Of a stretch of 64,000 bases of DNA, positions 1 to 64,000 are shown in pieces. The stretch's first letter is position 1. Each line of letters begins with the position of its first letter. The stretch lies in NCBI RefSeq assembly GCF_030499535.1, contig NZ_JASTLB010000001.1:5828001-5892000 (forward strand). The letters run 5' to 3'. The stretch comes from Streptomyces sp. TG1A-8 (GTDB taxonomy: Bacteria; Actinomycetota; Actinomycetes; Streptomycetales; Streptomycetaceae). A program made the translations under genes and the position numbers. The notes below the pieces were generated by a model. The model searched no databases. It was given only the letters and a program-made list of their open reading frames with translations, and was not told the DNA's origin.

Positions 1-569
1 AGCACTCCCTGATGGCGGGCGACGAGATCACCGGGGCCTCCACCTTCCTCATCGAGGAAGGGCTCGACTCCGGCCCGGTGTACGGCACCGTCACCGAGGA
101 GATCCGGCCCACCGACACCAGCGGCGACCTGCTCACCCGGCTCGCCTACGCCGGGGCCGGGCTGCTCGCGGCGACCATGGACGGCATCGAGGACGGCACG
201 CTGAAGGCCGTGCCGCAGCCGGCCGAGGGGGTCAGCCTCGCACCGAAGATCACCGTCGAGGACGCCCGGGTCGACTGGGCCGCGCCCGCGCTCCGTGTGG
301 ACCGGCTGGTGCGCGGCTGCACCCCGGCGCCCGGTGCCTGGACCACCTTCCGCGGCGAGCGGCTCAAGCTCATCCAGGTCACCCCCGTGCCCGACCGGAC
401 CGACCTGGCCCCCGGGCAGCCGGCCGTGGGCAAGAACAGCGTGCACGTGGGCACCGGGTCGTACGCCGTCGAGCTGGTGTGGGTGCAGGCCCAGGGCAAG
501 AAGCCGATGCGGGCCGCCGACTGGGCGCGCGGGGTGCGCGTCGCCGAGGGGGAGGCGCTCGGCGGCTGA
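1..569 (+). CDS. fmt: Methionyl-tRNA formyltransferase, C-terminal part (5' end outside window)
   Basis: Formylates initiator Met-tRNA using 10-formyl-tetrahydrofolate, in the cytoplasm. The frame is open from the first base. It shows the end of the catalytic formyl_trans_N domain ([20 protein letters not shown]) and then the tRNA-binding C-terminal domain ([15 protein letters not shown]). Only about 189 of the usual 310 or so residues are present. The ATG at 12 is internal, because the upstream codons read HSL, as in the family. The gene sits 93 bp before rsmB, a common actinobacterial arrangement. Identity is firm; the true start is not visible. Confidence 0.93.
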
Positions 570-614
570 CGCCGGCGGCGGAAGGCGGGGGCGGAAGGCG
601 GGGGCGTGCCGACG

Positions 615-620
615 TAGGCT
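615..620 (+). promoter_or_regulatory. Probable -10 box (TAGGCT) for rsmB
   Basis: TAGGCT is a typical Streptomyces housekeeping -10 hexamer and lies about 43 bp before the rsmB GTG. No convincing -35 hexamer is seen at 17-18 bp upstream. This is inference from the pattern only. Confidence 0.35.
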
Positions 621-662
621 GGGAGGCGCACCCCCCTCCTTCCCATCCGGAGCACCTTTTTC

Positions 663-2081
663 GTGAGCGAGCAGTCCCGGCGGCCGCGCAGGCCCGCCAA
701 GCCCTACCGCCGTCCCCAGAAGGACCCCGTCCGCGTCCTCGCCTTCGAGGCGCTGCGCGCGGTGGACGAGCGGGACGCGTACGCCAACCTCGTGCTGCCG
801 CCGCTGCTGCGCAAGGCGCGGGAGAAGGGCGGCTTCGAGGCGCGGGACGCCGCCCTCGCCACCGAGCTGGTCTACGGCACCCTGCGCCGGCAGGGCACCT
901 ACGACGCCGTCATCGCCGCCTGTGTCGACCGGCCGCTGCGCGAGGTCGACCCGCCGGTGCTCGACGTGCTGAGCCTGGGCGCGCACCAGCTGCTGGGGAC
1001 GCGGATCCCCACGCACGCGGCGGTGTCCGCCTCCGTCGAGCTGGCGCGGGTGGTGCTCGGCGACGGGCGCGCCAAGTTCGTCAACGCCGTGCTGCGCAAG
1101 GTCGCGCAGGACGACCTCGACGGCTGGCTGGAGAAGGTCGCGCCGCCCTACGAGGAGGACCCCGAGGACCACCTCGCGGTCGTGCACTCCCACCCCCGCT
1201 GGGTCGTCTCCGCCCTGTGGGACTCCCTCGGCGGCGGGCGGGCCGGGATCGAGGACCTGCTGGAGGCCGACAACGAACGGCCCGAGGTGACCCTGGTGGC
1301 GCGGCCGGGCCGGGCCACCACCGAGGAGCTGCTGCGCGAGGACGCCGCCGTGCCGGGGCGCTGGTCCCCCTACGCCGTGCGCCTCACCGAGGGCGGCGAG
1401 CCGGGCGCCGTGCCGGCCGTGCACGAGGGACGGGCCGGGGTGCAGGACGAGGGCAGCCAGCTGGTCGCGCTCGCGCTCGCGAACGCGCCGCTGGACGGGC
1501 CGGACCGCAAGTGGCTCGACGGGTGCGCCGGACCGGGCGGCAAGGCCGCGCTGCTGGCCGCCCTCGCCGCCGAGCGCGGAGCGGAGCTGCTCGCCTCCGA
1601 GAAGCAGCCGCACCGGGCCGGACTGGTCGCCAGGGCCCTGCACGGCAACCCGGGGCCGTACCAGGTCGTCACCGCCGACGGGACCCGGCCGCCGTGGCGG
1701 CCCGGCACCTTCGACCGGGTGCTCGTGGACGTGCCCTGCACCGGGCTCGGCGCGCTGCGCCGGCGGCCCGAGGCCCGCTGGCGGCGGCGTCCGGAGGACC
1801 TGGACAACTTCGCGCCGCTGCAGCGCGCCCTGCTGCGCACCGCGCTGGACTCGGTGCGCGTCGGCGGGGTCGTCGGCTACGCCACCTGCTCGCCGCACCT
1901 GGCCGAGACCCGGGCGGTCGTGGCCGACGTGCTCAAGCAGCACCCGGACGCCGAACCCCTCGACGCCCGCCCGCTGCTGCCGGGCGTGCCCGCGCTCGGC
2001 GAGGGCCCGGACGTCCAGCTCTGGCCGCACCTGCACGGCACCGACGCCATGTACCTGGCGCTCATCCGCCGGACCGGCTGA
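663..2081 (+). CDS. rsmB: 16S rRNA (cytosine-C5) methyltransferase RsmB/Fmu family
   Basis: SAM-dependent methyltransferase expected to modify C967 (E. coli numbering) of 16S rRNA. An N-terminal NusB-like RNA-binding domain covers about residues 20-160. The Rossmann methyltransferase domain carries the SAM loop LDGCAGPGGKAA near residue 284. Both family cysteines are present: C359 in VPCTG, which bonds the cytosine, and C409 in ATCSPH. At 472 residues it has the usual actinobacterial length, with a charged N-terminal extension. The GTG at 663 gives MSEQSRRPRRPAKPYRR, a normal start for this family in Streptomyces. It lies in a housekeeping block with fmt and rpe. Confidence 0.95.
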   Translation: MSEQSRRPRRPAKPYRRPQKDPVRVLAFEALRAVDERDAYANLVLPPLLRKAREKGGFEARDAALATELVYGTLRRQGTYDAVIAACVDRPLREVDPPVLDVLSLGAHQLLGTRIPTHAAVSASVELARVVLGDGRAKFVNAVLRKVAQDDLDGWLEKVAPPYEEDPEDHLAVVHSHPRWVVSALWDSLGGGRAGIEDLLEADNERPEVTLVARPGRATTEELLREDAAVPGRWSPYAVRLTEGGEPGAVPAVHEGRAGVQDEGSQLVALALANAPLDGPDRKWLDGCAGPGGKAALLAALAAERGAELLASEKQPHRAGLVARALHGNPGPYQVVTADGTRPPWRPGTFDRVLVDVPCTGLGALRRRPEARWRRRPEDLDNFAPLQRALLRTALDSVRVGGVVGYATCSPHLAETRAVVADVLKQHPDAEPLDARPLLPGVPALGEGPDVQLWPHLHGTDAMYLALIRRTG

Positions 2082-2213
2082 CGGGCGCGGGCCCGGAGCG
2101 CATCCCTCCGGTACGGCCCGTGAGGGCCCGCGCACCGTCCCGTGGACGGGACGGACGAAATCTCCTGCGGTCCGGCGCGAACATCCGTGCGCCGGACATG
2201 GCAGGCTTGGGGC

Positions 2214-2900
2214 ATGGCCGTGCAGATCAACCCCAGCATCCTGTCCGCCGACTTCGCCCGCCTCGCGGACGAGGCGCGGGCGGTCGAAGGTGCCGACTGG
2301 CTCCACGTCGACGTCATGGACAACCACTTCGTGCCGAACCTCACGCTCGGCGTGCCGGTCGTGGAGTCCCTGGCCCGGGCGACGGGCACCCCGCTGGACT
2401 GCCACCTGATGATCGAGGACCCGGACCGCTGGGCGCCCCGGTACGTCGAAGCCGGCGCCTCGTCCGTCACGTTCCACGTGGAGGCGGCCGCCGCGCCGGT
2501 GCGGCTGGCCCGGGAGATCCGCGCCAAGGGCGCCCGCGCCTCCATGGCGCTGAAGCCCGCGACGCCGGTCGAGCCGTACGAGGACCTGCTGCCGGAACTC
2601 GACATGCTGCTGGTCATGACGGTCGAGCCGGGCTTCGGCGGCCAGGCGTTCCTCGACATCATGCTGCCGAAGATCCGCCGCACCCGTGAGCTGATCGACA
2701 AGCACGGTCTCCAGCTGTGGCTGCAGGTCGACGGCGGTGTCTCGGCGGAGACGATCGAACGGTGCGCCGACGCGGGGGCGGACGTCTTCGTCGCCGGCTC
2801 GGCCGTGTACGGGGCACAGGACCCGGCGGAGGCGGTGCGCGCGTTGCGCGCCCGGGCGCAGACGGCGACCGCCAGGGCGTCCTGGGCCTGCGACCACTGA
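2214..2900 (+). CDS. rpe: Ribulose-phosphate 3-epimerase
   Basis: Interconverts ribulose 5-phosphate and xylulose 5-phosphate in the pentose phosphate pathway. A TIM barrel of 228 residues shows [13 protein letters not shown] at the start, the metal and acid-base motifs HVDVMD and [14 protein letters not shown], and VDGGV near the C-terminus. The ATG at 2214 was chosen because the family begins just before PSILSADF; an in-frame start at 2142 would add 24 unconserved residues. A CAGGCT -10-like hexamer lies immediately upstream (about 2202-2207), so the mRNA may be leaderless. It is monocistronic or the last gene of the rsmB block. Confidence 0.96.
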
Positions 2901-3014
2901 GCCACGGCTGTGTGAACAGCTGAAAGAACGGCGCCCATCAGGGCGGATCAGCCGCGCCGGATCTGCGAGGATGAACGGCGAATCCAGAGTGTGAACAGCA
3001 GTGAGGAGATCGCC

Positions 3015-4034
3015 GTGTCGGGTATGTCGGCGGGCCGGTCAGCCATGCGGATGGGACCCGCTGAGCTGGTGCAGGCGGCGGCCATGGCCCGCCGCTTCTA
3101 CCTCGAGGGCAAGTCCAAGATCCAGATCGCCGAGGAGTTCGGCGTCAGCCGCTTCAAGGTGGCCCGGGTCCTGGAGACGGCCCTCGAACGGGATCTCGTG
3201 CGCATCGAGATCCGTGTGCCGGCCGAGCTGGACGCCGAGCGCTCCGACGCGCTCCGCGCCCGCTACGGCCTGCGGCACGCCGTCGTGGTGGAGTCCCCGG
3301 CCGAGGCCGAGGAGACCCCCGACCCCGAGAACCTCGGCGAGGTCGCCGCCGACCTGCTCGGCGAACTCGTCAACGAGGGGGACGTCCTCGGACTGGCCTG
3401 GGGCCGCTCCACCATCCACATGGCGGCGGCGCTCGACCGGCTGCCGCCCTGCACGGTGGTGCAGCTGACGGGTGTCTACGACGCCGGGACCGCCGAGCGC
3501 GGCTCGGTGGAGGCGGTGCGCCGGGCGGCCCAGGTGGCGGGCGGCGACGCGCACCCCGTCTACGCGCCGATGCTGCTGCCGGACGCGGCCACCGCGGCGG
3601 CCCTGCGCCACCAGACCGGGATCGCCCGGGCCTTCGAGTACTTCGACAAGGTCACGGTCGCCTGCGTGTCCATCGGCTCCTGGGAGCCGGGCATCTCGAC
3701 CGTGCACGACATGCTCAGCGACGAGGAACGCGCGCACTACGCCTCGCTCGGTGTCGCCGCGGAGATGTCGGCGCACCTGTTCGACGCCGAGGGGCGCCGG
3801 GTCGGACGGGACCTGGGGGAGCGGTGCATCACGGTCAAGGCCGACCAGTTGCGCCGCGTCCCGGAGGTCGTGGCGATCGCCGGCGGGCAGCGCAAGGCGG
3901 CCGCGATCGACGCGGTGCTGCGTTCCGGGCTGGTCACCAGCTTGGTGACGGACACCTCGGCCGCGGACTGCCTGATGACGGCGGGGCCGGCGCCCAGGCC
4001 CGCGCTCAGCCGCGCGGACCCCGACGGGCCCTGA
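3015..4034 (+). CDS. SorC/DeoR-type sugar-binding transcriptional regulator
   Basis: DNA-binding regulator with a helix-turn-helix near the N-terminus (KSKIQIAEEFGVSRFKVARVLETA, about residues 30-53) followed by a phosphosugar-isomerase-like sugar-binding domain (PF04198 type). That domain includes the loop GLAWGRSTIHMAAAL and ends with GVVTDTSAA-like residues. Length of 339 residues is normal. I chose the GTG at 3015 because GTGAGGAG sits 6 bp upstream of it; a GTG at 2991 is also in frame but has no such site. Its position after rpe suggests it senses a pentose or sugar phosphate, but the ligand cannot be read from the sequence. Confidence 0.85.
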   Translation: MSGMSAGRSAMRMGPAELVQAAAMARRFYLEGKSKIQIAEEFGVSRFKVARVLETALERDLVRIEIRVPAELDAERSDALRARYGLRHAVVVESPAEAEETPDPENLGEVAADLLGELVNEGDVLGLAWGRSTIHMAAALDRLPPCTVVQLTGVYDAGTAERGSVEAVRRAAQVAGGDAHPVYAPMLLPDAATAAALRHQTGIARAFEYFDKVTVACVSIGSWEPGISTVHDMLSDEERAHYASLGVAAEMSAHLFDAEGRRVGRDLGERCITVKADQLRRVPEVVAIAGGQRKAAAIDAVLRSGLVTSLVTDTSAADCLMTAGPAPRPALSRADPDGP

Positions 4035-4197
4035 CGGCGGCCCCCGGGGGGCGGGTCCAGCGCGGACCGTGCCGCCGGGACGCAGCGGCCGCGGCGGCAC
4101 CGGCGCCGTGCCGCCGCGGTCCGTCCGCCCCCCACCGGGCGGGGCGGGCGGATCCACGACACCGGTGATCACCACGAACGTTCCGGACGGTGCTGAG

Positions 4198-6101
<1,904 letters not shown>

Positions 6102-6108
6102 CCACGGC

Positions 6109-6136
6109 TCCTCCCGCCCGGCGCCGGGCGGGAGGA
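6109..6136 (+). terminator. Hairpin terminator after guaB1
   Basis: TCCTCCCGCCCG and its exact reverse complement CGGGCGGGAGGA flank a 4-base loop, 8 bp after the guaB1 stop. There is no U tract, which is usual for Streptomyces terminators. Confidence 0.75.
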
Positions 6137-6335
6137 ACCGGGCTTCGCCCGCCGCGTGGGGACGACCCGAGCCCCTCGGCCGTCACCCGGCGGTGTGCGG
6201 TGTGCGGTGTCCGGAGGGCGGTCGGACCCGTGTTCTACTTCGGGTACGGCCATCGCCGTTCCCGCCCCGCGACCGCCGGGGACGTCGCGATGGCGGCACA
6301 GAAGCGACCGGACCCGAAGAAGTGAACCACCCCCA

Positions 6336-6788
6336 GTGCTGAACGATCTCGACGAACGCATCGTGCACGCCCTCGCCGAGGACGCCCGCCGCTCCTACGC
6401 GGACATCGGGCAACTGGTCGGCCTGTCCGCACCCGCCGTCAAACGGCGGGTGGACCGGCTGCGCGCCACCGGAGCCATCACCGGCTTCACCGTCCGGGTG
6501 GACCCAGTGGCGCTCGGCTGGGAGACCGAGGGGTACATCGAGATCTACTGCCGGCGCCACACCTCGCCCGAGACCATCCAGCGGGGCCTGGAGCGCTACC
6601 AGGAGGTCGTGGCCGCGTCGACCGTCACCGGCGACGCGGACGCGATCGTCCAGGTCTTCGCCTCCGACATGCGCCACTTCGAGCGGGTGCTGGAACGCAT
6701 CGCCGGCGAGCCGTTCGTGGAGCGGACGAAGTCGGTACTGGTGCTGTCCCCGCTGCTGCGGAGGTTCTCCTCCGGAGCGCCGGGCTGA
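6336..6788 (+). CDS. Lrp/AsnC-family transcriptional regulator (monooxygenase/amidohydrolase locus)
   Basis: A 150-residue feast/famine regulator. The N-terminal winged helix-turn-helix (ERIVHALAEDARRSYADIGQLVGLSAPAVKRRVDRL, residues 7-42) is followed by an AsnC ligand-binding domain (residues 65-140) with the pattern ending in FVERTKSVLVLSPLL. The GTG at 6336 is the only start that leaves the normal short N-terminus (LNDLDERI). It lies 394 bp upstream of, and in the same direction as, the amidohydrolase and amine oxidase genes. It is the likely controller of those genes, with an amino acid as the probable effector. Confidence 0.88.
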   Translation: MLNDLDERIVHALAEDARRSYADIGQLVGLSAPAVKRRVDRLRATGAITGFTVRVDPVALGWETEGYIEIYCRRHTSPETIQRGLERYQEVVAASTVTGDADAIVQVFASDMRHFERVLERIAGEPFVERTKSVLVLSPLLRRFSSGAPG

Positions 6789-7182
6789 CGACGTCCCCGG
6801 GGCGCCACCCGGCGTTCTCGCGGCCCCGGACGCCGGCGCCCGGGCAGGGTGCGCACGCGGCAGCCCGCCCCCCTGCGCGATGCCGGCCGTCCGGCCGCCG
6901 CGCCGGCGCCCTGCGCGGGTCGCGGTCACCCGCCGGACGCGCGGCGGTGGGGCCGCACCCCGCCCCGTCCCGTCCCGCGCACCGCCGACGGCCGCCGCCG
7001 CGGCCCGCCCCCACAAGGACCGGCGGACCGCCGTCCGGGGCACGCAACGAATCGCCGTCCGGGCCCCCTCGCGCGCAACGAACCGCGCACGAGAACGCAA
7101 CGGCTCGTTCTTGTCGGGCCGAGCGCGCCGACCGTACCGTCTTACTGGCCCCCGCCCCCCCCGTATCCCGTGAGGATCACGC
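6789..7182 (+). promoter_or_regulatory. Intergenic regulatory region with repeated GCAACG elements and an inverted repeat
   Basis: No gene is supported in this 394-bp gap. The last 140 bp hold three copies of GCAACG(A/G) beginning at 7044, 7075 and 7097, about three and two helical turns apart. The third copy forms part of an inverted repeat, CGAGAACG at 7090-7097 and CGTTCTTG at 7106-7113, with 7 of 8 positions complementary. Such phased sites suit octameric Lrp proteins. Binding by the upstream Lrp gene product is inferred. Confidence 0.45.
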
Positions 7183-7971
7183 ATGCGCACCGCCCTGCTC
7201 CAGAGCTCCGGCCGGCCCGGCTCCGTCGTCGAGAACCTCAAGGTCCTCGACGAGGCCGCGGGCCGGGCCGCCGCGGCGGGCGCCGGGCTGCTGGCCGCGC
7301 CGGAGATGTTCCTGACCGGGTACGCGATCGGCGGCGACATCGCCCGCCTCGCCGAGCCCGCCGACGGCGACTCCGCCGCCGCGGTCGCCGAGATCGCCAC
7401 CCGGCACGGCCTGGCCGTCGCCTACGGCTACCCGGAGCGCGACGGCCGGGCCGTCCACAACTCCGCCCAGCTGATCTCCGCCGACGGCACCCGTCTCGCG
7501 CACTACCGCAAGACCCACCTCTTCGGCCGCTTCGAGCGGGACCACTTCGCGCCGGGCGAGCAGCAGGTCGTCCAGGCCGAGCTGAACGGCCTGACCGTCG
7601 GCCTGATGATCTGCTACGACGTCGAGTTCCCGGAGAACGTCCGCGCCCACGCGCTGGCCGGCACCGACCTCCTCGTCGTCCCGACCGCGCAGATGCACCC
7701 CTTCCAGTTCGTCGCCGAGTCGATGGTCCCGGTGCGCGCCTTCGAGAACCAGATGTACGTCGCCTACGTCAACCGGGCCGGGACCGAGGGCGGGTTCGAA
7801 TTCGTCGGGCTCTCGGTCCTCGCCGGCCCCGACGGGACCGCCCGCACCCGCGGCGGACGCGGCGAGCAACTGCTGTTCGCCGATGCCGACCCCGCCTTCC
7901 TGGCCGCCTCCCGCGAGGCGAACCCGTACCTGAAGGACCGCCGCCCCGGTCTGTACGGGTCCCTCGTCTGA
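7183..7971 (+). CDS. Nitrilase-superfamily carbon-nitrogen hydrolase (amidase)
   Basis: Cytoplasmic amidohydrolase of 262 residues with the complete nitrilase triad: E41 (APEMFLTGY), K110 (HYRKTHL) and C144 (MICYDVEFPE). This sub-type hydrolyses amides, not nitriles. Fifty bases downstream is a flavoenzyme resembling tryptophan/phenylalanine 2-monooxygenases, whose products are indole-3-acetamide or phenylacetamide. I therefore infer that the enzyme converts an arylacetamide to the free acid plus ammonia. A role as a general omega-amidase or N-carbamoylputrescine-type amidase cannot be excluded. Confidence 0.85.
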   Translation: MRTALLQSSGRPGSVVENLKVLDEAAGRAAAAGAGLLAAPEMFLTGYAIGGDIARLAEPADGDSAAAVAEIATRHGLAVAYGYPERDGRAVHNSAQLISADGTRLAHYRKTHLFGRFERDHFAPGEQQVVQAELNGLTVGLMICYDVEFPENVRAHALAGTDLLVVPTAQMHPFQFVAESMVPVRAFENQMYVAYVNRAGTEGGFEFVGLSVLAGPDGTARTRGGRGEQLLFADADPAFLAASREANPYLKDRRPGLYGSLV

Positions 7972-8021
7972 GCCGCCGCACAGCCCCGCCCGCTCCACTT
8001 CGCGCAAGGAGTCCGCACCCC

Positions 8022-9719
8022 ATGACGTCCACGGTGCCCAACGCCGTCGAGCACGCCGACGACCAGCAGCCGCCGATCACCATGTTCGGCCCGGACTTCC
8101 CCTACGCCTACGACGACTTCCTCGCCCACCCGGCGGGGCTCGGCCAGGTCCCCGCCACCGAGCACGGCACCGAGGTCGCCGTCATCGGCGGCGGCCTGTC
8201 CGGCGTCGTCGCCGCCTACGAGCTGATGAAGATGGGCCTCAAGCCCGTCGTCTACGAGGCCGACCGGCTCGGCGGCCGGCTGCGCACCGTCGGCTTCGAG
8301 GGCTGCGACCCCTCGCTGACCGCCGAGATGGGCGCCATGCGCTTCCCGCCGTCCTCCACGGCGCTCCAGCACTACATCGACCTGGTCGGCCTGCAGACGC
8401 GCCCCTTCCCGAACCCGCTCGCGGAGGCGACTCCCTCGACGGTGGTCGACCTCAAGGGCGAGTCGCACTACGCCGAGACGATCGACGACCTGCCGCAGGT
8501 CTACCGCGACGTCGCCGAGGCCTGGAACACGTGCCTCGAGGAGGGCGCCGACTTCTCCGCCATGAACCGCGCCATGCGGGAGCGGGACGTGCCGCGCATC
8601 CGCGAGATCTGGGCGAAACTGGTCGAGAAGCTCGACAACCAGACCTTCTACGGGTTCCTCTGCGACTCCGAGGCCTTCAGGTCCTTCCGGCACCGCGAGA
8701 TATTCGGCCAGGTCGGCTTCGGCACCGGCGGCTGGGACACCGACTTCCCGAACTCCATCCTGGAGATCCTGCGCGTCGTCTACACCGAGGCCGACGACCA
8801 CCACCGGGGCATCGTCGGCGGCTCCCAGCAGTTGCCGCTGCGCCTGTGGGAGCGCGAGCCGGAGAAGATCGTCCACTGGCCCCACGGCACCTCGCTGAGC
8901 TCCCTGCACGCCGGCGGCCGGCCCCGTCCGGCCGTGACGCGGCTGCACCGCACCGCCGGCAACCGGATCACGGTGACGGACGCCGACGGCAGCATCCGCA
9001 CCTACCGGGCGGCCGTCTTCACCGCGCAGTCCTGGATGCTGCTGTCGAAGATCGACTGCGACGACTCGCTGTTCCCGATCGACCACTGGACGGCCATCGA
9101 GCGGACCCACTACATGGAGTCCTCCAAGCTGTTCGTGCCCGTCGACCGGCCGTTCTGGCTGGACAAGGACGAGGAGACCGGCCGGGACGTCATGTCGATG
9201 ACGCTCACCGACCGCATGACCCGCGGCACCTACCTGCTGGACGACGGCCCCGACCGGCCCGCCGTGATCTGCCTGTCCTACACCTGGTGCGACGACAGCC
9301 TGAAGTGGCTGCCGCTGTCCGCCGAGGAGCGGATGGAGGTCATGCTGAAGTCGCTCGGCGAGATCTACCCGAAGGTCGACATCCGCAAGCACGTCATCGG
9401 CAGCCCGGTCACCGTCTCCTGGGAGAACGAGCCCTACTTCATGGGGGCGTTCAAGGCCAACCTGCCCGGCCACTACCGCTACCAGCGGCGCCTGTTCACG
9501 CACTTCATGCAGGACCGGCTGCCCGAGGACAAGCGGGGCGTCTTCCTCGCCGGCGACGACGTCTCCTGGACGGCCGGCTGGGCCGAGGGCGCGGTCCAGA
9601 CGGCGCTGAACGCGGTGTGGGGCGTCATGCACCACCTGGGCGGCGGGACCGATCCGTCCAACCCGGGCCCGGGCGACGTCTACGACGAGATCGCCCCCGT
9701 CGAACTCCCCGAGGACTGA
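8022..9719 (+). CDS. FAD-dependent amine oxidase, aromatic amino acid 2-monooxygenase-like
   Basis: Flavoprotein of 565 residues. The FAD dinucleotide fold EVAVIGGGLSGVVAAYEL (residues 51-68) ends with the ribose-binding acid in VVYEAD. The segment AEMGAMRFPPSS followed by FPNPLAEATP resembles bacterial tryptophan 2-monooxygenase (IaaM) and Pseudomonas L-phenylalanine oxidase, which oxidatively decarboxylate the amino acid to an acetamide. A C-terminal FLAGDDVSWTAGWAEGAV closes the FAD site. AAGGAG lies about 10 bp before the ATG at 8022. It is co-directional with the amidohydrolase, probably one operon. Simple polyamine or amino acid oxidase activity is the alternative. Confidence 0.82.
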   Translation: MTSTVPNAVEHADDQQPPITMFGPDFPYAYDDFLAHPAGLGQVPATEHGTEVAVIGGGLSGVVAAYELMKMGLKPVVYEADRLGGRLRTVGFEGCDPSLTAEMGAMRFPPSSTALQHYIDLVGLQTRPFPNPLAEATPSTVVDLKGESHYAETIDDLPQVYRDVAEAWNTCLEEGADFSAMNRAMRERDVPRIREIWAKLVEKLDNQTFYGFLCDSEAFRSFRHREIFGQVGFGTGGWDTDFPNSILEILRVVYTEADDHHRGIVGGSQQLPLRLWEREPEKIVHWPHGTSLSSLHAGGRPRPAVTRLHRTAGNRITVTDADGSIRTYRAAVFTAQSWMLLSKIDCDDSLFPIDHWTAIERTHYMESSKLFVPVDRPFWLDKDEETGRDVMSMTLTDRMTRGTYLLDDGPDRPAVICLSYTWCDDSLKWLPLSAEERMEVMLKSLGEIYPKVDIRKHVIGSPVTVSWENEPYFMGAFKANLPGHYRYQRRLFTHFMQDRLPEDKRGVFLAGDDVSWTAGWAEGAVQTALNAVWGVMHHLGGGTDPSNPGPGDVYDEIAPVELPED

Positions 9720-10406
9720 CTAGTCCGGCAGCGGGGTCAGCAGCATCCGGCCCGCGAAGCCGACCGCCGCGTCCAGCCGTTCGGCGAACCCCCCGGCGAC
9801 GTCCTCGCAGCGGCGCAGCGCCCACAGGGCCCGCGCCGCCGCCCAGGAGGCGTCCCGGGCCCGCTCCAGGCTCCAGGAGCCCAGCAGATGGGTGAGCGGA
9901 TCGGCGACCTGGAGCAGGTCCGGGCCCGGCATCAGGTCCTCGCGGACGCGCTCCTCCAGGGAGACGAGCAGCTCGCCCACGCGGTCGAACTCGTCCTCCA
10001 GCTCGGCCGGTTCGCAGCCCAGCGCGCGGCAGGTGTCCACCAGGGCGAGCGCCAGGTCGTGCCCGACGTGCGCGTTGATGCCCGCCAGCGCGAACTGCAG
10101 CGGCCGCACGCCCGGATGGCGGCGGAACTGGAACAGGGGGCGCCAGCAGGCGGGCGGGCGGCGGTCGCGGGCCACCGCGTCGACCGCCGCCAGGTACCGC
10201 CCGGCGAACCGCGCGCCCAGCGCGGCGGCCGTCCGCGGGTCCGCGAACCGCCCGGCGTCCAGGCGCCGGCCGACCTCCTCGGTGACGGCGAGGTAGACGC
10301 GGTTGAACACGGCCACCCCGTCCCGCTCGGGCAGGGCCGCGTCGAGGATCCGCATCCGGTGGAGCACGGCGTCGACGGGAGTGGTGAGGTGTTCCAACTG
10401 CGCCAT
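9720..10406 (-). CDS. DUF5995 family protein
   Basis: Protein of 228 residues, mostly helical, with no signal peptide or membrane segment. Conserved-looking blocks include FNRVYLAVTEEVGRRL, PLFQFRRHPGVRPLQFALAGINAHVGHDLALALVDTC and DPLTHLLGSWSLERAR. The Asn-Ala-His and Asp pattern suggests a buried active or metal site, but no function is known. The ATG at 10406 starts MAQLEHLTTPVDAV; longer upstream starts are low-complexity. Its stop codon directly abuts that of the convergent amine oxidase, with no bases between them. Family assignment is from memory of the motif. Confidence 0.65.
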   Translation of the reverse strand: MAQLEHLTTPVDAVLHRMRILDAALPERDGVAVFNRVYLAVTEEVGRRLDAGRFADPRTAAALGARFAGRYLAAVDAVARDRRPPACWRPLFQFRRHPGVRPLQFALAGINAHVGHDLALALVDTCRALGCEPAELEDEFDRVGELLVSLEERVREDLMPGPDLLQVADPLTHLLGSWSLERARDASWAAARALWALRRCEDVAGGFAERLDAAVGFAGRMLLTPLPD

Positions 10407-10539
10407 GGAGGAAGGGTCCCAGCCCCGGGCCGGCCGGTGGGCCGACCGGCCCGCGGCGTCGCCGGAACGGGCGAACGCGGGCCGTGCGCGGGGAGCGGCG
10501 CCCCGCCCCGCCGCGGCCCGCCCACCGCGGCGCAGGGCC

Positions 10540-11931
10540 CTACGGCTCGGCGCGCCCGCCGCTCCCGTCGTACGTGGAGGTGCCCTCATCCAGCAGCGGT
10601 TCCTGCTCCTTCAGGTGCGCCGGCGCGAAGGCGCGCAGCGCGTGGTAGCCGGTGATGACGACCAGCGTGCCGAGCGCGATGCCGCTGAGCGAGAAGGTGC
10701 CGGTGAACTTCATCGTGACGTTGCCGACGCCGATGACGATGCCCGCGGCGGTGGGCACCAGGTTCAGCGGGTTGCGCAGGTCCACCCCGGCGTTCAGCCA
10801 GATCTGCGCGCCGAGCAGGCCGATCATGCCGTACAGGATGACGGTGATGCCGCCGAGGACGCCGCCCGGGACCGCGGCCACGACCGCGCCGAACTTCGGG
10901 CAGACGCCGAAGAGCAGGGCGAAGCCGGCGGCGGCCCAGTAGGCGGCGGTCGAGTAGACGCGGGTCGCGGCCATCACGCCGATGTTCTCGGAGTAGGTGG
11001 TGTTCGGCGGGCCGCCCACCGCGGTCGACAGCATCGAGGCGACGCCGTCGGCCGAGATCGCCGTACCGAGCCTGTCGTCCAGCGGGTCGCCGGTCATCTC
11101 GCCGACCGCCTTGACGTGCCCGGCGTTCTCCGCGACGAGCGCGATGACGACCGGCAGCGCGACCAGGACCGCCGACCACTGGAAGGACGGCCCGTGGAAG
11201 GACGGCAGGCCGACCCAGTCGGCCTTCGAGACGCCGGAGAGGTCCAGGCGCCAGTGGTCGGTGACCCTGCCGCCCGCGTCCACCGAGTGGATCCTCCCGA
11301 AGATCCGGTCGCACGCCCAGGACAGGCCGTACCCGAACACCAGCCCGAGGAAGATCGCGACGCGGGACCAGAAACCCCGCAGGCACACCACCGCCAGACC
11401 GGTGAACAGCATCACCAGCAGGGCCGTCCACTGGTCCTGCGGCCAGTACGTCGACGCGGTCACCGGAGCGAGGTTGAAGCCGATCAGCATGACGACCGCA
11501 CCGGTGACGACCGGCGGCATCGCGGCATGGATGATCCGCGCCCCGAACCGCTGCACCGCGAGGCCCGCGAGGAACAGCACGGCACCGACGACGAGCACCG
11601 CGCCGGTCACGGTCGCGCTCGTACCGCCCTGCGCGCGGATCACGGCGGCCACGCCCACGAACGACAGGGAGCAGCCCAGGTAGCTCGGCACCCGGCCGCG
11701 GGTGGCGAGCAGGAAGATCACGGTGGCCACGCCGGACATCATGATCGCCAGGTTCGGGTCCAGGCCCATGAGCACGGGGGCCACGAAGGAGGCCCCGAAC
11801 ATGGCCACGACGTGCTGGGCGCCCAGACCCACCGTACGGGGCCAGGAGAGCCGTTCGTCGGGGCGTACCACCGCTCCGGGCGCGGGCGTGCGCCCGTCAC
11901 CGTGCAGTTTCCAGCGCACGCCGAGGTCCAT
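10540..11931 (-). CDS. NCS2 nucleobase:cation symporter, uracil permease type
   Basis: Inner-membrane transporter of 463 residues with about 12-14 hydrophobic segments. The UraA/NCS2 signature VGGPPNTTYSENIGVMAATRVYS is present, along with ALVAENAGHVKAVGEMTG, the substrate-binding TM8 Glu motif. Uracil is the likely substrate because the TM10 motif GGPPNTTYSEN is of UraA type; xanthine/uric acid carriers differ here. The ATG at 11931 opens MDLGVRWKLHGDG, a common start in Streptomyces UraA-like proteins. It is divergent from the thioesterase gene. Confidence 0.88.
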   Translation of the reverse strand: MDLGVRWKLHGDGRTPAPGAVVRPDERLSWPRTVGLGAQHVVAMFGASFVAPVLMGLDPNLAIMMSGVATVIFLLATRGRVPSYLGCSLSFVGVAAVIRAQGGTSATVTGAVLVVGAVLFLAGLAVQRFGARIIHAAMPPVVTGAVVMLIGFNLAPVTASTYWPQDQWTALLVMLFTGLAVVCLRGFWSRVAIFLGLVFGYGLSWACDRIFGRIHSVDAGGRVTDHWRLDLSGVSKADWVGLPSFHGPSFQWSAVLVALPVVIALVAENAGHVKAVGEMTGDPLDDRLGTAISADGVASMLSTAVGGPPNTTYSENIGVMAATRVYSTAAYWAAAGFALLFGVCPKFGAVVAAVPGGVLGGITVILYGMIGLLGAQIWLNAGVDLRNPLNLVPTAAGIVIGVGNVTMKFTGTFSLSGIALGTLVVITGYHALRAFAPAHLKEQEPLLDEGTSTYDGSGGRAEP

Positions 11932-12058
11932 GGTGGGGTTTCGCTTTCTCTGTACGTGAAGGCCGTCCGCACCATTGTCGGGGGTACCCGGTCCCGGCAC
12001 GGCGCCGGGCGGCCGTACCCGATCACGGGCTGACCAGGCACCTTCCCGGCCGCCATCG

Positions 12059-12077
12059 CTGAGCGGTCGCTTAGTAT
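12059..12077 (+). promoter_or_regulatory. TetR-type operator overlapping the thioesterase -10
   Basis: CTGAGCGGTCGCTTAG (12059-12074) is a near-perfect palindrome with one mismatch. It overlaps a TAGTAT -10 hexamer at 12072-12077. The same core TGAGCGGTCG recurs at 30859-30876 before the acyl-CoA dehydrogenase, suggesting one TetR-like repressor for both genes. Confidence 0.5.
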
Positions 12078-12162
12078 GGGAATCCGCGGGTGTTCCCGGG
12101 GTGCTCCCGCCGGGTCCGGGGGCGTCCCGCCCTTCCGTGCCCCCGCCGTTCAGGAGTTCCCC

Positions 12163-12621
12163 GTGACCGCCCAAGCCCCGACCGCCCCCGACGCCCCCGT
12201 CGGCCGGCTGGTCCCCGTCACCGTCCACTTCGACGACCTGGACGCGCTCGGGATGCTGCACAACGCCCGTTACCCGCTGATGGTCGAGCGCGCCTGGACC
12301 GAGCTGTGGGCCGGGCACGGCGTCCGCTTCGACGGCGACTGGGAGACCGCCGGTGACGCCTGCAACGCCGTCCGCGAACTGCGCATCGGCTACGAGGCCC
12401 CGGTGACCCGCCCCGGCACCTACGCCGTCCACCTGTGGCTGGAGCGGCTCGGCACCACCGGTCTGACCTACGGCTTCCGCTTCTGCTCCGCCGACGGCGC
12501 GCAGACCTACGCGCGGGGCACCCGGGTCCTGGTCCGGCTCGACCCGGGCACCCTGCGCCCGGCCCCGTGGAGCGAGGCCTTCAGGGCCGCGGGTCGGCGA
12601 CTGCTGCGTTCTGCGGACTGA
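12163..12621 (+). CDS. Acyl-CoA thioesterase, hotdog fold (4HBT family)
   Basis: A 152-residue single hotdog-domain thioesterase. HFDDLDALGMLHNARYP carries the catalytic Asp and the HN(A/G)RY loop typical of 4-hydroxybenzoyl-CoA thioesterase/YbgC-like enzymes. It presumably hydrolyses a CoA or ACP thioester in the cytoplasm; the acyl group cannot be inferred. CAGGAG lies 6 bp before the GTG at 12163, which sets the start. The last 41 bases overlap the 3' end of the convergent MFS gene. Confidence 0.85.
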   Translation: MTAQAPTAPDAPVGRLVPVTVHFDDLDALGMLHNARYPLMVERAWTELWAGHGVRFDGDWETAGDACNAVRELRIGYEAPVTRPGTYAVHLWLERLGTTGLTYGFRFCSADGAQTYARGTRVLVRLDPGTLRPAPWSEAFRAAGRRLLRSAD

Positions 12622-13792
12622 CGGTCCGGCCGCCGCGCTCGGCGGTGCGCAGCACGCCCGCGAACACCGCGACCCCGCAGGCCAGCACGGACACCAGGCA
12701 GAAGGAGACCGTCAGGCTGGTCGCCTGGGCCACCCCGCCGATCAGGCTGGGCGCGATGAGCCCCGAGGTGTAGGTGATGGTCGCGACGCCCGCGATGGCC
12801 TGGCTGGGACGGGGTCCCGCGTGCCCGGCCGCGGCGAAGCACAGCGGTACGACCACGGCGATGCCCAGCCCCATCAGCGCGAACCCCGCCATGGCCACCG
12901 CGGGGTGCCCCGCCGCGACGACCAGCAGACCGCCGAGGACGGCCAGGACGCCGCCGGCGCGGACGGTGCGGACCGCGCCGAAGCGGTTCACCACCGCGTC
13001 CCCGACGATCCGGGCCACCGCCATCGTCAGCATGAACCCGGTCGTCGAGGCCGCCGCCAGACCGGCCGAACTGTCCAGCCGGTCCCGCAGGAACACCGCC
13101 GACCAGTCCAGGCTCGCGCCCTCGGCGAACACCGCGCAGAAGCCGACCGCGCCGATCAGCAGGGCCGAGCGGGGCGGCAGCGCGAACCGCGGCGGCGGTT
13201 CCTCGTCCTCGGCGGGCTGCACGTCCAGCACCCAGCCGCAGGCCAGCACGCCGAGCACGGTGAGGACGACCGCCGCGCACGCGAAGTGCAGGCGCGCGTC
13301 CGCGCCCAGGTGGGCGGCGAGGGTGCCGGCCGCCGAGCCGGTCAGCGCGCCCGCGCTCCACATGCCGTGCAGGCCGGACATGATCGACTTGCCGAGCAGC
13401 CGCTCGACCTCGACCCCCAGCGCGTTCATCGCGACGTCCGCCATGCCCGCGCTCGCGCCGTAGGCGAACATCGCCAGGCACAGTGTGTACAGGTTCGGCG
13501 CGAGGGCCGGCAGGACCAGGGAGACCGTCCACAGCGCGATCAGCCCGCGCAGGGCCGCACGACTGCCGAAGGCGTGGCTGATCCGGCCCGCCAGCGGCAT
13601 CGAGCACGAGGCGCCGAGCGCGGTGAACGCCAGCGCGAACCCGAGCTGCCCCGCGCTCAGCGAGGCGTGGTCCTGGACCCACGGCACCCGGGTCGCGAAG
13701 GAGCCCGTCACGGCTCCGTGTACGGCGAACACGGCCGCCACGGCGTACCGGGCGCGCCTGACCCCGTCGCGCGAACCGTCCACGTCACTCAT
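12581..13792 (-). CDS. MFS transporter
   Basis: Integral membrane protein of 403 residues with about 12 transmembrane segments arranged as two halves. It resembles the fucose/sugar or multidrug-like MFS group (early segment HGAVTGSFATRVPWVQDHASLS, and GMADVAMNALGVEVE). It is divergently transcribed from a ROK regulator across a 118-bp gap that contains a perfect 8-bp inverted repeat. That makes a sugar or sugar derivative a plausible substrate. Substrate assignment is inference only. Confidence 0.82.
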   Translation of the reverse strand: MSDVDGSRDGVRRARYAVAAVFAVHGAVTGSFATRVPWVQDHASLSAGQLGFALAFTALGASCSMPLAGRISHAFGSRAALRGLIALWTVSLVLPALAPNLYTLCLAMFAYGASAGMADVAMNALGVEVERLLGKSIMSGLHGMWSAGALTGSAAGTLAAHLGADARLHFACAAVVLTVLGVLACGWVLDVQPAEDEEPPPRFALPPRSALLIGAVGFCAVFAEGASLDWSAVFLRDRLDSSAGLAAASTTGFMLTMAVARIVGDAVVNRFGAVRTVRAGGVLAVLGGLLVVAAGHPAVAMAGFALMGLGIAVVVPLCFAAAGHAGPRPSQAIAGVATITYTSGLIAPSLIGGVAQATSLTVSFCLVSVLACGVAVFAGVLRTAERGGRTVSPQNAAVADPRP

Positions 13793-13844
13793 CTTCCCGT
13801 CCCTCCCGGGGGTTCCCCGTCACACCCTCGCTGTCCGCCGTAAA

Positions 13845-13867
13845 CTATCAGGGTCCCTACCTGATAG
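13845..13867 (+). promoter_or_regulatory. Operator palindrome between MFS and ROK genes
   Basis: CTATCAGG and CCTGATAG form perfect 8-bp arms separated by 7 bases, in AT-richer DNA between the two divergent starts. TAGATA at 13865-13870 could be the -10 of the ROK gene. The arrangement fits autoregulation and control of the transporter by the ROK protein. Confidence 0.65.
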
Positions 13868-13910
13868 ATAGCGCGCATCGAAGCGGCCCGCGTCTGGGAG
13901 GATTCCCGTC

Positions 13911-15146
13911 ATGCCCGCATCACCGAGCACCGCCCGGGCCCTCAACGACCGGCTGGCCCTGCGGCTGTTGCAGCAGGAGGGCCCGCTGACGGCGGGGCAG
14001 CTGAAGCAGTTGACCGGACTGTCCCGGCCGACGGTCGCCGACCTCGTCGAACGGCTCGCCGCCGCAGGCCTGATCGCGGTGGTCGGGGAGTCCGGCGTAC
14101 AGCGCCGGGGCCCCAACGCGCGGCTGTACGGCATCGTCGCCGACCGCGCCCACCTGGCCGCCCTCGACGTGCGCACCGAAGGCGTCCTCGTGCTGGTGTC
14201 CGACCTCGTCGGGCGGGAGCTGGCCGAGGCGTCCGCGCCGATCGGCGCGGACACCGGGACCGGCCCGGCCGTGGAACAGGCGGTGGCGGCGGTGGAGCAG
14301 GCCGTCAAGGAGGCCGGCGGCGCGGACCGGCTGCACACCGTCGGCATCGGGGCGCCCGGCCTGATCGACCCGGCGACCGGCGACCTCCGCGACTCCGGCG
14401 GCCTGCCCGCCTGGCACCGGCGCCTCGCCACCACCCTGCAGGAACGGCTGCCCGGCGCCCGGGTCACCGTGGAGAACGAGACCAACCTGGCCGCGCTGGC
14501 CGAACAGCGCGAGGGCGTCGCCCGCGACCGCGACACCTTCGTCCTGCTCTGGCTCGGCCACGGTGTCGGCGCCGCCGTCGTCCTGGACGGCACCCTCCGC
14601 CGCGGAGCCTCCGGCGGCACGGGCGAGATCGGCTTCCTCCCGGTCCCCGGCACGCCGTCCCTCCCCTCGGCGACGGACTGCGACGGCGGCTTCCACTCGC
14701 TGGCGGGAGCGGCGGCGATCGGGGCGCTGGCCCGCGGGCACGGCCTGCCGGCACCCGGCCCCACGGACGGCCCCGGCGCGGCGCGGACCGTCCGCCGGGC
14801 GGTGGCCCGCACCCGCGGGGAGGACTCCGCCGACCGCAGCGCCGAGGGCCGCTTCCTCGCCGTCCTGGCCGACCGGATCGCCATCGGGGCCGCCTGCGTC
14901 ACGGCGATCCTGGACCCGGGCTGCGTGGTGCTCGGCGGAGAGGTCGGGCAGGCCGGGGGAACGGTGCTGGCGCGGCTCGTCCAGGAGCGGCTGCGCCGGA
15001 TGTCACCACTGGTCACCGAGGTGCGCGCCAGCAGCCTGGGCGGCGGCGCGGTCCTGCGCGGAGCCCTGCTGACGGCCCGCGAACGGGCCCAGGACGAACT
15101 CTTCGCCCCGCCCGGGCACCGGGCGCGGGGCACGGCCGCCGGCTGA
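13911..15146 (+). CDS. ROK-family transcriptional regulator
   Basis: A 411-residue repressor with an N-terminal winged helix-turn-helix (PLTAGQLKQLTGLSRPTVADLVERL, about residues 25-49) and a ROK sugar-kinase-like domain (GIGAPGLIDPATG, NETNLAALAEQ, GHGVGAAVVLDGTL). The zinc-binding Cys cluster CxCGxxGC usual in ROK proteins is replaced by PSATDCDGGFHSLAG, so only one Cys of that loop remains. The effector is probably a sugar. Divergent from the MFS transporter it likely controls. Confidence 0.85.
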   Translation: MPASPSTARALNDRLALRLLQQEGPLTAGQLKQLTGLSRPTVADLVERLAAAGLIAVVGESGVQRRGPNARLYGIVADRAHLAALDVRTEGVLVLVSDLVGRELAEASAPIGADTGTGPAVEQAVAAVEQAVKEAGGADRLHTVGIGAPGLIDPATGDLRDSGGLPAWHRRLATTLQERLPGARVTVENETNLAALAEQREGVARDRDTFVLLWLGHGVGAAVVLDGTLRRGASGGTGEIGFLPVPGTPSLPSATDCDGGFHSLAGAAAIGALARGHGLPAPGPTDGPGAARTVRRAVARTRGEDSADRSAEGRFLAVLADRIAIGAACVTAILDPGCVVLGGEVGQAGGTVLARLVQERLRRMSPLVTEVRASSLGGGAVLRGALLTARERAQDELFAPPGHRARGTAAG

Positions 15147-15168
15147 GGGCGGGTGCCCCGCGCGGGCG

Positions 15169-15185
15169 CCCGCGGCTCCCGCGGG
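15169..15185 (+). terminator. Short hairpin after the ROK gene
   Basis: CCCGCGG, a 3-base loop and CCGCGGG, 23 bp after the ROK stop. The stem is pure G/C with no U tract, so it is a probable but weakly supported terminator. Confidence 0.45.
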
Positions 15186-15508
15186 AGGGGTGGTGCGCGG
15201 CCCCGCCGGACGGCCGGCCGGGCGGGCCGGTTGCACGACGGGCCGGGCCGCCGGAGGGCTGCCCCGGCCCTGGCGGCCCGACGGCGGGCAAGGGCCGTCG
15301 TCACCGCCGCCGGGCCCGCCCGCACCCTAAAAGGACTAGACCAGCACGGTCAATGGGTGCGGACCAAGGTCAAGCCCCGGCCGTCGTACAGGAGTTGACC
15401 AGGCCCGTTCCGCAGCAGGTGTTCGGGACGCGGACTGTGAGCGAATGCACACCCTTTCCCTGCCGGGGCGGGCGCCGCTCATGGCACACTGGCCCAGTAC
15501 CACAAGCA
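15186..15508 (+). other. Gene-free region before the FMN riboswitch
   Basis: No supported coding sequence. It contains the dre-like site at 15332-15343, two GGTCAA hexamers exactly 20 bp apart, and a TTGACC at 15395-15400 that could serve as a -35 element for the riboflavin operon. No clear -10 follows it at the expected distance. Confidence 0.6.
15332..15343 (-). promoter_or_regulatory. DasR-type (dre-like) site
   Basis: On the minus strand the site reads TGGTCTAGTCCT, matching 10 of 12 positions of the DasR core TGGTCTAGACCA. DasR is the GntR repressor of chitin/GlcNAc genes. In S. coelicolor, from memory, a chitinase gene (SCO1444) lies between the ROK gene and the riboflavin operon. Here no such gene is present, so the site may be a relic or may now serve the rib operon. 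Flanking GGTCAA (15348, 15368) and TTGACC (15395) elements are also seen. Confidence 0.4.
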
Positions 15509-15635
15509 GCGCACTCCGGGGTCGGTGAAAGTCCGAACCGGCGGTTACAGTCCGCGACCCGGTCGCCTCCAGCGATCGGTTTACCAGGTGAAATTCCTGG
15601 ACCGACGGTTAAAGTCCGGATGGGAGGCAGTGCGC
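15509..15635 (+). promoter_or_regulatory. FMN riboswitch (RFN element)
   Basis: Aptamer of the riboflavin operon leader. The P1 stem is formed by GCGCACT (15509-15515) and AGTGCGC (15629-15635). Conserved RFN segments are visible: GGGTCGGTGAAAGTCCGAACCGGCGGT split by P2/P3 loops, CAGCGATCGG, and GATTTGG-equivalent CGACGGTTAAAGTCCGGATGGGAG. It lies 158 bp before ribE and should lower expression of ribE-ribM-ribBA-ribH when FMN is plentiful. The following leader (15636-15790) is the expression platform; I did not resolve its alternative folds. Confidence 0.93.
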
Positions 15636-15792
15636 GGCGGGCGGGCACGCATGTGCGCGTCGCCGTAACCCGGGCTCGTCCGCATCCGGACGGGTCCGTC
15701 CTCGGCGGCGTCCCGGTGCGTCCGTCCCGTGTTCTCTGTCGTCATCGACAGGCCCCGGAGTCCGTGCCCGAAGAGGCAGGAGGACCCGGGAA

Positions 15793-16398
15793 GTGTTCAC
15801 CGGAATCGTCGAAGAGCTGGGTGAGGTCACCGCCGTCGAGAACCTCGGCGACGCCTCCCGCTTCCGGCTCCGCGGCCCCGTCGTGACCGAGGGCGCGCAG
15901 CACGGTGATTCCATCGCCGTGAACGGGGTCTGTCTCACCGTCGTCGACCGCGAGGGCGACGAGTTCACCGCCGACGTCATGGCCGAGACGCTGAACCGCT
16001 CCAGCCTGGGCACGCTCGAAGTCGGCTCCCGCGTCAACCTCGAACGCCCCACCGCCGTGGGCGCGCGCCTCGGCGGGCACATCGTGCAGGGCCACGTCGA
16101 CGGCACCGGCGAGGTGCTGGAGCGCGAGCGGTCCGAGCACTGGGAGACCGTGCGGATCTCGCTGCCCGCGAACCTCGCCCGGTACGTCGTGGAGAAGGGC
16201 TCCATCACGGTCGACGGCATCAGCCTCACCGTCGTGGAGGCCGGCCCCGGCCACTTCACCGTCAGCCTCATCCCCACCACCCTCGCCCTGACCACGCTCG
16301 GCCGCAAGCAGAGCGGCGCGCTCGTGAACCTGGAAGTCGACGTCATCGCCAAGTACGTGGAGCGGCTGCTCACGGCCGGTCAGGAGGCCGGCGAGTGA
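15793..16398 (+). CDS. ribE: Riboflavin synthase alpha chain
   Basis: Dismutates two 6,7-dimethyl-8-ribityllumazines to riboflavin. It has 201 residues with two lumazine-binding repeats: [12 protein letters not shown] with the first NGVCLTV, then [11 protein letters not shown] and VDGISLTVV in the second half. GGAGG sits about 10 bp before the GTG at 15793. It is the first gene of a four-gene operon under the FMN riboswitch, and its TGA overlaps the ribM start. Confidence 0.96.
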
Positions 16399-17036
16399 AC
16401 TGGATGAACACCGAGGCCTTCACCCTCTTCGGCCAGCACATCCTCTGGTCGGACATGGTCGGCAACATCTTCGGCCTGGCCGCCCTCGCCCTCGGCTGGC
16501 GGCGCTCCCTGTGGAGCTGGCCGGTGCAGTTCGTCTCCGGCCTGATCCTCTTCACGGCCTTCTACGGCCACCTGACCGGCAGCGCCGGCAAGCAGGCCGT
16601 CGTCATGGTGGTCGCCGCCTACGGCTTCTGGCAGTGGAACCGCGGCGGGGGCCGGGGCGGGGACGGCCACATCACCCCCCGGTTCGCCACCTGGCGCGAG
16701 CGGGCCGCCCTGGTCGGCGCCGTCGCCGTCGGCACCGTCGCCGTCGCCCTGCTGTTCACCGCCCACCCGGCCCTGTCCTGGGACCCCTGGCCGGACGCCT
16801 ACATCTTCGTCGGCACCGTCGTCGCCATGTACGCCCAGGCCGAGGGCATGGTCGAGTTCTGGTTCGCCTGGCTCCTGGTCGACCTCGTCGGCGTCCCCCT
16901 CAACTTCGCCAACGGCTACGCCTTCTCCGGCTTCGTCTACGTCATCTACGGCGCACTCGTCCTGTGGGGCATGCGCGACTGGTGGCTGCGCTCCCGCAGG
17001 GGCCCGCAGCCCGCCCTGGAAGGAGCGCCGGCATGA
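16395..17036 (+). CDS. ribM: PnuC-like riboflavin transporter RibM
   Basis: A 213-residue membrane protein with about 7 hydrophobic segments of the PnuC/NMT fold. PnuC relatives carry nicotinamide riboside, but this gene lies inside the riboflavin operon with stop/start overlaps at both ends (GTGA at 16395, ATGA at 17033). That is the position of RibM of Corynebacterium and Streptomyces davawensis, a riboflavin (and roseoflavin) facilitator. The substrate call rests on this context and on the riboswitch. Confidence 0.9.
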
Positions 17037-18361
17037 CCTCCGCCCCGCTGCTGTACGGCACCGACGGCGCCGAGGACTTCGGGCTCGACCCGGTCGAGCG
17101 GGCCGTCGCCGACATCGCGGCCGGCCGCCCGGTCGTGGTCGTGGACGACGCGGACCGGGAGAACGAGGGCGACCTCGTCATCGCCGCCGAGAAGGCCACC
17201 CCCGAGATCGTCGCCTTCATGATGAGCGAGTGCCGCGGCCTGATCTGCGCGCCCATGGAGGGCGAGGAGCTCGACCGGCTGCGGCTGCCGCAGATGGTCG
17301 AGGACAACACCGAGTCGATGAAGACCGCGTTCACCGTCTCCGTGGACGCCGCCGCCGGGCACGGGGTCACCACCGGCATCTCGGCCGCCGACCGCGCCAC
17401 CACCCTCCGGCTCCTGGCGGCCGGCACCGCCGAGCCCGCCGACTTCGTCCGGCCCGGCCACGTCTTCCCGCTGCGCGCCAGGCCCGGCGGCGTCCTGGTC
17501 CGCAACGGCCACACCGAGGCCGCCGTCGACCTCGCCCGGCTCGCGGGCCTGCGCCCGGCCGGCGCCATCGTGGAGATCGCCGGTGAGGACGGCCGCATGC
17601 TGCGCCTGCCCGAGCTGATCCCCTTCGCCCGCAAGCACGGTCTGACGATCATCTCCATCGAGGACCTGATCGCCCACCTGCGTTCCCCCGGCCCTCCGGC
17701 TCCGCTCCAGCGGGCGGCCTCACCGGACGTGCCCGCGGTCCGCCGCGAGGCCGAGACCCGCCTGCCCACCCGGCACGGCACCTTCCGCGCCTACGGCTAC
17801 CGGTCCACCGCCGACGGCGTCGAGCACGTCGCCCTCGTCCACGGCGACCTGGGCGGCGGCGAGGACGTCCTGGTCCGCGTCCACTCCGAATGCCTCACCG
17901 GCGACGTCTTCGCCTCCCTGCGCTGCGACTGCGGCCCCCAGCTGGACACCGCCCTCCAGCGCATCCGGGACGAGGGCCGCGGCGTCGTCGTCTACCTGCG
18001 CGGACACGAGGGGCGCGGCATCGGCCTGCTCTCCAAGCTGCGCGCCTACGCGCTCCAGGAACAGGGCCACGACACCCTCGACGCCAACCTCGAACTCGGC
18101 CTGCCCGCCGACGCCCGCGACTACGGCGCCGGCGCGCTGATCCTCGCCGACCTCGGCGTCCGCAGCGTCCGCCTGATGACCAACAACCCCGACAAGACCG
18201 GCGCGCTGCTGCGTCACGGCCTGGAGGTCACCGGCCGGGAGCCGATGCCCGTCCAGGCCGGCGAGCACAACCTCCGCTACCTGCGCACCAAGCGGGACCG
18301 GATGGGGCACGACCTGCCCTGGCTGGACACGCCGGCCGTGTCCACCTGCGGCAACCAGTAA
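17033..18361 (+). CDS. ribBA: Bifunctional 3,4-dihydroxy-2-butanone-4-phosphate synthase / GTP cyclohydrolase II
   Basis: 442 residues. The N-terminal RibB domain (about 20-220) has the acidic metal site [11 protein letters not shown] and [10 protein letters not shown], plus [13 protein letters not shown]. The C-terminal RibA domain (about 230-430) carries the zinc ligands in [16 protein letters not shown] and the loop [11 protein letters not shown]. Together these provide both committed precursors of riboflavin. The ATG overlaps the ribM stop, so translation is coupled. A linker rich in Pro/Ala ([17 protein letters not shown]) joins the domains. Confidence 0.96.
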
Positions 18362-18382
18362 GCGACAGCACTTAGGAGAGAC

Positions 18383-18868
18383 GTGAGCGGCAAGGGTGCA
18401 CCGGAAGTGTCCGTACGCAACGCGAGCGACCTCAGGGTCGCCGTCATCGCGGCGCGGTGGCACGAGAAGGTGATGGACGGACTGGTGAACGGCGCCCTGC
18501 GCGCGCTGCACGACCTGGGGATCGACGAACCGACCCTGGTCCGGGTCCCCGGCAGCTTCGAGCTGCCGGTCGCCGCCAAGGTCCTCGCCGGCCGCGGCTA
18601 CCACGCGGTCGTCGCCCTCGGCGTCGTCATCCGCGGCGGCACCCCCCACTTCGAGTACGTGTGCCAGGGCGTCACCCAGGGCCTCACCCAGGTCTCCGTC
18701 GACACCGGGGTCCCCGTCGGCTTCGGCGTCCTGACCTGTGACACCGAGGAGCAGGCCCTGGACCGGGCCGGTCTGGAGGGCTCGAACGAGGACAAGGGCC
18801 ACGAGGCGGTGACCGCGGCCGTCTCCACCGCGGTCACGCTCCGCTCGGTGTCCGAACCCTGGCACTGA
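18383..18868 (+). CDS. ribH: 6,7-Dimethyl-8-ribityllumazine synthase
   Basis: Condenses dihydroxybutanone phosphate with the ribityl-pyrimidine. 161 residues with [42 protein letters not shown] (catalytic His) and [24 protein letters not shown] lies just before the GTG at 18383. It is the last gene of the FMN-riboswitch operon, 21 bp after ribBA. The enzyme normally forms an icosahedral or pentameric assembly with riboflavin synthase. Confidence 0.96.
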
Positions 18869-18886
18869 GGCACCGCCCGGACCGCG

Positions 18887-18892
18887 TAGGGT
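18887..18892 (+). promoter_or_regulatory. Probable -10 box for hisEG
   Basis: TAGGGT lies 10 bp before the hisE ATG, which would give a nearly leaderless hisE transcript separate from the rib operon. No -35 is obvious. Confidence 0.35.
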
Positions 18893-18902
18893 AAGGACCA
18901 CC

Positions 18903-19175
18903 ATGTCCAAGAAGACGTTCGAGGAGCTCTTCACCGAGCTCCAGCACAAGGCCGCCCACGGCGATCCCGCGACCTCCCGCACCGCGGAGCTGGTCGGCAA
19001 GGGTGTCCACGCCATCGGCAAGAAGGTCGTCGAAGAGGCCGCCGAGGTCTGGATGGCCGCCGAGCACGAGGGCAAGGAGGCGGCCGCCGAGGAGATCTCG
19101 CAGCTGCTCTACCACGTCCAGGTGATGATGGTCGCCCGCGGGATCTCCCTGGACGACGTCTACGCCCACCTCTGA
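18903..19175 (+). CDS. hisE: Phosphoribosyl-ATP diphosphatase
   Basis: Second step of histidine biosynthesis, removing pyrophosphate from PR-ATP. A 90-residue all-helical MazG-like protein with [19 protein letters not shown], the metal-binding Glu cluster, and [14 protein letters not shown]. It stands alone, without hisI fused, as is usual in actinobacteria, and precedes hisG by 42 bp. Confidence 0.96.
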
Positions 19176-19217
19176 GCCCAGTCCCCGCCACCCCGTCACG
19201 CGAAGGAAGCCGACCCC

Positions 19218-20066
19218 ATGCTGCGCATCGCCGTCCCCAACAAGGGTTCCCTGTCCGGACCTGCGGCGGACATGCTGCACGAGGCCGGCTACCAGCAGCG
19301 CCGCGAGTCCAAGGAACTGCGTACCGTCGACCCGGAGAACGAGGTCGAGTTCTTCTACCTCCGCCCCCGCGACATCGCGATCTACGTCTCCTCCGGCCGC
19401 CTCGACATCGGCATCACCGGCCGCGACCTGCTGATCGACTCCGGCGCCGGAGCCGAGGAGATCCTGCCGCTCGGCTTCGCCCGCTCGACCTTCCGCTTCG
19501 CCGCCAAGCCCGGCACGGCCGACGGCATCGAGGACCTCAAGGGCCGGACGGTGGCCACCTCCTACGAGGGGATCGTCGCCAGGCACCTCGCCGACAGCGG
19601 TGTCGACGCCTCCGTCGTCCACCTCGACGGCGCCGTCGAGACCGCCATCGAGCTGGGCGTCGCCGAGGTCATCGCCGACGTCGTGGAGACCGGCACCTCG
19701 CTGCGCAACGCGGGCCTGGAGGTCTTCGGCGAGCCCATCATGACGTCCGAGGCGATCGTCGTCCGCCGCACCGGCGCCGACGCCGACGAGCCCAAGGTCC
19801 AGCAGTTCCTGCGCCGCCTCCAGGGCGTCCTGGTCGCCCGGACCTACGTGATGATGGACTACGACTGCCGCGTCGAGCAGCTGGAGAAGGCCGTCGCCCT
19901 CACCCCCGGCCTGGAGTCCCCGACCGTCTCCCCGCTGCACAACGAGGGCTGGGTCGCCGTCCGCGCCATGGTCCCCGCCAAGGAAGCGCAGCGGATCATG
20001 GACGACCTCTACGCCATCGGCGCCCGGGCCATCCTGACCACGGCCATCCACGCTTGCCGCCTTTGA
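19218..20066 (+). CDS. hisG: ATP phosphoribosyltransferase (long form)
   Basis: First and feedback-regulated step of histidine biosynthesis. 282 residues: the catalytic periplasmic-binding-protein-like fold (LRIAVPNKGSL, DIGITGRDLLIDSG, DVVETGTSLRNAGL, where the last is the PRPP loop) and a C-terminal ACT-like regulatory domain that binds histidine (about residues 205-282). The long form works without HisZ. Follows hisE in one unit. Confidence 0.96.
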   Translation: MLRIAVPNKGSLSGPAADMLHEAGYQQRRESKELRTVDPENEVEFFYLRPRDIAIYVSSGRLDIGITGRDLLIDSGAGAEEILPLGFARSTFRFAAKPGTADGIEDLKGRTVATSYEGIVARHLADSGVDASVVHLDGAVETAIELGVAEVIADVVETGTSLRNAGLEVFGEPIMTSEAIVVRRTGADADEPKVQQFLRRLQGVLVARTYVMMDYDCRVEQLEKAVALTPGLESPTVSPLHNEGWVAVRAMVPAKEAQRIMDDLYAIGARAILTTAIHACRL

Positions 20067-20079
20067 GGACCGCACCGCC

Positions 20080-20535
20080 ATGCCCGACCTGCCCACCCTG
20101 CCCGTCACCTTCCGGCCGGGCCACACCCGGGCCGTCCTGCTCACCGCCGGCGTCGTGGTCTTCCTGGTCATCTCGGGGATGGCGATGCTGCTGGAGCACC
20201 TCGGCCCGGGTGAGCGGGCCAGCTTCGTCGTCACCGGGGCGCTCATCTTCTGGGTACTGGCCCAGCTCGCCCGGATCAAGGTCGTCGCCGACGAGGCCGG
20301 CGTCACCGTCGTCAACATCGCCAGCAAGCGGCGCCTGGCGTGGGCGGAGATCCTCCGGGTGAACCTCCGCCCGGGTGACCCCTGGGTGTTCCTCGACCTC
20401 AGCGACGGCACCAGCCTGCCCGCGCTCGGCATCCAGCCGGGCCTCGCCAGACAACGCGCCATCGCCGACGCCCGGACCCTGCGGGCACTGGCCGAAGCCC
20501 GCGCGACGGCCCACCCGACGCGAGATCAGGGGTGA
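20080..20535 (+). CDS. Membrane-anchored PH-domain (bPH_6-like) protein
   Basis: 151 residues. Two transmembrane helices at about 18-40 and 50-66 precede a small cytoplasmic PH-like beta domain (IKVVADEAGVTVVNIASKRRLAWAEILRVNL...WVFLDLSDGTSLPALGI). It starts 13 bp after hisG, an arrangement common in Streptomyces, so it may be cotranscribed with the his genes. Function is unknown. It ends in a charged tail. Confidence 0.75.
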   Translation: MPDLPTLPVTFRPGHTRAVLLTAGVVVFLVISGMAMLLEHLGPGERASFVVTGALIFWVLAQLARIKVVADEAGVTVVNIASKRRLAWAEILRVNLRPGDPWVFLDLSDGTSLPALGIQPGLARQRAIADARTLRALAEARATAHPTRDQG

Positions 20536-20571
20536 CTTCGGGGCGCCCACCCTGCCCGTACCGCCCGTGTC

Positions 20572-20738
20572 TTGATTAATCTGGTGGTGGAGGCCCTTTC
20601 GCTGCGCCTCCGCCCCTGCGCGCCGCCCGGTGCACAGGGGTTCCTGCTACCCGAGGAGTGACTCCCTCCAGCGATGGACGGATCGTCCTGTAGTACCTGC
20701 GCCGCCCCGACCCGGCACCACGGGAAGGCGGTGGCATC
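20572..20738 (+). other. Structured leader before the CNNM gene pair
   Basis: Three consecutive possible stems are visible: GGAGGC (20589-20594) with GCCTCC (20606-20611), CCCCTG (20613-20618) with CAGGGG (20635-20640), and GGAGTGACTCC (20655-20665). They follow an AT-rich TTGATTAATC at about 20572-20581. No open frame fits. The downstream genes belong to a family linked to Mg2+/Co2+ transport, so a metal-responsive leader is possible. I cannot match it firmly to a known riboswitch class. Confidence 0.35.
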
Positions 20739-22073
20739 GTGACCACCCCCCTGCTGCTCCTCGCAGCGGCGTTCCTGCTGATCCTCGCCAACGGCTTCTT
20801 CGTGGCGGCCGAATTCGGCCTGGTGACCGTCGAGCGGCCGGAGGCCGAGAAGGCCGCCGCCGAGGGCGACAGACGCGCCCGTACGGTCGTGGAATCGCTC
20901 AAGGAGCTGTCCTTCCAGCTCTCCGGCACCCAGCTCGGCATCACCATCACCTCCCTCGTCGTCGGCATGCTCGCCGAACCGGCCCTGGCCGAGCTGCTGC
21001 GCGGCCCGTTCGCCGCGGCCGCCGTCCCCGGCGGCGCCGTCCCCGGCGTCGCCGTGGTCTGCGGCATGCTGCTCGCCTCCGCCGTCCAGATGGTGGTTGG
21101 CGAGCTGGTGCCGAAGAACTGGGCGGTGTCCAAGCCCCTGCAGGTGGCCCGGTTCGTGGCCGGTCCCCAGCACCACTTCTCCCGCCTGTTCCGCCCGGTG
21201 ATCGCCGCGCTGAACACGGTCGCCAACCGGCTCGTGCGGGCCCTCGGCGTCGAGCCCGCCGAGGAGCTGGCCTCCGCCCGCACCCCGGGCGAGCTGGTCT
21301 CCCTGGCCCGGCACTCCGCCCGGGCCGGCGCCCTCGAACAGGACACGGCCGACCTGTTCGTGCGCACCCTGTCCCTGGGCGACCTGACCGCGCAGCACGT
21401 GATGACCCCGCGCGTGAAGGTCAGCGCGCTGCAGTCGTCGGCCACCGCCGAGGACGTCGTCAACCTCACCCGCGCCACCGGCCTGTCCCGCTTCCCGGTC
21501 TACCGGGAGAAGATCGACGAGATCGTCGGCATGGCGCACCTCAAGGACGCCCTGGCGGTCCCGGTGCAGGAGCGGCTGCGCACCCCGGTCGGCCGCATCG
21601 CCAGGAAGGCGCTCCTCGTCCCGGAGACACTGCCCGTCCAGCCCCTCCTGGCCCGCCTGCGCAGCGAGCAGCCCATCGCGGTCGTCGTCGACGAGTACGG
21701 CGGCACCGCGGGCGTGGTCACCCTGGAGGACATCGTCGAGGAACTCGTCGGCGAGGTCCGCGACGAGCACGACGCCAAGGACGTGCCCGAGCTGGCCCCC
21801 GCCCCGCCGGAGGACGGCAGGCCCGCCTGGGACGTCGACGGCAGCTGCCGCGTCGACGTCCTGCTGCGCATAGGCCTGGACGTGCCCGAGGGACCGTACG
21901 AGACCGTCGCCGGCCTGGTCGCCGACCTGCTCGGCCGGATCCCGGCCCCCGGCGACCGGGCCGAACTGCCCGGCTGGCGGCTGTCCGTCCGCCAGGTCGG
22001 CCACTACCGCGCCGAACGGGTCCGCCTGGTCAGGACGGTCCCGGCGGCCAACGTCCTGGAGGCCGCCCGGTGA
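20739..22073 (+). CDS. CNNM/CorC-type (hemolysin-like) membrane protein with CBS and transporter-associated domains
   Basis: 444 residues. A CNNM (DUF21) transmembrane domain of 3-4 helices (residues 1-190; LILANGFFVAAEFGLVTV, GELVPKNWAVSKP) is followed by two CBS repeats (about 215-335; HVMTPRVKVSAL, VVVDEYGGTAGVVTLEDIVEELVGE) and a CorC_HlyC domain (about 355-435). Relatives act as Mg2+ exporters or regulators of divalent cation flux; the old name hemolysin is misleading. The GTG at 20739 begins a classic hydrophobic segment. Stop and start of the next gene overlap. Confidence 0.88.
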   Translation: MTTPLLLLAAAFLLILANGFFVAAEFGLVTVERPEAEKAAAEGDRRARTVVESLKELSFQLSGTQLGITITSLVVGMLAEPALAELLRGPFAAAAVPGGAVPGVAVVCGMLLASAVQMVVGELVPKNWAVSKPLQVARFVAGPQHHFSRLFRPVIAALNTVANRLVRALGVEPAEELASARTPGELVSLARHSARAGALEQDTADLFVRTLSLGDLTAQHVMTPRVKVSALQSSATAEDVVNLTRATGLSRFPVYREKIDEIVGMAHLKDALAVPVQERLRTPVGRIARKALLVPETLPVQPLLARLRSEQPIAVVVDEYGGTAGVVTLEDIVEELVGEVRDEHDAKDVPELAPAPPEDGRPAWDVDGSCRVDVLLRIGLDVPEGPYETVAGLVADLLGRIPAPGDRAELPGWRLSVRQVGHYRAERVRLVRTVPAANVLEAAR

Positions 22074-23155
22074 GCGTCCTCCAACTGCTCTTCGCCGCGC
22101 TGCTCGTGCTCGCCAACGGATTCTTCGTCGGTGCCGAGTTCGCGCTCGTCTCCGTGCGCCGCAGCCAGATCGAACCGCTGGGCACGGCCCGGGCCCGCCA
22201 GGTGCTCCACGGCCTGGAGCGGCTGCCGCAGATGATGGCCGCCGCGCAGTTCGGCATCACGGTGTGCTCCCTGACGCTGGGCGCGGTGGCCGAGCCGACG
22301 GTGGCCCGCCTGCTGGAGCCGGTGTTCGAGGCGCTGCACCTGCCCGAGGGGGTGATCCACCCGCTCGGCTACGTCGTCGCCCTCGCCGCGGTCGTCTTCT
22401 TCCACCTGGTCATCGGCGAGATGGTCCCGAAGAACCTCGCCATGGCCGCGCCGGAGAGGGCGGCGCTGTGGCTCAGCCCCGGTCTGGTGGCCTTCGCCCG
22501 GCTGTGCCGGCCGATCACCGTGGCGCTGGGCGCCTGTGCCCAGGGGATCCTGCGGCTGTTCCGGGTGGAGCCGAAGGACGAGGTGGCGGCGGTCGTCACC
22601 AGCGAGCAGCTCAACCGCCTGCTGGAGGACTCCGGCCAGGCCGGCCTGCTCGACCCCGAGGAGCAGGAGCGGCTGGAGGACGCCCTGGAACTGGGCTCGC
22701 GCCCGGTCACCGACGTCCTGCTGCGGCGCGAGTCCCTGGTGACGGTGCCCCCGTCGGTCACGCCCGCCGAGATCGTCGAGCTGACCGCCCGCACCGGGTA
22801 CTCCCGCTTCCCGGTGGCCGCCGGCACGGGGGCCTTCATGGGATACGTGCACGTCAAGGACGTCCTGGACGTCGAGGAGTCCGAGCGCGCCGTCCCCCAG
22901 CACGTGTGGCGTCCGATGACGACGCTCCGCTCGGAGCTGCCCCTGGACGACGCCCTCACGGTCATGCGCCGTGCGGCCACCCACCTGGCCCAGGTGGCGG
23001 ACGCCTCCGGCCGGGTCCTGGGCCTGGTCGCCCTGGAGGACGTCCTGGAACTGCTGGTGGGGGAGGTGAAGGACCCGGCGCACCGGGAGGGCCCGCAGAC
23101 CCGGATCGCGGAGCCGAGGCCGAGCGGGGAACCGGAGCAGGCGCTGGCGACGTAG
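22070..23155 (+). CDS. CNNM-type membrane protein with CBS repeats, lacking the CorC domain
   Basis: 361 residues, a paralogue of the preceding gene. It has the CNNM transmembrane domain (LLVLANGFFVGAEFALVSVRR, GEMVPKNLAMAAPE) and CBS repeats to about residue 330, but ends without the C-terminal CorC_HlyC domain. The GTG at 22070 overlaps the previous TGA (GTGA), so translation is coupled. The pair probably forms a heteromeric complex in the membrane. The role in metal ion flux is inferred from the family. Confidence 0.87.
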   Translation: MSVLQLLFAALLVLANGFFVGAEFALVSVRRSQIEPLGTARARQVLHGLERLPQMMAAAQFGITVCSLTLGAVAEPTVARLLEPVFEALHLPEGVIHPLGYVVALAAVVFFHLVIGEMVPKNLAMAAPERAALWLSPGLVAFARLCRPITVALGACAQGILRLFRVEPKDEVAAVVTSEQLNRLLEDSGQAGLLDPEEQERLEDALELGSRPVTDVLLRRESLVTVPPSVTPAEIVELTARTGYSRFPVAAGTGAFMGYVHVKDVLDVEESERAVPQHVWRPMTTLRSELPLDDALTVMRRAATHLAQVADASGRVLGLVALEDVLELLVGEVKDPAHREGPQTRIAEPRPSGEPEQALAT

Positions 23156-23168
23156 GGCCGCGGCCCGG

Positions 23169-23203
23169 CCGGGGGAGGCGGTCGCGCCCTCCCCGGGCGG
23201 GCC
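23169..23203. terminator. Imperfect GC hairpin between convergent genes
   Basis: CCGGGGGAGG and CCCTCCCCGG flank about 8 bases in the 53-bp gap between the converging CNNM and EccA-like genes. The stem carries one bulge. Weakly supported bidirectional terminator. Confidence 0.35.
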
Positions 23204-23208
23204 CGCGC

Positions 23209-25077
23209 CTACGCGTCCGACGGGTCCTGCGGCCCCCGCCCCGACAGCACCTCCCCGTACGCCTGCATCAGGTCGGGCAGCCGCAGCGTGGCCAGGTCGT
23301 CCCGGGACAGCACCCCGGGACACGCCGACAGGCGGAGATCCCGGTACGCGCAGCTCTTCTCGTACAGCGTGCGCAGGAACCGCCCGTTGCCCAGTTCGTC
23401 GATCCACCCCTGGTCCACCACGTGCCCGGCGATCGACCGCAGCTCCTCCAGCGCCTCCTCGTCCCAGCCGTCCCCGTTCTCGGCGGCGAGCACCTTGCCG
23501 ATCTCGGTCAGTTCCGCCGGCCGGTAGGAGGGGAAGTCGACCCGGGTGGTGAAGCGGGAGGACAGCCCGGGGTTGGCGGCGAGCAGCCGGTCCATGCCCT
23601 CGGGGTAGCCGGCGAGGATCACCACCAGGTGGTCCCGGTTGTCCTCGGCCCGCTTCAGCAGCACCTGCAGCGCCTCGTCGCCGTAGGCGTCGCCCTTGCC
23701 GTACCCCGAGTTGGACAGCGAGTACGCCTCGTCCACGAACAGCACCCCGCCGATCGCGGAGTCGATCAGCTCGTTGGCCTTCACCGCGGTCTGCCCCAGG
23801 TACTCCCCGACCAGATCGGCCCGCTGCGCCTCGACCAGGTGGTCACCGCCGAGCAGCCCCAGGGCGTAGAACACCCGTCCGAGGATCCTGGCCACCGTGG
23901 TCTTGCCGGTCCCCGACGGTCCGGAGAAGACGAAGTGCCGCTTCGGCGGCTGCACCGGCAGTCCCTGCCCGGCCCGCAGCCGGGCCATGTTCAGTTGTGC
24001 GGACAACGCCTTGACCTGGCGTTTGACCGGCTCCAGCCCCACCATGCGCTCCAGTTCGGCGAGCGCCTCCTCCAGCAGCGCGGGATCGGTCGGGCCGGTG
24101 GGCAGCGACGAGGACGGCGACGGGACGCCGGCCTTGGCCCGCACCGTCGGGCCGTTCGCCGAAGGCAGCGGCCCGGCCGGCGGATCGGGTTCCGGCAGCC
24201 GCAGGTCGCGGCCCTCGGCACCGAAGAGCGGATCCAGCGCGTCCGGTCCGTCCATCACGTCCTGCCCGACACCGGTCAGGGTGACCGCCGCGAAGCCGGC
24301 CGGGTCGTCGTACCCGTCGCCCTCGGCGATGGCGGCGAGCCGGGCCGAGGTGTCCATGAAGGCCGGGTCGACCCCGTGCACGGCCCGGTACAGGGGGAGC
24401 GCCGCGGCCGAGCGGCCCGTGCCCTCGTGCGCCCGCGCCAGCCAGTACCGCAGCTCCTTGCGCTGCGGCTGCTCGCTGCGGCACCGCATCAGCGCGGCCG
24501 ACAGCAGCGGCTCGGCCTGCCCGTACATCTCCAGCCGCACCCGGGCCATGCCGCCGAACAGGCCGGCCTCGATGCCGAGCAGCGGGTCGTCGAGCAGCGG
24601 GTCGGTGTGCCGCACCAACTGGTCCCAGTCCTTGACCAGGTAGGCACGGCAGGCGTGCAGGAAGCGGACCTGCGGGTCGGTGTCGACGGGGGGCAGTCCG
24701 GCGAGCGCCCGGTCCAGCTCCGGGACATGCCGGCCGTCCAGCCAGTGCGAGGCGTGCGCCAGCAGCAGGTCGCGCGGGCTCTCCAGTACCGGCTGCACCC
24801 ACCAGCCCAGCCAGTACCAGGAGTTGAGGGTCCGGCGGTGCCGGGCGCGCTGCTCCCCGAAGCGCTCCCGGTGCCGGAACATCCGCAGCAGCGCGGTCGT
24901 CGTGTCCACCCGCAGCGCGTGCAGCCCCAGCCAGGCGTCCGCCATGGCCGGGTCCAGCCGCGTCGCGGTGCGGAACTCCTCCTCCGCCTGGGGATAGGCA
25001 CCCATCGTGTAGGCGTCCACACCCCGCAGCCAGGCGAGGTCGGCCGGGGCCTCGGGTCCCCGCGTGCCGAAGTCCAT
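23209..25077 (-). CDS. CbxX/CfqX-type AAA+ ATPase, EccA-like
   Basis: 622 residues. The N-terminal half (about 1-260) is TPR-like and helical, as in the type VII secretion chaperone EccA. A Pro/Ser-rich linker (about 290-345) leads to an AAA+ module with Walker A GPSGTGKTTVA (about residue 390) and Walker B GGVLFVDEAYSL (about 444), then an arginine-finger region SSRFTTRVDFPSY. No other esx/ecc genes are nearby, so a role in type VII secretion is not established here. I chose the ATG at 25077; a GTG one codon upstream is possible. Confidence 0.85.
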   Translation of the reverse strand: MDFGTRGPEAPADLAWLRGVDAYTMGAYPQAEEEFRTATRLDPAMADAWLGLHALRVDTTTALLRMFRHRERFGEQRARHRRTLNSWYWLGWWVQPVLESPRDLLLAHASHWLDGRHVPELDRALAGLPPVDTDPQVRFLHACRAYLVKDWDQLVRHTDPLLDDPLLGIEAGLFGGMARVRLEMYGQAEPLLSAALMRCRSEQPQRKELRYWLARAHEGTGRSAAALPLYRAVHGVDPAFMDTSARLAAIAEGDGYDDPAGFAAVTLTGVGQDVMDGPDALDPLFGAEGRDLRLPEPDPPAGPLPSANGPTVRAKAGVPSPSSSLPTGPTDPALLEEALAELERMVGLEPVKRQVKALSAQLNMARLRAGQGLPVQPPKRHFVFSGPSGTGKTTVARILGRVFYALGLLGGDHLVEAQRADLVGEYLGQTAVKANELIDSAIGGVLFVDEAYSLSNSGYGKGDAYGDEALQVLLKRAEDNRDHLVVILAGYPEGMDRLLAANPGLSSRFTTRVDFPSYRPAELTEIGKVLAAENGDGWDEEALEELRSIAGHVVDQGWIDELGNGRFLRTLYEKSCAYRDLRLSACPGVLSRDDLATLRLPDLMQAYGEVLSGRGPQDPSDA

Positions 25078-25350
25078 CACGTCCCCCACAGACCGTGCCC
25101 CGTTGCTTCGCCACCGGGCAGTCGCCCGATGGCCTCCGCGGCCGAACCGCTGTGCCACGGACCGGAGTTGCCGGTGCGAGACCGCTGCTCAAGGTCGCAC
25201 CGAAGGCATCGTACCCGGGGTACGACCGCGCACCGAAGGGTGTCGTGCGGGCCGTTTGCCGAGGTGGGAGCGGATGGGCGCACACAGGACGGTGACGCAG
25301 AGTGATCGGATCGGCGCGCGGAACGCCTCCACGACGGGCCGCGGACAGGA

Positions 25351-25388
25351 CGAAGCCCCCGGTCACGGGGGAACAACCGGGGGCTTCG
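25351..25388. terminator. Strong hairpin terminator
   Basis: CGAAGCCCCCGGT and its exact complement ACCGGGGGCTTCG form a 13-bp stem with a 12-base loop. It lies downstream of the minus-strand uridine kinase gene and upstream of the EccA-like gene start, so it separates the two transcripts. The rest of 25078-25503 holds no supported gene. Confidence 0.8.
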
Positions 25389-25503
25389 CGTCGCGGGGCG
25401 GCTCCGACGGGCCGCACATTGAGAACGTAAGACCTGTACGGGCACGGGGTCAAGCGGAGTCGGCACACTCGCGGAAGCGGGGGAGACGGGGGTCTTCACG
25501 GGT

Positions 25504-26219
25504 TCACCGCATCCCGGAGGGATCGTCGCGCTGCGTGACATCCTGGTCCGGACCGCAGGTGCGCGCGGGCCCCGGCAGCACCTCGTACCCCTCGGGCGCC
25601 CCCAGCACCAGGAGGTCGGCATGGGGGCGCGTGGGATCGGACGCGAAGTGTTCGTCCTCCGCCCCGACCCACCCGGCCCAGAACTCCCGCTGCTCCGCGC
25701 CGTCCCGCAGCCGCCCGCGCGCCCAGGCCTCCTCCCGGGGCACCTCCATCCACAGCAGCAGCGCCAGGTGCGGGCGCAACTCCCGGCGGCCGGCCCCCAC
25801 TCCCTCGACCACCACCACCGGGGCGGGCGGCAGCGACCGCGCCGGGCCGAAGGTGCGGGTGCGCCAGTCGTAGGGCGTGCAGCGCGCGCTCTCGCCGCGG
25901 GCCAAGGGGGTGATCACCTGGGCCGTGAACCGGTCGGTCCAGTCGAAGAGCTGCTCGTGGCTGGCGACGTCGTCGAGGTGCAGCACCGGCGCTCCGCCCA
26001 GCGCGGCGGCCAGGTGCCCGGCGAAGGTGGACTTCCCGGAGCCGGCGTGCCCGTCGACGCCGACCAGCCGGACCGGTCCCAGCGAGGGGGGAGCCCGCGC
26101 AGCCGGGCGGCGAGGTGGTGAATGGCGGATTCCTGGGGTGTGGTGCGGTGTGGGGCGCTTTCCGGGAACAGTCTAGTAGCGGCCCACAGCGGCCGGGCCG
26201 GTGGACGGCGGAACGTCAC
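25504..26219 (-). pseudogene. Uridine kinase-like P-loop NTPase with a 1-base frameshift
   Basis: The C-terminal frame (from 25504 upward) encodes LHLDDVASHEQLFDW and continues upstream through VDGHAGSGKSTFAG, a clear P-loop. That frame has no ATG, GTG or TTG before a TAG stop just 5'. The expected N-terminus (TTPQESAIHHLAARLRGLPP) is in another frame that meets it at a run of six G (26086-26091, plus strand). Adding one G would restore a single reading frame starting perhaps at GTG 26219, about 239 residues. It is either a real frameshift or a homopolymer sequencing error. If made from the internal GTG at 25986, the protein would lack its P-loop. Confidence 0.7.
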
Positions 26220-26376
26220 TTCTTGCACCACTTCCCGGCCCGCGGCCAATCGCGCGCGAATAACATCGCGAATCCGTTGACCGATATGTGAAATTCGGCG
26301 TTCCCGGCACGCCGACGGCTGAGTAAGGTGCCTCCTGCGCAACTGCGATGCGCCGTACGGGGACGGACAGGGGAAG

Positions 26377-27333
26377 ATGGCCGCGGAGTTATTCGAAGGG
26401 CACTACGTATGGCATCCGGCGGCCGACGACCGCGTCCTGGCGGGGGTATGCGTCGACGTGCGTGCCGGGCGTTATCGGAGCGCGTACGAAGCCCTCGCCG
26501 AGACGCGGTCCGACTTCGCGCTGCGCGCCCACCGCTCGCTGGTACTGGCCTCCGAGGCCGCCGGCACCGACCTGGTGGAACGCTGGCTGGCCGAGGAGCC
26601 CTCGCCCGAGGCGGCACTGATGTGGGCCCGGGTGGCGGTGCAGCGGGCGGTGCGCGCCGCCGACGCGCACGACGAGCGGGCCGAGGCACTGGAGCGGATA
26701 GCGCTGGCCGCCTGTGACCGGGCCGCCGCCCTGGTCCCCGGCGACCCCACACCCTGGGTCGCCAAGCTGGCCATGGCCCGGCTGCACCGGCTGCGCGACC
26801 CCGCCCCGCAGGGGTTGCTCACCAGCCCGCCCGGACCGTGGCGGCTGTTCGCGCACATCCTCTCCCTGGACCCCTGGCACCGCGAGGGCCACCACCGCTT
26901 CCTGTCGTGCTTCTTCTCGCGGTACGGCGGTTCGGTCAACGCGGCCTGGGACGTGGCGGCCTTCCTCAGCCAGCGGGCGCCCGCCGACTCCGCCCTGCGG
27001 CTGCTGCCGCTCGTCGCCCTGGTGGAGGGCTACAACCCCACCCAGTTGCTCGCCGACCGGGTCTGGGAACAGCCACAGTGGCGCTCCACCGCGCTGTCGA
27101 TCTACCACAACTGGCTGCCCCGGGCGTCCGGTTACCGCTTCACGCCGGTGCTCGACCTGGCCTACCTCGCGCACGCGCTGGTCATGGCCCAGTGCGAGTT
27201 CGAGGCCCGGGCGGTCTTCACGGCGATGGGCCCGTACGCCTCGCGCATGCCCTGGAGCGCCTTCGGCGACCCCGCCGAGCAGCTCTCCCGGGCCCGGCGC
27301 GCCTGCGGCCTGCCCGTCCCAGGGCCCGCCTGA
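26377..27333 (+). CDS. Hypothetical helical-repeat (TPR-like) protein
   Basis: 318 residues, soluble and alpha-helical, with TPR-like amphipathic helices (for example ALMWARVAVQRAVRAADAHDERAEALERIALAACDRAAAL). Other notable segments are LFAHILSLDPWHREGHHRFLSCFFSRYGG and LAYLAHALVMAQCEFEARAVFTAMG. No catalytic motif was recognised. GGGGAAG lies just before the ATG at 26377. It is 40 bp upstream of the permease gene and could be cotranscribed. Probably a protein-protein interaction scaffold; function unknown. Confidence 0.65.
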   Translation: MAAELFEGHYVWHPAADDRVLAGVCVDVRAGRYRSAYEALAETRSDFALRAHRSLVLASEAAGTDLVERWLAEEPSPEAALMWARVAVQRAVRAADAHDERAEALERIALAACDRAAALVPGDPTPWVAKLAMARLHRLRDPAPQGLLTSPPGPWRLFAHILSLDPWHREGHHRFLSCFFSRYGGSVNAAWDVAAFLSQRAPADSALRLLPLVALVEGYNPTQLLADRVWEQPQWRSTALSIYHNWLPRASGYRFTPVLDLAYLAHALVMAQCEFEARAVFTAMGPYASRMPWSAFGDPAEQLSRARRACGLPVPGPA

Positions 27334-27373
27334 GACGCACCTGCCCTGACTGCACCCAGAGAAAGGCCGATCT

Positions 27374-28915
27374 GTGTCGGAACGGACATCGAGTCCACGG
27401 GCGAGAGCCCGCGGGGGAGAAGCCCCGGTCGTGCTCGACGACGACGCGACCCTGCACGCCATGGGTTATCCGCGGAAACTCACCCGGCGCTTCAAGGCGT
27501 TCGACAACTTCGCGATATCCTTCACCATCATCAATATCCTCTCGGGTATTTTCTCGTCCTTCGGGTACGGAATGAACGCGGGCGGACCGCGTGTTCTCGT
27601 GTTCGGCTGGATCGGTGTCTCGGTGATGGTTCTCTTCATCGGCGCCGCGATGGCGGAGGTCGCGTCCGCCTATCCGACGAGCGGTGCGCTGTATTTCTCC
27701 GCCGGTAAGCTCGCCAAGCGGCACAAGGGCGCCTGGTCGTGGTTCACCGGCTGGCTGAACTTCGTCGGGCAGATCGGCGGCACCGCGGCCACCGGCTACG
27801 CGGCGGCCACCTTCATCCAGGCGTTCATCGCCCTGCAGTGGTCCTCGTACCGGCCCACAGCGCACCAAACCGTCCTGATCACGTTCCTGATCATCGTGCT
27901 GCAGGGGCTCGCCAACACCTTCACCGTCCAGCTCGTCGCCGTGCTGAACCGGATTTCCGTGTGGTGGCTGATCATCGGACTCGTCGTGATCGTGACCACA
28001 CTCACCGTGATGCCCGACCAGCACCAGTCGGCGTCCTTCGTGACGCATTTCGAGAACAACACCGGCTTCACCAACGGACTTTACGGCGGCATGCTCGGTC
28101 TGCTGGTCACCAGCTGGACCTTCACCGGCTTCGACGGCAGCTTCCACATGTCCGAGGAAACGGTCCAGGCGACGGTCAACGCCCCCAAGGGGATCACCCG
28201 CGCCATCGGCTATTCCGCGATCACCGGCCTGATCCTGATACTGGCACTCGTCTACAGCATTAACGACTACGACAAGGTGGCCGGTGCGAGTGCGCCCCCC
28301 GTCCAGATCCTCATCGACGGTCTCGGACTCGGCACCGCCAAGGTGATGCTGCTCATCGTCATCGGGTCGATGCTCTTCTGCGGCCTGGCCAACCTCACCA
28401 GCAACACCCGGCAGATCTTCGCCTTCTCCCGCGACGGCGCCATGCCCGGCTCCCGCTGGTGGCACTCGGTCTCGCTGCGCACCCGGACGCCGGTGAAGGC
28501 GGTCTGGCTCGCGGTGGGCTGCTCGCTCGCCCTGGTGGTGCCCGGCTGGTGGTCGCACACGGCGTTCACCGCCATCGTCAGCGTCAACGTGGTCGGGCTC
28601 TTCCTCGCCTACGCCGTACCGATCTTCCTGCGCCTGCGGCTCGGTGACGGCTTCCGGCCCGGCCCCTGGCACCTGGGCCGCTGGGGCCGGCCGATCGGCT
28701 GGCTCGCGGTGGTCTGGATCCTGCTCAGCAGCGTCCTGTTCATGCTGCCGCAGGCCTCGCCGATCACCGTCGACTCCTTCAACTACGCGCCGATCGCGCT
28801 GGCCGTCGTCCTGCTCGTGGCCACGGTGTGGTGGTTCGCCACCGCCCGCCGCCGCTTCCAGGGCCCGGTCAGCTACGGCCGCCCCGACGAGGTCGCCGCG
28901 ATGGACCTCGTCTGA
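27374..28915 (+). CDS. APC-superfamily amino acid permease (ACT/GabP-like)
   Basis: 513 residues with 12 transmembrane segments of the amino acid/choline transporter type. The first segment reads FDNFAISFTIINILSGIFSSFGYGMNAGGP, and GLLVTSWTFTGFDGSFHMSEE is the TM6 substrate region. The C-terminus is cytoplasmic. Relatives carry GABA, choline, ethanolamine or amino acids, so the exact substrate is open. The GTG at 27374 starts MSERTSSPRARARGGEAP. A strong terminator follows. Confidence 0.87.
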   Translation: MSERTSSPRARARGGEAPVVLDDDATLHAMGYPRKLTRRFKAFDNFAISFTIINILSGIFSSFGYGMNAGGPRVLVFGWIGVSVMVLFIGAAMAEVASAYPTSGALYFSAGKLAKRHKGAWSWFTGWLNFVGQIGGTAATGYAAATFIQAFIALQWSSYRPTAHQTVLITFLIIVLQGLANTFTVQLVAVLNRISVWWLIIGLVVIVTTLTVMPDQHQSASFVTHFENNTGFTNGLYGGMLGLLVTSWTFTGFDGSFHMSEETVQATVNAPKGITRAIGYSAITGLILILALVYSINDYDKVAGASAPPVQILIDGLGLGTAKVMLLIVIGSMLFCGLANLTSNTRQIFAFSRDGAMPGSRWWHSVSLRTRTPVKAVWLAVGCSLALVVPGWWSHTAFTAIVSVNVVGLFLAYAVPIFLRLRLGDGFRPGPWHLGRWGRPIGWLAVVWILLSSVLFMLPQASPITVDSFNYAPIALAVVLLVATVWWFATARRRFQGPVSYGRPDEVAAMDLV

Positions 28916-28928
28916 TCCACACCGACTC

Positions 28929-28966
28929 CGGCCCCGGCGCACGGCACCCCGCCCGCGCCGGGGCCG
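28929..28966 (+). terminator. Hairpin terminator after the permease
   Basis: CGGCCCCGGCGC and GCGCCGGGGCCG form a perfect 12-bp stem around a 14-base loop, 13 bp after the permease stop. Confidence 0.75.
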
Positions 28967-29039
28967 TCGCGCGCCCGGCGGGAACCCGCCAGTGGACGGG
29001 ACCAATGTTCGTGGCGTGGCATGCGCGGAAGTGCTGGCA

Positions 29040-29063
29040 GGGGCATGCCCCCTGATTCATAGT
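29040..29063 (+). promoter_or_regulatory. Promoter with palindrome before the C39-type peptidase
   Basis: GGGGCATGCCCC (29040-29051) is a perfect 12-bp palindrome just upstream of a CATAGT -10-like hexamer (29058-29063). It would sit between the -35 and -10, a typical repressor position. Confidence 0.4.
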
Positions 29064-29122
29064 GGGCCCACGACCGTGCACCGGATCAGCCCGACATCGG
29101 ACACCTGGGGGTAAGCACGCCC

Positions 29123-30490
29123 ATGAGCAGAGCCCGACAGCCCTCCCGCCGAACCGTTCTCGCCGCCGCCGTCGCCGCCGCGGTGGCAGCGGGAACGGCC
29201 CCCGCCGCCGCCGTGCAGGCGCCGGCCGCCGGCACCGACGCCCCCGGCCGGGCCCCGGCCCGCCCCATCGACTACCACGCCTGGACGACGTACCCCGACT
29301 GGCGCAGCGGCACCGCACAGGGCACCCGCGCCGTCTCCGGCCCCCGCCCCGCCGTCGTGATCGGCACCCCCGCGGGCCGCACCGACTACACCGATCCGCA
29401 CACCGGCACCACCGCCACCTGGGAGTACGCCACCTGGACCTCCCCGGTGCACCGGCTCACCGTGCCCGCCACCGAGGTCGTCGCCTCCTGGAACGCGCAC
29501 ACCCCCGAGGGCACCTGGCTCCAGGTCGAGCTGCGCGGCACGTACACCGACGGCACCGACACCCCGTGGTACGTGATGGGCCGCTGGGCGGCCGGCGACC
29601 AGGACATCAAGCGGACCTCGGTCGACGGCCAGAGCGACGGCAGGAGCACCATCTGGACCGACACCTTCGCCATCGACGACGCGGGCACCGGCCTGCGCCT
29701 GGCCTCCTACCGGCTGCGCCTCACCCTCCACCGCCGCCCGGCCACCCGCCTCACCCCGGTCGTCCACCGGCTCGGCGCCATGGGCTCCGACGTCCCCGAC
29801 CGCTTCACCGTCCCGGCCTCCACGCCCGGCCTGGCCCAGGAACTCGCCGTCCCGCGCTACTCGCAGGAGATCCACAAGGGCCAGTACCCGCAGTACGACA
29901 ACGGCGGCGAGGCCTGGTGCAGCCCCACCTCCTCGCAGATGATCATCGAGTACTGGGGCCGCCGCCCCACCCCGGCCCAGCTGTCCTGGGTGGACCCCGC
30001 CTACGCCGACCCGCAGGTGGACCACGCGGCCCGCTTCACCTACGACCACCAATACCGGGGCTGCGGCAACTGGCCGTTCAACGCCGCCTACGCGGCCACG
30101 TACCCGGACCTGCAGAGTGTGGTCACCCGGCTCGCCTCGCTCACCGACCTGGAGACCCTCGTCGCGGCCGGCATCCCGGCCATAACGTCCCAGTCGTTCC
30201 TGAGGACCGAACTGACCGGCGCCGGGTACGGCACCTCCGGCCACCTGATGACCGTGATCGGCTTCACGGCGGACGGCGACGTCATCGCCAACGACCCGGC
30301 CTCGCCCAGCGACGACGAGGTGCGCCGCGTGTACGTGCGGCGCGAGTTCGAGAACATCTGGCTGCGCACCAAGCGGTACAACGCCTCCGGCGCCGTGGCC
30401 TCCGGTACGGGCGGCGTCTGCTACCTGTACTTCCCGGCGCAGCCGGACCCGCGCCAGCGCAAGGCACTGGCCGCGGTGGGCGTGCGCTGA
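29123..30490 (+). CDS. Tat-exported C39-like cysteine peptidase family protein
   Basis: 455 residues. A twin-arginine signal (SRRTVLAAAVAAAVAAGTAPAAA) predicts export through Tat. A beta-rich N-terminal domain (about 50-240; HAWTTYPDWRSGT) precedes a papain-like peptidase_C39_2 domain. That domain contains the candidate catalytic C266 (EAWCSPTSSQM), H374 (GTSGHLMTVIG) and an Asn/Asp at about 390 (VIANDPAS). Secreted protease or transpeptidase of unknown substrate. It is monocistronic, with its own promoter 60 bp upstream. Confidence 0.83.
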   Translation: MSRARQPSRRTVLAAAVAAAVAAGTAPAAAVQAPAAGTDAPGRAPARPIDYHAWTTYPDWRSGTAQGTRAVSGPRPAVVIGTPAGRTDYTDPHTGTTATWEYATWTSPVHRLTVPATEVVASWNAHTPEGTWLQVELRGTYTDGTDTPWYVMGRWAAGDQDIKRTSVDGQSDGRSTIWTDTFAIDDAGTGLRLASYRLRLTLHRRPATRLTPVVHRLGAMGSDVPDRFTVPASTPGLAQELAVPRYSQEIHKGQYPQYDNGGEAWCSPTSSQMIIEYWGRRPTPAQLSWVDPAYADPQVDHAARFTYDHQYRGCGNWPFNAAYAATYPDLQSVVTRLASLTDLETLVAAGIPAITSQSFLRTELTGAGYGTSGHLMTVIGFTADGDVIANDPASPSDDEVRRVYVRREFENIWLRTKRYNASGAVASGTGGVCYLYFPAQPDPRQRKALAAVGVR

Positions 30491-30591
30491 CCGTGTGAGC
30501 AACGTCTCGGCCGCACACGCCGTCGCGGGTGGCAAGGTGGACAAATGGGTGGGGGGCCCGCTCCGTACGTCCTACCTCTGCGAGAAGAACC

Positions 30592-30732
30592 ATGACCGCA
30601 CACCCGGCCACCGCCACCCGCGTCCGCACCGGCGGCCCCCAGGAAGAGGGCCCCCGGATCCTCGAACACGTCACGGGCTGGCTGCTCGTCGTGGTGATCG
30701 CGATGTTCGTGACCCAGCTCGGCCTGCTCTGA
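30592..30732 (+). CDS. Small single-pass membrane protein
   Basis: 46 residues: a charged N-terminus (MTAHPATATRVRTGGPQEEGPRILEH) and one transmembrane helix at the C-terminus (WLLVVVIAMFVTQLGLL). GCGAGAAG lies upstream of the ATG. Small proteins like this are common and conserved in Streptomyces, but no function is known. Confidence 0.55.
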   Translation: MTAHPATATRVRTGGPQEEGPRILEHVTGWLLVVVIAMFVTQLGLL

Positions 30733-31037
30733 CCCGGCGCCCTCCCCACCGGGCGGCGCCGGTCTGCCGCCCGCGCGCGGCCGTCGCACCGCACCCCTCC
30801 CGCCCGGCCCCGCCGCGCCCCGTGACGCCGGCGTGCGGCGCCCCGGCCGGATTCTTCGAGTGAGCGGTCGTTAACTGGTGACGGGAGGTCGCCGATCGGG
30901 CATACTCACCGCACAGCGGCTGGTCAGCAGCTCCCGAGACCCGGGAGCGGGCGCCTCGGCCGACCGCAAGGACCAGGCGGAACCGCCCCCACCCACGGGC
31001 CTGCCGCCGGTGCCCGACCAGGGAGGAGACCGACGCC
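30733..31037 (+). promoter_or_regulatory. Regulatory gap with TetR-type operator before acyl-CoA dehydrogenase
   Basis: No gene is supported in this 305-bp gap. AGTGAGCGGTCGTTAACT (30859-30876) shares the core TGAGCGGTCG with the site at 12059-12074 before the thioesterase gene. The rest is GC-rich sequence plus an RBS GGGAGGAG before the ATG at 31038. Confidence 0.45.
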
Positions 31038-32210
31038 ATGTCCGACCGCGACCCGCAGCCGGTGGAGCGTCAGCTGCCCACGGAAGAGGCGAGGGACCTC
31101 CTCGCACTCGTCCGGGACATCGCACAGCGCGAGATCGCGCCGAAGGCGGCCGAGGAGGAGGACGCCGGGCGCTTCCCGCGCGAGGTGTTCACCCTGCTCT
31201 CACGGTCCGGCCTGCTGGGCCTGCCGTACGACTCCGAGCACGGCGGCGGCGACCAGCCCTACGAGGTCTACCTCCAGGTCCTGGAGGAGCTGGCCGCGGC
31301 CCGCCTCACCGTCGGCCTGGGCGTCAGCGTGCACACGCTCGCCTCCTACGCGCTCGCCGCCCACGGCACCAAGGAGCAGCAGGTCGAGCACCTGCCCGCC
31401 GTGCTCGGCGGCGGCCTGCTGGGGGCCTACTGCCTGTCCGAGCCCTCCTCCGGCTCGGACGCGGCCTCCCTGCGCACCAAGGCCGTCCGCGACGGCGACG
31501 ACTGGGTCATCACCGGGACCAAGGCCTGGACCACGCACGGCGGCGTCGCCGACTTCTACACCGTGATGGCCCGCACCGGCGAGGACGGGCCGCGCGGCAT
31601 CACCGCCTTCCTCGTGCCCGGCGACGCCGAGGGCCTCAGCGGCGCGGCGCCGGAGAGGAAGATGGGCCTGAAGGGCAGCCCGACCGCCCAGGTGCACTTC
31701 GACGGCGTCCGGGTCCCCGACGGCCGGCGCATCGGCGAGGAGGGCCAGGGCTTCGCCATCGCCCTGTCGGCCCTGGACTCCGGGCGGCTCGGCATCGCGG
31801 CCTGCGCGATCGGCGTGGCCCAGGCGGCACTGGACGAGGCGGTCGCCTACGCCACCCGGCGCCGGCAGTTCGGCCGGCCCGTCGCCGACTTCCAGGGCCT
31901 GCGCTTCATGATCGCCGACATGGCGACCCAGATCGAGGCCGGCCGGGCGCTCTACCTGGCGGCGGCGCGGCTGCGCGACGCGGGCAGGCCGTTCGCCAAG
32001 CAGGCCGCCATGGCCAAGCTGCACTGCACCGACGCGGCCATGAGGGTCACCACGGACGCCGTGCAGATTCTCGGCGGCTACGGCTACACCGCCGACTTCC
32101 CGGCCGAGCGCTACATGCGCGAGGCCAAGGTGCTGCAGATCGTCGAGGGCACGAACCAGATCCAGCGGATGGTCATAGCCCGTCACGTGGCGGGGCCGGA
32201 GGGCCGCTGA
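31038..32210 (+). CDS. Acyl-CoA dehydrogenase
   Basis: FAD-dependent alpha,beta-dehydrogenation of acyl-CoA. 390 residues with the canonical three domains. CLSEPSSGSDAASLRTKA is the flavin/substrate loop, MGLKGSPTAQVHFDGVRVP is in the beta domain, and the catalytic Glu lies in KVLQIVEGTNQIQRM near the C-terminus. That is the short-chain type position, so a short- or branched-chain substrate is likely. GGAGG lies before the ATG at 31038. An operator-like palindrome upstream suggests repression relieved by acyl-CoA. Confidence 0.92.
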   Translation: MSDRDPQPVERQLPTEEARDLLALVRDIAQREIAPKAAEEEDAGRFPREVFTLLSRSGLLGLPYDSEHGGGDQPYEVYLQVLEELAAARLTVGLGVSVHTLASYALAAHGTKEQQVEHLPAVLGGGLLGAYCLSEPSSGSDAASLRTKAVRDGDDWVITGTKAWTTHGGVADFYTVMARTGEDGPRGITAFLVPGDAEGLSGAAPERKMGLKGSPTAQVHFDGVRVPDGRRIGEEGQGFAIALSALDSGRLGIAACAIGVAQAALDEAVAYATRRRQFGRPVADFQGLRFMIADMATQIEAGRALYLAAARLRDAGRPFAKQAAMAKLHCTDAAMRVTTDAVQILGGYGYTADFPAERYMREAKVLQIVEGTNQIQRMVIARHVAGPEGR

Positions 32211-32409
32211 ACCGCTCCCGGAGGGCCGGCGGGGCCGCCGGCCCGGCCCGTTCCGGGTCGTGGCGGCCCGGCAGGGTGCGGCCCCGGTCGGCCCACACCC
32301 GTACGAGCTGGCGGTAGATGGGCGGGTCCTGCGGCGGCGCGGCCGATCCCGCGGGGCGGGTGACGAAGGTGAGGCGCCGGCCCCCGGCGGCCGGTGGCAT
32401 GGGAGTCAT
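32173..32409 (-). CDS. Small hypothetical protein, overlapping the acyl-CoA dehydrogenase 3' end
   Basis: 78 residues, Pro/Arg-rich but with a non-random core (PPIYRQLVRVWADRGRTLPGRHDPE) that resembles a conserved small Streptomyces protein pattern. It overlaps the converging dehydrogenase gene by 38 bases. No domain was recognised and its RBS is weak, so it could be spurious. It would occupy part of the otherwise empty 32211-32644 gap. Confidence 0.4.
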   Translation of the reverse strand: MTPMPPAAGGRRLTFVTRPAGSAAPPQDPPIYRQLVRVWADRGRTLPGRHDPERAGPAAPPALRERFSGPPAPPRDGL

Positions 32410-32644
32410 GCCCGGCCAACGGGCCGCCGACCGGACAGGTCACCACCCGGCGCAATCGCGCGTGAGTCCAGCGGGACTCCCGTGTGGGTGCGCGGACGTC
32501 CGGCGTGTCCCGGCCGGCGGCGTCCGCGGCCTGCTCGGTCCGCCGTCCGCCCCGGTCGGGACGCACCGGAACCGCACCACGGCGGTGTACGCGCCGTGGT
32601 GCGGGGAGGCACGGGGGATCGGGTCCGGCCGGTCCGGAAGGGAC

Positions 32645-33088
32645 TCAGGCGGCCCGGCGCAGGTCCGGCATGCGCATCGGGCGCGAGCCCGGGCCGCCGA
32701 CGTGCGAGAAGGGCTGTGTCCGCCAGTCCAGGCCCTGGGGGAGCGTCAGGAGCAGGGCGGTGTCCTGTTCCTGGGGGGCGGCGGACTCGTCCGCGGGGCG
32801 GGCGTCGGCCGCCGCACGGCCCGTGCCCGCACAGACCGTGAGCCCGAACGGGTTCCACGGCGAGGCGCACAGCGCGTGCTCCGGCAGGACCTCCTCGTCC
32901 GCCAGCAGCGCGATGGGCTGCGCGCAGTCCGGGCAGATCACCCGGTACATCTCGAAGGTGTCGTAGGTGTCGTAGGCGTTCAGGTCCTCGGCGTCGAAGT
33001 CGTCCGGTTCGACGCCCTCCGGCTCGGGCTCGACGACCGGCTGCTGCCTCTTGGACACGGAACGACCAGGGCGCTTGACACTCTGCAT
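32645..33088 (-). CDS. Hypothetical acidic protein with CxxC motif
   Basis: 147 residues. The basic N-terminus (MQSVKRPGRSVSKRQQP) is followed by a very acidic stretch (residues 20-40) and the core EMYRVICPDCAQPIALLADEEVLPEHALCAS. A CPDC pair plus HxxC could bind zinc. No known family was recognised. It is divergent from the Lrp gene across a 306-bp gap, which contains a Crp-like site. Confidence 0.6.
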   Translation of the reverse strand: MQSVKRPGRSVSKRQQPVVEPEPEGVEPDDFDAEDLNAYDTYDTFEMYRVICPDCAQPIALLADEEVLPEHALCASPWNPFGLTVCAGTGRAAADARPADESAAPQEQDTALLLTLPQGLDWRTQPFSHVGGPGSRPMRMPDLRRAA

Positions 33089-33203
33089 GGGATTCTCCCC
33101 CTAAGGCTGGGCCGTGAAGGCGCTGCGGCCTCGACCACAGCAAGCACTTCCCGTCCGGTCCCGGCGGTAATCACGGGGACATCACGGGAGCACGCCCAGT
33201 GAC

Positions 33204-33222
33204 TGTGGTGTTCGTCACACCA
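33204..33222. promoter_or_regulatory. Crp-like palindrome
   Basis: TGTGG-N6-TCACA (33204-33219) matches 9 of 10 positions of the actinobacterial Crp consensus TGTGA-N6-TCACA. It also contains the perfect repeat TGGTGT-N5-ACACCA (33206-33222). It sits between two divergent genes. The remainder of 33089-33394 shows no gene. Confidence 0.4.
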
Positions 33223-33380
33223 GATGGCCGGGTGTCCGGTACGCGGCCCTTTGCCCCTCCCGGCCGTCGCCCCCCGCGTCCCCCTGCGAACCCCCGGGCG
33301 GCGTCCCGTCCGCTCCCGGACACATCACGAACCGGGTATGACCTGCGCTGCCGAGGTATCCGAGGGGATCGGGCACACGG

Positions 33381-33386
33381 TAGGTT
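33381..33386 (+). promoter_or_regulatory. Leaderless-type -10 box for the second Lrp gene
   Basis: TAGGTT ends 8 bp before the ATG at 33395. Transcription would begin at or next to the start codon, giving a leaderless mRNA. Confidence 0.45.
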
Positions 33387-33394
33387 CTGGCGCC

Positions 33395-33835
33395 ATGGAG
33401 GAGCTGGACCGTCAAATCGTGCAGCTGCTCGTCAAGGACGGGCGGATGAGCTACACAGACCTGGGCAAGGCCACGGGCCTGTCCACGTCGGCCGTGCACC
33501 AGCGGGTGCGCCGGCTCGAACAGCGTGGCGTCATCCGCGGGTACGCCGCGGTCGTCGACCCCGAGGCCGTGGGACTGCCGCTGACCGCGTTCATCTCGGT
33601 GAAGCCGTTCGACCCCAGCGCCCCCGACGACATCGCCGACCGCCTCGCCGACGTCCCCGAGATCGAGGCCTGCCACAGCGTCGCCGGCGACGAGAACTAC
33701 ATCCTCAAGGTGCGCGTGGCCACCCCGCACGAGCTGGAGGAACTGCTCGCCCGGCTGCGCTCCCTGGCCGGGGTCTCCACCCGCACCACGGTCGTGCTGT
33801 CGACCCCGTACGAGGCGCGCCCCCCGAAGATCTGA
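33395..33835 (+). CDS. Lrp/AsnC-family transcriptional regulator
   Basis: 146 residues with an N-terminal helix-turn-helix (RQIVQLLVKDGRMSYTDLGKATGLSTSAVHQRVRRL) and an AsnC-type effector domain ending in TTVVLSTPYEARPPKI. The ATG at 33395 follows a -10 box directly, so the mRNA is probably leaderless. The amidohydrolase gene follows 51 bp downstream on the same strand and may be a target. It differs clearly from the Lrp at 6.3 kb. Confidence 0.88.
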   Translation: MEELDRQIVQLLVKDGRMSYTDLGKATGLSTSAVHQRVRRLEQRGVIRGYAAVVDPEAVGLPLTAFISVKPFDPSAPDDIADRLADVPEIEACHSVAGDENYILKVRVATPHELEELLARLRSLAGVSTRTTVVLSTPYEARPPKI

Positions 33836-33886
33836 CCGGTCCGCCCCGGTGCCCGGTCCACCCCGCCGGCGCGAGAGACTGTCGGC

Positions 33887-35491
33887 ATGAGTGAGCAGTC
33901 CGCCGCCCCCCAGACCGTCCTGCTGCGCCGCGGCGAGGTCCACAGTCCCGCCGACCCCTTCGCCACGGCGATGGTGGTGGAGCGCGGCCAGGTCGCCTGG
34001 GTCGGCTCCGAGGGCGCCGCCGACGCCTTCGCCGACGGGGTGGACGAGGTGATCGACCTCGACGGCGCCCTGGTCACCCCGGCCTTCACCGACGCCCACG
34101 TGCACACCACCGCCACCGGCCTCGCCCTGAGCGGCCTCGACCTGTCCGGCGCCCCCTCCCTGGAGGCGGCCCTGGCCCTCGTCCGCGACTTCGCCGCCGC
34201 CCGCCCGGACGACCGCGTCCTGCTGGGCCACGGCTGGGACGCCGCCCGCTGGCCCGGCGGACGCCCCCCGACGCGCCCGGAACTCGACGCGGCCACCGGC
34301 GGACGCCCGCTGTACCTGTCCCGCATCGACGTCCACTCGGCGGTCGTCACCACCGCCCTGCTCGACCTGGTGCCCGGGCAGCCGGCCCGCGCGGACGCGC
34401 CGCTCACCGGTGACGACCACCACCGTGCGCGGGAGGCGGCGTTCGCCGCCGTCACCCCCGCCCAGCGTGCCGAGGCCCAGCGCACCGCCCTCGCCCACGC
34501 CGCCTCCCTCGGCATCGGCACCGTCCACGAGTGCGGCGGCCCGCAGATCTCCTCCGAGGACGACTTCACCGGCCTGCTGGCGCTGGCCGCCGGGCTGCCC
34601 GGTCCCCGTGTGGTCGGCTACTGGGCCGAGCAGAGCGTCGACCGGGCGCGGGAGCTGGGCGCCCTGGGCGCCGCCGGTGACCTCTTCGTGGACGGCGCCC
34701 TCGGCTCGCACACCGCCTGCCTGCACCTGCCGTACGCCGACGCCGGCCACACCGGCACCGCCTACCTGGACGCCGTCGCCGTCGCCGCCCACGTCGTCGC
34801 CTGCACCGAGGCCGGCCTCCAGGCGGGCTTCCACGCCATCGGTGACGCCGCCGTGAGCGCCGTCGTGGAAGGCGTGCGCGCCGCCGCGGAGAAGGCCGGC
34901 CTCGCCCGGATCCGGGCCGCCCGCCACCGGGTGGAACACGCCGAGATGCTCACCCCGGAGACCGTCGCCGCGTTCGCCGAACTGGGCCTGATCGCCTCCG
35001 TCCAGCCCGCCTTCGACGCGCTGTGGGGCGGCGCGGACGGCATGTACGCCCAGCGGCTGGGCGCGGAGCGGGCCCGCGGCCTGAACCCCTTCGCCGCGCT
35101 GCTGCGGGCCGGCGTGCCCCTGGCGTTCGGCTCCGACAGCCCCGTCACCCCCCTCGACCCGTGGGGCACGGTCCGGGCCGCCGCCTTCCACCGCACGCCC
35201 GAGCACCGCGTGTCGGTCCGTGCCGCCTTCACCGCGCACACCCGCGGCGGCTGGCGGGCCGTCGGCCGCGACGACGCGGGCGTCCTGGTGCCCGGCGCGC
35301 CCGCCGACTACGCCGTGTGGCGCACCGACGAACTGGTCGTCCAGGCCCCCGACGACCGGGTCGCCCGCTGGTCGACCGACCCGCGCTCCGGCACTCCCGG
35401 CCTGCCCGACCTCACGCCGGGCCGTGACCTGCCGGTCTGCCTGCGCACCGTGGTCGGCGGACGGACGGTGTTCGCACGGCCGGGCGAGTGA
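33887..35491 (+). CDS. YtcJ-like metal-dependent amidohydrolase (amidohydro_3)
   Basis: 534 residues. The TIM barrel metal-site signatures are present: FTDAHVHTTATG (two His) near residue 75, GFHAIGDAA in the middle, RVEHAEMLTP, and the C-terminal FGSDSPVTPLDPW containing the catalytic Asp. The family hydrolyses amide or imide bonds of unknown natural substrates. It lies 51 bp behind the Lrp regulator, which suggests an amino-acid-derived substrate. Cytoplasmic, no signal peptide. Confidence 0.87.
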   Translation: MSEQSAAPQTVLLRRGEVHSPADPFATAMVVERGQVAWVGSEGAADAFADGVDEVIDLDGALVTPAFTDAHVHTTATGLALSGLDLSGAPSLEAALALVRDFAAARPDDRVLLGHGWDAARWPGGRPPTRPELDAATGGRPLYLSRIDVHSAVVTTALLDLVPGQPARADAPLTGDDHHRAREAAFAAVTPAQRAEAQRTALAHAASLGIGTVHECGGPQISSEDDFTGLLALAAGLPGPRVVGYWAEQSVDRARELGALGAAGDLFVDGALGSHTACLHLPYADAGHTGTAYLDAVAVAAHVVACTEAGLQAGFHAIGDAAVSAVVEGVRAAAEKAGLARIRAARHRVEHAEMLTPETVAAFAELGLIASVQPAFDALWGGADGMYAQRLGAERARGLNPFAALLRAGVPLAFGSDSPVTPLDPWGTVRAAAFHRTPEHRVSVRAAFTAHTRGGWRAVGRDDAGVLVPGAPADYAVWRTDELVVQAPDDRVARWSTDPRSGTPGLPDLTPGRDLPVCLRTVVGGRTVFARPGE

Positions 35492-35510
35492 CCCGCGGGG
35501 GCGGGCCGGG

Positions 35511-35544
35511 CGGACAACGGCTCCCGGCGGACAACGGCTCCCGG
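35511..35544 (+). repeat. Tandem duplication of a 17-bp unit
   Basis: CGGACAACGGCTCCCGG occurs twice head-to-tail (35511-35527 and 35528-35544) just after the amidohydrolase stop. Likely a replication slippage product. Confidence 0.8.
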
Positions 35545-35734
35545 CCGGCCCGAAGGGTGCCGGGCCCCCGTCCGCCGCGGCCCGCGGGGGTCCGGCCGTG
35601 CGGGCCGCGGGTGCCGAACGGCGCGTTCTCGCCCCACTCGTGCCGAATCGACACCACGGCGGGCCCGCGCCGTCACGTCACCGCAGGCCGCGGCCACTAT
35701 GGTGGACGCCTGTGTACGACATGAAGGGGCAGCA

Positions 35735-36574
35735 GTGAACGACGGCGACGGGACCCTCGCGGCCAAGGCCCAGGGGAGGCAGTTCGGTCCGCTCGGCACG
35801 GCCTTGGTGATCATTCCGACCTACAACGAGGCGGAGAACATCAAGAGCATCGTCGGCCGGGTACGCAAGGCCGTCCCCGAGGCGCACGTCCTGGTGGCGG
35901 ACGACAACAGCCCCGACGGCACGGGCAAGCTCGCCGACGAGCTGGCCGCCACCGACGACCACGTCCAGGTGCTGCACCGCAAGGGCAAGGAAGGCCTGGG
36001 CGCCGCCTACCTCGCGGGCTTCCGCTGGGGCCTGGAGCACGGCTACGGCGTGCTGGTCGAGATGGACGCCGACGGCTCCCACCAGCCCGAGGAACTGCCC
36101 CGGCTGCTCACCGCCCTCAAGGGCGCCGACCTGGTGCTGGGCTCCCGCTGGATGCCCGGCGGCCGGGTGGTGAACTGGCCCAGGTCCCGCGAGTTCATCT
36201 CCCGCGGCGGCAGCCTCTACTCCCGTCTCGCCCTCGACCTGCCGCTGCGCGACATCACCGGCGGCTACCGCGCCTTCCGCCGCGAGACCCTGGAGGGCCT
36301 GGGCCTGGGGGAGGTCGCCTCGCAGGGCTACTGCTTCCAGGTCGACCTGGCCCGCCGTGCGGTCAAGGCCGGTTACCACGTGGTCGAGGTCCCCATCACC
36401 TTCGTCGAGCGGGAACTGGGCGACTCCAAGATGAGCCGCGACATCCTGGTCGAGGCGCTGTGGCGGGTCACCGCCTGGGGCGTCGGCGACCGCGTCGGCA
36501 AGCTCACGGGCAAGGACCAGCAGGCCCGGGACGGAGCGGACCGGCCGCACCCCGGCATCCGCAGCGCCGACTGA
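35735..36574 (+). CDS. ppm1: Polyprenol monophosphomannose synthase (Ppm/Dpm1-like)
   Basis: Transfers mannose from GDP-mannose to polyprenyl phosphate at the inner face of the membrane, supplying protein O-mannosylation. 279-residue GT2 glycosyltransferase: VIIPTYNEAENI, VADDNSPDGTG, and the metal-binding EMDADGSH, then a GGYRAFRR acceptor motif. The S. coelicolor orthologue (SCO1423, from memory) is needed for phiC31 infection. The GTG at 35735 follows AAGGGG; an upstream in-frame start at 35699 is less likely. Single-domain form, without the Lnt domain fused in mycobacteria. Confidence 0.93.
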   Translation: MNDGDGTLAAKAQGRQFGPLGTALVIIPTYNEAENIKSIVGRVRKAVPEAHVLVADDNSPDGTGKLADELAATDDHVQVLHRKGKEGLGAAYLAGFRWGLEHGYGVLVEMDADGSHQPEELPRLLTALKGADLVLGSRWMPGGRVVNWPRSREFISRGGSLYSRLALDLPLRDITGGYRAFRRETLEGLGLGEVASQGYCFQVDLARRAVKAGYHVVEVPITFVERELGDSKMSRDILVEALWRVTAWGVGDRVGKLTGKDQQARDGADRPHPGIRSAD

Positions 36575-36626
36575 CCGGGACCGGGTCCTTATCCGGCGCT
36601 GAGCCGCTCCCGGGCACACTGGAGGC

Positions 36627-37190
36627 ATGACGACTGGCGCTCCGACCTCCACGCACGCCGACCGGCCCCGGCGCTCCCGGCCGCGCGGGTACCTGCCGCT
36701 GGGGATCGCCGTGTGGCTGGTGCTGGAGGCCTGGTTGCTGACCGTGGTCGCGGACGCGGCGGGCGGTCCGGCCGTGCTCCTGCTGCTGGCCGCGGGTCTC
36801 GTCGCCGGTGCCGTGGTCATCAAGCGGGCCGGCCGGCGCGCCTTCCGGAACCTGAGCGAGGCACTGCAGCGCGGCGGTTCCCCCTCCGGGGGCGGCGGCA
36901 ACGGCCTGACGATGCTCGGCGGCCTGCTGCTGATGATCCCCGGCCCGGTCTCCGACGCGGCCGGCCTGCTCCTGCTGCTCCCGCCGGTCCAGAGGGCCGT
37001 CGGCCGCCGCACCGAGCGCGCCCTGGGCGAGCGGCTCCGCCGGGCCGCCCCCGGCACCCTGGGCGACGCCTTCCAGCGGGCCCGCGTCCACCGGCCCGGC
37101 GGCAAGGTGGTGCAGGGCGAGGTCATCCGTGAGGAGCGGGACCGGCCGGGGGACGCACCGACCGGACGGCGGCCGCCCCTGGCGCGCTGA
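36627..37190 (+). CDS. fxsA: FxsA family membrane protein
   Basis: 187 residues with four hydrophobic segments and the FxsA pattern (LRNLSEALQRGG-like linker, then GLLLMIPGPVSDAAGLLLLLPPVQRAVG). The E. coli FxsA affects phage T7 exclusion when overproduced; the normal role is unknown. Here it lies between ppm and the convergent rbpA, as in other Streptomyces. The C-terminal tail is long, basic and probably disordered. Confidence 0.85.
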   Translation: MTTGAPTSTHADRPRRSRPRGYLPLGIAVWLVLEAWLLTVVADAAGGPAVLLLLAAGLVAGAVVIKRAGRRAFRNLSEALQRGGSPSGGGGNGLTMLGGLLLMIPGPVSDAAGLLLLLPPVQRAVGRRTERALGERLRRAAPGTLGDAFQRARVHRPGGKVVQGEVIREERDRPGDAPTGRRPPLAR

Positions 37191-37216
37191 GCCGCGCGGC
37201 CGCACGGAACGCGGCC

Positions 37217-37273
37217 GGACACGAAACCGCGGGCGCCGTACGTCTCACGTGCGGCGCCCGCGGTTTCGTGTCC
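37217..37273. terminator. Bidirectional terminator between fxsA and rbpA
   Basis: A 22-bp perfect inverted repeat (37217-37238 and 37252-37273; arms begin GGACACGAAACCGCGGGCG) with a 13-base loop, centred between two converging genes. Confidence 0.92.
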
Positions 37274-37304
37274 GTGCCGTGCATCCGGCCCGGCTCCGCA
37301 GGGA

Positions 37305-37679
37305 CTAGGCCGACTTGCGGCTGTCCCGGGGATGAACGGCGATGTTCATCGCCCCCGAGCGCAGAACCGCCAGGCGCTCCTCGAGGACCTCTTCGAGTTC
37401 CTCACGGGTGCGCCGCTCCATCAGCATGTCCCAATGGGTACGCGCGGGCTTGGCCTTCTTCTCCTCAGGGCCGTCGCCGTCCACCAGGAGTGCCTGGGCC
37501 CCGCAGACCTTGCACTCCCACTCCGGCGGGATCTCCGCCTCGACCGAGAAGGGCATCTCGAAACGGTGCCCCTTCTCGCATGCGTACTCCACGGCCTGGC
37601 GCGGAGCCAGGTCGATGCCGCGGTCCGTCTCGTAGCTGGTCACCACGAGGCGCGTACCGCGAAGAGCTCGCTCACTCAT
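37305..37679 (-). CDS. rbpA: RNA polymerase-binding protein RbpA
   Basis: 124 residues. Actinobacterial transcription factor that binds RNA polymerase and the sigma-interaction region of HrdB, stabilising open complexes. Zinc-like core CEKGHRFEMPFS...WECKVCGAQALL, then the basic linker and the sigma-interaction helix HWDMLMERRTREELEEVLEERLAVLR. The orthologue SCO1421 in S. coelicolor is under sigma-R control, and a matching sigma-R promoter lies upstream here. The start at 37679 is the conserved MSERALRGTRL. Confidence 0.97.
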   Translation of the reverse strand: MSERALRGTRLVVTSYETDRGIDLAPRQAVEYACEKGHRFEMPFSVEAEIPPEWECKVCGAQALLVDGDGPEEKKAKPARTHWDMLMERRTREELEEVLEERLAVLRSGAMNIAVHPRDSRKSA

Positions 37680-37740
37680 GAATCGTGCCTCCCGGGCTTG
37701 TCGCCCACAGGACAGGTGTCGCTGTCGTCGTCATCCGGTC

Positions 37741-37767
37741 AACGTCCGGTCGGCGGTAAAGATTCCC
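37741..37767 (-). promoter_or_regulatory. Sigma-R promoter of rbpA
   Basis: On the minus strand GGGAAT (37762-37767) is followed by exactly 18 bases (37744-37761) and GTT (37741-37743), the sigma-R consensus. Transcription would start about 55 bp before rbpA, so RbpA should rise under thiol-oxidative stress. Confidence 0.9.
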
Positions 37768-37826
37768 GTTCCGGGTCATGCGTCGCCGTCGTAGCCGCCC
37801 TTGTTCTACCCACAGGCGCCCGTTTT

Positions 37827-37850
37827 GTCACATCTGCCAGCAGATGTGAC
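37827..37850. promoter_or_regulatory. Perfect 24-bp palindrome upstream of rbpA
   Basis: GTCACATCTGC and GCAGATGTGAC form perfect 11-bp arms around a 2-base centre. It lies 60 bp upstream of the sigma-R promoter and 94 bp from the decayed MFS gene. The short loop argues for a protein-binding operator over a terminator. The cognate factor is unknown. Confidence 0.6.
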
Positions 37851-37944
37851 CCAGTGTTCCGACATCTTTGACGCGCAGTAACGGTACGCCTGGCAGGCCA
37901 AACGCGTACACTACCGCCCTTTCGTGTCGAGCGCTAAATCAGCG

Positions 37945-38620
37945 CTAGATCCTTTTCGGAACCGGGTTTCCCGCCACGCCGATGTCATGCCGGATCGGGA
38001 CACGTGCGAGCAGTCCGAAGCCGACGACGAAGAAGACCGCCAGCGAGATGATCGCGGACCGGCCGAAGGAGTCGTGGGCGGAGTACAGCACCAGGTCGGC
38101 GGTCAGGACCAGCGAGCCCGCCGCGTAGCCGAACGCCCAGCCCCGGGAGGACACCGCGTCGCGCTCCTCGGGCGGGGCGATCCGCGGCAGGTAGGAGTTG
38201 TGGAGCACCATCCCCACCGGCTGCGCCGCGTTGGCCGCCACGAGCAGCAGCCCGCCGAGCGGGTAGCGGTCGCCGTCCAGGAAGAACATGCCGGCCGCCC
38301 TGGCGGCCCCCGTGTAGGCGGCGGCCGCGAGCAGCGGCCTCCTGCGGCCCGAACGGTCGGCCGCGCCGCCCACCAGGGGCATCAGCACGACCGCCACGAC
38401 CACCGACAGGGACACGGAGTAGGCGAAGAAGGAGCCCGCCCGCACCGGTACGCCCAGCGGGTGCACGTACCCGCCGGCACCCGCCGCGCCCTCGGCGACC
38501 GAGGTCAGGTACGGACCGGGGAACACGGTCAGGAGGCTCGTCGAGTAGACCGGGCACGCCCAGTCGTAGAAGTACCAGCCGCGCCGCCCGGCGGTCCCGC
38601 CGCCCGGTCCCGATGTCCAC
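37945..38620 (-). pseudogene. UMF1-type MFS transporter, internally deleted and frameshifted
   Basis: The body encodes RGWYFYDWACPVYSTSLLTVF through AHDSFGRSAIISLAVFFVVGFGLLARVP and ends GNPVPKRI. UMF1 proteins have about 430 residues and 12 helices; here helices 1-6 jump directly to helix 12, so roughly 200 residues are missing. The reading frame of WYFYDW has no start codon, while the likely GTG start (38620) is in a different frame. Conserved residues have also drifted (WANSAYSTS-like to WACPVYSTS; Leu to Pro in TVFPGPYL). I regard it as non-functional. Confidence 0.82.
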
Positions 38621-38681
38621 CCGTGCCCCCGCTTCCCCGCCGAGGTGCCGTGCGGGAGACGCGGTCCGGGCGCCCGGGCGC

Positions 38682-39455
38682 TCAGACCCAGACGCCGCGG
38701 TCCTCCATGACCTCGCGCAACGCGCCGATGTGATCGGTCATGATGCCATCGACGCCCAGGTCCAGGAGCCGGTGCATCCGCTCCGGTTCGTTGACCGTCC
38801 ACACGTGCACCTGCAGCCCGCGCGCGTGGGCGGCGCGGACGAAGCGGTGGTCGACCACCGGGACGCCCGACCGGGCCTCGGGCACCTGCGCCGCCACGGC
38901 GGACCGGCGCACCGCCGCCGGCAGCCCCCACGAGCGCAGCCGCAGGCCGAGCACCCCGCGGGTGCCGAAGGACGTCGCCAGGCGCGGCCCGGCCAGCCGC
39001 TGGGCGCGCAGCACCCGCGCCTCGGAGAAGGAGCCCACGCACACCCGGTCCCAGGCGTCCGTGCGCTCGACCAGCTCCAGCAGGGGCCGCAGGGCCGGCT
39101 CCGCCTTGAGGTCCACGTTCCAGCGGACGCCGGGGAAGGCCTCCAGCAGCTCCTCGAAGAGCGGCACCGGTTCGCGGCCGCCCACGCGCGCGTGCCGCAC
39201 CTGCGCCCACGGCAGGTCGGCGATGCGTCCGGCCCCGTCGGTGACCCGGTCCAGGGTCGCGTCGTGGAAGGCGACGAGCCGGCCGTCCGCCGTCGCGTGG
39301 ACGTCGGTCTCCATGTACCGGTAGCCCAGCTCCACCGCGCGCCGGAACTGCGCCGCGGTGTTCTCCAGCCCGTCGGCGGCTCCGCCCCGGTGGGCGAAGG
39401 GGATCGGGGCCGGGTGGTCCAGGTACGGGTGGCGCGGCGGCTGCGTGGTCCTCAC
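38682..39455 (-). CDS. Glycerophosphodiester phosphodiesterase family protein
   Basis: 257-residue GDPD TIM barrel. The catalytic HRGG (FAHRGGAADGLENT), the metal ligands in YMETDVHATADG, and the second catalytic His in VAFHDATLDRVTDG are all present. Near the C-terminus HVWTVNEPERMHRLLDLGVDGIMTDH is typical. It has no signal peptide, so it is predicted to act in the cytoplasm, releasing glycerol 3-phosphate from deacylated phospholipids. It lies 61 bp upstream of the MFS pseudogene on the same strand. Confidence 0.92.
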   Translation of the reverse strand: MRTTQPPRHPYLDHPAPIPFAHRGGAADGLENTAAQFRRAVELGYRYMETDVHATADGRLVAFHDATLDRVTDGAGRIADLPWAQVRHARVGGREPVPLFEELLEAFPGVRWNVDLKAEPALRPLLELVERTDAWDRVCVGSFSEARVLRAQRLAGPRLATSFGTRGVLGLRLRSWGLPAAVRRSAVAAQVPEARSGVPVVDHRFVRAAHARGLQVHVWTVNEPERMHRLLDLGVDGIMTDHIGALREVMEDRGVWV

Positions 39456-39639
39456 GGACGCAGTATCGCCCGGTCCGGTGGCCGGGCGGCAGCGACCGCG
39501 CTGCCGCCCGGCGCCGCCGGGACGGCCCGCGGCGGACGCGGCGCACCCCCGAAGGGCGGTGCCGGCCCGGCCCGTGTCACCCTGTGGCAGGGGATGGGAC
39601 GCCGTTCACGGCCGATCAGGGGAAGGTGGACCGATCGTC

Positions 39640-41151
39640 ATGGCACATTGGACCTCGGCGGTGGGCTCCGCGCAGCTGTCCCGGCTGCTGAACTCCCAGC
39701 AGGACCGTCCGGCCGGCCCCGGCACGCGCCGCCCGCCCGCCTACCGCGCCCTCGCCGACGGCATCCGGCTGCTCGTCCTCGAAGGCCGCGTCCCCGTGGC
39801 CGCCCGGCTGCCCGCCGAACGCGAACTGGCCCTGTCGCTGTCCGTCAGCCGCACCACGGTCGCCGCCGCCTACGAGGCGCTGCGTGCCGAGGGCTTCCTG
39901 GAGTCCCGGCGGGGAGCCGGCAGCTGGACCGCCGTACCGGCGGGCAACCCGCTGCCCGCCCGCGGCCTGGAGCCGTTGCCCCCCGAGGCCCTCGGCTCGA
40001 TGATCGACCTGGGCTGCGCCGCCCTGCCCGCGCCCGAGCCGTGGCTCACCCGCGCCGTGCAGGGTGCCCTGGAGGAATTGCCGCCGTACGCCCACACGCA
40101 CGGCGACTACCCGGCCGGACTGCCCGCCCTGCGCGCGATGATCGCCGAGCGGTACACCGCGCGCGGGATCCCCACCATGCCCGAGCAGATCATGGTGACC
40201 ACCGGCGCGATGGGCGCCATCGACGCGATCTGCCACCTCTTCGCCGGCCGCGGCGAGCGGGTCGCCGTCGAGTCGCCGTCCTACGCCAACATCCTCCAGC
40301 TGATGCGCGAGGCGGGCGCCCGCCTGGTCCCGGTGGCGATGGCCGAGGGGCTGTCCGGCTGGGACCTGGACCGCTGGCGCCAGGTGCTGCGCGATGCCGC
40401 GCCCCGCATCGCCTACGTCGTCGCCGACTTCCACAACCCGACCGGCGCGCTCGCGGACGAGGACCAGCGGCGCCGCCTGGTCGACGCGGCCCGCTCGGCC
40501 GGCACCGTCCTCGTCGCCGACGAGACGATGAGCGAGCTGTGGTTCGACGAGGACGTCGCGGCCGCGGGGATGCCGCGCCCGGTCTGCGGCTTCGACCCGG
40601 CCGGCTCGACGGTCATCACGGTCGGCTCGGCCAGCAAGGCGTTCTGGGCGGGCATGCGCATCGGCTGGGTGCGCGCGGCCCCGGACGTGATCCGCAGCCT
40701 GGTCGCCGCACGCGCCTACGCCGACCTCGGCACGCCCGTCCTGGAGCAGTTGGCGGTGAACTGGCTGTTCAGCACCGGGGGCTGGGCGCAGGCCGTCGGA
40801 CTGCGGCGGAGCCAGGCCCGCGAGAACCGGGACGACCTGGTGGCCGCGGTGCGCCGCGAACTGCCCGACTGGGAGTTCGAGGTGCCCGGGGGCGGCCTGA
40901 CGCTGTGGGTCCGCGCGGGCGGCCTGTCGGGCTCGCGCCTGGCCGAAGCGGGTGAGCGGGTCGGCGTCCGCGTCCCGTCGGGCCCGCGCTTCGGCGTCGA
41001 CGGCGCCTTCGAGGGGTACCTCCGGCTGCCGTTCACGGTCGGGGGAGCGGTGGCGGACGAGGCGGCGGCGCGGCTGGCCGCGGCGGCGCGGCTGGTGGAG
41101 AGCGGGGGGACCGCAGGGTCCGCCGAGTCGCCGCGGACGTTCGTGGCGTAG
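39640..41151 (+). CDS. MocR-type regulator (GntR helix-turn-helix fused to aminotransferase)
   Basis: 503 residues. The N-terminal GntR winged helix (YRALADGIRLLVLEGRVPVAARLPAERELALSLSVSRTTV, residues 28-67) is fused to a fold-type I aminotransferase domain. PLP lysine K333 lies in VGSASKAFWAGMRIGW, and DFHNPTG and ADETMSEL provide the ring contacts. MocR proteins use PLP or an amino acid as effector and usually act on a divergent gene. Here the divergent neighbour is the GDPD gene, 184 bp away. The ATG at 39640 matches family N-termini. Confidence 0.88.
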   Translation: MAHWTSAVGSAQLSRLLNSQQDRPAGPGTRRPPAYRALADGIRLLVLEGRVPVAARLPAERELALSLSVSRTTVAAAYEALRAEGFLESRRGAGSWTAVPAGNPLPARGLEPLPPEALGSMIDLGCAALPAPEPWLTRAVQGALEELPPYAHTHGDYPAGLPALRAMIAERYTARGIPTMPEQIMVTTGAMGAIDAICHLFAGRGERVAVESPSYANILQLMREAGARLVPVAMAEGLSGWDLDRWRQVLRDAAPRIAYVVADFHNPTGALADEDQRRRLVDAARSAGTVLVADETMSELWFDEDVAAAGMPRPVCGFDPAGSTVITVGSASKAFWAGMRIGWVRAAPDVIRSLVAARAYADLGTPVLEQLAVNWLFSTGGWAQAVGLRRSQARENRDDLVAAVRRELPDWEFEVPGGGLTLWVRAGGLSGSRLAEAGERVGVRVPSGPRFGVDGAFEGYLRLPFTVGGAVADEAAARLAAAARLVESGGTAGSAESPRTFVA

Positions 41152-41274
41152 GGGGAACGGGGCGGGAGCGGCCGCGGTTCGTCCTCCGGCCGCGGGCGGG
41201 GACCGGTCGCGCGGTCCCCGAGCCCTTGCCGCCGCGCCGTTCGCCGCACGGACGCGGGCGGGGCGGTCCGTCCA

Positions 41275-41335
41275 GGGTCCGTCGTGCGGATCGTGCCGGG
41301 CTCGCGGGCTCCGGCCCGATCCACACGACGGACCC
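41275..41335. terminator. Long bidirectional hairpin
   Basis: GGGTCCGTCGTG (41275-41286) pairs perfectly with CACGACGGACCC (41324-41335). The stem continues inward with GGATCG/CGATCC and GCCGG/CCGGC, interrupted by single mismatches. It lies between two converging genes and abuts the stop of the HerA-like gene. Confidence 0.85.
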
Positions 41336-42949
41336 CTAGGCCGTCTCGGCGTGGACCGGCTCCTTGGCCGGGGAGCCGGACCCGGGCGGTTCCGCCCCGG
41401 CCGCCGCCGGGCCGGCGTCGGCGGGAGTCGTCCGCGGCGGCAGCAGCCCCAGCACCGCCTGCCGGTGGGTCTCGCTCGTGGCGTCGTCGTACGGGTCCGG
41501 GGTGCACGGCACCTGGAGCCGGTGCACCGGTCCCGACCCCAGCCGCGCGTAGCCGCGTCCCGCGGGCACCCGGGCCGGCGCGGTCGTGGGCGGTGCCGCC
41601 CCCAGCACCGCCCGCACCTCCTCCGGCGCCGCGGGTCCGAGCACGACCCGCGCGCGCGTGTGCTGCCGGACCGCTTCGTCCAGACCGTCCGCGCCGTCCA
41701 GTTGCTCGGCCACGACCACGGTCACGTTCGCCGCGCGGCCGTGCCGCAGCGGCACCCGGAGCAGCGTCTGCGGGTCCTCGCGGCCGTCCGCCTCCGCGAG
41801 GTGGGTCAGGACGGCCGGACGGTCCAGGAGGATCCACAGCGGGCGCCGGGTGTCCTCGGGCGGCGGGTTGCCCGCCTGCCGGGCCCGGTTGACGGCGACG
41901 AGCCGCCGCTCGGTCTCGTGCGCGGCCCACTGGAGGCTGGCCAGCGCGCCGGTCGGCGCGCACTCCACGGCCAGTACGCCGTCCCGGCCCACCAGGCAGG
42001 CGTACTCACCGGTGCCGCCGCCGTCGACGATCAGCACGTCGCCGTGGTGCAGGGCCTGCAGGGCGATCGAGCGCAGCAGGGTCGAGGTGCCGCCGCCGGG
42101 GTGGCCCAGGGCCAGCAGGTGCGGCTCGGTCGAGCGGGTGCCGGTGCGCCAGACGACCGGCGGGACGTCGTACTGCTCCTCCCCGTAGGTGAGGGGGAGC
42201 GTGCGCTGGACCTCGGTGGGATGGGTGAAGCCGAGGACCGTCTCGCCGGGGGCGGTGACGAAGTGCTGGGCGGCGATGTCGGTGGGCAGCGGCGTGAGGA
42301 CGGTCACCGCGAGCCGGTTGCACTCCTCGTCCCACGCGAAGTGGTACTCCCGGTCCCGCCCGGCCTTCGCGGCGAGCAGCAGCTCGATCCGGGCCCGGGC
42401 CCCGGGCTCGCCGTCCGGGAAGTGGGCGGGGTAGCGGATCACGAGGTGGCCGATGCGACCGGCGTCGTCGAACCCGTGCTCCGCGAAGGCCTGCGCCCAC
42501 TCCCCGCCGTGCGCGTACAGGGGGGCCGGGTCCTCGGGGGAGGAGAAGTACGGCACCAGGGCCTCGTACAGGGCCTGGAGCCGTTCGGCCTGGGAGGCGT
42601 CGGGTCCCTCCGGCCCCCGCGGAGCGCGGTCGCGGCCCTGCCAGGCCGCCGCCGCCATCAGGGTGGCGGCGGCGAGCAGCGGCCCGTACGGCACCAGTGC
42701 CACGGTGACGGCCGCGCAGGCTCCCAGGAACAGCAGCGGGCCGCGTCTGTCCCCGGGGGTCCGCGCCCACCTGCGCCGGCCGGCCGAGGCCAGCCGGCGC
42801 AGCCCGCGCGTGACGGTGATCAACGGGTGGAGGACGTCGGTGGCGCCGTCGGCCGCCGTCCGGGCCAGCTCCCGGCTCCGGGCGATCTGCGTCCGGGCGG
42901 TCCGCGCGCTGTCTTTGCTCAGGATGCGGGGGAGGGGGCGCCGGGCCAC
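41336..42949 (-). CDS. HerA/FtsK-like ATP/GTP-binding membrane protein with degenerate Walker A
   Basis: 537 residues. Two adjacent hydrophobic segments (about 70-105; GPLLFLGACAAVTVALVPYGPLLAAATLMAAAA) anchor a large cytoplasmic domain. That domain resembles the DNA-translocase/TraB type (LLALGHPGGGTSTLLRSIALQAL, PLWILLDRPAVL). In the P-loop the invariant Lys is replaced by Thr (GGGTST, about residue 287), so ATP hydrolysis is doubtful. AGGAGACAGCA precedes the GTG start. It lies 40 bp after a 64-residue membrane protein gene and is probably cotranscribed with it. Role unknown; a relic of a conjugation-like function is one idea. Confidence 0.7.
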   Translation of the reverse strand: MARRPLPRILSKDSARTARTQIARSRELARTAADGATDVLHPLITVTRGLRRLASAGRRRWARTPGDRRGPLLFLGACAAVTVALVPYGPLLAAATLMAAAAWQGRDRAPRGPEGPDASQAERLQALYEALVPYFSSPEDPAPLYAHGGEWAQAFAEHGFDDAGRIGHLVIRYPAHFPDGEPGARARIELLLAAKAGRDREYHFAWDEECNRLAVTVLTPLPTDIAAQHFVTAPGETVLGFTHPTEVQRTLPLTYGEEQYDVPPVVWRTGTRSTEPHLLALGHPGGGTSTLLRSIALQALHHGDVLIVDGGGTGEYACLVGRDGVLAVECAPTGALASLQWAAHETERRLVAVNRARQAGNPPPEDTRRPLWILLDRPAVLTHLAEADGREDPQTLLRVPLRHGRAANVTVVVAEQLDGADGLDEAVRQHTRARVVLGPAAPEEVRAVLGAAPPTTAPARVPAGRGYARLGSGPVHRLQVPCTPDPYDDATSETHRQAVLGLLPPRTTPADAGPAAAGAEPPGSGSPAKEPVHAETA

Positions 42950-42989
42950 TGCTGTCTCCTGTCGGTGCGTGCGGACGTGGGGCGGGCGG

Positions 42990-43184
42990 TCAGAACCTGA
43001 TGCCGCCGAGGAGGCTCGCGAGGCTCTCGCCCCCGGCCTTGATGCTCGGTGCGATGGCCGTGCTCGCCAGGTAGAACCCGAACAGGGCCGAGATGCAGGC
43101 GTGCGAACCCTTGAGCCCGTCCTTGCGGAAGAAGAGGAAGACGATGATGCCGAGCAGGACGACGCCTGACATGGAGAGAATCAT
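42990..43184 (-). CDS. Small membrane protein (partner of the HerA-like protein)
   Basis: 64 residues with two hydrophobic helices (MSGVVLLGIIVFLFFRKDG and CISALFGFYLASTAIA) joined by a short basic loop. AGGAGACCT precedes the ATG. The same RBS style, strand and a 40-bp spacing link it to the following HerA-like gene. Size and layout recall the small Spd-like membrane proteins of Streptomyces conjugative elements, but no such similarity is proven. Confidence 0.65.
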   Translation of the reverse strand: MILSMSGVVLLGIIVFLFFRKDGLKGSHACISALFGFYLASTAIAPSIKAGGESLASLLGGIRF

Positions 43185-43270
43185 TTGAGGTCTCCTGGTG
43201 TCGAGAGGGGACAGTCACCATGCGTACTTCCATAATCACAGCATGTGTCCATACGATTAAAGGTGCAACT

Positions 43271-43295
43271 GGGTGAAATACGGTACTTTTCACCC
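43271..43295. promoter_or_regulatory. Operator-like inverted repeat
   Basis: GGGTGAAA (43271-43278) and TTTCACCC (43288-43295) form perfect 8-bp arms with a 9-base AT-richer centre. The repeat lies between the divergent small membrane protein and ankyrin genes, in one of the few AT-rich stretches of the window. Confidence 0.45.
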
Positions 43296-43448
43296 GGGTG
43301 GCGGAGCCGCCCCTGGGCCGGTTGAGCAGCGCGCTTGCGTCCCGCGGAGCTGTGGTGATCTTTACCTCGGGCACTCCGGGGCGCGTGCGGCGCGAGCCAG
43401 TACCCTTGCGATTCACCTGAACGGTTGCAGCGGAAGGCGGTCCGGCCG

Positions 43449-43841
43449 ATGACTGAAGCCCCCGACCCCGAGGTCGTGGAGCTGGCGACCAGGATCTTCG
43501 ACCTGGCCCGGCAGGGGCGGACGGAAGCACTCGTGGCGTACGTCGACGCGGGCGTCCCGGCCGGCCTCACCAATGACCGCGGCGACTCCCTGGTCATGCT
43601 CGCGGCCTACCACGGCCACGCCGACGCGGTGCGCGCGCTGCTCGTCCGCGGCGCGGCGGCGGACCAGGTCAACGACCGGGGCCAGACCCCGCTCGCGGGA
43701 GCCGTCTTCAAGGGGGAGACGGAGGTCGTCAGGGTCCTCGTGGAGGCCGGCGCCGATCCCGCTGCCGGTACCCCCTCGGCCGTCGACACGGCACGCGTGT
43801 TCGACAGGGCGGACCTGCTGGAACTGTTCGGCGCACACTGA
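43449..43841 (+). CDS. Ankyrin-repeat protein
   Basis: 130 residues made of about three ankyrin repeats: GVPAGLTNDRGDSLVMLAAYHGHADAVRALLVRGA, then DQVNDRGQTPLAGAVFKGETEVVRVLVEAGADP, then a shorter end repeat. Repeats of this type bind other proteins. There is no signal or membrane segment. The ATG at 43449 was preferred over an in-frame start at 43425. Partner unknown. Confidence 0.85.
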   Translation: MTEAPDPEVVELATRIFDLARQGRTEALVAYVDAGVPAGLTNDRGDSLVMLAAYHGHADAVRALLVRGAAADQVNDRGQTPLAGAVFKGETEVVRVLVEAGADPAAGTPSAVDTARVFDRADLLELFGAH

Positions 43842-44035
43842 TCCGGACGCCCTGACCGGGCACGGCGCGGAAAACGGGGGAGGCGGTACGGGGCCGCCGG
43901 AAATACGGTCGCGGCAGCACACGCCGCGGGTCATCATGACGTCGTGATTCACGGACGCGATGGCTGGGCAGGTGTTGCCGCACCGCGCGGGCCGTGACGC
44001 GGCCCGCCTGGGCCACCGACGAGAGGCAGAGAGAA

Positions 44036-44095
44036 ATGGTCTACGGCAAGCAGGAGACGGCGGGCGCCCCGACGGTGGGTCACGCGGCCAGGTAA
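44036..44095 (+). CDS. Possible 19-residue leader peptide
   Basis: ATG at 44036 encodes MVYGKQETAGAPTVGHAAR, then TAA. A purine-rich stretch AGAGGCAGAGAGAA precedes it. It lies 46 bp before the HEAT-repeat gene. The composition looks non-random, but conservation across species would be needed to call it real. The surrounding 43842-44141 holds no other gene. Confidence 0.3.
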   Translation: MVYGKQETAGAPTVGHAAR

Positions 44096-44141
44096 TGCGT
44101 GTCCCCCGGTTGCGTCGACGCTTGATGTGAGGCTGTTTCCC

Positions 44142-45560
44142 ATGTTCGATCCGGTCATAGCGCCCAGCGGTACGCTCCTCGGCCTGCTCCAGCGTGGCCG
44201 CGGCGACGGCACTCTGCACGCGCTCACCGCTCCGCGCGCGGAAGCGCTCGCGGCCCTCGACCACTGCGTGCTCCACGACCCCCGCCACGACTGGCAGGTG
44301 GAGAACCGCTCCCTGTACTACGCCCGGCTCTACCTCGACCTCGACGGCGGGCTGGACGCCATCGAGGCGCACCTGTCCGCCCCCGAGGACGTCCTGGACG
44401 CCGACGAGTCCCGCACCGGCCTCGCCCTGGCCGTGCTCGGCCACCTCGCCTCCTACGGACGGCGGGACGCGCTCGAACTGCTGCGCGGGTACGCCGCCCG
44501 CGGCTCCAACTGGGCCTGGGCGCTGGACGAGCTGGCCCTGCGGGACGACGACGCGGGCCTGCGCGCCCTCGCCGTCCCCGTCCTGGCCCGCTTCGCCACC
44601 GACCCGCAGGGCGAGGCCGAGCTGGCCGCCGCCGTGCGCGACGCCTTCGAACCGCGGCCGTGGCGGCTGTGGGCACGGGATCCGCGCGAAGACGTCGCCA
44701 CCCGCGTGCGTGCCGCCCACGAGACCGGCTGCTTCGACCGCTGGCAGCGCCAGATGCGGCCCGGCGGGCCCCGCCCCGGGTGGAGCGTGCGCGCCGTCCT
44801 GGAGTGGGCCCAGCAGGGTGTCGAGCGCGGTGCCGTCCTCCACGTCCCGGCCGCCCGCTGCCTGGCCGCGGTGGCCGGTCCCGAGGACCGGCCGGAGATC
44901 CTCCGGGCCGCCCGGAGCGGAGCCGAGGGCGCCCGCTGTACGGCGCTGCGCCACCTCGCCGAGCACCACGACCCCGACGCGCTCGCCCTGATCGAGGCCG
45001 CCGTGGCCGACGGTCCGGCCCCGGTCGTGGAGGCCGCCGCCGAAGCCTTCGAGCGGATGCGCAGCACCGCCGCCGTCGAACGCGCCCGCGGCTGGGTCCG
45101 GCGTCCGGACGCCCTCGGCGCCGCCGCCGGCCGCGTGCTCGCCTGCCGCGGCGGGGTCCAGGACGGCGACCTGGTCCTCGGCGCCCTGCGCGAGGCCGTA
45201 CGCGGTGAGGGCCCCGACGCCCCCACCCTGTGGACCCTGGTCGACGGCGCCGGACGCCTCGGCATCGCCTGCGCCGCTCCCGTGCTGCGCCACGTCTACC
45301 GCGAGACGGCCTCGTCCCACCTCCGCGGCCGCGCCGCCCGCGCCCTGGCCGCCACCGACCCCTGCTTCGCCGCCGGCTTCGCCGTCGAGTGCCTGTGGGA
45401 CTGCGAGGAGACCACCCGCGAACTCGCCGCCCGGCACGCCGAGACCGGCGACGCCCGGGTCGTCGAACGGCTCCGCCGCCTCGCCGCCGACCCGGCCGAG
45501 GAGGCCGAGGTGCAGACGGCGGTCCGCAGCCGGATCGGACCGGAGACGCAGGCCATGTGA
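44142..45560 (+). CDS. HEAT-repeat domain protein
   Basis: 472 residues of short paired helices typical of HEAT/PBS-lyase repeats (for example GARCTALRHLAEHHDPDALALIEAAVADGPAPVVEAAAEAFERM). The N-terminus MFDPVIAPSGTLLGLLQRGRGDG is distinctive. It probably acts as a scaffold. I chose the ATG at 44142; a GTG at 44127 adds MRLFP. Follows the ankyrin gene on the same strand, about 300 bp away. Function unknown. Confidence 0.75.
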   Translation: MFDPVIAPSGTLLGLLQRGRGDGTLHALTAPRAEALAALDHCVLHDPRHDWQVENRSLYYARLYLDLDGGLDAIEAHLSAPEDVLDADESRTGLALAVLGHLASYGRRDALELLRGYAARGSNWAWALDELALRDDDAGLRALAVPVLARFATDPQGEAELAAAVRDAFEPRPWRLWARDPREDVATRVRAAHETGCFDRWQRQMRPGGPRPGWSVRAVLEWAQQGVERGAVLHVPAARCLAAVAGPEDRPEILRAARSGAEGARCTALRHLAEHHDPDALALIEAAVADGPAPVVEAAAEAFERMRSTAAVERARGWVRRPDALGAAAGRVLACRGGVQDGDLVLGALREAVRGEGPDAPTLWTLVDGAGRLGIACAAPVLRHVYRETASSHLRGRAARALAATDPCFAAGFAVECLWDCEETTRELAARHAETGDARVVERLRRLAADPAEEAEVQTAVRSRIGPETQAM

Positions 45561-45606
45561 CCCTCACCGGGCGGCGCGCCCGGGCCGCCCGGTCCGGTGC
45601 CCGGGT

Positions 45607-46476
45607 TCAGCGGTGCCGTACGGCCGTGAACCGGACGGGCGTGCCCGGGAGCGCCTGGGCCGCGGTCGGCAGGTCGGCGGCGCGGACCACGGCGATCACC
45701 GGGTAGCCACCGGTGGTCGGGTGGTCGGCCAGGAACACCACCGGGCGGCCGTCCAGCGGGACCTGGACCGCGCCGAGCACCATGCCCTCGCTGGCCAGTT
45801 CGCCCGGCCGGGCCCGCTCCAGGACGGGTCCCTCGGTGCGCAGGCCGATGCGGTTGCTCGCCGACGACACCCGGTACGTGCGCGTGGTGAGGTCGCGGAC
45901 CGCCCGCGCCGTGAACCAGTCGTCGCGCGGACCCAGGGTCACCCGGAGCACCAGCTCGGCAGGCGGAGCCGGCTGCGGGGCCACGTCCACGTGCGCGGCG
46001 GGGCCGGCCGGAGTGCCCAGCGGCAGCACCGTGCCGTCGCCCAGCGGCGCCGGGCCGAGGCCCGACAGCAGGTCGGTGGCGCGGCTGCCGAGGACCGGCT
46101 CCACCGCGATGCCGCCGCGGACGGCCACGTAGGAGCGCACCCCGGCCACGGCGGCGCCCACCTCCAGCAGCTCACCGGCGGGCACGACGACCGGAGCGCC
46201 CCAGGCCGCCGGGCGGCCGCCCACCGTGACCGGACACGGCGCGCCCCCGACCGCCACGGTCACCGCGGACCGCGGGCGCAGCGCGCAGCCGGTGAGGGTC
46301 GTCTCCAGGACGGCCGCGTCCGGCCGGTTGCCGGCCAGTCGGTTGACGAGCGCCGCCGCGGGCGGGTCGAGCGCCCCGGAGCGGGGCACGCCGAGGTGCG
46401 CGTACCCGGGCCGCCCCCGGTCCTGCACGGTCGTCAGCGCCCCGGCCCGCTCGACGACGAGCGCACGGTCGCTCAT
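45607..46476 (-). CDS. pxpC: 5-Oxoprolinase subunit C (biotin-dependent carboxyltransferase family)
   Basis: 289 residues of the KipA/AHS2 type: GALTTVQDRGRPGYAHLGVPRSGALD, ETTLTGCALRP, GPRDDWF and ASNRIGLRTEGP. Together with PxpA and PxpB it forms the ATP-dependent 5-oxoprolinase that opens pyroglutamate to glutamate. The ATG at 46476 has GGGGGAGGA directly upstream. It lies 40 bp after pxpB and is last in a five-gene minus-strand operon. Confidence 0.93.
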   Translation of the reverse strand: MSDRALVVERAGALTTVQDRGRPGYAHLGVPRSGALDPPAAALVNRLAGNRPDAAVLETTLTGCALRPRSAVTVAVGGAPCPVTVGGRPAAWGAPVVVPAGELLEVGAAVAGVRSYVAVRGGIAVEPVLGSRATDLLSGLGPAPLGDGTVLPLGTPAGPAAHVDVAPQPAPPAELVLRVTLGPRDDWFTARAVRDLTTRTYRVSSASNRIGLRTEGPVLERARPGELASEGMVLGAVQVPLDGRPVVFLADHPTTGGYPVIAVVRAADLPTAAQALPGTPVRFTAVRHR

Positions 46477-46516
46477 GGGTCCTCCCCCGGGGCGAAGCAC
46501 CCGCGCACGGGCCCGT

Positions 46517-47134
46517 TCATGCATGCCCCCACGGTACGAAGCGCACGCGCGCGCCCGGGGAGAGCAGCGCGGCCGGTTCGCGCGCGTGGTCCCACAGCAC
46601 CGCGTCGGTGGTGCCGATCAGCTGCCAGCCCCCCGGTGAGGAGCGCGGGTAGACGCCCGTGTACGGCCCCGCCAGCGCCACGGCGCCGGCCGGGACCGCC
46701 GTGCGCGGGGTGGCCCGGCGCGGGACGTGGTAGCGGGCGGGCAGACCGGTGAGGTAGCCGAAGCCGGGCGCGAACCCGCAGAAGGCCACCGTGAACTCGG
46801 TGCCCGCGTGGATCCGCGCCACCTCGCGCTCGGGCACCTGCCAGTGCGCGGCGACCTCGGCGAGGTCCGGTCCGTCGTAGCGCACCGGCAGTTCGATCGT
46901 CCCCCGCGCGCGGGGGGCGGGGGGCGGCACGTCGGCGGAGGCCAGTTCGCCCGCCCAGCGGGCCGGGTCGTCCAGGCCGTCGAGCAGGACCGTACGCGCC
47001 GCCGGGACGATCTCGCGGACGGTCAGCGAGCCCTCCGCGCGGCGGCGCAGCAGGTCGGCGTGCAGGGCCTGCGCCTGCTCGCCCGTGGCGACCTCCACGA
47101 GCAGCGCTTCCTCGCCCACGGGCAGCGTCCTCAT
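46517..47134 (-). CDS. pxpB: 5-Oxoprolinase subunit B (KipI/AHS1 family)
   Basis: 205 residues. MRTLPVGEEALLVEV at the N-terminus, then IELPVRYDGPDL and the signature FTVAFCGFAPGFGYLTGLP, VPRRATPRTAVPAGAVALAG and YPRSSPGGWQLIG. Its ATG overlaps the pxpA stop (ATGA), so the two are translationally coupled. KipI relatives also inhibit sporulation kinases in Bacillus, but the full pxpABC set here favours the metabolic role. Confidence 0.94.
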   Translation of the reverse strand: MRTLPVGEEALLVEVATGEQAQALHADLLRRRAEGSLTVREIVPAARTVLLDGLDDPARWAGELASADVPPPAPRARGTIELPVRYDGPDLAEVAAHWQVPEREVARIHAGTEFTVAFCGFAPGFGYLTGLPARYHVPRRATPRTAVPAGAVALAGPYTGVYPRSSPGGWQLIGTTDAVLWDHAREPAALLSPGARVRFVPWGHA

Positions 47135-47889
47135 GCGAACGCCTCCACCCGCACGCCCGCCGCGGCCAGCCGCCCGCGCACCCGGCGGGCCAGCTCCACC
47201 GCGCCGGGCGTGTCGCCGTGCAGGCACAGCGAACGGGCGCGCACCGTGATGCGCGTGCCGGAGTGCGCGATGACCTCGCCGGAGCGCGCCAGACCCACCG
47301 AACGCTCCACGACGGCGTCCGGGTCGGTCACCACCGCGCCGTCCCGGCCGCGCGGCACGAGCGTGCCCTCGTCGGTGTACGCGCGGTCGGCGAACGCCTC
47401 GGTGACGGCCGGCAGGCCCGCCCGCGCGGCCAGGTCCAGCAGGCGCGAACCGGGCAGTCCCAGCACCGGCAGCGCGGTGTCGGCCAGCAGCACGCCCTCG
47501 ATCACCGCGGCGGCCTGCTCCCCGTCGTGCACGACCCGGTTGTAGAGCGCGCCGTGCGGCTTGACGTACGCCACGCGCGCGCCCGCCGCCCGGGCGAACA
47601 CCTCCAGGGCACCGATCTGGTAGGCCACCTCGGCCGCCAGTTCGGCGGACGGCACGTCCATCGCGCGCCGTCCGAACCCGGCGAGGTCGCGGTAGGAGAC
47701 CTGCGCGCCGATCGCCACCCCGCGCGCCGCCGCCAGTTCGCACACCCGGCGCATGGTGACCGGATCCCCGGCGTGGAACCCGCAGGCCACGTTGGCGCTG
47801 GTGACGACGGACAGCAGCTGTTCGTCGTCGGTGAGCCGCCAGCGGCCGAAGCCCTCGCCGAGGTCGGCGTTCAGATCGATCGCGGTCAT
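47131..47889 (-). CDS. pxpA: 5-Oxoprolinase subunit A (LamB/YcsF family)
   Basis: 252 residues: IDLNADLGEGFGRW, SANVACGFHAGDP, GVAIGAQVSYRDLAGFGRR and YVKPHGALYN are the family hallmarks; the His and Asp residues in these blocks line the active site. Catalyses 5-oxoproline ring opening with PxpB and PxpC. It lies 45 bp after the DUF1445 gene. Confidence 0.95.
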   Translation of the reverse strand: MTAIDLNADLGEGFGRWRLTDDEQLLSVVTSANVACGFHAGDPVTMRRVCELAAARGVAIGAQVSYRDLAGFGRRAMDVPSAELAAEVAYQIGALEVFARAAGARVAYVKPHGALYNRVVHDGEQAAAVIEGVLLADTALPVLGLPGSRLLDLAARAGLPAVTEAFADRAYTDEGTLVPRGRDGAVVTDPDAVVERSVGLARSGEVIAHSGTRITVRARSLCLHGDTPGAVELARRVRGRLAAAGVRVEAFA

Positions 47890-47933
47890 CGTCTTCCGTG
47901 TCTCCGCTCGTGGTCGTAGGGGGGCGCACGACG

Positions 47934-48771
47934 TCAGCCGGTGCCGAGTACCCGGTACCGCTCGTCGCGTGCGCCGGTCAGGAACATCCGGCCCGGCGCG
48001 CGGGTGATGGCGAACGGCGGCCGGGAGGCCGTCACCACCGCCTGCGGGGTCGCCCCGCAGGCCCGGAACACCGGTACGTCGCCGGGGGCGGCCGTCACCG
48101 GGTCGCCGAAGTCCGGCCGGCCCGGGTCCCCGATGCCGGGGGCCGCCGGGTCCCCGCCGTGCACGGGCCCGCCGTGCACGGCCGGCAGCAGGCTGCTCTC
48201 CCGGACCGCGGTGCGCAGGTGCCGGGGCGGCACCGGGCGCACGGACACCACCATCGGCCCGTGCAGCCGGCCCGCCGGCCGGCACTGCCTGTTCGTCACG
48301 TACATCGGCACGTTGCGGCCCTGCTCGACGTGGCGGCTCGGGACGCCCGCCGCGGCCGGCGCCCCCTCGAAGGTGAAGCTGCACCCGAGCAGGAAGGACA
48401 CCGGGTCGCCGCGCCCGTGCGCGCCCACGTCCGTCGGCTCTCCGACCAGTTCGCCGTCCTGCCGCACCCGGTAGCGCGGCAGGTCGGTGCGCAGGTCCGC
48501 GCCGGGGGCGGGGGCGGTCGTGGCGGAACCGGCGTCCGTCACGTCGAACACCGGGCAGGGCTTCGGGTTCCGCTGGCGGAACAGCAGCATGTCGTACGCC
48601 CAGTCGGCCGGCACCGAGATCAGGTCGGCCCGGGTGCGGCCCGCCGCGACCCCTGCCCCGGGACCCGCCGGGCCCTCCCGGAACCGGGCGCGCGCGGTGC
48701 GCGGGCTCCACGCGCGCCCGCTCGTCGGCCAGGGCCATCGGGAGGTCGCCGGTGCGGTCCACCCGCGTCAC
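47934..48771 (-). pseudogene. DUF1445/UPF0317 (D-glutamate cyclase-like) gene with N-terminal frameshift
   Basis: From 48614 down the frame encodes VPADWAYDMLLFRQRNPKPCP through SSLLPAVHGGPVHGGDP to FRACGATPQAV, a DUF1445 protein. Upstream the family N-terminus (WSPRTARARFREG...ADLISVPADW) is in the same frame but lacks any start codon. The natural start, GTG 48771, overlaps the MFS stop (GTGA) and reads MTRVDRTGDLPMALADERA in another frame. The two frames meet at a CG run (48711-48716), where two missing bases would explain the break. Normally invariant residues also differ, such as FWACG changed to FRACG. Confidence 0.65.
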
Positions 48772-50087
48772 GCCAGCTCCCTCCCGCGCGTCTCCGGCAG
48801 CCCGAGCAGCGCCAGTGCCGCGAGACCGTAGCCGACCGCGCCGAACACCAGGGCCCCGCCCACTCCCCAGCCGTCGGCCAGGAAGCCGACCAGGGACGGG
48901 AACACCGCGCCCACCGCCCGGCCCGTGTTGTACGTGAAGCCCTGCCCCGTGCCGCGCACCGCCGTCGGGTACAGCTCGCTCAGGTAGCAGCCGAAGCCGC
49001 TGAAGATCGCCGACATGCAGAAGCCGAGCGGGAAACCGAGCACCAGCAACAAGGTGCCGGCGCCCTGGGGGATGTGGGCGTACGCCAGGACGCAGACCGC
49101 CGACAGCAGCGCGAAGAGCCAGATGTTGCGGCGCCGGCCGAGCCGGTCGGTGAGCTGGCCTCCGGTCAGGTAGCCGAGGAAGGCGCCGGAGATCAGGAAG
49201 GCCAGGTAGCCGCCGGTGCCCACGACGGACAGGCCGCGCTCGGACTTCAGGTACGTCGGCACCCAGGTGGCCAGGGTGTAGTAGCCGCCCTGCACGCCCG
49301 TGGACAGCAGGCCCGCGAAGACCGTCGTCCGCAGCAGGCCCGGCGAGCCGGCCGTGCCCGGCCGGAGGATCGCGGCGAACGAGCCGCGCCGGGGGCTGCG
49401 TTCGCGGGCCGCCGCCGCCTCCGGCGCGTCGTGCACCCGGCGGCGCAGCCACACCACCAGGAGCGCGGGCAGCGCCCCGGTCCAGAACATCACGCGCCAT
49501 GCCAGGTCGTCGCCGGCGAAGGAGAAGACCAGCGTGTAGACCACCGCGGCCAGTGCCCAGCCGACCGCCCAGGCACTCTGGACCGCGCCGAGCGTGCGGC
49601 CCCGGTGCCGCGCGCTCGCGTACTCGGCGACCAGGATCGCCCCGACCGCCCACTCGCCGCCGAAGCCGAGGCCCTGCAGCGCGCGGAAGACCAGCAGCGT
49701 CTCGTAGGTGGGCGCGAAGCCGCAGGCGACGGTGAAGACGGCGTACGTGATCACCGTGATCATCAGCGCCCGGACCCGGCCCACCCGGTCCGCGACCACG
49801 CCCGCCACGGCACCGCCGACCGCGGAGACCACGAGGGTGACCGTGGTGAACAGGCCCGTGCGGCCGCTGTCCAGGCCGAAGTACGCCGAGAGCGCCACCA
49901 TGCTCAGCGGCAGCGTGAAGTAGTCGTAGGAATCCAGGGCGTACCCGCCGAAGGCGCCGGCGAACGCGTGCCGGCCGCGCGGGCCGAGGGCGCGCAGCCA
50001 GTCGAACGCGCGGTTGTCGTGGGCGCCTCCGCCCGGCTTCGGAGGCACGCCGGAGGTCACGGACCGGGGCGGTGGGGTCGTGCTCAT
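48768..50087 (-). CDS. MFS transporter (metabolite:H+ symporter type)
   Basis: 439 residues, 12 transmembrane segments. The first reads HAFAGAFGGYALDSYDYFTLPLSMVAL, with the loop motif VVADRVGRVRALM and FRALQGLGFGGEWAVGAILVAEY in TM4/5, typical of the sialate/aromatic-acid symporter group. It leads the operon that contains the DUF1445 gene and pxpABC, so 5-oxoproline or D-glutamate is a reasonable substrate guess. The ATG at 50087 has GCGAGG upstream; longer in-frame starts are unlikely. Confidence 0.86.
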   Translation of the reverse strand: MSTTPPPRSVTSGVPPKPGGGAHDNRAFDWLRALGPRGRHAFAGAFGGYALDSYDYFTLPLSMVALSAYFGLDSGRTGLFTTVTLVVSAVGGAVAGVVADRVGRVRALMITVITYAVFTVACGFAPTYETLLVFRALQGLGFGGEWAVGAILVAEYASARHRGRTLGAVQSAWAVGWALAAVVYTLVFSFAGDDLAWRVMFWTGALPALLVVWLRRRVHDAPEAAAARERSPRRGSFAAILRPGTAGSPGLLRTTVFAGLLSTGVQGGYYTLATWVPTYLKSERGLSVVGTGGYLAFLISGAFLGYLTGGQLTDRLGRRRNIWLFALLSAVCVLAYAHIPQGAGTLLLVLGFPLGFCMSAIFSGFGCYLSELYPTAVRGTGQGFTYNTGRAVGAVFPSLVGFLADGWGVGGALVFGAVGYGLAALALLGLPETRGRELA

Positions 50088-50198
50088 GGGCACCTCGCAG
50101 AGAGGAGGGAGGAAGAGAGCGGGGAGGGGCAGGGGGAGGAGGGCGGAGGACCGGGCGGGGCCGTGCGGACACCGTGCCGCGGGGAGCACCGTAGGGGG

Positions 50199-50209
50199 TC
50201 GTTCAACGA
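50199..50209. promoter_or_regulatory. Operator-like palindrome in the GntR/MFS intergenic region
   Basis: TCGTTCAACGA is a perfect odd-length palindrome midway between the divergent MFS and GntR genes. TTCAA is repeated 11 bp further on at 50213-50217. FCD-type GntR proteins bind short palindromes of this size. Confidence 0.5.
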
Positions 50210-50261
50210 TCCTTCAATACCCTCGTTGTCCCGTCCCCCGGTCTGCGGTTGAATTCCGGGC

Positions 50262-50969
50262 ATGGCAGAGCAGCTGACGGAACTGGCCGACGACCGCGCC
50301 CTCCTGGGGCGCACCAGCACCGCCGAACGCGTCTCCGACATCCTCAGGAGCCGCATCGCCGAGGGCTACTTCCCGCCGGGCACCCGCCTGTCCGAGGACG
50401 GCATCGGCGGGGCGCTCGGCGTCTCCCGCAACACCCTGCGCGAGGCGTTCCGGCTGCTCACCCACGAGCGCCTGCTCGTGCACGAACTCAACCGGGGCGT
50501 GTTCGTCCGCGTCCTGACCGTGGAGGACGTGGAGGACATATACCGCACCCGGACCCTGGTCGAGTGCGCCGTCGTGCGCGGCCTCGGCGAGCCGCCGTAC
50601 GCGCTCGGCGCACTGGCCGCCGCCGTCGAGGAGGGACAACGGGCCGCCCACGACCACGACTGGAAGGCACTGGGCACCGCCGACATCCACTTCCACCGGG
50701 AACTGGTCGCCCTGGCCGCCAGCGAACGCACCGACGAGCTGATGCGCAGCGTCTTCGCCGAACTCCGCCTGGCCTTCCACGTCGTGGACGACCCGCGCCG
50801 GCTGCACGAGCCGTACCTCGTCCGCAACCGCCGGCTCCTGCGGACGCTGGAGGCCGGCGACCGGCAGGAGGCGGAGCGGATGCTGGAGACCTACCTCGCG
50901 GACTCGCTGGAACGGGTCGTGGAGGTCTACCGGCGGCGCATCGGCGAGGACGGCACCGGCGCCCGCTGA
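50262..50969 (+). CDS. GntR-family (FCD) transcriptional regulator
   Basis: 235 residues. Winged helix-turn-helix (STAERVSDILRSRIAEGYFPPGTRLSEDGIGGALGVSRNTL, residues 18-58) and an FCD effector domain whose metal ligands are visible in DIHFHRELVALA and a later His. A TTGAAT hexamer at about 50249 lies 7 bp before the ATG, so it may be leaderless. Divergent from the pxp operon it likely represses; the effector is probably 5-oxoproline or a related acid. Confidence 0.9.
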   Translation: MAEQLTELADDRALLGRTSTAERVSDILRSRIAEGYFPPGTRLSEDGIGGALGVSRNTLREAFRLLTHERLLVHELNRGVFVRVLTVEDVEDIYRTRTLVECAVVRGLGEPPYALGALAAAVEEGQRAAHDHDWKALGTADIHFHRELVALAASERTDELMRSVFAELRLAFHVVDDPRRLHEPYLVRNRRLLRTLEAGDRQEAERMLETYLADSLERVVEVYRRRIGEDGTGAR

Positions 50970-51022
50970 GCCGTCGCCGGGAGCGTTCCCGCCTCGTTTG
51001 GATCGATGTCGGACCGAGGACC

Positions 51023-51028
51023 TAGTCT
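51023..51028 (+). promoter_or_regulatory. Leaderless-type -10 box for the SMC operon
   Basis: TAGTCT ends 7 bp before the GTG at 51036, so the first SMC-operon gene is probably translated from a leaderless transcript that starts after GntR. Confidence 0.5.
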
Positions 51029-51035
51029 GTGCACC

Positions 51036-52562
51036 GTGACTTCGCCTGCACCGACGGACCCCGTTCCGCCCCAGCTCAGCGCGGGGCCGCGCCCGGCACC
51101 GGGCCCGGCCGCCGACGAGGGACTGGCGCGGCGGCTGCGCGCGCTCGCCTGCACCGCGCCGCTGCACGACCTCGACGCCCGCAAGGCCAACCTGGCCGGC
51201 GAGTACTCGGTGTACGGCATGGCCGAGGTGGCCCTGGCCGCCATCGACCTGGTCACCCTGAACATGGACTTCGACACGGGCGCCGACCACGAGCAGGTCG
51301 TGGCCCGGCTCGTCCCGCGCGTCGCCGCCCAGGCCCCGGGGCGCCCCGCCGCCGAGCACGAGCGCGTGGCCCGCTGGGTCCTGGAGAACCTGATCAACGT
51401 GGGCAGCGTGGACCGCGGCTTCCGCGCGGTGTACGGCACGTTCGCGCCGGACGGCACCTACGTCCGCCGTGACTACGACTTCAAGCTGATCGAGGAGGTC
51501 CCCGGCCCCGGCGGCACGGTCTACCTGCGCACCACCGACGAGGCGGTCAACGTCCTGGTCGGCGCCCTGGACACGGACGTCACCAGTGCCCAGATCGCCG
51601 CCGAGGTCAAACTCGAGGTGCTCATCAGCCGCGGCCGCCTCGCCGACGCCCAGCTCGCCGCCGAGCAGGCCCGCTACCGCACGGTGCAGTACTCCGAGAC
51701 CCTGCGCCGCGCCCTGGAGGCCACCCGGCGCAACGTCCGTGCGGTCGACTGGCTCAAGGCCGTCCCGGACATGATCGCCGAGGCCCTGGACCACGTGGCG
51801 GACCGCTACCGCCACGAGAACGCGATCCTGACCAACATCCGCAAGGCCCGCGACGAGACCGAGGAACCCGAGCACAAGCGGCGCGCCGCCGAGCTGGTGG
51901 ACATCGTCAAGGACTGCATCCGCCGGCACACCCAGCTCCAGTCGCGCCTGCTGGAGGCGGGCCCGCTGTTCCGCGCCGAACAGGACCGGCAGGCCTTCGC
52001 CACCCCCGCCACGACCTCCGGGACGGACCTGTACGGCCACCTGTTCGCGCCGCTCCTGCCGCTGCCCCTGGAGCGGGCGATCCGGGTCACGGACGCCTTC
52101 TTCGCGAGCGGCACGGGACTGCGCACGCCGGTGTCGGTGCGGGTGGGCGACCTGGTCGGCATCCTGCTGACACCGCCCGTGGAGCGGGAGCACCTGGGCG
52201 CGGAGATGCCGGAGCCCGACCTCATCGCCACGCCGGACGACAGCCGGTTCAGCGAGGAGCAGCTGGCCGCGGCGACGCGGCTGCTGGACCTGCCGGCGGA
52301 CGCGCCGCGCAGGCTGTCCGGACTGCTGGCGCAGGCGCGCGCGGAGGATCCCGACCTGCCCTACCTCGTGGCCCTGCTGGCCGTCCACGCGGCCAGCCCT
52401 CCCGTGGGCACCGCCTACCGGCAGGGCGAGGAGAAACTGCTGTTCGCCGTGGACGACGGCACCGAGCTGGACGACCCCGAGTTCGGCGGGGCCGACCTGA
52501 TCGTGGGCACCGCCCTGCTGGACGCGGCGGGGATGGCGGCCGACCGGGCGGAGGCCGCGTGA
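51036..52562 (+). CDS. Kleisin-like (MukF/JetA-type) subunit of an SMC complex
   Basis: 508 residues, largely helical. An N-terminal winged-helix-like region (about 30-170; GEYSVYGMAEVALAAIDLV) leads to a coiled-coil middle (about 180-300; QAEQARYRTVQYSETLRRALEATRRNVRAVDWLK and NAILTNIRKARDETEEPEHKRRA). The C-terminal domain ends acidic. This order matches kleisins of the MukF/MksF/JetA type. I chose the leaderless GTG at 51036; an ATG at 51006 adds 10 residues. The next two genes are KITE- and SMC-like, supporting the role. No TIGR02677-type (Wadjet II) motif was recognised. Confidence 0.7.
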   Translation: MTSPAPTDPVPPQLSAGPRPAPGPAADEGLARRLRALACTAPLHDLDARKANLAGEYSVYGMAEVALAAIDLVTLNMDFDTGADHEQVVARLVPRVAAQAPGRPAAEHERVARWVLENLINVGSVDRGFRAVYGTFAPDGTYVRRDYDFKLIEEVPGPGGTVYLRTTDEAVNVLVGALDTDVTSAQIAAEVKLEVLISRGRLADAQLAAEQARYRTVQYSETLRRALEATRRNVRAVDWLKAVPDMIAEALDHVADRYRHENAILTNIRKARDETEEPEHKRRAAELVDIVKDCIRRHTQLQSRLLEAGPLFRAEQDRQAFATPATTSGTDLYGHLFAPLLPLPLERAIRVTDAFFASGTGLRTPVSVRVGDLVGILLTPPVEREHLGAEMPEPDLIATPDDSRFSEEQLAAATRLLDLPADAPRRLSGLLAQARAEDPDLPYLVALLAVHAASPPVGTAYRQGEEKLLFAVDDGTELDDPEFGGADLIVGTALLDAAGMAADRAEAA

Positions 52563-52668
52563 CGGATCCGCCGGTGAGCCGGCGCGCCGCCCCCGCCCCC
52601 GCGCCCGGCCGCGCCCGCTTCGGGGCGAGCGTCCCCGGTCCCGCAGCCACCAATGAGGAGTCGCAGTC

Positions 52669-53547
52669 GTGAGTGAGCAGGCCGAGTGGAGTGACACGCA
52701 GGCCCCGGCCCCGTCGGCGTCCGCCGCCGTCACCCCCGCCGACGCCGCCGACGCGGCGCGGCTCGTCGCCTTCGGGCTGCAGCCCAAGCTGCAGCCCGCG
52801 CGGGACCAGGAGTACACCGAGCTGCTGCGCCGCCACCGGGACGACCCCGCGTTCGCACGGCTCGCCGACGCCGTCGCCGCCGGTCTCGGCCTCGTCGTGC
52901 TGGAGGTCTCCCCGCGCGCGGGGATGGCCGTCACCGCCGCCGAGGACTCGGTGTTCGCCGTCCGCATGGGCGACTACGCGCGCCGCACCGCCGCCGACTC
53001 CGGCGACCGCTTCCTGCACGGCCTGGCCCATCTGGCCGTCGCCGTGCTGGCGTTCCCGCGCCCCGAGGACCTGGCCGACGACTCCTACATCGGCCGGGTC
53101 ACCGTCAACGGCGTCGACGCCTTCGTCCGGCAGGCCTGCCGACGCCTGGAGGAACGCGCCGAGGAAGAGGGCCGCAACACCGACCCCGAGACCGACGCGC
53201 CCGGCCTGGAGTCGGCCTGGCGGATCTGGGCCCGGCGCAGCGCCGCCGGAGCCACCAAGGACGCCCGCCGGCTGCCCGGTTCCACCACCGGGATCGTCGG
53301 CAAGGCGGTCGCCTTCCTGACCGACTCGGGCTTCCTGCAGCGCACCGGCGACGACAACGGCGGCACCTACCGCACCACGGCCCGCTACCAGCTCCAGGTC
53401 CGCGACATGGCCGGCAGCGCCGCGCTGGCCGAACTGCTGGAGCTGGGCGTCGTCCCGGTCACCGACGGCACGGCCGGCCTGCTCCCCGCCGAGGACACCG
53501 AGGACCTGGACCTGGTGGCCGACGCGGGGCTGCCGTTCCACTCCTGA
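52669..53547 (+). CDS. KITE-like (MukE/JetB-type) subunit of an SMC complex
   Basis: 292 residues predicted to hold two winged-helix domains: DAARLVAFGLQPKLQPARDQEYTELLRRHRDD at the start, and a second one around residues 200-250 ending in VAFLTDSGFLQRTGDDNGGTYRTTARYQLQVRDMAG. This wHTH repetition, the length and the position between kleisin and SMC genes fit MukE/MksE-type accessory subunits. GAGGAG lies before the GTG at 52669. The gap to the first gene is 106 bp, and 74 bp separate it from the SMC gene. Confidence 0.68.
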   Translation: MSEQAEWSDTQAPAPSASAAVTPADAADAARLVAFGLQPKLQPARDQEYTELLRRHRDDPAFARLADAVAAGLGLVVLEVSPRAGMAVTAAEDSVFAVRMGDYARRTAADSGDRFLHGLAHLAVAVLAFPRPEDLADDSYIGRVTVNGVDAFVRQACRRLEERAEEEGRNTDPETDAPGLESAWRIWARRSAAGATKDARRLPGSTTGIVGKAVAFLTDSGFLQRTGDDNGGTYRTTARYQLQVRDMAGSAALAELLELGVVPVTDGTAGLLPAEDTEDLDLVADAGLPFHS

Positions 53548-53621
53548 GGGCCGCGCACCCGAAGGCGCCGCCCACCCCGCACCACCGCACGATGTCCGAA
53601 GACTTACGACGAGAGTCCGCC

Positions 53622-56600
53622 ATGTACGAGCTGTCCCGGGTCCGCCTCTACTCCATCGGGCCCGCCGGTGCGCGCTACGCCGACACCGTGCTTGACCTGC
53701 GCGGTGTCGGCGAACCGGTGCCCGACCCCGCGCCCATGCAGGCGGAGTTCTTCGCGGAGGAGCCGTCCGGCCCGCCGCGCCGCCCCGCACCCGCGGGCGT
53801 GCTGTTCCTGGAGAACGGCGGCGGCAAGTCCGTCCTGCTCAAGCTGATCTTCTCGGTGATGCTGCCCGGCCACCGCAACACGCTGGGCGGCGCCAGCTCC
53901 GGCGTGCTGCGCAAGTTCCTGCTCGCCGACGACTGCGGACACGTGGCCCTGGAGTGGCAGCACGTGCTGACCGGCGAGTGCGTCGTCGTCGGCAAGGTCA
54001 GCGAGTGGCGCGGGCGCCAGGTCTCCAACGACCCCCGCAAGTTCGCCGAGGCCTGGTACTCCTTCCGCCCCGGACCCGGGCTCAGCCTGGACAGCCTCCC
54101 CGTCGCCGAGTCCACCGCCGTACGGCCGCCCGTCGAGGGCCAGTCGGGCGCCCAGGGCCGCCGCCGCACCATGAAGGGCTTCCGGGACGCCCTCACCGAG
54201 GCCGGCAAGGCCTATCCGCACCTGGAGGTGCACTGGGAGGAGATCCACGACCGCTGGATCGAGCACCTCGGTGACCTCGGCCTCGACCCCGAGCTCTTCC
54301 GCTACCAGAGGGAGATGAACGCGGACGAGGGCGAGGCCGCCGGTCTGTTCGCGGTCAAGAAGGACTCCGACTTCACCGACCTGCTGCTGCGCGCCGTCAC
54401 CGACACCCGTGACACCGACGGCCTCGCCGACCTCGTCAGCGGCTTCGGCAACAAGCTGGGCCGGCGCGCCGAACTGATCGCCGAACGCGACTTCACCGCC
54501 GGCTCGGTCGACCTGCTCGGGCGGATCGTCGAGGCCGCCGACGCCCGCGCCCGCGCCCGGGACGTCCACGCCGGCGCCGAACGCCGCACCCGCACCCTGG
54601 CCCGGCGGCTGTCCGCCCGGGCCGTGCGGGAGCGGGCGCGGGCCGCCGACCTCGCCCAGCGGGTCACGGCCGCCGCCGACGCGGTCACGCACGCCGGGGG
54701 CGCCCGCGAGCGCAGCGCCCGCATCGCCGCCGAACTCGCCTACCGGCACGCCTCCCTGGCGCTCGCCGCAGCCGAGAAGTCCGCCGCCGCGCAGAAGCGC
54801 GAGCTGGCCGACGCGCGCACCCTGCACTCCGCCTGGCAGGCCGCCGAGGCCGTCCTGCGCCACCGCGCCGCCGCCGACCGCGTCGCGCGCGTGTCCGCCG
54901 CCATCCAGGAGGCGGAACGGGACGCCGCCCCCGCCCTCGCCGCCCGCGCCAGGGCCGCCGCGGACCTCGTACGCGCCCTGCAGGCCGCCGCCGGGCGCGC
55001 CGAGGCCCTCGCCAACGAGGAGGAGGAGCGCTCCGCCGCGCTCCAGGAGGTCGGCGACGCCGCCCACCGGGACTCCACCGGCGCGGCCACCGAGGCGCAG
55101 CGCGCCCGCAGCGAGGCCGGACACCTGCGCCAGCGCCTCGCCGAGGTCGAGCAGGAGACCGCCGAGGCGGTCCGCGCGGGCTGGCTCGACGACAGCGCCC
55201 CGGACGCCGACCCCGCGCGCGCGGCGCTCGCCGCCAGCGACGCCGGGAAGACCGCCGTGGCCGCCTGGGACGCGGCCCGCGAGGCCGCCCGACGGGCCAC
55301 CGAGCACGCCCGGGAGGCGGCCGCCGCCGAGTCCCGCGCGGAGCTGACCGCGGCCCGCGCGGCGGACGCCGCGACCGCCGCCGAGCGCGCCCACGCCGCC
55401 GAGCGGCGCCTGGCCGAGGCACTGGCGGCCGAGGAACGGTTCGCCGAGCTGCTGAGCCTGCCCGGCGCCCCGGGACCCGGCCGGGCCCGGGTGCCCGGCC
55501 CCCGGACCGAGGCGGACGGCACGGCCGGTGCCCGCACCGGCGCCGACCGCGGCACGGCGGACGCCGAGCGCGGCGCCGACCGGTACGGCGCCGGCGAGCC
55601 GGTGCGCTCCGGCGCGGACGGCACCGGGCGTCCGCCCGCCGACGGCCCGCTGACCCCCCAGGACCTGGACCGCTTCGCCGACGAGCTGCGCGAACTGCTC
55701 GACGACGCCGTCGGCTCCGCCGAACGCCACCTCTTCGACCTGCGCACCGCCGCCGCCGACGACGCCCGCATCCTCGGCGCCCTCGGCGACGGCGGGCTGC
55801 TGCCGCCCGGCCCGGACGTGCTGGCCACCGTCGAGTTCCTCGGCGAGCACGGCATCCCCGCGCTGCCCGGCTGGCGCTACCTCGCGCAGGCCGTCGACCC
55901 CGCCGACCACGCCCGCGTGCTCGCCGCCCGCCCCGAACTGGTCGACGGCGTCATCATCACCGATCCCGACACGCACGCGCGGGCCCGCCGGACACTCGGC
56001 GAGGCCGCCCTGCTGCCCCGTTCCGCGGTGGCCGTCGGCACCGCCGCCGCGCTGCTCGCCCCCACCCCGGCGGCCGACGCCACCTCCGGTGACGTCTTCC
56101 TCGTCCCGCCGAACCCCGCCATGCACGACGAGCACGCCGCCGACGAGGAGCGGCAGGCGCTGCGCGCCCGGGCCACCGCGCGCGACGAGGAGATCCGCAC
56201 CCTCGCCGCCCGCCTCGGCAAGGACCGCGAACTGGCCGCACGGCTCGCCTCCTGGCGCACCGGCTGCCCGGCCGGCCGGCTCACCGAGCTGGCCGAAGCG
56301 GCCCGGGACGCGCGCGCGTTCGCCGAGGAGGCCGAGGCCGAGCTGGCCAAGACCCGGACCGTGCGCGCGGAGGCCGACGAGGCCGCCGCCGAGGCCGTGC
56401 AGGTCCGCGACGAACGGCAGGAGGCCGCGCAGAGGGCCCGCCGCGCCGCCGACGCCCTCGCCGGGCTCGCCTTCCGGCTGCGCGAGCGCGCCGGCTGGCA
56501 GGCGAAGCTCCGCGAACTCGTCGACGAGGCCGCCGAGTCGGAGGCCCGGGCCCAGGCCTGCCTGGAGCGTGCCCGCGCGGCCGACGAGGACCGCCGCGCC

Positions 56601-58349
56601 GCCCAGCGGGCCGCCGACGACGCCCGCCGCACCGCGCGGGCCCTGCGCGCCGAGCGCGCCGAGATCGCCGGTGCCCCCGACGACGTGCCGGAGGGCGGCG
56701 AGGACGCGCCGAAGGCGTCCCTGCCCGCCCTGCGCGAGGCCTACCGGGCCGCTTCCCAGGTCTACGAGAAGGTCGGTGTCGGCGCCGACCTGCGCGCCGA
56801 ACAGGCCCGCGCGGAGAGCGACGAGAGCGCGGCCCGCGCCGAGCTGGACCGGCTCAGCAACAAGGTCCGCACCCGGGCCGAGCAGCTGCTGCAGTCCCCG
56901 GACGGCTCCGACGGCCCCTCCCGGCAGGCGGCCGCCGCGCGCGCCGAGGAACTGGTGCAGTTGCTGGAGACCCGCATGTCCACCGCGAGCGAGCAGCTCG
57001 GCCGGCTGCGCGGCGAGACCGAGCGCCTCGCCCCCGAGGACGGCGAGGCGCACACCGAGCTGCCCGGGGAACTCGTCCCGCGCGACGCCGAGCACGCCCA
57101 GGCGCTGCTGCGCACCGCCACCGCCGAACTCGCCGCCCGCACCGATGCGCTGGCCGAGGCCCGCGGGGCCCACGCCGAGCTGCTGGAGGCGCACCGGGCC
57201 GCCGAGGACGCCGCCGGCGGCTTCGACGAGATCGCCGCGATGCTCCGCGACCTGCTGCGCGAGCACGTTCCCGAGGAGGGGCGCGAGGAGCCGGAGCCGT
57301 ATCCCGGCACCCTGGAGGAGGCCCGGCACTCGGCCGCCGAGACCCGCCGCTCGCTGCGCGGCTGCGCCGCCGACCTGTCCACCGCCGAGACGGCCGTGCG
57401 CGAGGCGGGCGACGTGCTCGTCCGGCACGCCAACTCCACGCGCTACGAACAGGTCCGCACCCCGGCCCGGCAGCAGATCCGCGAGCTGCCCGCCGCCGCA
57501 CTGCCCGAGCACGCGCAGAAGTGGGCCGACGCCTTCGCGCCCCGGCTGCGCGTCCTCACCGACGAGCTGGCGCAGCTGGAACGGAACCGGGACTCGATCG
57601 TGGACCGGCTGCGCGGTCTCGTGGAGTCGGCGCTGGCGACGCTGCGGTCCGCCCAGCGCCTCTCCCGCCTGCCCGAGGGGCTCGGCGAGTGGTCGGGGCA
57701 GGAGTTCCTGCGCATCCGCTTCGAGGAGCCCGACCAGGCGACGCTCACCGAACGGCTCGGCGAGGTCGTCGACGAGGCCACGCGCGCGGCCGTGAGGAAG
57801 AACTCCGACCTGCGCCGCGACGGCATGTCCCTGCTGCTGCGCGGAGTGGCCGCGGCACTGCAGCCCAGGGGAGTGGCCGTGGAGATCCTCAAGCCCGACG
57901 CCGTCCTGCGCGCCGAGCGGGTGCCCGTCGGGCAGATGGGCGACGTCTTCTCCGGAGGCCAGCTGCTGACCGCGGCCATCGCGCTGTACTGCACGATGGC
58001 CGCGCTCCGGTCGAACGACCGGGGCCGGGACAAGCACCGGCACGCGGGCACGCTGTTCCTCGACAACCCCATCGGCCGCGCCAACGCCACCTACCTGCTG
58101 GAGCTGCAGCGGGCCGTGTCCGACGCGCTGGGCGTGCAGCTGCTGTACACGACCGGCCTGTTCGACACGACCGCGTTGGCGGAGTTCCCGCTGGTCATCC
58201 GGTTGCGCAACGACGCCGACCTCCGGGCGGGCCTGAAGTACATCAGCGTGGAGGAACACCTCCGGCCGGGGCTGCCCCAGCAGCCGCAGGCGGGGGAGGC
58301 GGTCCACAGCGAGATCACCGCGACGCGGATGTTCAAGCGGCCGGCCTGA
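53622..58349 (+). CDS. SMC-like ATPase (MukB/JetC-type), 1575 residues
   Basis: The N-terminal head carries a Walker A-like LENGGGKSVLLKL (about residues 63-75). Two long Ala/Glu/Arg-rich coiled coils (about 290-600 and 840-1330) flank a central globular hinge (about 670-830) preceded by a low-complexity Gly/Asp linker (about 625-675). The C-terminal head has signature FSGGQLLTAAIAL (about 1443) and Walker B TLFLDNPIG with D1481 followed by Asn instead of the usual Glu. Length and order fit condensin-like SMC proteins. I chose the ATG at 53622 (MYELSRVRLYSIGPAGARY); an ATG at 53592 is in frame. No toprim/nuclease gene (JetD) follows. Confidence 0.82.
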   Translation: MYELSRVRLYSIGPAGARYADTVLDLRGVGEPVPDPAPMQAEFFAEEPSGPPRRPAPAGVLFLENGGGKSVLLKLIFSVMLPGHRNTLGGASSGVLRKFLLADDCGHVALEWQHVLTGECVVVGKVSEWRGRQVSNDPRKFAEAWYSFRPGPGLSLDSLPVAESTAVRPPVEGQSGAQGRRRTMKGFRDALTEAGKAYPHLEVHWEEIHDRWIEHLGDLGLDPELFRYQREMNADEGEAAGLFAVKKDSDFTDLLLRAVTDTRDTDGLADLVSGFGNKLGRRAELIAERDFTAGSVDLLGRIVEAADARARARDVHAGAERRTRTLARRLSARAVRERARAADLAQRVTAAADAVTHAGGARERSARIAAELAYRHASLALAAAEKSAAAQKRELADARTLHSAWQAAEAVLRHRAAADRVARVSAAIQEAERDAAPALAARARAAADLVRALQAAAGRAEALANEEEERSAALQEVGDAAHRDSTGAATEAQRARSEAGHLRQRLAEVEQETAEAVRAGWLDDSAPDADPARAALAASDAGKTAVAAWDAAREAARRATEHAREAAAAESRAELTAARAADAATAAERAHAAERRLAEALAAEERFAELLSLPGAPGPGRARVPGPRTEADGTAGARTGADRGTADAERGADRYGAGEPVRSGADGTGRPPADGPLTPQDLDRFADELRELLDDAVGSAERHLFDLRTAAADDARILGALGDGGLLPPGPDVLATVEFLGEHGIPALPGWRYLAQAVDPADHARVLAARPELVDGVIITDPDTHARARRTLGEAALLPRSAVAVGTAAALLAPTPAADATSGDVFLVPPNPAMHDEHAADEERQALRARATARDEEIRTLAARLGKDRELAARLASWRTGCPAGRLTELAEAARDARAFAEEAEAELAKTRTVRAEADEAAAEAVQVRDERQEAAQRARRAADALAGLAFRLRERAGWQAKLRELVDEAAESEARAQACLERARAADEDRRAAQRAADDARRTARALRAERAEIAGAPDDVPEGGEDAPKASLPALREAYRAASQVYEKVGVGADLRAEQARAESDESAARAELDRLSNKVRTRAEQLLQSPDGSDGPSRQAAAARAEELVQLLETRMSTASEQLGRLRGETERLAPEDGEAHTELPGELVPRDAEHAQALLRTATAELAARTDALAEARGAHAELLEAHRAAEDAAGGFDEIAAMLRDLLREHVPEEGREEPEPYPGTLEEARHSAAETRRSLRGCAADLSTAETAVREAGDVLVRHANSTRYEQVRTPARQQIRELPAAALPEHAQKWADAFAPRLRVLTDELAQLERNRDSIVDRLRGLVESALATLRSAQRLSRLPEGLGEWSGQEFLRIRFEEPDQATLTERLGEVVDEATRAAVRKNSDLRRDGMSLLLRGVAAALQPRGVAVEILKPDAVLRAERVPVGQMGDVFSGGQLLTAAIALYCTMAALRSNDRGRDKHRHAGTLFLDNPIGRANATYLLELQRAVSDALGVQLLYTTGLFDTTALAEFPLVIRLRNDADLRAGLKYISVEEHLRPGLPQQPQAGEAVHSEITATRMFKRPA

Positions 58350-58433
58350 CCCCCGCGCGCCGCGGCCGGTCCCGGCGCGCGGCCGGTCCCGGCGGCGAAG
58401 GCGCGGACCGGCCGCGCCCCTGCGCGCGAGCGG

Positions 58434-58979
58434 TCAGGAATGCGACAGCTGCCCCGCGCCGCCCCGTCGGCGTATCCGCCTCTGCTCCCGCGACGCGGCC
58501 CGCTCCTGGCGCCGGCGGGCGCGCCGCTCGCGGCGCAGCGAACGGGCCGTGCTGCTCGGCTCGGAGACCACGCCGTGACGCTGGCTCCACACCTGGCGGG
58601 TCACCCAGACGTCGACCACGCCCCAGGTGGCCACCACCGTGCTGGCCACACTGCTGATCACCATCGGGAACGCCAGCCAGGACCCGGCCATCGTGCACAG
58701 GAACGCCACCATCGCCTGGATCAGCGTCACCGAGACGATCAGCACCGCGCGCACGGCCGCCGTACGCACCGGATCGGGCAGCCGGCGCCGCCGCGCGGGC
58801 TCCTCGACCCACAACGGCCGGTGGCACGACTCGTGTCGTCCTTCGCGTTGCCCCTCGGCGGACTCCCCGGAGCGCCCATGCGCCGGATTGTCCCGATCCG
58901 ATGCCTCAAGGCCCCGCCGCGCCGCCGGGCGCTCCGCCACGCCTTCCTCGGGCGCCCCGCGCCGCTCCGCCGTCCCCAT
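58434..58979 (-). CDS. Two-helix membrane protein with charged tails
   Basis: 181 residues. A long charged N-terminal half is followed by two transmembrane helices (about 90-115, AVLIVSVTLIQAMVAFLCTMAGSW, and about 120-142, MVISSVASTVVATWGVVDVWV). The C-terminus is strongly basic (RSLRRERRARRRQERAASREQRRIRRR) and could contact nucleic acid or phospholipid. GGGGAG precedes the ATG at 58979. It converges on the SMC gene and is divergent from the conservon. No family recognised. Confidence 0.6.
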   Translation of the reverse strand: MGTAERRGAPEEGVAERPAARRGLEASDRDNPAHGRSGESAEGQREGRHESCHRPLWVEEPARRRRLPDPVRTAAVRAVLIVSVTLIQAMVAFLCTMAGSWLAFPMVISSVASTVVATWGVVDVWVTRQVWSQRHGVVSEPSSTARSLRRERRARRRQERAASREQRRIRRRGGAGQLSHS

Positions 58980-59394
58980 CACCGTGTCACTCCCCACCGC
59001 AGGCAGTCCCCTCACCCGGTGTCCGTGGACCCCGTCTCCCCAGTGGCTGCCCGGCTTGCGCTGTTTTACGCCGCCGGGGCGCGGCATGCGGCTGCTGTGG
59101 CCGATTCCACGCCCGCTTCCCGTGAAAGGACGAACGGCGGCCCGGAAAGATTCCCGGTGGCGAAAGATTCCGGCCAACCAGTTGTCCGTACTGCGCCGAT
59201 GGGCCCCCGGCGGCCGCGTGCCGCACGGGGGCAATCTCCCGCAATGCCCGGACAACTCGCCATCTCTCGCCCCGGATGCGGAAGTTCATCCTCCGGCCAT
59301 GTCTTCGAGTTAACCAGGAGGCGGTAGTAGGCTCGCGCCGTTTGTTAACGCACGTGTGCGCCCCCGGCCGACGGGGGCCGAGCTGGGGGAGGCC
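58980..59394 (+). promoter_or_regulatory. Gene-free region before the conservon
   Basis: No supported gene in this 415-bp gap. Two GTTAAC hexamers occur about 32 bp apart near 59311 and 59343, bracketing GTAGTAGGCT, a plausible -10 region (TAGGCT). GGGGGAGG is the RBS of the kinase gene at 59395. Control elements of conservon promoters are not well known. Confidence 0.4.
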
Positions 59395-62232
59395 ATGCGC
59401 TTTCGCGGGAAGTCGGTCCGCCGGAAGATCGTGGCGCTGCTTCTCGTGCCGCTGGTGTCCCTGGCCGCCATCTGGGGCTTCGCCACGGTGCACACGGGGC
59501 GTGAGGCCGCCGACCTGGTCCGCGTGTCCAGGGTGGTGCAGGACATCGGCTACCCCACCGAGGACGCCGTCCGCGGCCTGCAGCAGGAACGGCGCCAGAG
59601 CCTCGTCTACCTCGCCGACCCGCGGGCCCCCGGTGCCCTCGCGGCGCTGCACCGCGCCCACACCGCCACCGACCGGACCGTCACCGAGCTCCGCAGGCAC
59701 GCCGGGGACCGCGGCCTCCTCGACGGCATGGACGCGGACGACAACGAGCACTTCACCACCGTCCTCGACGCCTTCCACGGGCTGGACGACCTGCGTCGCG
59801 GCGTCCGGGAGCGCTCGGTCACCCGCGCCCAGGCCCTCGACCTCTACAACCGGCTCGTCGACCCCTGCTTCTCCCTGCTCGCCAGCCTGGACGGCATCGA
59901 CGACGTCGAGATGGACAAGCAGGGGCGGGCCCTGGTCAACGTCATCCGTGCCCGGGAACTGCTCTCCCGCGAGGACGCCCTGCTGGGTTCGGCGCTGGTG
60001 GCCGGCCGGCTCTCCCGTGACGAGACCCGGGACGTCTCCGACCTCGCCGCCCAGCGCACCCTGCTGTACGGCATCAGCCTGCCGCTGCTGCCCGCCGCGG
60101 AACGCGACCGGTACGAACGCCTCTGGAAGAGCGCCACCACCGCCCCGCTGCGCACGGCCGAGCGGAACGTGATCGGCACCGGCTCCGCAGTGCCCGGCGG
60201 CGTCACCGCGCGGAACTGGGACACCGCCGCGGCGAACGTCCTGGGCGACCTCGGCCGCCTGGACGACCAGGTCGGCGACCGGCTCCAGGACCGCACGCGG
60301 CCCGTGGCCGTGGGGGTGATCGCCCAGGCGGCCGCCGCCGGCCTCCTCGGCCTCGTCGCCCTCCTGCTCTCCCTGGTGCTCTCCGTGCGCGTCGGCCGCG
60401 GTCTCGTCCGCGACCTCAAGCAGTTGCGCCAGGAGGCGCACGAGGCGTCCGGGGTGCGGCTGCCCAGCGTGATGCGCCGCCTCTCCGCCGGCGAACAGGT
60501 CGACGTCGAGACCGAGGTCCCGCGCCTGGAGTACGAGAAGAACGAGATCGGCGAGGTCGGCCAGGCGCTCAACACCCTGCAGCGCGCGGCCGTCGAGGCA
60601 GCGGTCAAACAGGCCGAACTGCGGGCCGGGGTCTCCGAGGTCTTCGTCAACCTCGCCCGCCGCAGCCAGGTGCTGCTGCACAAGCAGCTCACCCTGCTCG
60701 ACACCATGGAGCGCAGGACCGAGGACACCGACGAACTCGCCGACCTCTTCCGCCTGGACCACCTCACCACCCGCATGCGCCGGCACGCCGAGGGCCTGGT
60801 GATCCTCTCCGGTGCCGCGCCGTCGCGGCAGTGGCGCCGCCCCGTGCAGCTCATGGACGTCGTCCGCGCCGCCGTCGCCGAGGTCGAGGACTACGAACGC
60901 GTCGAGGTCCGCCGCCTGCCGCGCATCGCCGTCAACGGGCCGGCCGTCGCCGACCTCACCCACCTCGTGGCCGAACTCCTGGAGAACGCCACGGTGTTCT
61001 CGCCCCCGCACACCGCCGTCCAGGTCCTCGGCGAACGGGTCTCCAACGGCTTCACCCTGGAGATCCACGACCGGGGGCTCGGCATGACGGCCGAGGCGCT
61101 GCTCGACGCCAACCTCCGGCTCGCCGAGACCCCCGAGTTCGAACTCTCCGACACCGACCGGCTCGGCCTGTTCGTGGTCAGCCGCCTCGCCCGGCGCCAG
61201 CGCGTCCGGGTCTCCCTCCAGCCGTCCCCCTACGGCGGCACCACCGCCGTGGTCTTCATCCCCGACACGCTGCTCAGCGACGACATCCCGGAGACCGACG
61301 GCACCGGCTTCCGCCTCGACCGGGAGCGCTCCCCGCAGGAGGCCGAGCCCACGGCGCGGCGCCTCACCGCGCGTGCGCGGGTGCCGGAGCTGCCGCAGGT
61401 GCCGGGGCTGCCCGCTCTGCCGGCCTCCTTGCTGGGCCCGGTCGAGCTGGAGGCGCCGGTGGACCTGGACGCCCTCGACGACTTCCCCGGGGCGCTGCCG
61501 GAGGAGGACAGCGAGCGCGGCGGACTCTTCCGCCCCCGCCACTTCCCGGCCCGCGCCGACGACCCGGCGGTCCCCCGGCTGAGCGGACTCCCCCCGTCCG
61601 CCTCCCCGCGCGCCGACGACCCCGGGGAACGCACCGGCGGACCCGTACCGCTGCCCCGGCGGCGGACGCCCAAGCTGGTCAGCTCGCACGGCAGGCCGGT
61701 CGCCGGGCAGGGCCCGCGCCGCGACCCGGACGGACAGCCCCCGGCCGGCCCCCGCCGTGCCGAGCCGGGCGGACCGGCCGCGCTGCCGGTCCGCCGCCGC
61801 GAGGAGCCGGACCGGCGGGCCGCGGGGTCCGCCGAGCGCGCCGGGGCACGCCCGGCTGCTCCGGGCGACGGCGGGCACGAGTCCTCCGGGACGCCGTCGC
61901 CGCCCGGGCGCCCCCGGTCCGCGACCGCCGCTTCCGGGGCCGGCCGGGACGACGGCACGCCGCCCGCCGGCGGCACGGCCCCCGCGTCCGCTCCCGGCGC
62001 CGGCCCGCTGCCCCGGCGCCGGCGCCAGGCCAGCCTGGCCCCCCAGCTCAAGCAGGACCCCGAACGGCGCGCCGAACACGAGGCGCGGCCCGAGGACCGC
62101 GACGCCGACGAGGTCCGCAGCCGGATGGCCTCCCTGCAGCGCGGCTGGCAGCGCGGCCGCGAGGAGAACGCCGCCGGCGACGGCGCGCGGAACGGCACAG
62201 CACGAGGAACGACAAAGGGGGACGGTCCATGA
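59395..62232 (+). CDS. Conservon sensor protein, nitrate/nitrite-sensing-domain histidine kinase-like
   Basis: 945 residues. Short cytoplasmic start, TM1 (about 10-32), an extracellular helical NIT-type domain (about 35-300; EERRQSLVYLADPRAPGAL), TM2 (about 303-330), a HAMP-like linker, then a HATPase_c domain with N-box ELLENATVFSPPHT (about 527) and G-boxes. No clear phosphoacceptor His box is seen, as in other CvnA proteins. The C-terminal 300 residues are Pro/Arg-rich and disordered. The ATG at 59395 has GGGGGAGG upstream. First gene of a conservon, coupled to the next by ATGA. Confidence 0.9.
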   Translation: MRFRGKSVRRKIVALLLVPLVSLAAIWGFATVHTGREAADLVRVSRVVQDIGYPTEDAVRGLQQERRQSLVYLADPRAPGALAALHRAHTATDRTVTELRRHAGDRGLLDGMDADDNEHFTTVLDAFHGLDDLRRGVRERSVTRAQALDLYNRLVDPCFSLLASLDGIDDVEMDKQGRALVNVIRARELLSREDALLGSALVAGRLSRDETRDVSDLAAQRTLLYGISLPLLPAAERDRYERLWKSATTAPLRTAERNVIGTGSAVPGGVTARNWDTAAANVLGDLGRLDDQVGDRLQDRTRPVAVGVIAQAAAAGLLGLVALLLSLVLSVRVGRGLVRDLKQLRQEAHEASGVRLPSVMRRLSAGEQVDVETEVPRLEYEKNEIGEVGQALNTLQRAAVEAAVKQAELRAGVSEVFVNLARRSQVLLHKQLTLLDTMERRTEDTDELADLFRLDHLTTRMRRHAEGLVILSGAAPSRQWRRPVQLMDVVRAAVAEVEDYERVEVRRLPRIAVNGPAVADLTHLVAELLENATVFSPPHTAVQVLGERVSNGFTLEIHDRGLGMTAEALLDANLRLAETPEFELSDTDRLGLFVVSRLARRQRVRVSLQPSPYGGTTAVVFIPDTLLSDDIPETDGTGFRLDRERSPQEAEPTARRLTARARVPELPQVPGLPALPASLLGPVELEAPVDLDALDDFPGALPEEDSERGGLFRPRHFPARADDPAVPRLSGLPPSASPRADDPGERTGGPVPLPRRRTPKLVSSHGRPVAGQGPRRDPDGQPPAGPRRAEPGGPAALPVRRREEPDRRAAGSAERAGARPAAPGDGGHESSGTPSPPGRPRSATAASGAGRDDGTPPAGGTAPASAPGAGPLPRRRRQASLAPQLKQDPERRAEHEARPEDRDADEVRSRMASLQRGWQRGREENAAGDGARNGTARGTTKGDGP

Positions 62233-62690
62233 CCGCACCGAAGGCCACCGGCGGCACGGGTACGAACAAGGAGGACAAGAGGGACAAGGGGGACAAGGGG
62301 GAGCTGAACTGGCTCCTCGACGACCTCGTCGACCGGGTCGCCAGCATCCGCAAGGCCGTCATCCTCTCCGGGGACGGCCTGCCCACGGGAGTGTCCAAGG
62401 ACCTGACCCGCGAGGACGGCGAACACCTGGCCGCCGTCGCGTCCGGTTTCCACAGCCTGGCCAAGGGCGTGGGCCGTCACTTCGACGCGGGCGGCGTCCG
62501 GCAGACCGTCGTCGAGCTGGACGACGCCTTCCTGTTCGTGACCGCCGCCGGGGACGGCAGCTGCCTGGCCGTGCTGTCGGACGCCGACTCCGACGTCGGC
62601 CAGGTCGCCTACGAGATGACCCTCCTGGTCAAGCGGGTCGGTGCGCACCTGGGCACGGCTCCGCGCGCCGAGCTGCCCGCGGGCGGGTAG
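62229..62690 (+). CDS. Roadblock/LC7 domain protein (CvnB-like)
   Basis: 153 residues. A Lys/Asp/Gly-rich head (MTAPKATGGTGTNKEDKRDKGDKG) is followed by the roadblock/LC7 fold (LNWLLDDLVDRVASIRKAVILSGDGLPTGVSKDLTREDGEHLAAVASGFHSLAKG). These proteins partner small GTPases of the MglA/Rab type. The ATG overlaps the kinase stop. Second conservon member; expected to modulate the GTPase encoded downstream. Confidence 0.92.
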   Translation: MTAPKATGGTGTNKEDKRDKGDKGELNWLLDDLVDRVASIRKAVILSGDGLPTGVSKDLTREDGEHLAAVASGFHSLAKGVGRHFDAGGVRQTVVELDDAFLFVTAAGDGSCLAVLSDADSDVGQVAYEMTLLVKRVGAHLGTAPRAELPAGG

Positions 62691-62699
62691 TGGGACGGC

Positions 62700-63095
62700 A
62701 TGAGCGGAGACGGTCAGGCAGGAAGCCACTGGTTCGACGACGAGGCGGGACCGGTCGTCCGTCCGTACGCCATGACGCGTGGCCGCACCACGAGCCCGGC
62801 CCAGCACCGCCTCGACCTGATCGCGGTGGTCGTCACGGAGCCCGGCGCCGACGACGCCGAGGCGGACACGACGCTCTCCCCGGAACACGTGGACATCGTC
62901 CGGCTCTGCCGGGACGCGCCGCAGTCGGTCGCCGAACTCGCCGCGGAGCTCGACCTGCCCACCGGAGTGGTGCGCGTCCTCATCGGAGACCTCGTGCACG
63001 CGGAACTCGTCCACGTGACGCGTCCGGTGCCCCCGGCCGAGCTGCCGGACGAGAGCATCCTGCGTGACGTGATCGCCGGCCTCCGGGCGCTGTGA
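62700..63095 (+). CDS. DUF742 protein (CvnC-like)
   Basis: 131 residues: N-terminal GPVVRPYAMTRGRTTSPAQHRLDLIAVV and a helix-turn-helix-like region (VDIVRLCRDAPQSVAELAAELDLPTGVVRVLIGDLV). DUF742 members are the third component of conservons. Starts 9 bp after the LC7 gene. Confidence 0.92.
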   Translation: MSGDGQAGSHWFDDEAGPVVRPYAMTRGRTTSPAQHRLDLIAVVVTEPGADDAEADTTLSPEHVDIVRLCRDAPQSVAELAAELDLPTGVVRVLIGDLVHAELVHVTRPVPPAELPDESILRDVIAGLRAL

Positions 63096-63292
63096 CCGGC
63101 GTGGAAGCGCGAGCGGTGACGGGCCGGCGGCTGCCAACCGGCCGGGGCGGCACCCCCGCCGGTGCCGTCGCGCGTGGCCCGGACGGCCGGCCGGCCGCGG
63201 ACGGACCGCCGTCCCGCGGTCCCGGCCGGCACGCGCCCACCGCCGTCACCGGCGCACGCGAGGAACCCCTCGGTGCTGACCGGCCGCGGTGA
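63092..63292 (+). CDS. Possible 66-residue Pro/Arg/Gly-rich ORF in the CvnC-CvnD gap
   Basis: GTG at 63092 overlaps the DUF742 stop (GTGA) and encodes a 66-residue low-complexity peptide. Nothing resembles a known fold. It may be real and coupled, or simply GC-rich spacer. The interval 63096-63399 is unusual because cvnC and cvnD normally overlap or nearly so. Confidence 0.25.
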   Translation: MTGVEARAVTGRRLPTGRGGTPAGAVARGPDGRPAADGPPSRGPGRHAPTAVTGAREEPLGADRPR

Positions 63293-63399
63293 GCACCCGC
63301 CTCCGCGGCGCCCCGCGTGGCCCACGGGAACCAAGAACCCGGTGGCGGCGGCTACGGCCGACCGCCGCCCGAACACCCAGCAAGCAGGAGAAGAGACCG

Positions 63400-64000
63400 A
63401 TGATCTTCGGGCGTTCCGAGCGCGGCAGGTCCCTGGTGGAGCCCGTCACGCTCAAGATCCTGGTGGCCGGCGGCTTCGGCGTGGGCAAGACGACCCTGGT
63501 CGGCGCGGTCAGCGAGATCAGACCGCTGCGCACCGAGGAGCTGCTGACCGAGGCCGGGCGTCCGGTCGACGACACCACCGGCGTGGAGGCCAAGCACACC
63601 ACCACCGTGGCCATGGACTTCGGCCGCATCACCGTGCGCGAGGGGCTGGTGCTGTACCTGTTCGGGACGCCCGGGCAGGAACGGTTCTGGTTCATGTGGG
63701 ACGAGCTGTCCGAGGGCGCCCTCGCCGCCGTGGTGCTCGCCGACACACGCCGCTTGGAGGACTGCTTCGCCGCCGTCGACTACTTCGAACGGCGGTCCAT
63801 CCCCTTCCTCGTCGGCATCAACTGCTTCGACGGTGCCGCCCGTTACCCCGCCGACGCCGTCCGGCGGGCACTCGACCTGGACGGGGACGTCCCGCTGGTG
63901 CTGTGCGACGCCCGCGACCGGGAGTCGGTGAAGGAGGTGCTCGTCCGCGTCGTCCAGCACGCGATGGGGTACACCGCCGACCGCCGGCGGGCCGTCACCA
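63400..64000 (+). CDS. Conservon GTP/ATP-binding protein (CvnD-like), cut at window end
   Basis: The ATG at 63400 gives MIFGRSERGRSLVEPVTLKILVAGGFGVGKTTLVGAV. The P-loop GGFGVGKT and the later LYLFGTPGQERFWFMWDE (G3, DxPG-like) identify a small Ras-like GTPase of the MglA/CvnD type. 200 codons are visible to the last base with no stop, close to the usual 195-205 residues, so only the last few are missing. GAGAAGAG precedes the ATG. Fourth conservon member. Confidence 0.92.
   Translation, partial: MIFGRSERGRSLVEPVTLKILVAGGFGVGKTTLVGAVSEIRPLRTEELLTEAGRPVDDTTGVEAKHTTTVAMDFGRITVREGLVLYLFGTPGQERFWFMWDELSEGALAAVVLADTRRLEDCFAAVDYFERRSIPFLVGINCFDGAARYPADAVRRALDLDGDVPLVLCDARDRESVKEVLVRVVQHAMGYTADRRRAVT

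Follow-up and report, generated by a model that had tools for sequence, protein, structure and literature searches.

A Wadjet type III JetABC operon without JetD, conserved across Streptomyces behind a RecA-NDp-type promoter

A three-gene operon in the window (the whole 64,000-nucleotide stretch of Streptomyces sp. TG1A-8 DNA that was analysed) encodes a Wadjet type III JetA kleisin, JetB KITE subunit and JetC SMC ATPase, the identity of JetB being less firm than that of the other two. The JetD3 nuclease of Wadjet type III is missing both from the operon and from the organism's own genome. Probably, the operon represents a JetABC complex that has lost JetD and is inherited vertically as part of the Streptomyces core genome, under a RecA-NDp (PafBC-type) DNA-damage promoter. 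This reading builds on computed features, i.e. the absence of JetD, the conservation of the operon, and the promoter motif with the genes in whose company it is found. The observations of a preliminary description of this DNA are confirmed, and its interpretation is partly supported.

As described there, three ORFs lie on one strand with short gaps at 51036-58349, in the order jetA-jetB-jetC. The first, jetA (51036..52562, plus strand), encodes a MukF-like kleisin of JetA type III of 508 aa from a GTG start; an in-frame ATG is present further 5' at 51006, inside the promoter. It is followed by jetB (52669..53547, plus strand), encoding a KITE-type subunit of 292 aa that was assigned by homology and gene order, and by jetC (53592..58349, plus strand), encoding an SMC-type ATPase of JetC type III (DUF3584). 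The latter is indeed large, with a length of 1585 aa from the first ATG rather than the 1575 residues given before. The convergent membrane-protein gene and conservon reported downstream were also found: a minus-strand ORF from 58434 is next after jetC (membrane-protein-like as judged by eye; no match in a Pfam search), and beyond it are conservon genes for a NIT/HATPase kinase (59356-62232) and a DUF742 protein (62700-63095). A consensus scan for promoters and terminators gave no result.

The proposed HMM searches identified two of the three proteins, as PADLOC models matched JetA (JetA3 model PDLC00567, E 6.1e-188) and JetC (JetC3 model PDLC00588, E 0, 1420 bits). JetB had no direct match to a JetB3 model, and none of the three proteins matched a Pfam or NCBIfam family above its cut-off. 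However, JetB shares 54% identity over 249 aa (BLAST) with its counterpart in a Rhodococcus plasmid operon that includes jetD, and 33% identity with Polaromonas JetB, which itself matches a JetB3 model (E 7e-5). Of the two folds that had been anticipated, the MukF-like kleisin fold is indicated by the AlphaFold model of JetA, whose ten best Foldseek matches are chains of MukBEF, MukEF or MukF entries (best E 4.6e-4), assigned to MukF by length. The tandem winged-helix KITE fold looked for in JetB was not confirmed, its model being poor (pLDDT 42). Nothing relevant was retrieved from PDB with the JetB profile, with the JetA and JetC sequences or the JetA profile, nor by a PHROGs search. JetC is characterized by a Walker A motif ENGGGKS, a signature motif FSGGQ and a Walker B motif LDNP.

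No JetD match was found in the window at E<=0.1 (a single chance match has E 0.15), or on either strand of 80 homologous Streptomyces loci at E<=1e-3, in agreement with the earlier statement that no JetD is adjacent; 79 of these 80 loci include at least 1.2 kb past jetC. In the own genome, neither the JetD3 model PDLC00594 nor Pfam JetD_C (PF09983) gave a match at E<=10. The former was added because Pfam JetD_C misses three of five plasmid JetD3 proteins and is insufficient as sole test; PDLC00594 detects all five (E 1.2e-57 or better). All five plasmid records that encode a JetA homologue have JetD3 as the product of the fourth gene, so that its absence here looks derived. The gene after jetC is not conserved: among the 76 core loci in which a gene is called at this position, the largest cluster of like genes comprises 14, and the gene is on the opposite strand in 50.

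The second condensin-like machine supposed in the preliminary description can now be named as Wadjet type III, and the survey that it called for, covering 150 Streptomyces genomes, detected JetA3 at E<=1e-5 in 147, with E values of 1e-170 or below for 145. Two genomes have weaker JetA3 matches than the others, i.e. G121 (E 1.2e-30) and G081 (E 3.9e-101). Synteny is conserved for the core jetABC copy, which is intact and evolves under purifying selection. Median dN/dS values are 0.095, 0.124 and 0.151 for jetA, jetB and jetC, respectively (20-21 sequences), reading frames are full-length for nearly all copies (JetA 77/78, JetB 79/79, JetC 80/80), and all three JetC ATPase motifs are invariant across the 81 copies compared (window plus 80 loci). 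A strong JetD3 match (E<1e-40) occurs in 11 of the 150 genomes, each with at least two JetA matches, and the regions fetched from these 11 show a second locus with jetA, jetB, jetC and jetD. Locus L184 was counted as JetD-bearing even though the contig breaks off within jetC and the JetD3 of that genome is on another contig; L183, with a JetC end and JetD only, was excluded. G128 and G141 likewise contain a second JetA match, in these two genomes in the absence of JetD3. DUF2399 is present in 54 of the 150 genomes. Strong JetD3 and DUF2399 (E<=1e-10) are both missing in 91 of the 147 JetA-positive genomes, a number that falls to 83 once the ten weak JetD3 matches are taken as JetD, too.

JetD-less copies were also found outside Streptomyces in one further family, which we take to be Frankiaceae. 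In a JetA tree of 54 rows (15 core, 19 Frankiaceae-type and 20 JetD-bearing, the core rows being 16 chosen from the 80 loci with one dropped), the JetD-less copies form one side of a branch (88/94), in agreement with a single loss of JetD. A JetA+JetB tree, from which the most distant rows were removed (34 rows: 10 core, 14 Frankiaceae-type, 10 JetD-bearing), conflicts with this, as four JetD-bearing rows group with Frankiaceae-type rows (88/81); here, the AU test spoke against holding L187 with the Streptomyces core (p-AU 0.028). As the two trees disagree, the number of JetD losses is one or two. The neighbourhood of the core locus is shared, a GntR gene adjoining it in 74 of 76 Streptomyces loci. 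This gene was rejected as a partner of JetABC, since nothing matching it was found in the Frankiaceae-type or JetD-bearing stretches that were fetched, and we think that it goes with the divergent MFS gene.

A predicted promoter of RecA-NDp/PafBC type, absent from the preliminary description, was identified by genome-wide pattern searches at 51007..51028 on the plus strand (TGTCGG-ACCGAGGACC-TAGTCT). It is an exact match to TGTCRG-N10-TANNNT near the start codon, which we take to be the consensus of such promoters. The jetA GTG at 51036 is 7 nt past the predicted -10 element, a leaderless-type start. Alignment of the window with 78 Streptomyces loci revealed a phylogenetic footprint (50995..51035, plus strand) that is near-invariant around the promoter, with a diverging 5' flank. 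A promoter of this type is found just 5' of jetA in every core locus with sufficient 5' sequence (76 of 76; L175 was excluded, as its stretch ends at jetA), and also at some JetD-bearing Wadjet III loci. In the present genome the motif has 56 sites, compared to five for a reversed-pattern control. Genes preceded by such sites include recA, uvrA/B/C, ruvC, recQ, xseA and a uracil-DNA glycosylase gene, as well as sbcD, which has the same TGTCGGACC variant as the jetA promoter, and a gene for a UvrD-type helicase. The UV-induced gene SCO6735 of S. coelicolor is reported to have a RecA-NDp promoter upstream (PMC5087735), mycobacterial PafBC is described as activated by ssDNA (PMC11804915), and Streptomyces encodes PafBC homologues (PMC9380542). 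Induction of jetABC by DNA damage under control of PafBC would be consistent with these data.

Compared to Wadjet type III (JetABCD), the Streptomyces core shares the JetA3 and JetC3 models, JetB homology and the A-B-C order, but it has no JetD3, is near-universal and syntenic rather than patchy, and lies behind the RecA-NDp-type promoter. The nearest precedent is MksBEF of Pseudomonas aeruginosa, from which it differs in being type III, actinobacterial and preceded by a DNA-damage-type promoter; its nuclease loss would be separate from that of MksBEF. MukBEF likewise consists of kleisin, KITE and SMC subunits without nuclease, and the JetA model is structurally closest to MukF. Nevertheless, the three Jet proteins lack a Pfam match above cut-off, and Streptomyces has an SMC condensin besides JetABC (PMC8410768), whereas in enterobacteria MukBEF is described as having replaced Smc-ScpAB (PMC10586767). 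The actinobacterial Wadjet-type SMC complexes MksBEFG of Corynebacterium glutamicum and EptABCD of mycobacteria retain the MksG/JetD nuclease and are reported to act on plasmids (PMC10123090, PMC10586767).

Several other explanations were weighed. JetABC could be a nuclease-free anti-plasmid system, induced by the ssDNA of plasmids that enter or replicate, that compacts or silences small circular DNA uncut, as proposed for human Smc5/6. According to a review (PMC10586767), JetABC serves as the sensor in Wadjet and Smc5/6 compacts circular DNA, and the ssDNA-responsive promoter type at some JetD-bearing loci fits plasmid sensing. We nevertheless consider this rather unlikely, since the slow-evolving, syntenic core copy is unlike the patchy JetABCD, and Wadjet does not cut linear plasmids. 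Linear plasmids are abundant in Streptomyces. It is distinctly improbable that JetABC remains a restriction machine with a nuclease in trans, such as JetD2 of type II Wadjet or SbcCD. The own genome does contain a complete type II Wadjet operon with JetD2 (DUF2399), 2.5 Mb away, and the promoter variant shared with sbcD would fit. Thus, the objection raised in the preliminary description, a co-occurring JetD elsewhere, half applies, but JetD2 has JetABC partners of its own, and most JetA-positive genomes have neither nuclease.

In view of the poor sensitivity of Pfam JetD_C, it is a real concern that the genome might encode a diverged JetD beyond the reach of the models; yet this is very improbable, since PDLC00594 recovers all five plasmid JetD3 proteins but has no match in the own genome at E<=10, and the gene downstream of jetC is variable. 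That the operon is the decaying remnant of a Wadjet system after JetD loss, as the missing JetD might suggest, is scarcely credible and was already disfavoured, given dN/dS values of about 0.1, full-length frames, invariant ATPase motifs and the promoter footprint.

We propose that the JetD-less core complex acts as follows. DNA damage or other ssDNA would activate PafBC, which would direct the housekeeping RNA polymerase to the jetA promoter, and JetABC would be produced from a leaderless mRNA. JetC would dimerise, with JetA and JetB closing the assembly, and would entrap DNA and reel it in using ATP hydrolysis, extruding loops. Without JetD, completion of a loop would not end in cutting, and the complex may thus compact, tether or align damaged chromosomal DNA, an organising activity likened to that of MukBEF and MksBEF. 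In our reading, the RecA-NDp-like promoter makes DNA-damage-linked chromosome maintenance a likelier role than sporulation or restriction. More tentatively, and as a possibility rather than an expectation, the genus-wide core could be a damage-induced SMC complex derived from an anti-plasmid weapon, a counterpart of Smc5/6 in role, co-regulated with recA, uvrABC, ruvC and SbcD, which holds or compacts broken DNA of the linear multi-copy genome.

Chromosome organisers such as MksBEF have been proposed in a review to come from defence systems via nuclease loss (PMC10586767). The Streptomyces operon may represent such a switch from weapon to genome-care machine and, as 11 of the 150 genomes have a JetD-bearing relative beside the JetD-less copy, the switch is open to direct study. 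The motif result suggests a PafBC-type damage regulon in Streptomyces, a point left open by a 2022 paper (PMC9380542), and this genetic workhorse gains a second, unexamined condensin-like machine.

JetA3, the type III kleisin, was found in 147 of the 150 Streptomyces genomes; among the three without it, two assemblies are split into more than 1000 contigs and the remaining one has a completeness of 78%. JetD3 was matched in 21 of the 150 at E<=0.001, with 11 strong matches and 10 that are short and weak (E 2e-7 to 8e-4). All 11 genomes with a strong JetD3 contain at least two JetA matches, and a second locus with the A, B, C and D genes was visible in 11 fetched regions from these strong-JetD3 genomes. 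From these data, JetABC without JetD is a feature of Streptomyces, and a minority of genomes additionally carry a Wadjet III operon with JetD. The preliminary description had raised the question whether the gene block (window 51036-58349) is conserved in the genus and always lacks the nuclease; in the 80 named Streptomyces loci, no JetD match at E<=1e-3 was present on either strand. Two genomes (G128 and G141) have a second JetA3 match and no JetD3 match, possibly representing further JetD-less copies.

The claim of a JetD-less complex stands in part for the genome itself. The genome of strain TG1A-8 has no match to the JetD3 model PDLC00594 at E<=10, and no type I JetD (PF09983) was found in this genome. 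However, it does encode a DUF2399 protein, the JetD2 subunit within a complete type II Wadjet operon (JetA2-B2-C2-D2; fetched locus L245:1334-9805, corresponding to G000:C1 about 3347333-3355804 in the window's own genome) about 2.5 Mb from the JetABC genes, and this counts against a simple absence of JetD. DUF2399 occurs in 54 of the 150 Streptomyces genomes. Core JetABC is independent of both nucleases, because 91 of the 147 JetA3-positive genomes carry neither a strong JetD3 nor DUF2399 (83 of 147 when weak JetD3 matches are also counted).

Comparison of the best 80 named of at least 577 confirmed stretches gave a median identity to the window of 93% for JetA and 88% for JetC. In 74 of 76 Streptomyces loci the gene immediately before jetA encodes a GntR/FCD regulator (window 50262-50969), which was not found in the fetched Frankiaceae-type stretches; of the 80 stretches, 70 contain an MFS gene and 68 a D-glutamate cyclase gene. 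No conserved gene follows jetC, the largest cluster of like genes covering 14 of 76 loci. Reading frames are full-length in 77/78 (JetA), 79/79 (JetB) and 80/80 (JetC) cases, median dN/dS values are 0.095, 0.124 and 0.151 for the same three proteins (20 to 21 sequences), and all 81 JetC copies share the same ATPase motifs. The intact frames, low dN/dS, invariant motifs and conserved neighbours identify core JetABC as a constrained core system.

The missing JetD looks derived, since all five plasmid records with a JetA homologue (E<=1e-5; 72,556 records searched) encode JetD3 in fourth position (PDLC00594, E 1.2e-57 or better). Across the class (296 genomes, 114 genera), JetA3 at E<=1e-10 was found in 43 genomes, comprising 28 Streptomyces and 15 from one other family. 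This family is taken as Frankiaceae because Frankia and Pseudofrankia are the top named matches of its JetA; the named matches also include Kitasatospora, Actinacidiphila, Peterkaempfera and other Streptomycetaceae. Within it, 19 of 35 genomes have JetA3 and five have JetD3, one as a partial match. None of 19 JetD-less Frankiaceae-type loci has JetD within the fetched stretch, of which 12 reach at least 1.2 kb past jetC; for four of the 19, JetD3 is encoded elsewhere in the genome. Both JetD-less groups are solid in trees (100/100 each); one tree supports a common origin of the two, and another does not.

Alignment of 78 upstream regions revealed a nearly invariant block abutting the jetA start codon, with divergent sequence farther 5'. 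The block reads TGTCRG-N10-TAGTCT (predicted site at window 51007-51028, + strand), followed by 7 nt and a GTG start, a layout which we take to be that of RecA-NDp, the promoter type through which PafBC drives the DNA-damage response independently of LexA. That such promoters exist and that Streptomyces uses them is documented in accessible parts of the literature, in which the consensus does not appear (PMC5087735, PMC11804915). An exact TGTCRG-N10-TANNNT match precedes all 76 core loci with enough upstream DNA. Exact sites near jetA also occur in 2 of 19 JetD-less Frankiaceae-type loci and in 6 of 19 JetD-bearing loci, namely the close relatives L172, L173 and L176, together with L179, L184 (presumably JetD-bearing) and L081 (at -122); chance predicts about 0.00015 sites per 460-base region, given the 5 control sites over 15.3 Mb of strand. 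The promoter is thus not confined to the JetD-less state.

In the whole TG1A-8 genome, a strict motif (TAGTNT) gave four sites versus none in the control, preceding jetA, sbcD, murB and a helicase-like gene (assigned by eye; without a Pfam match at E 1e-10). A relaxed motif gave 56 sites versus five in the control. A likely ORF lies no more than 160 nt from 50 of the 56 sites, in 26 cases at 5-10 nt. Pfam was run on 20 of these 50 ORFs, and 17 contained domains for repair, recombination, replication or general nuclease-helicase functions: RecA, UvrA, UvrB, UvrC, RecQ, XseA, RuvC, MGMT-type, uracil-DNA glycosylase, SbcD, UvrD-type, DnaX-type, Exo_endo_phos, RNase_T, DEAD, PD-(D/E)XK and a KaiC-like ATPase assigned to RadA by eye. 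The others were murB and two ORFs without a Pfam match at E 1e-10. As the ORFs were picked by eye and non-randomly, the sample indicates what type of regulon this is and says nothing of how pure it is. Judged by these motifs, a RecA-NDp/PafBC-like promoter regulon appears to be present in this strain. A 2022 paper on S. venezuelae states, in the part available, that the mycobacterial PafBC motif, on a first search, did not seem to be conserved (PMC9380542). The strict site of murB, a cell-wall gene (locus L149), is accompanied by a leaderless-type start, hinting that DNA damage may be linked to wall synthesis.

In Wadjet, JetABC is described as sensor and motor and JetD as cutter, and the same source, as far as accessible, considers P. 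aeruginosa MksBEF, which contributes to chromosome organisation, as likely born by JetD loss (PMC10586767). Among the titles and abstract openings listed in literature searches, with most subscription journals and preprints outside their scope, none describes core JetABC without JetD. According to the accessible part of an Actinobacteria survey, Wadjet systems in Streptomyces are enriched and lie in the arms; a JetD-less core copy is not mentioned there (PMC10482375). We propose that a damage signal would raise JetABC in Streptomyces, and that the complex would extrude or tether DNA, ending without a cut. The leading alternative is that JetABC would handle plasmids nuclease-free.

PafBC responds to ssDNA according to the available text of PMC11804915. 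Because 6 of the 19 JetD-bearing loci carry the site, the proposed damage- or ssDNA-responsive control may predate JetD loss in Streptomyces, and may once have served plasmid sensing. The same sites, at several JetD-bearing actinobacterial Wadjet III operons, suggest that plasmid defence may be inducible by ssDNA or DNA damage.
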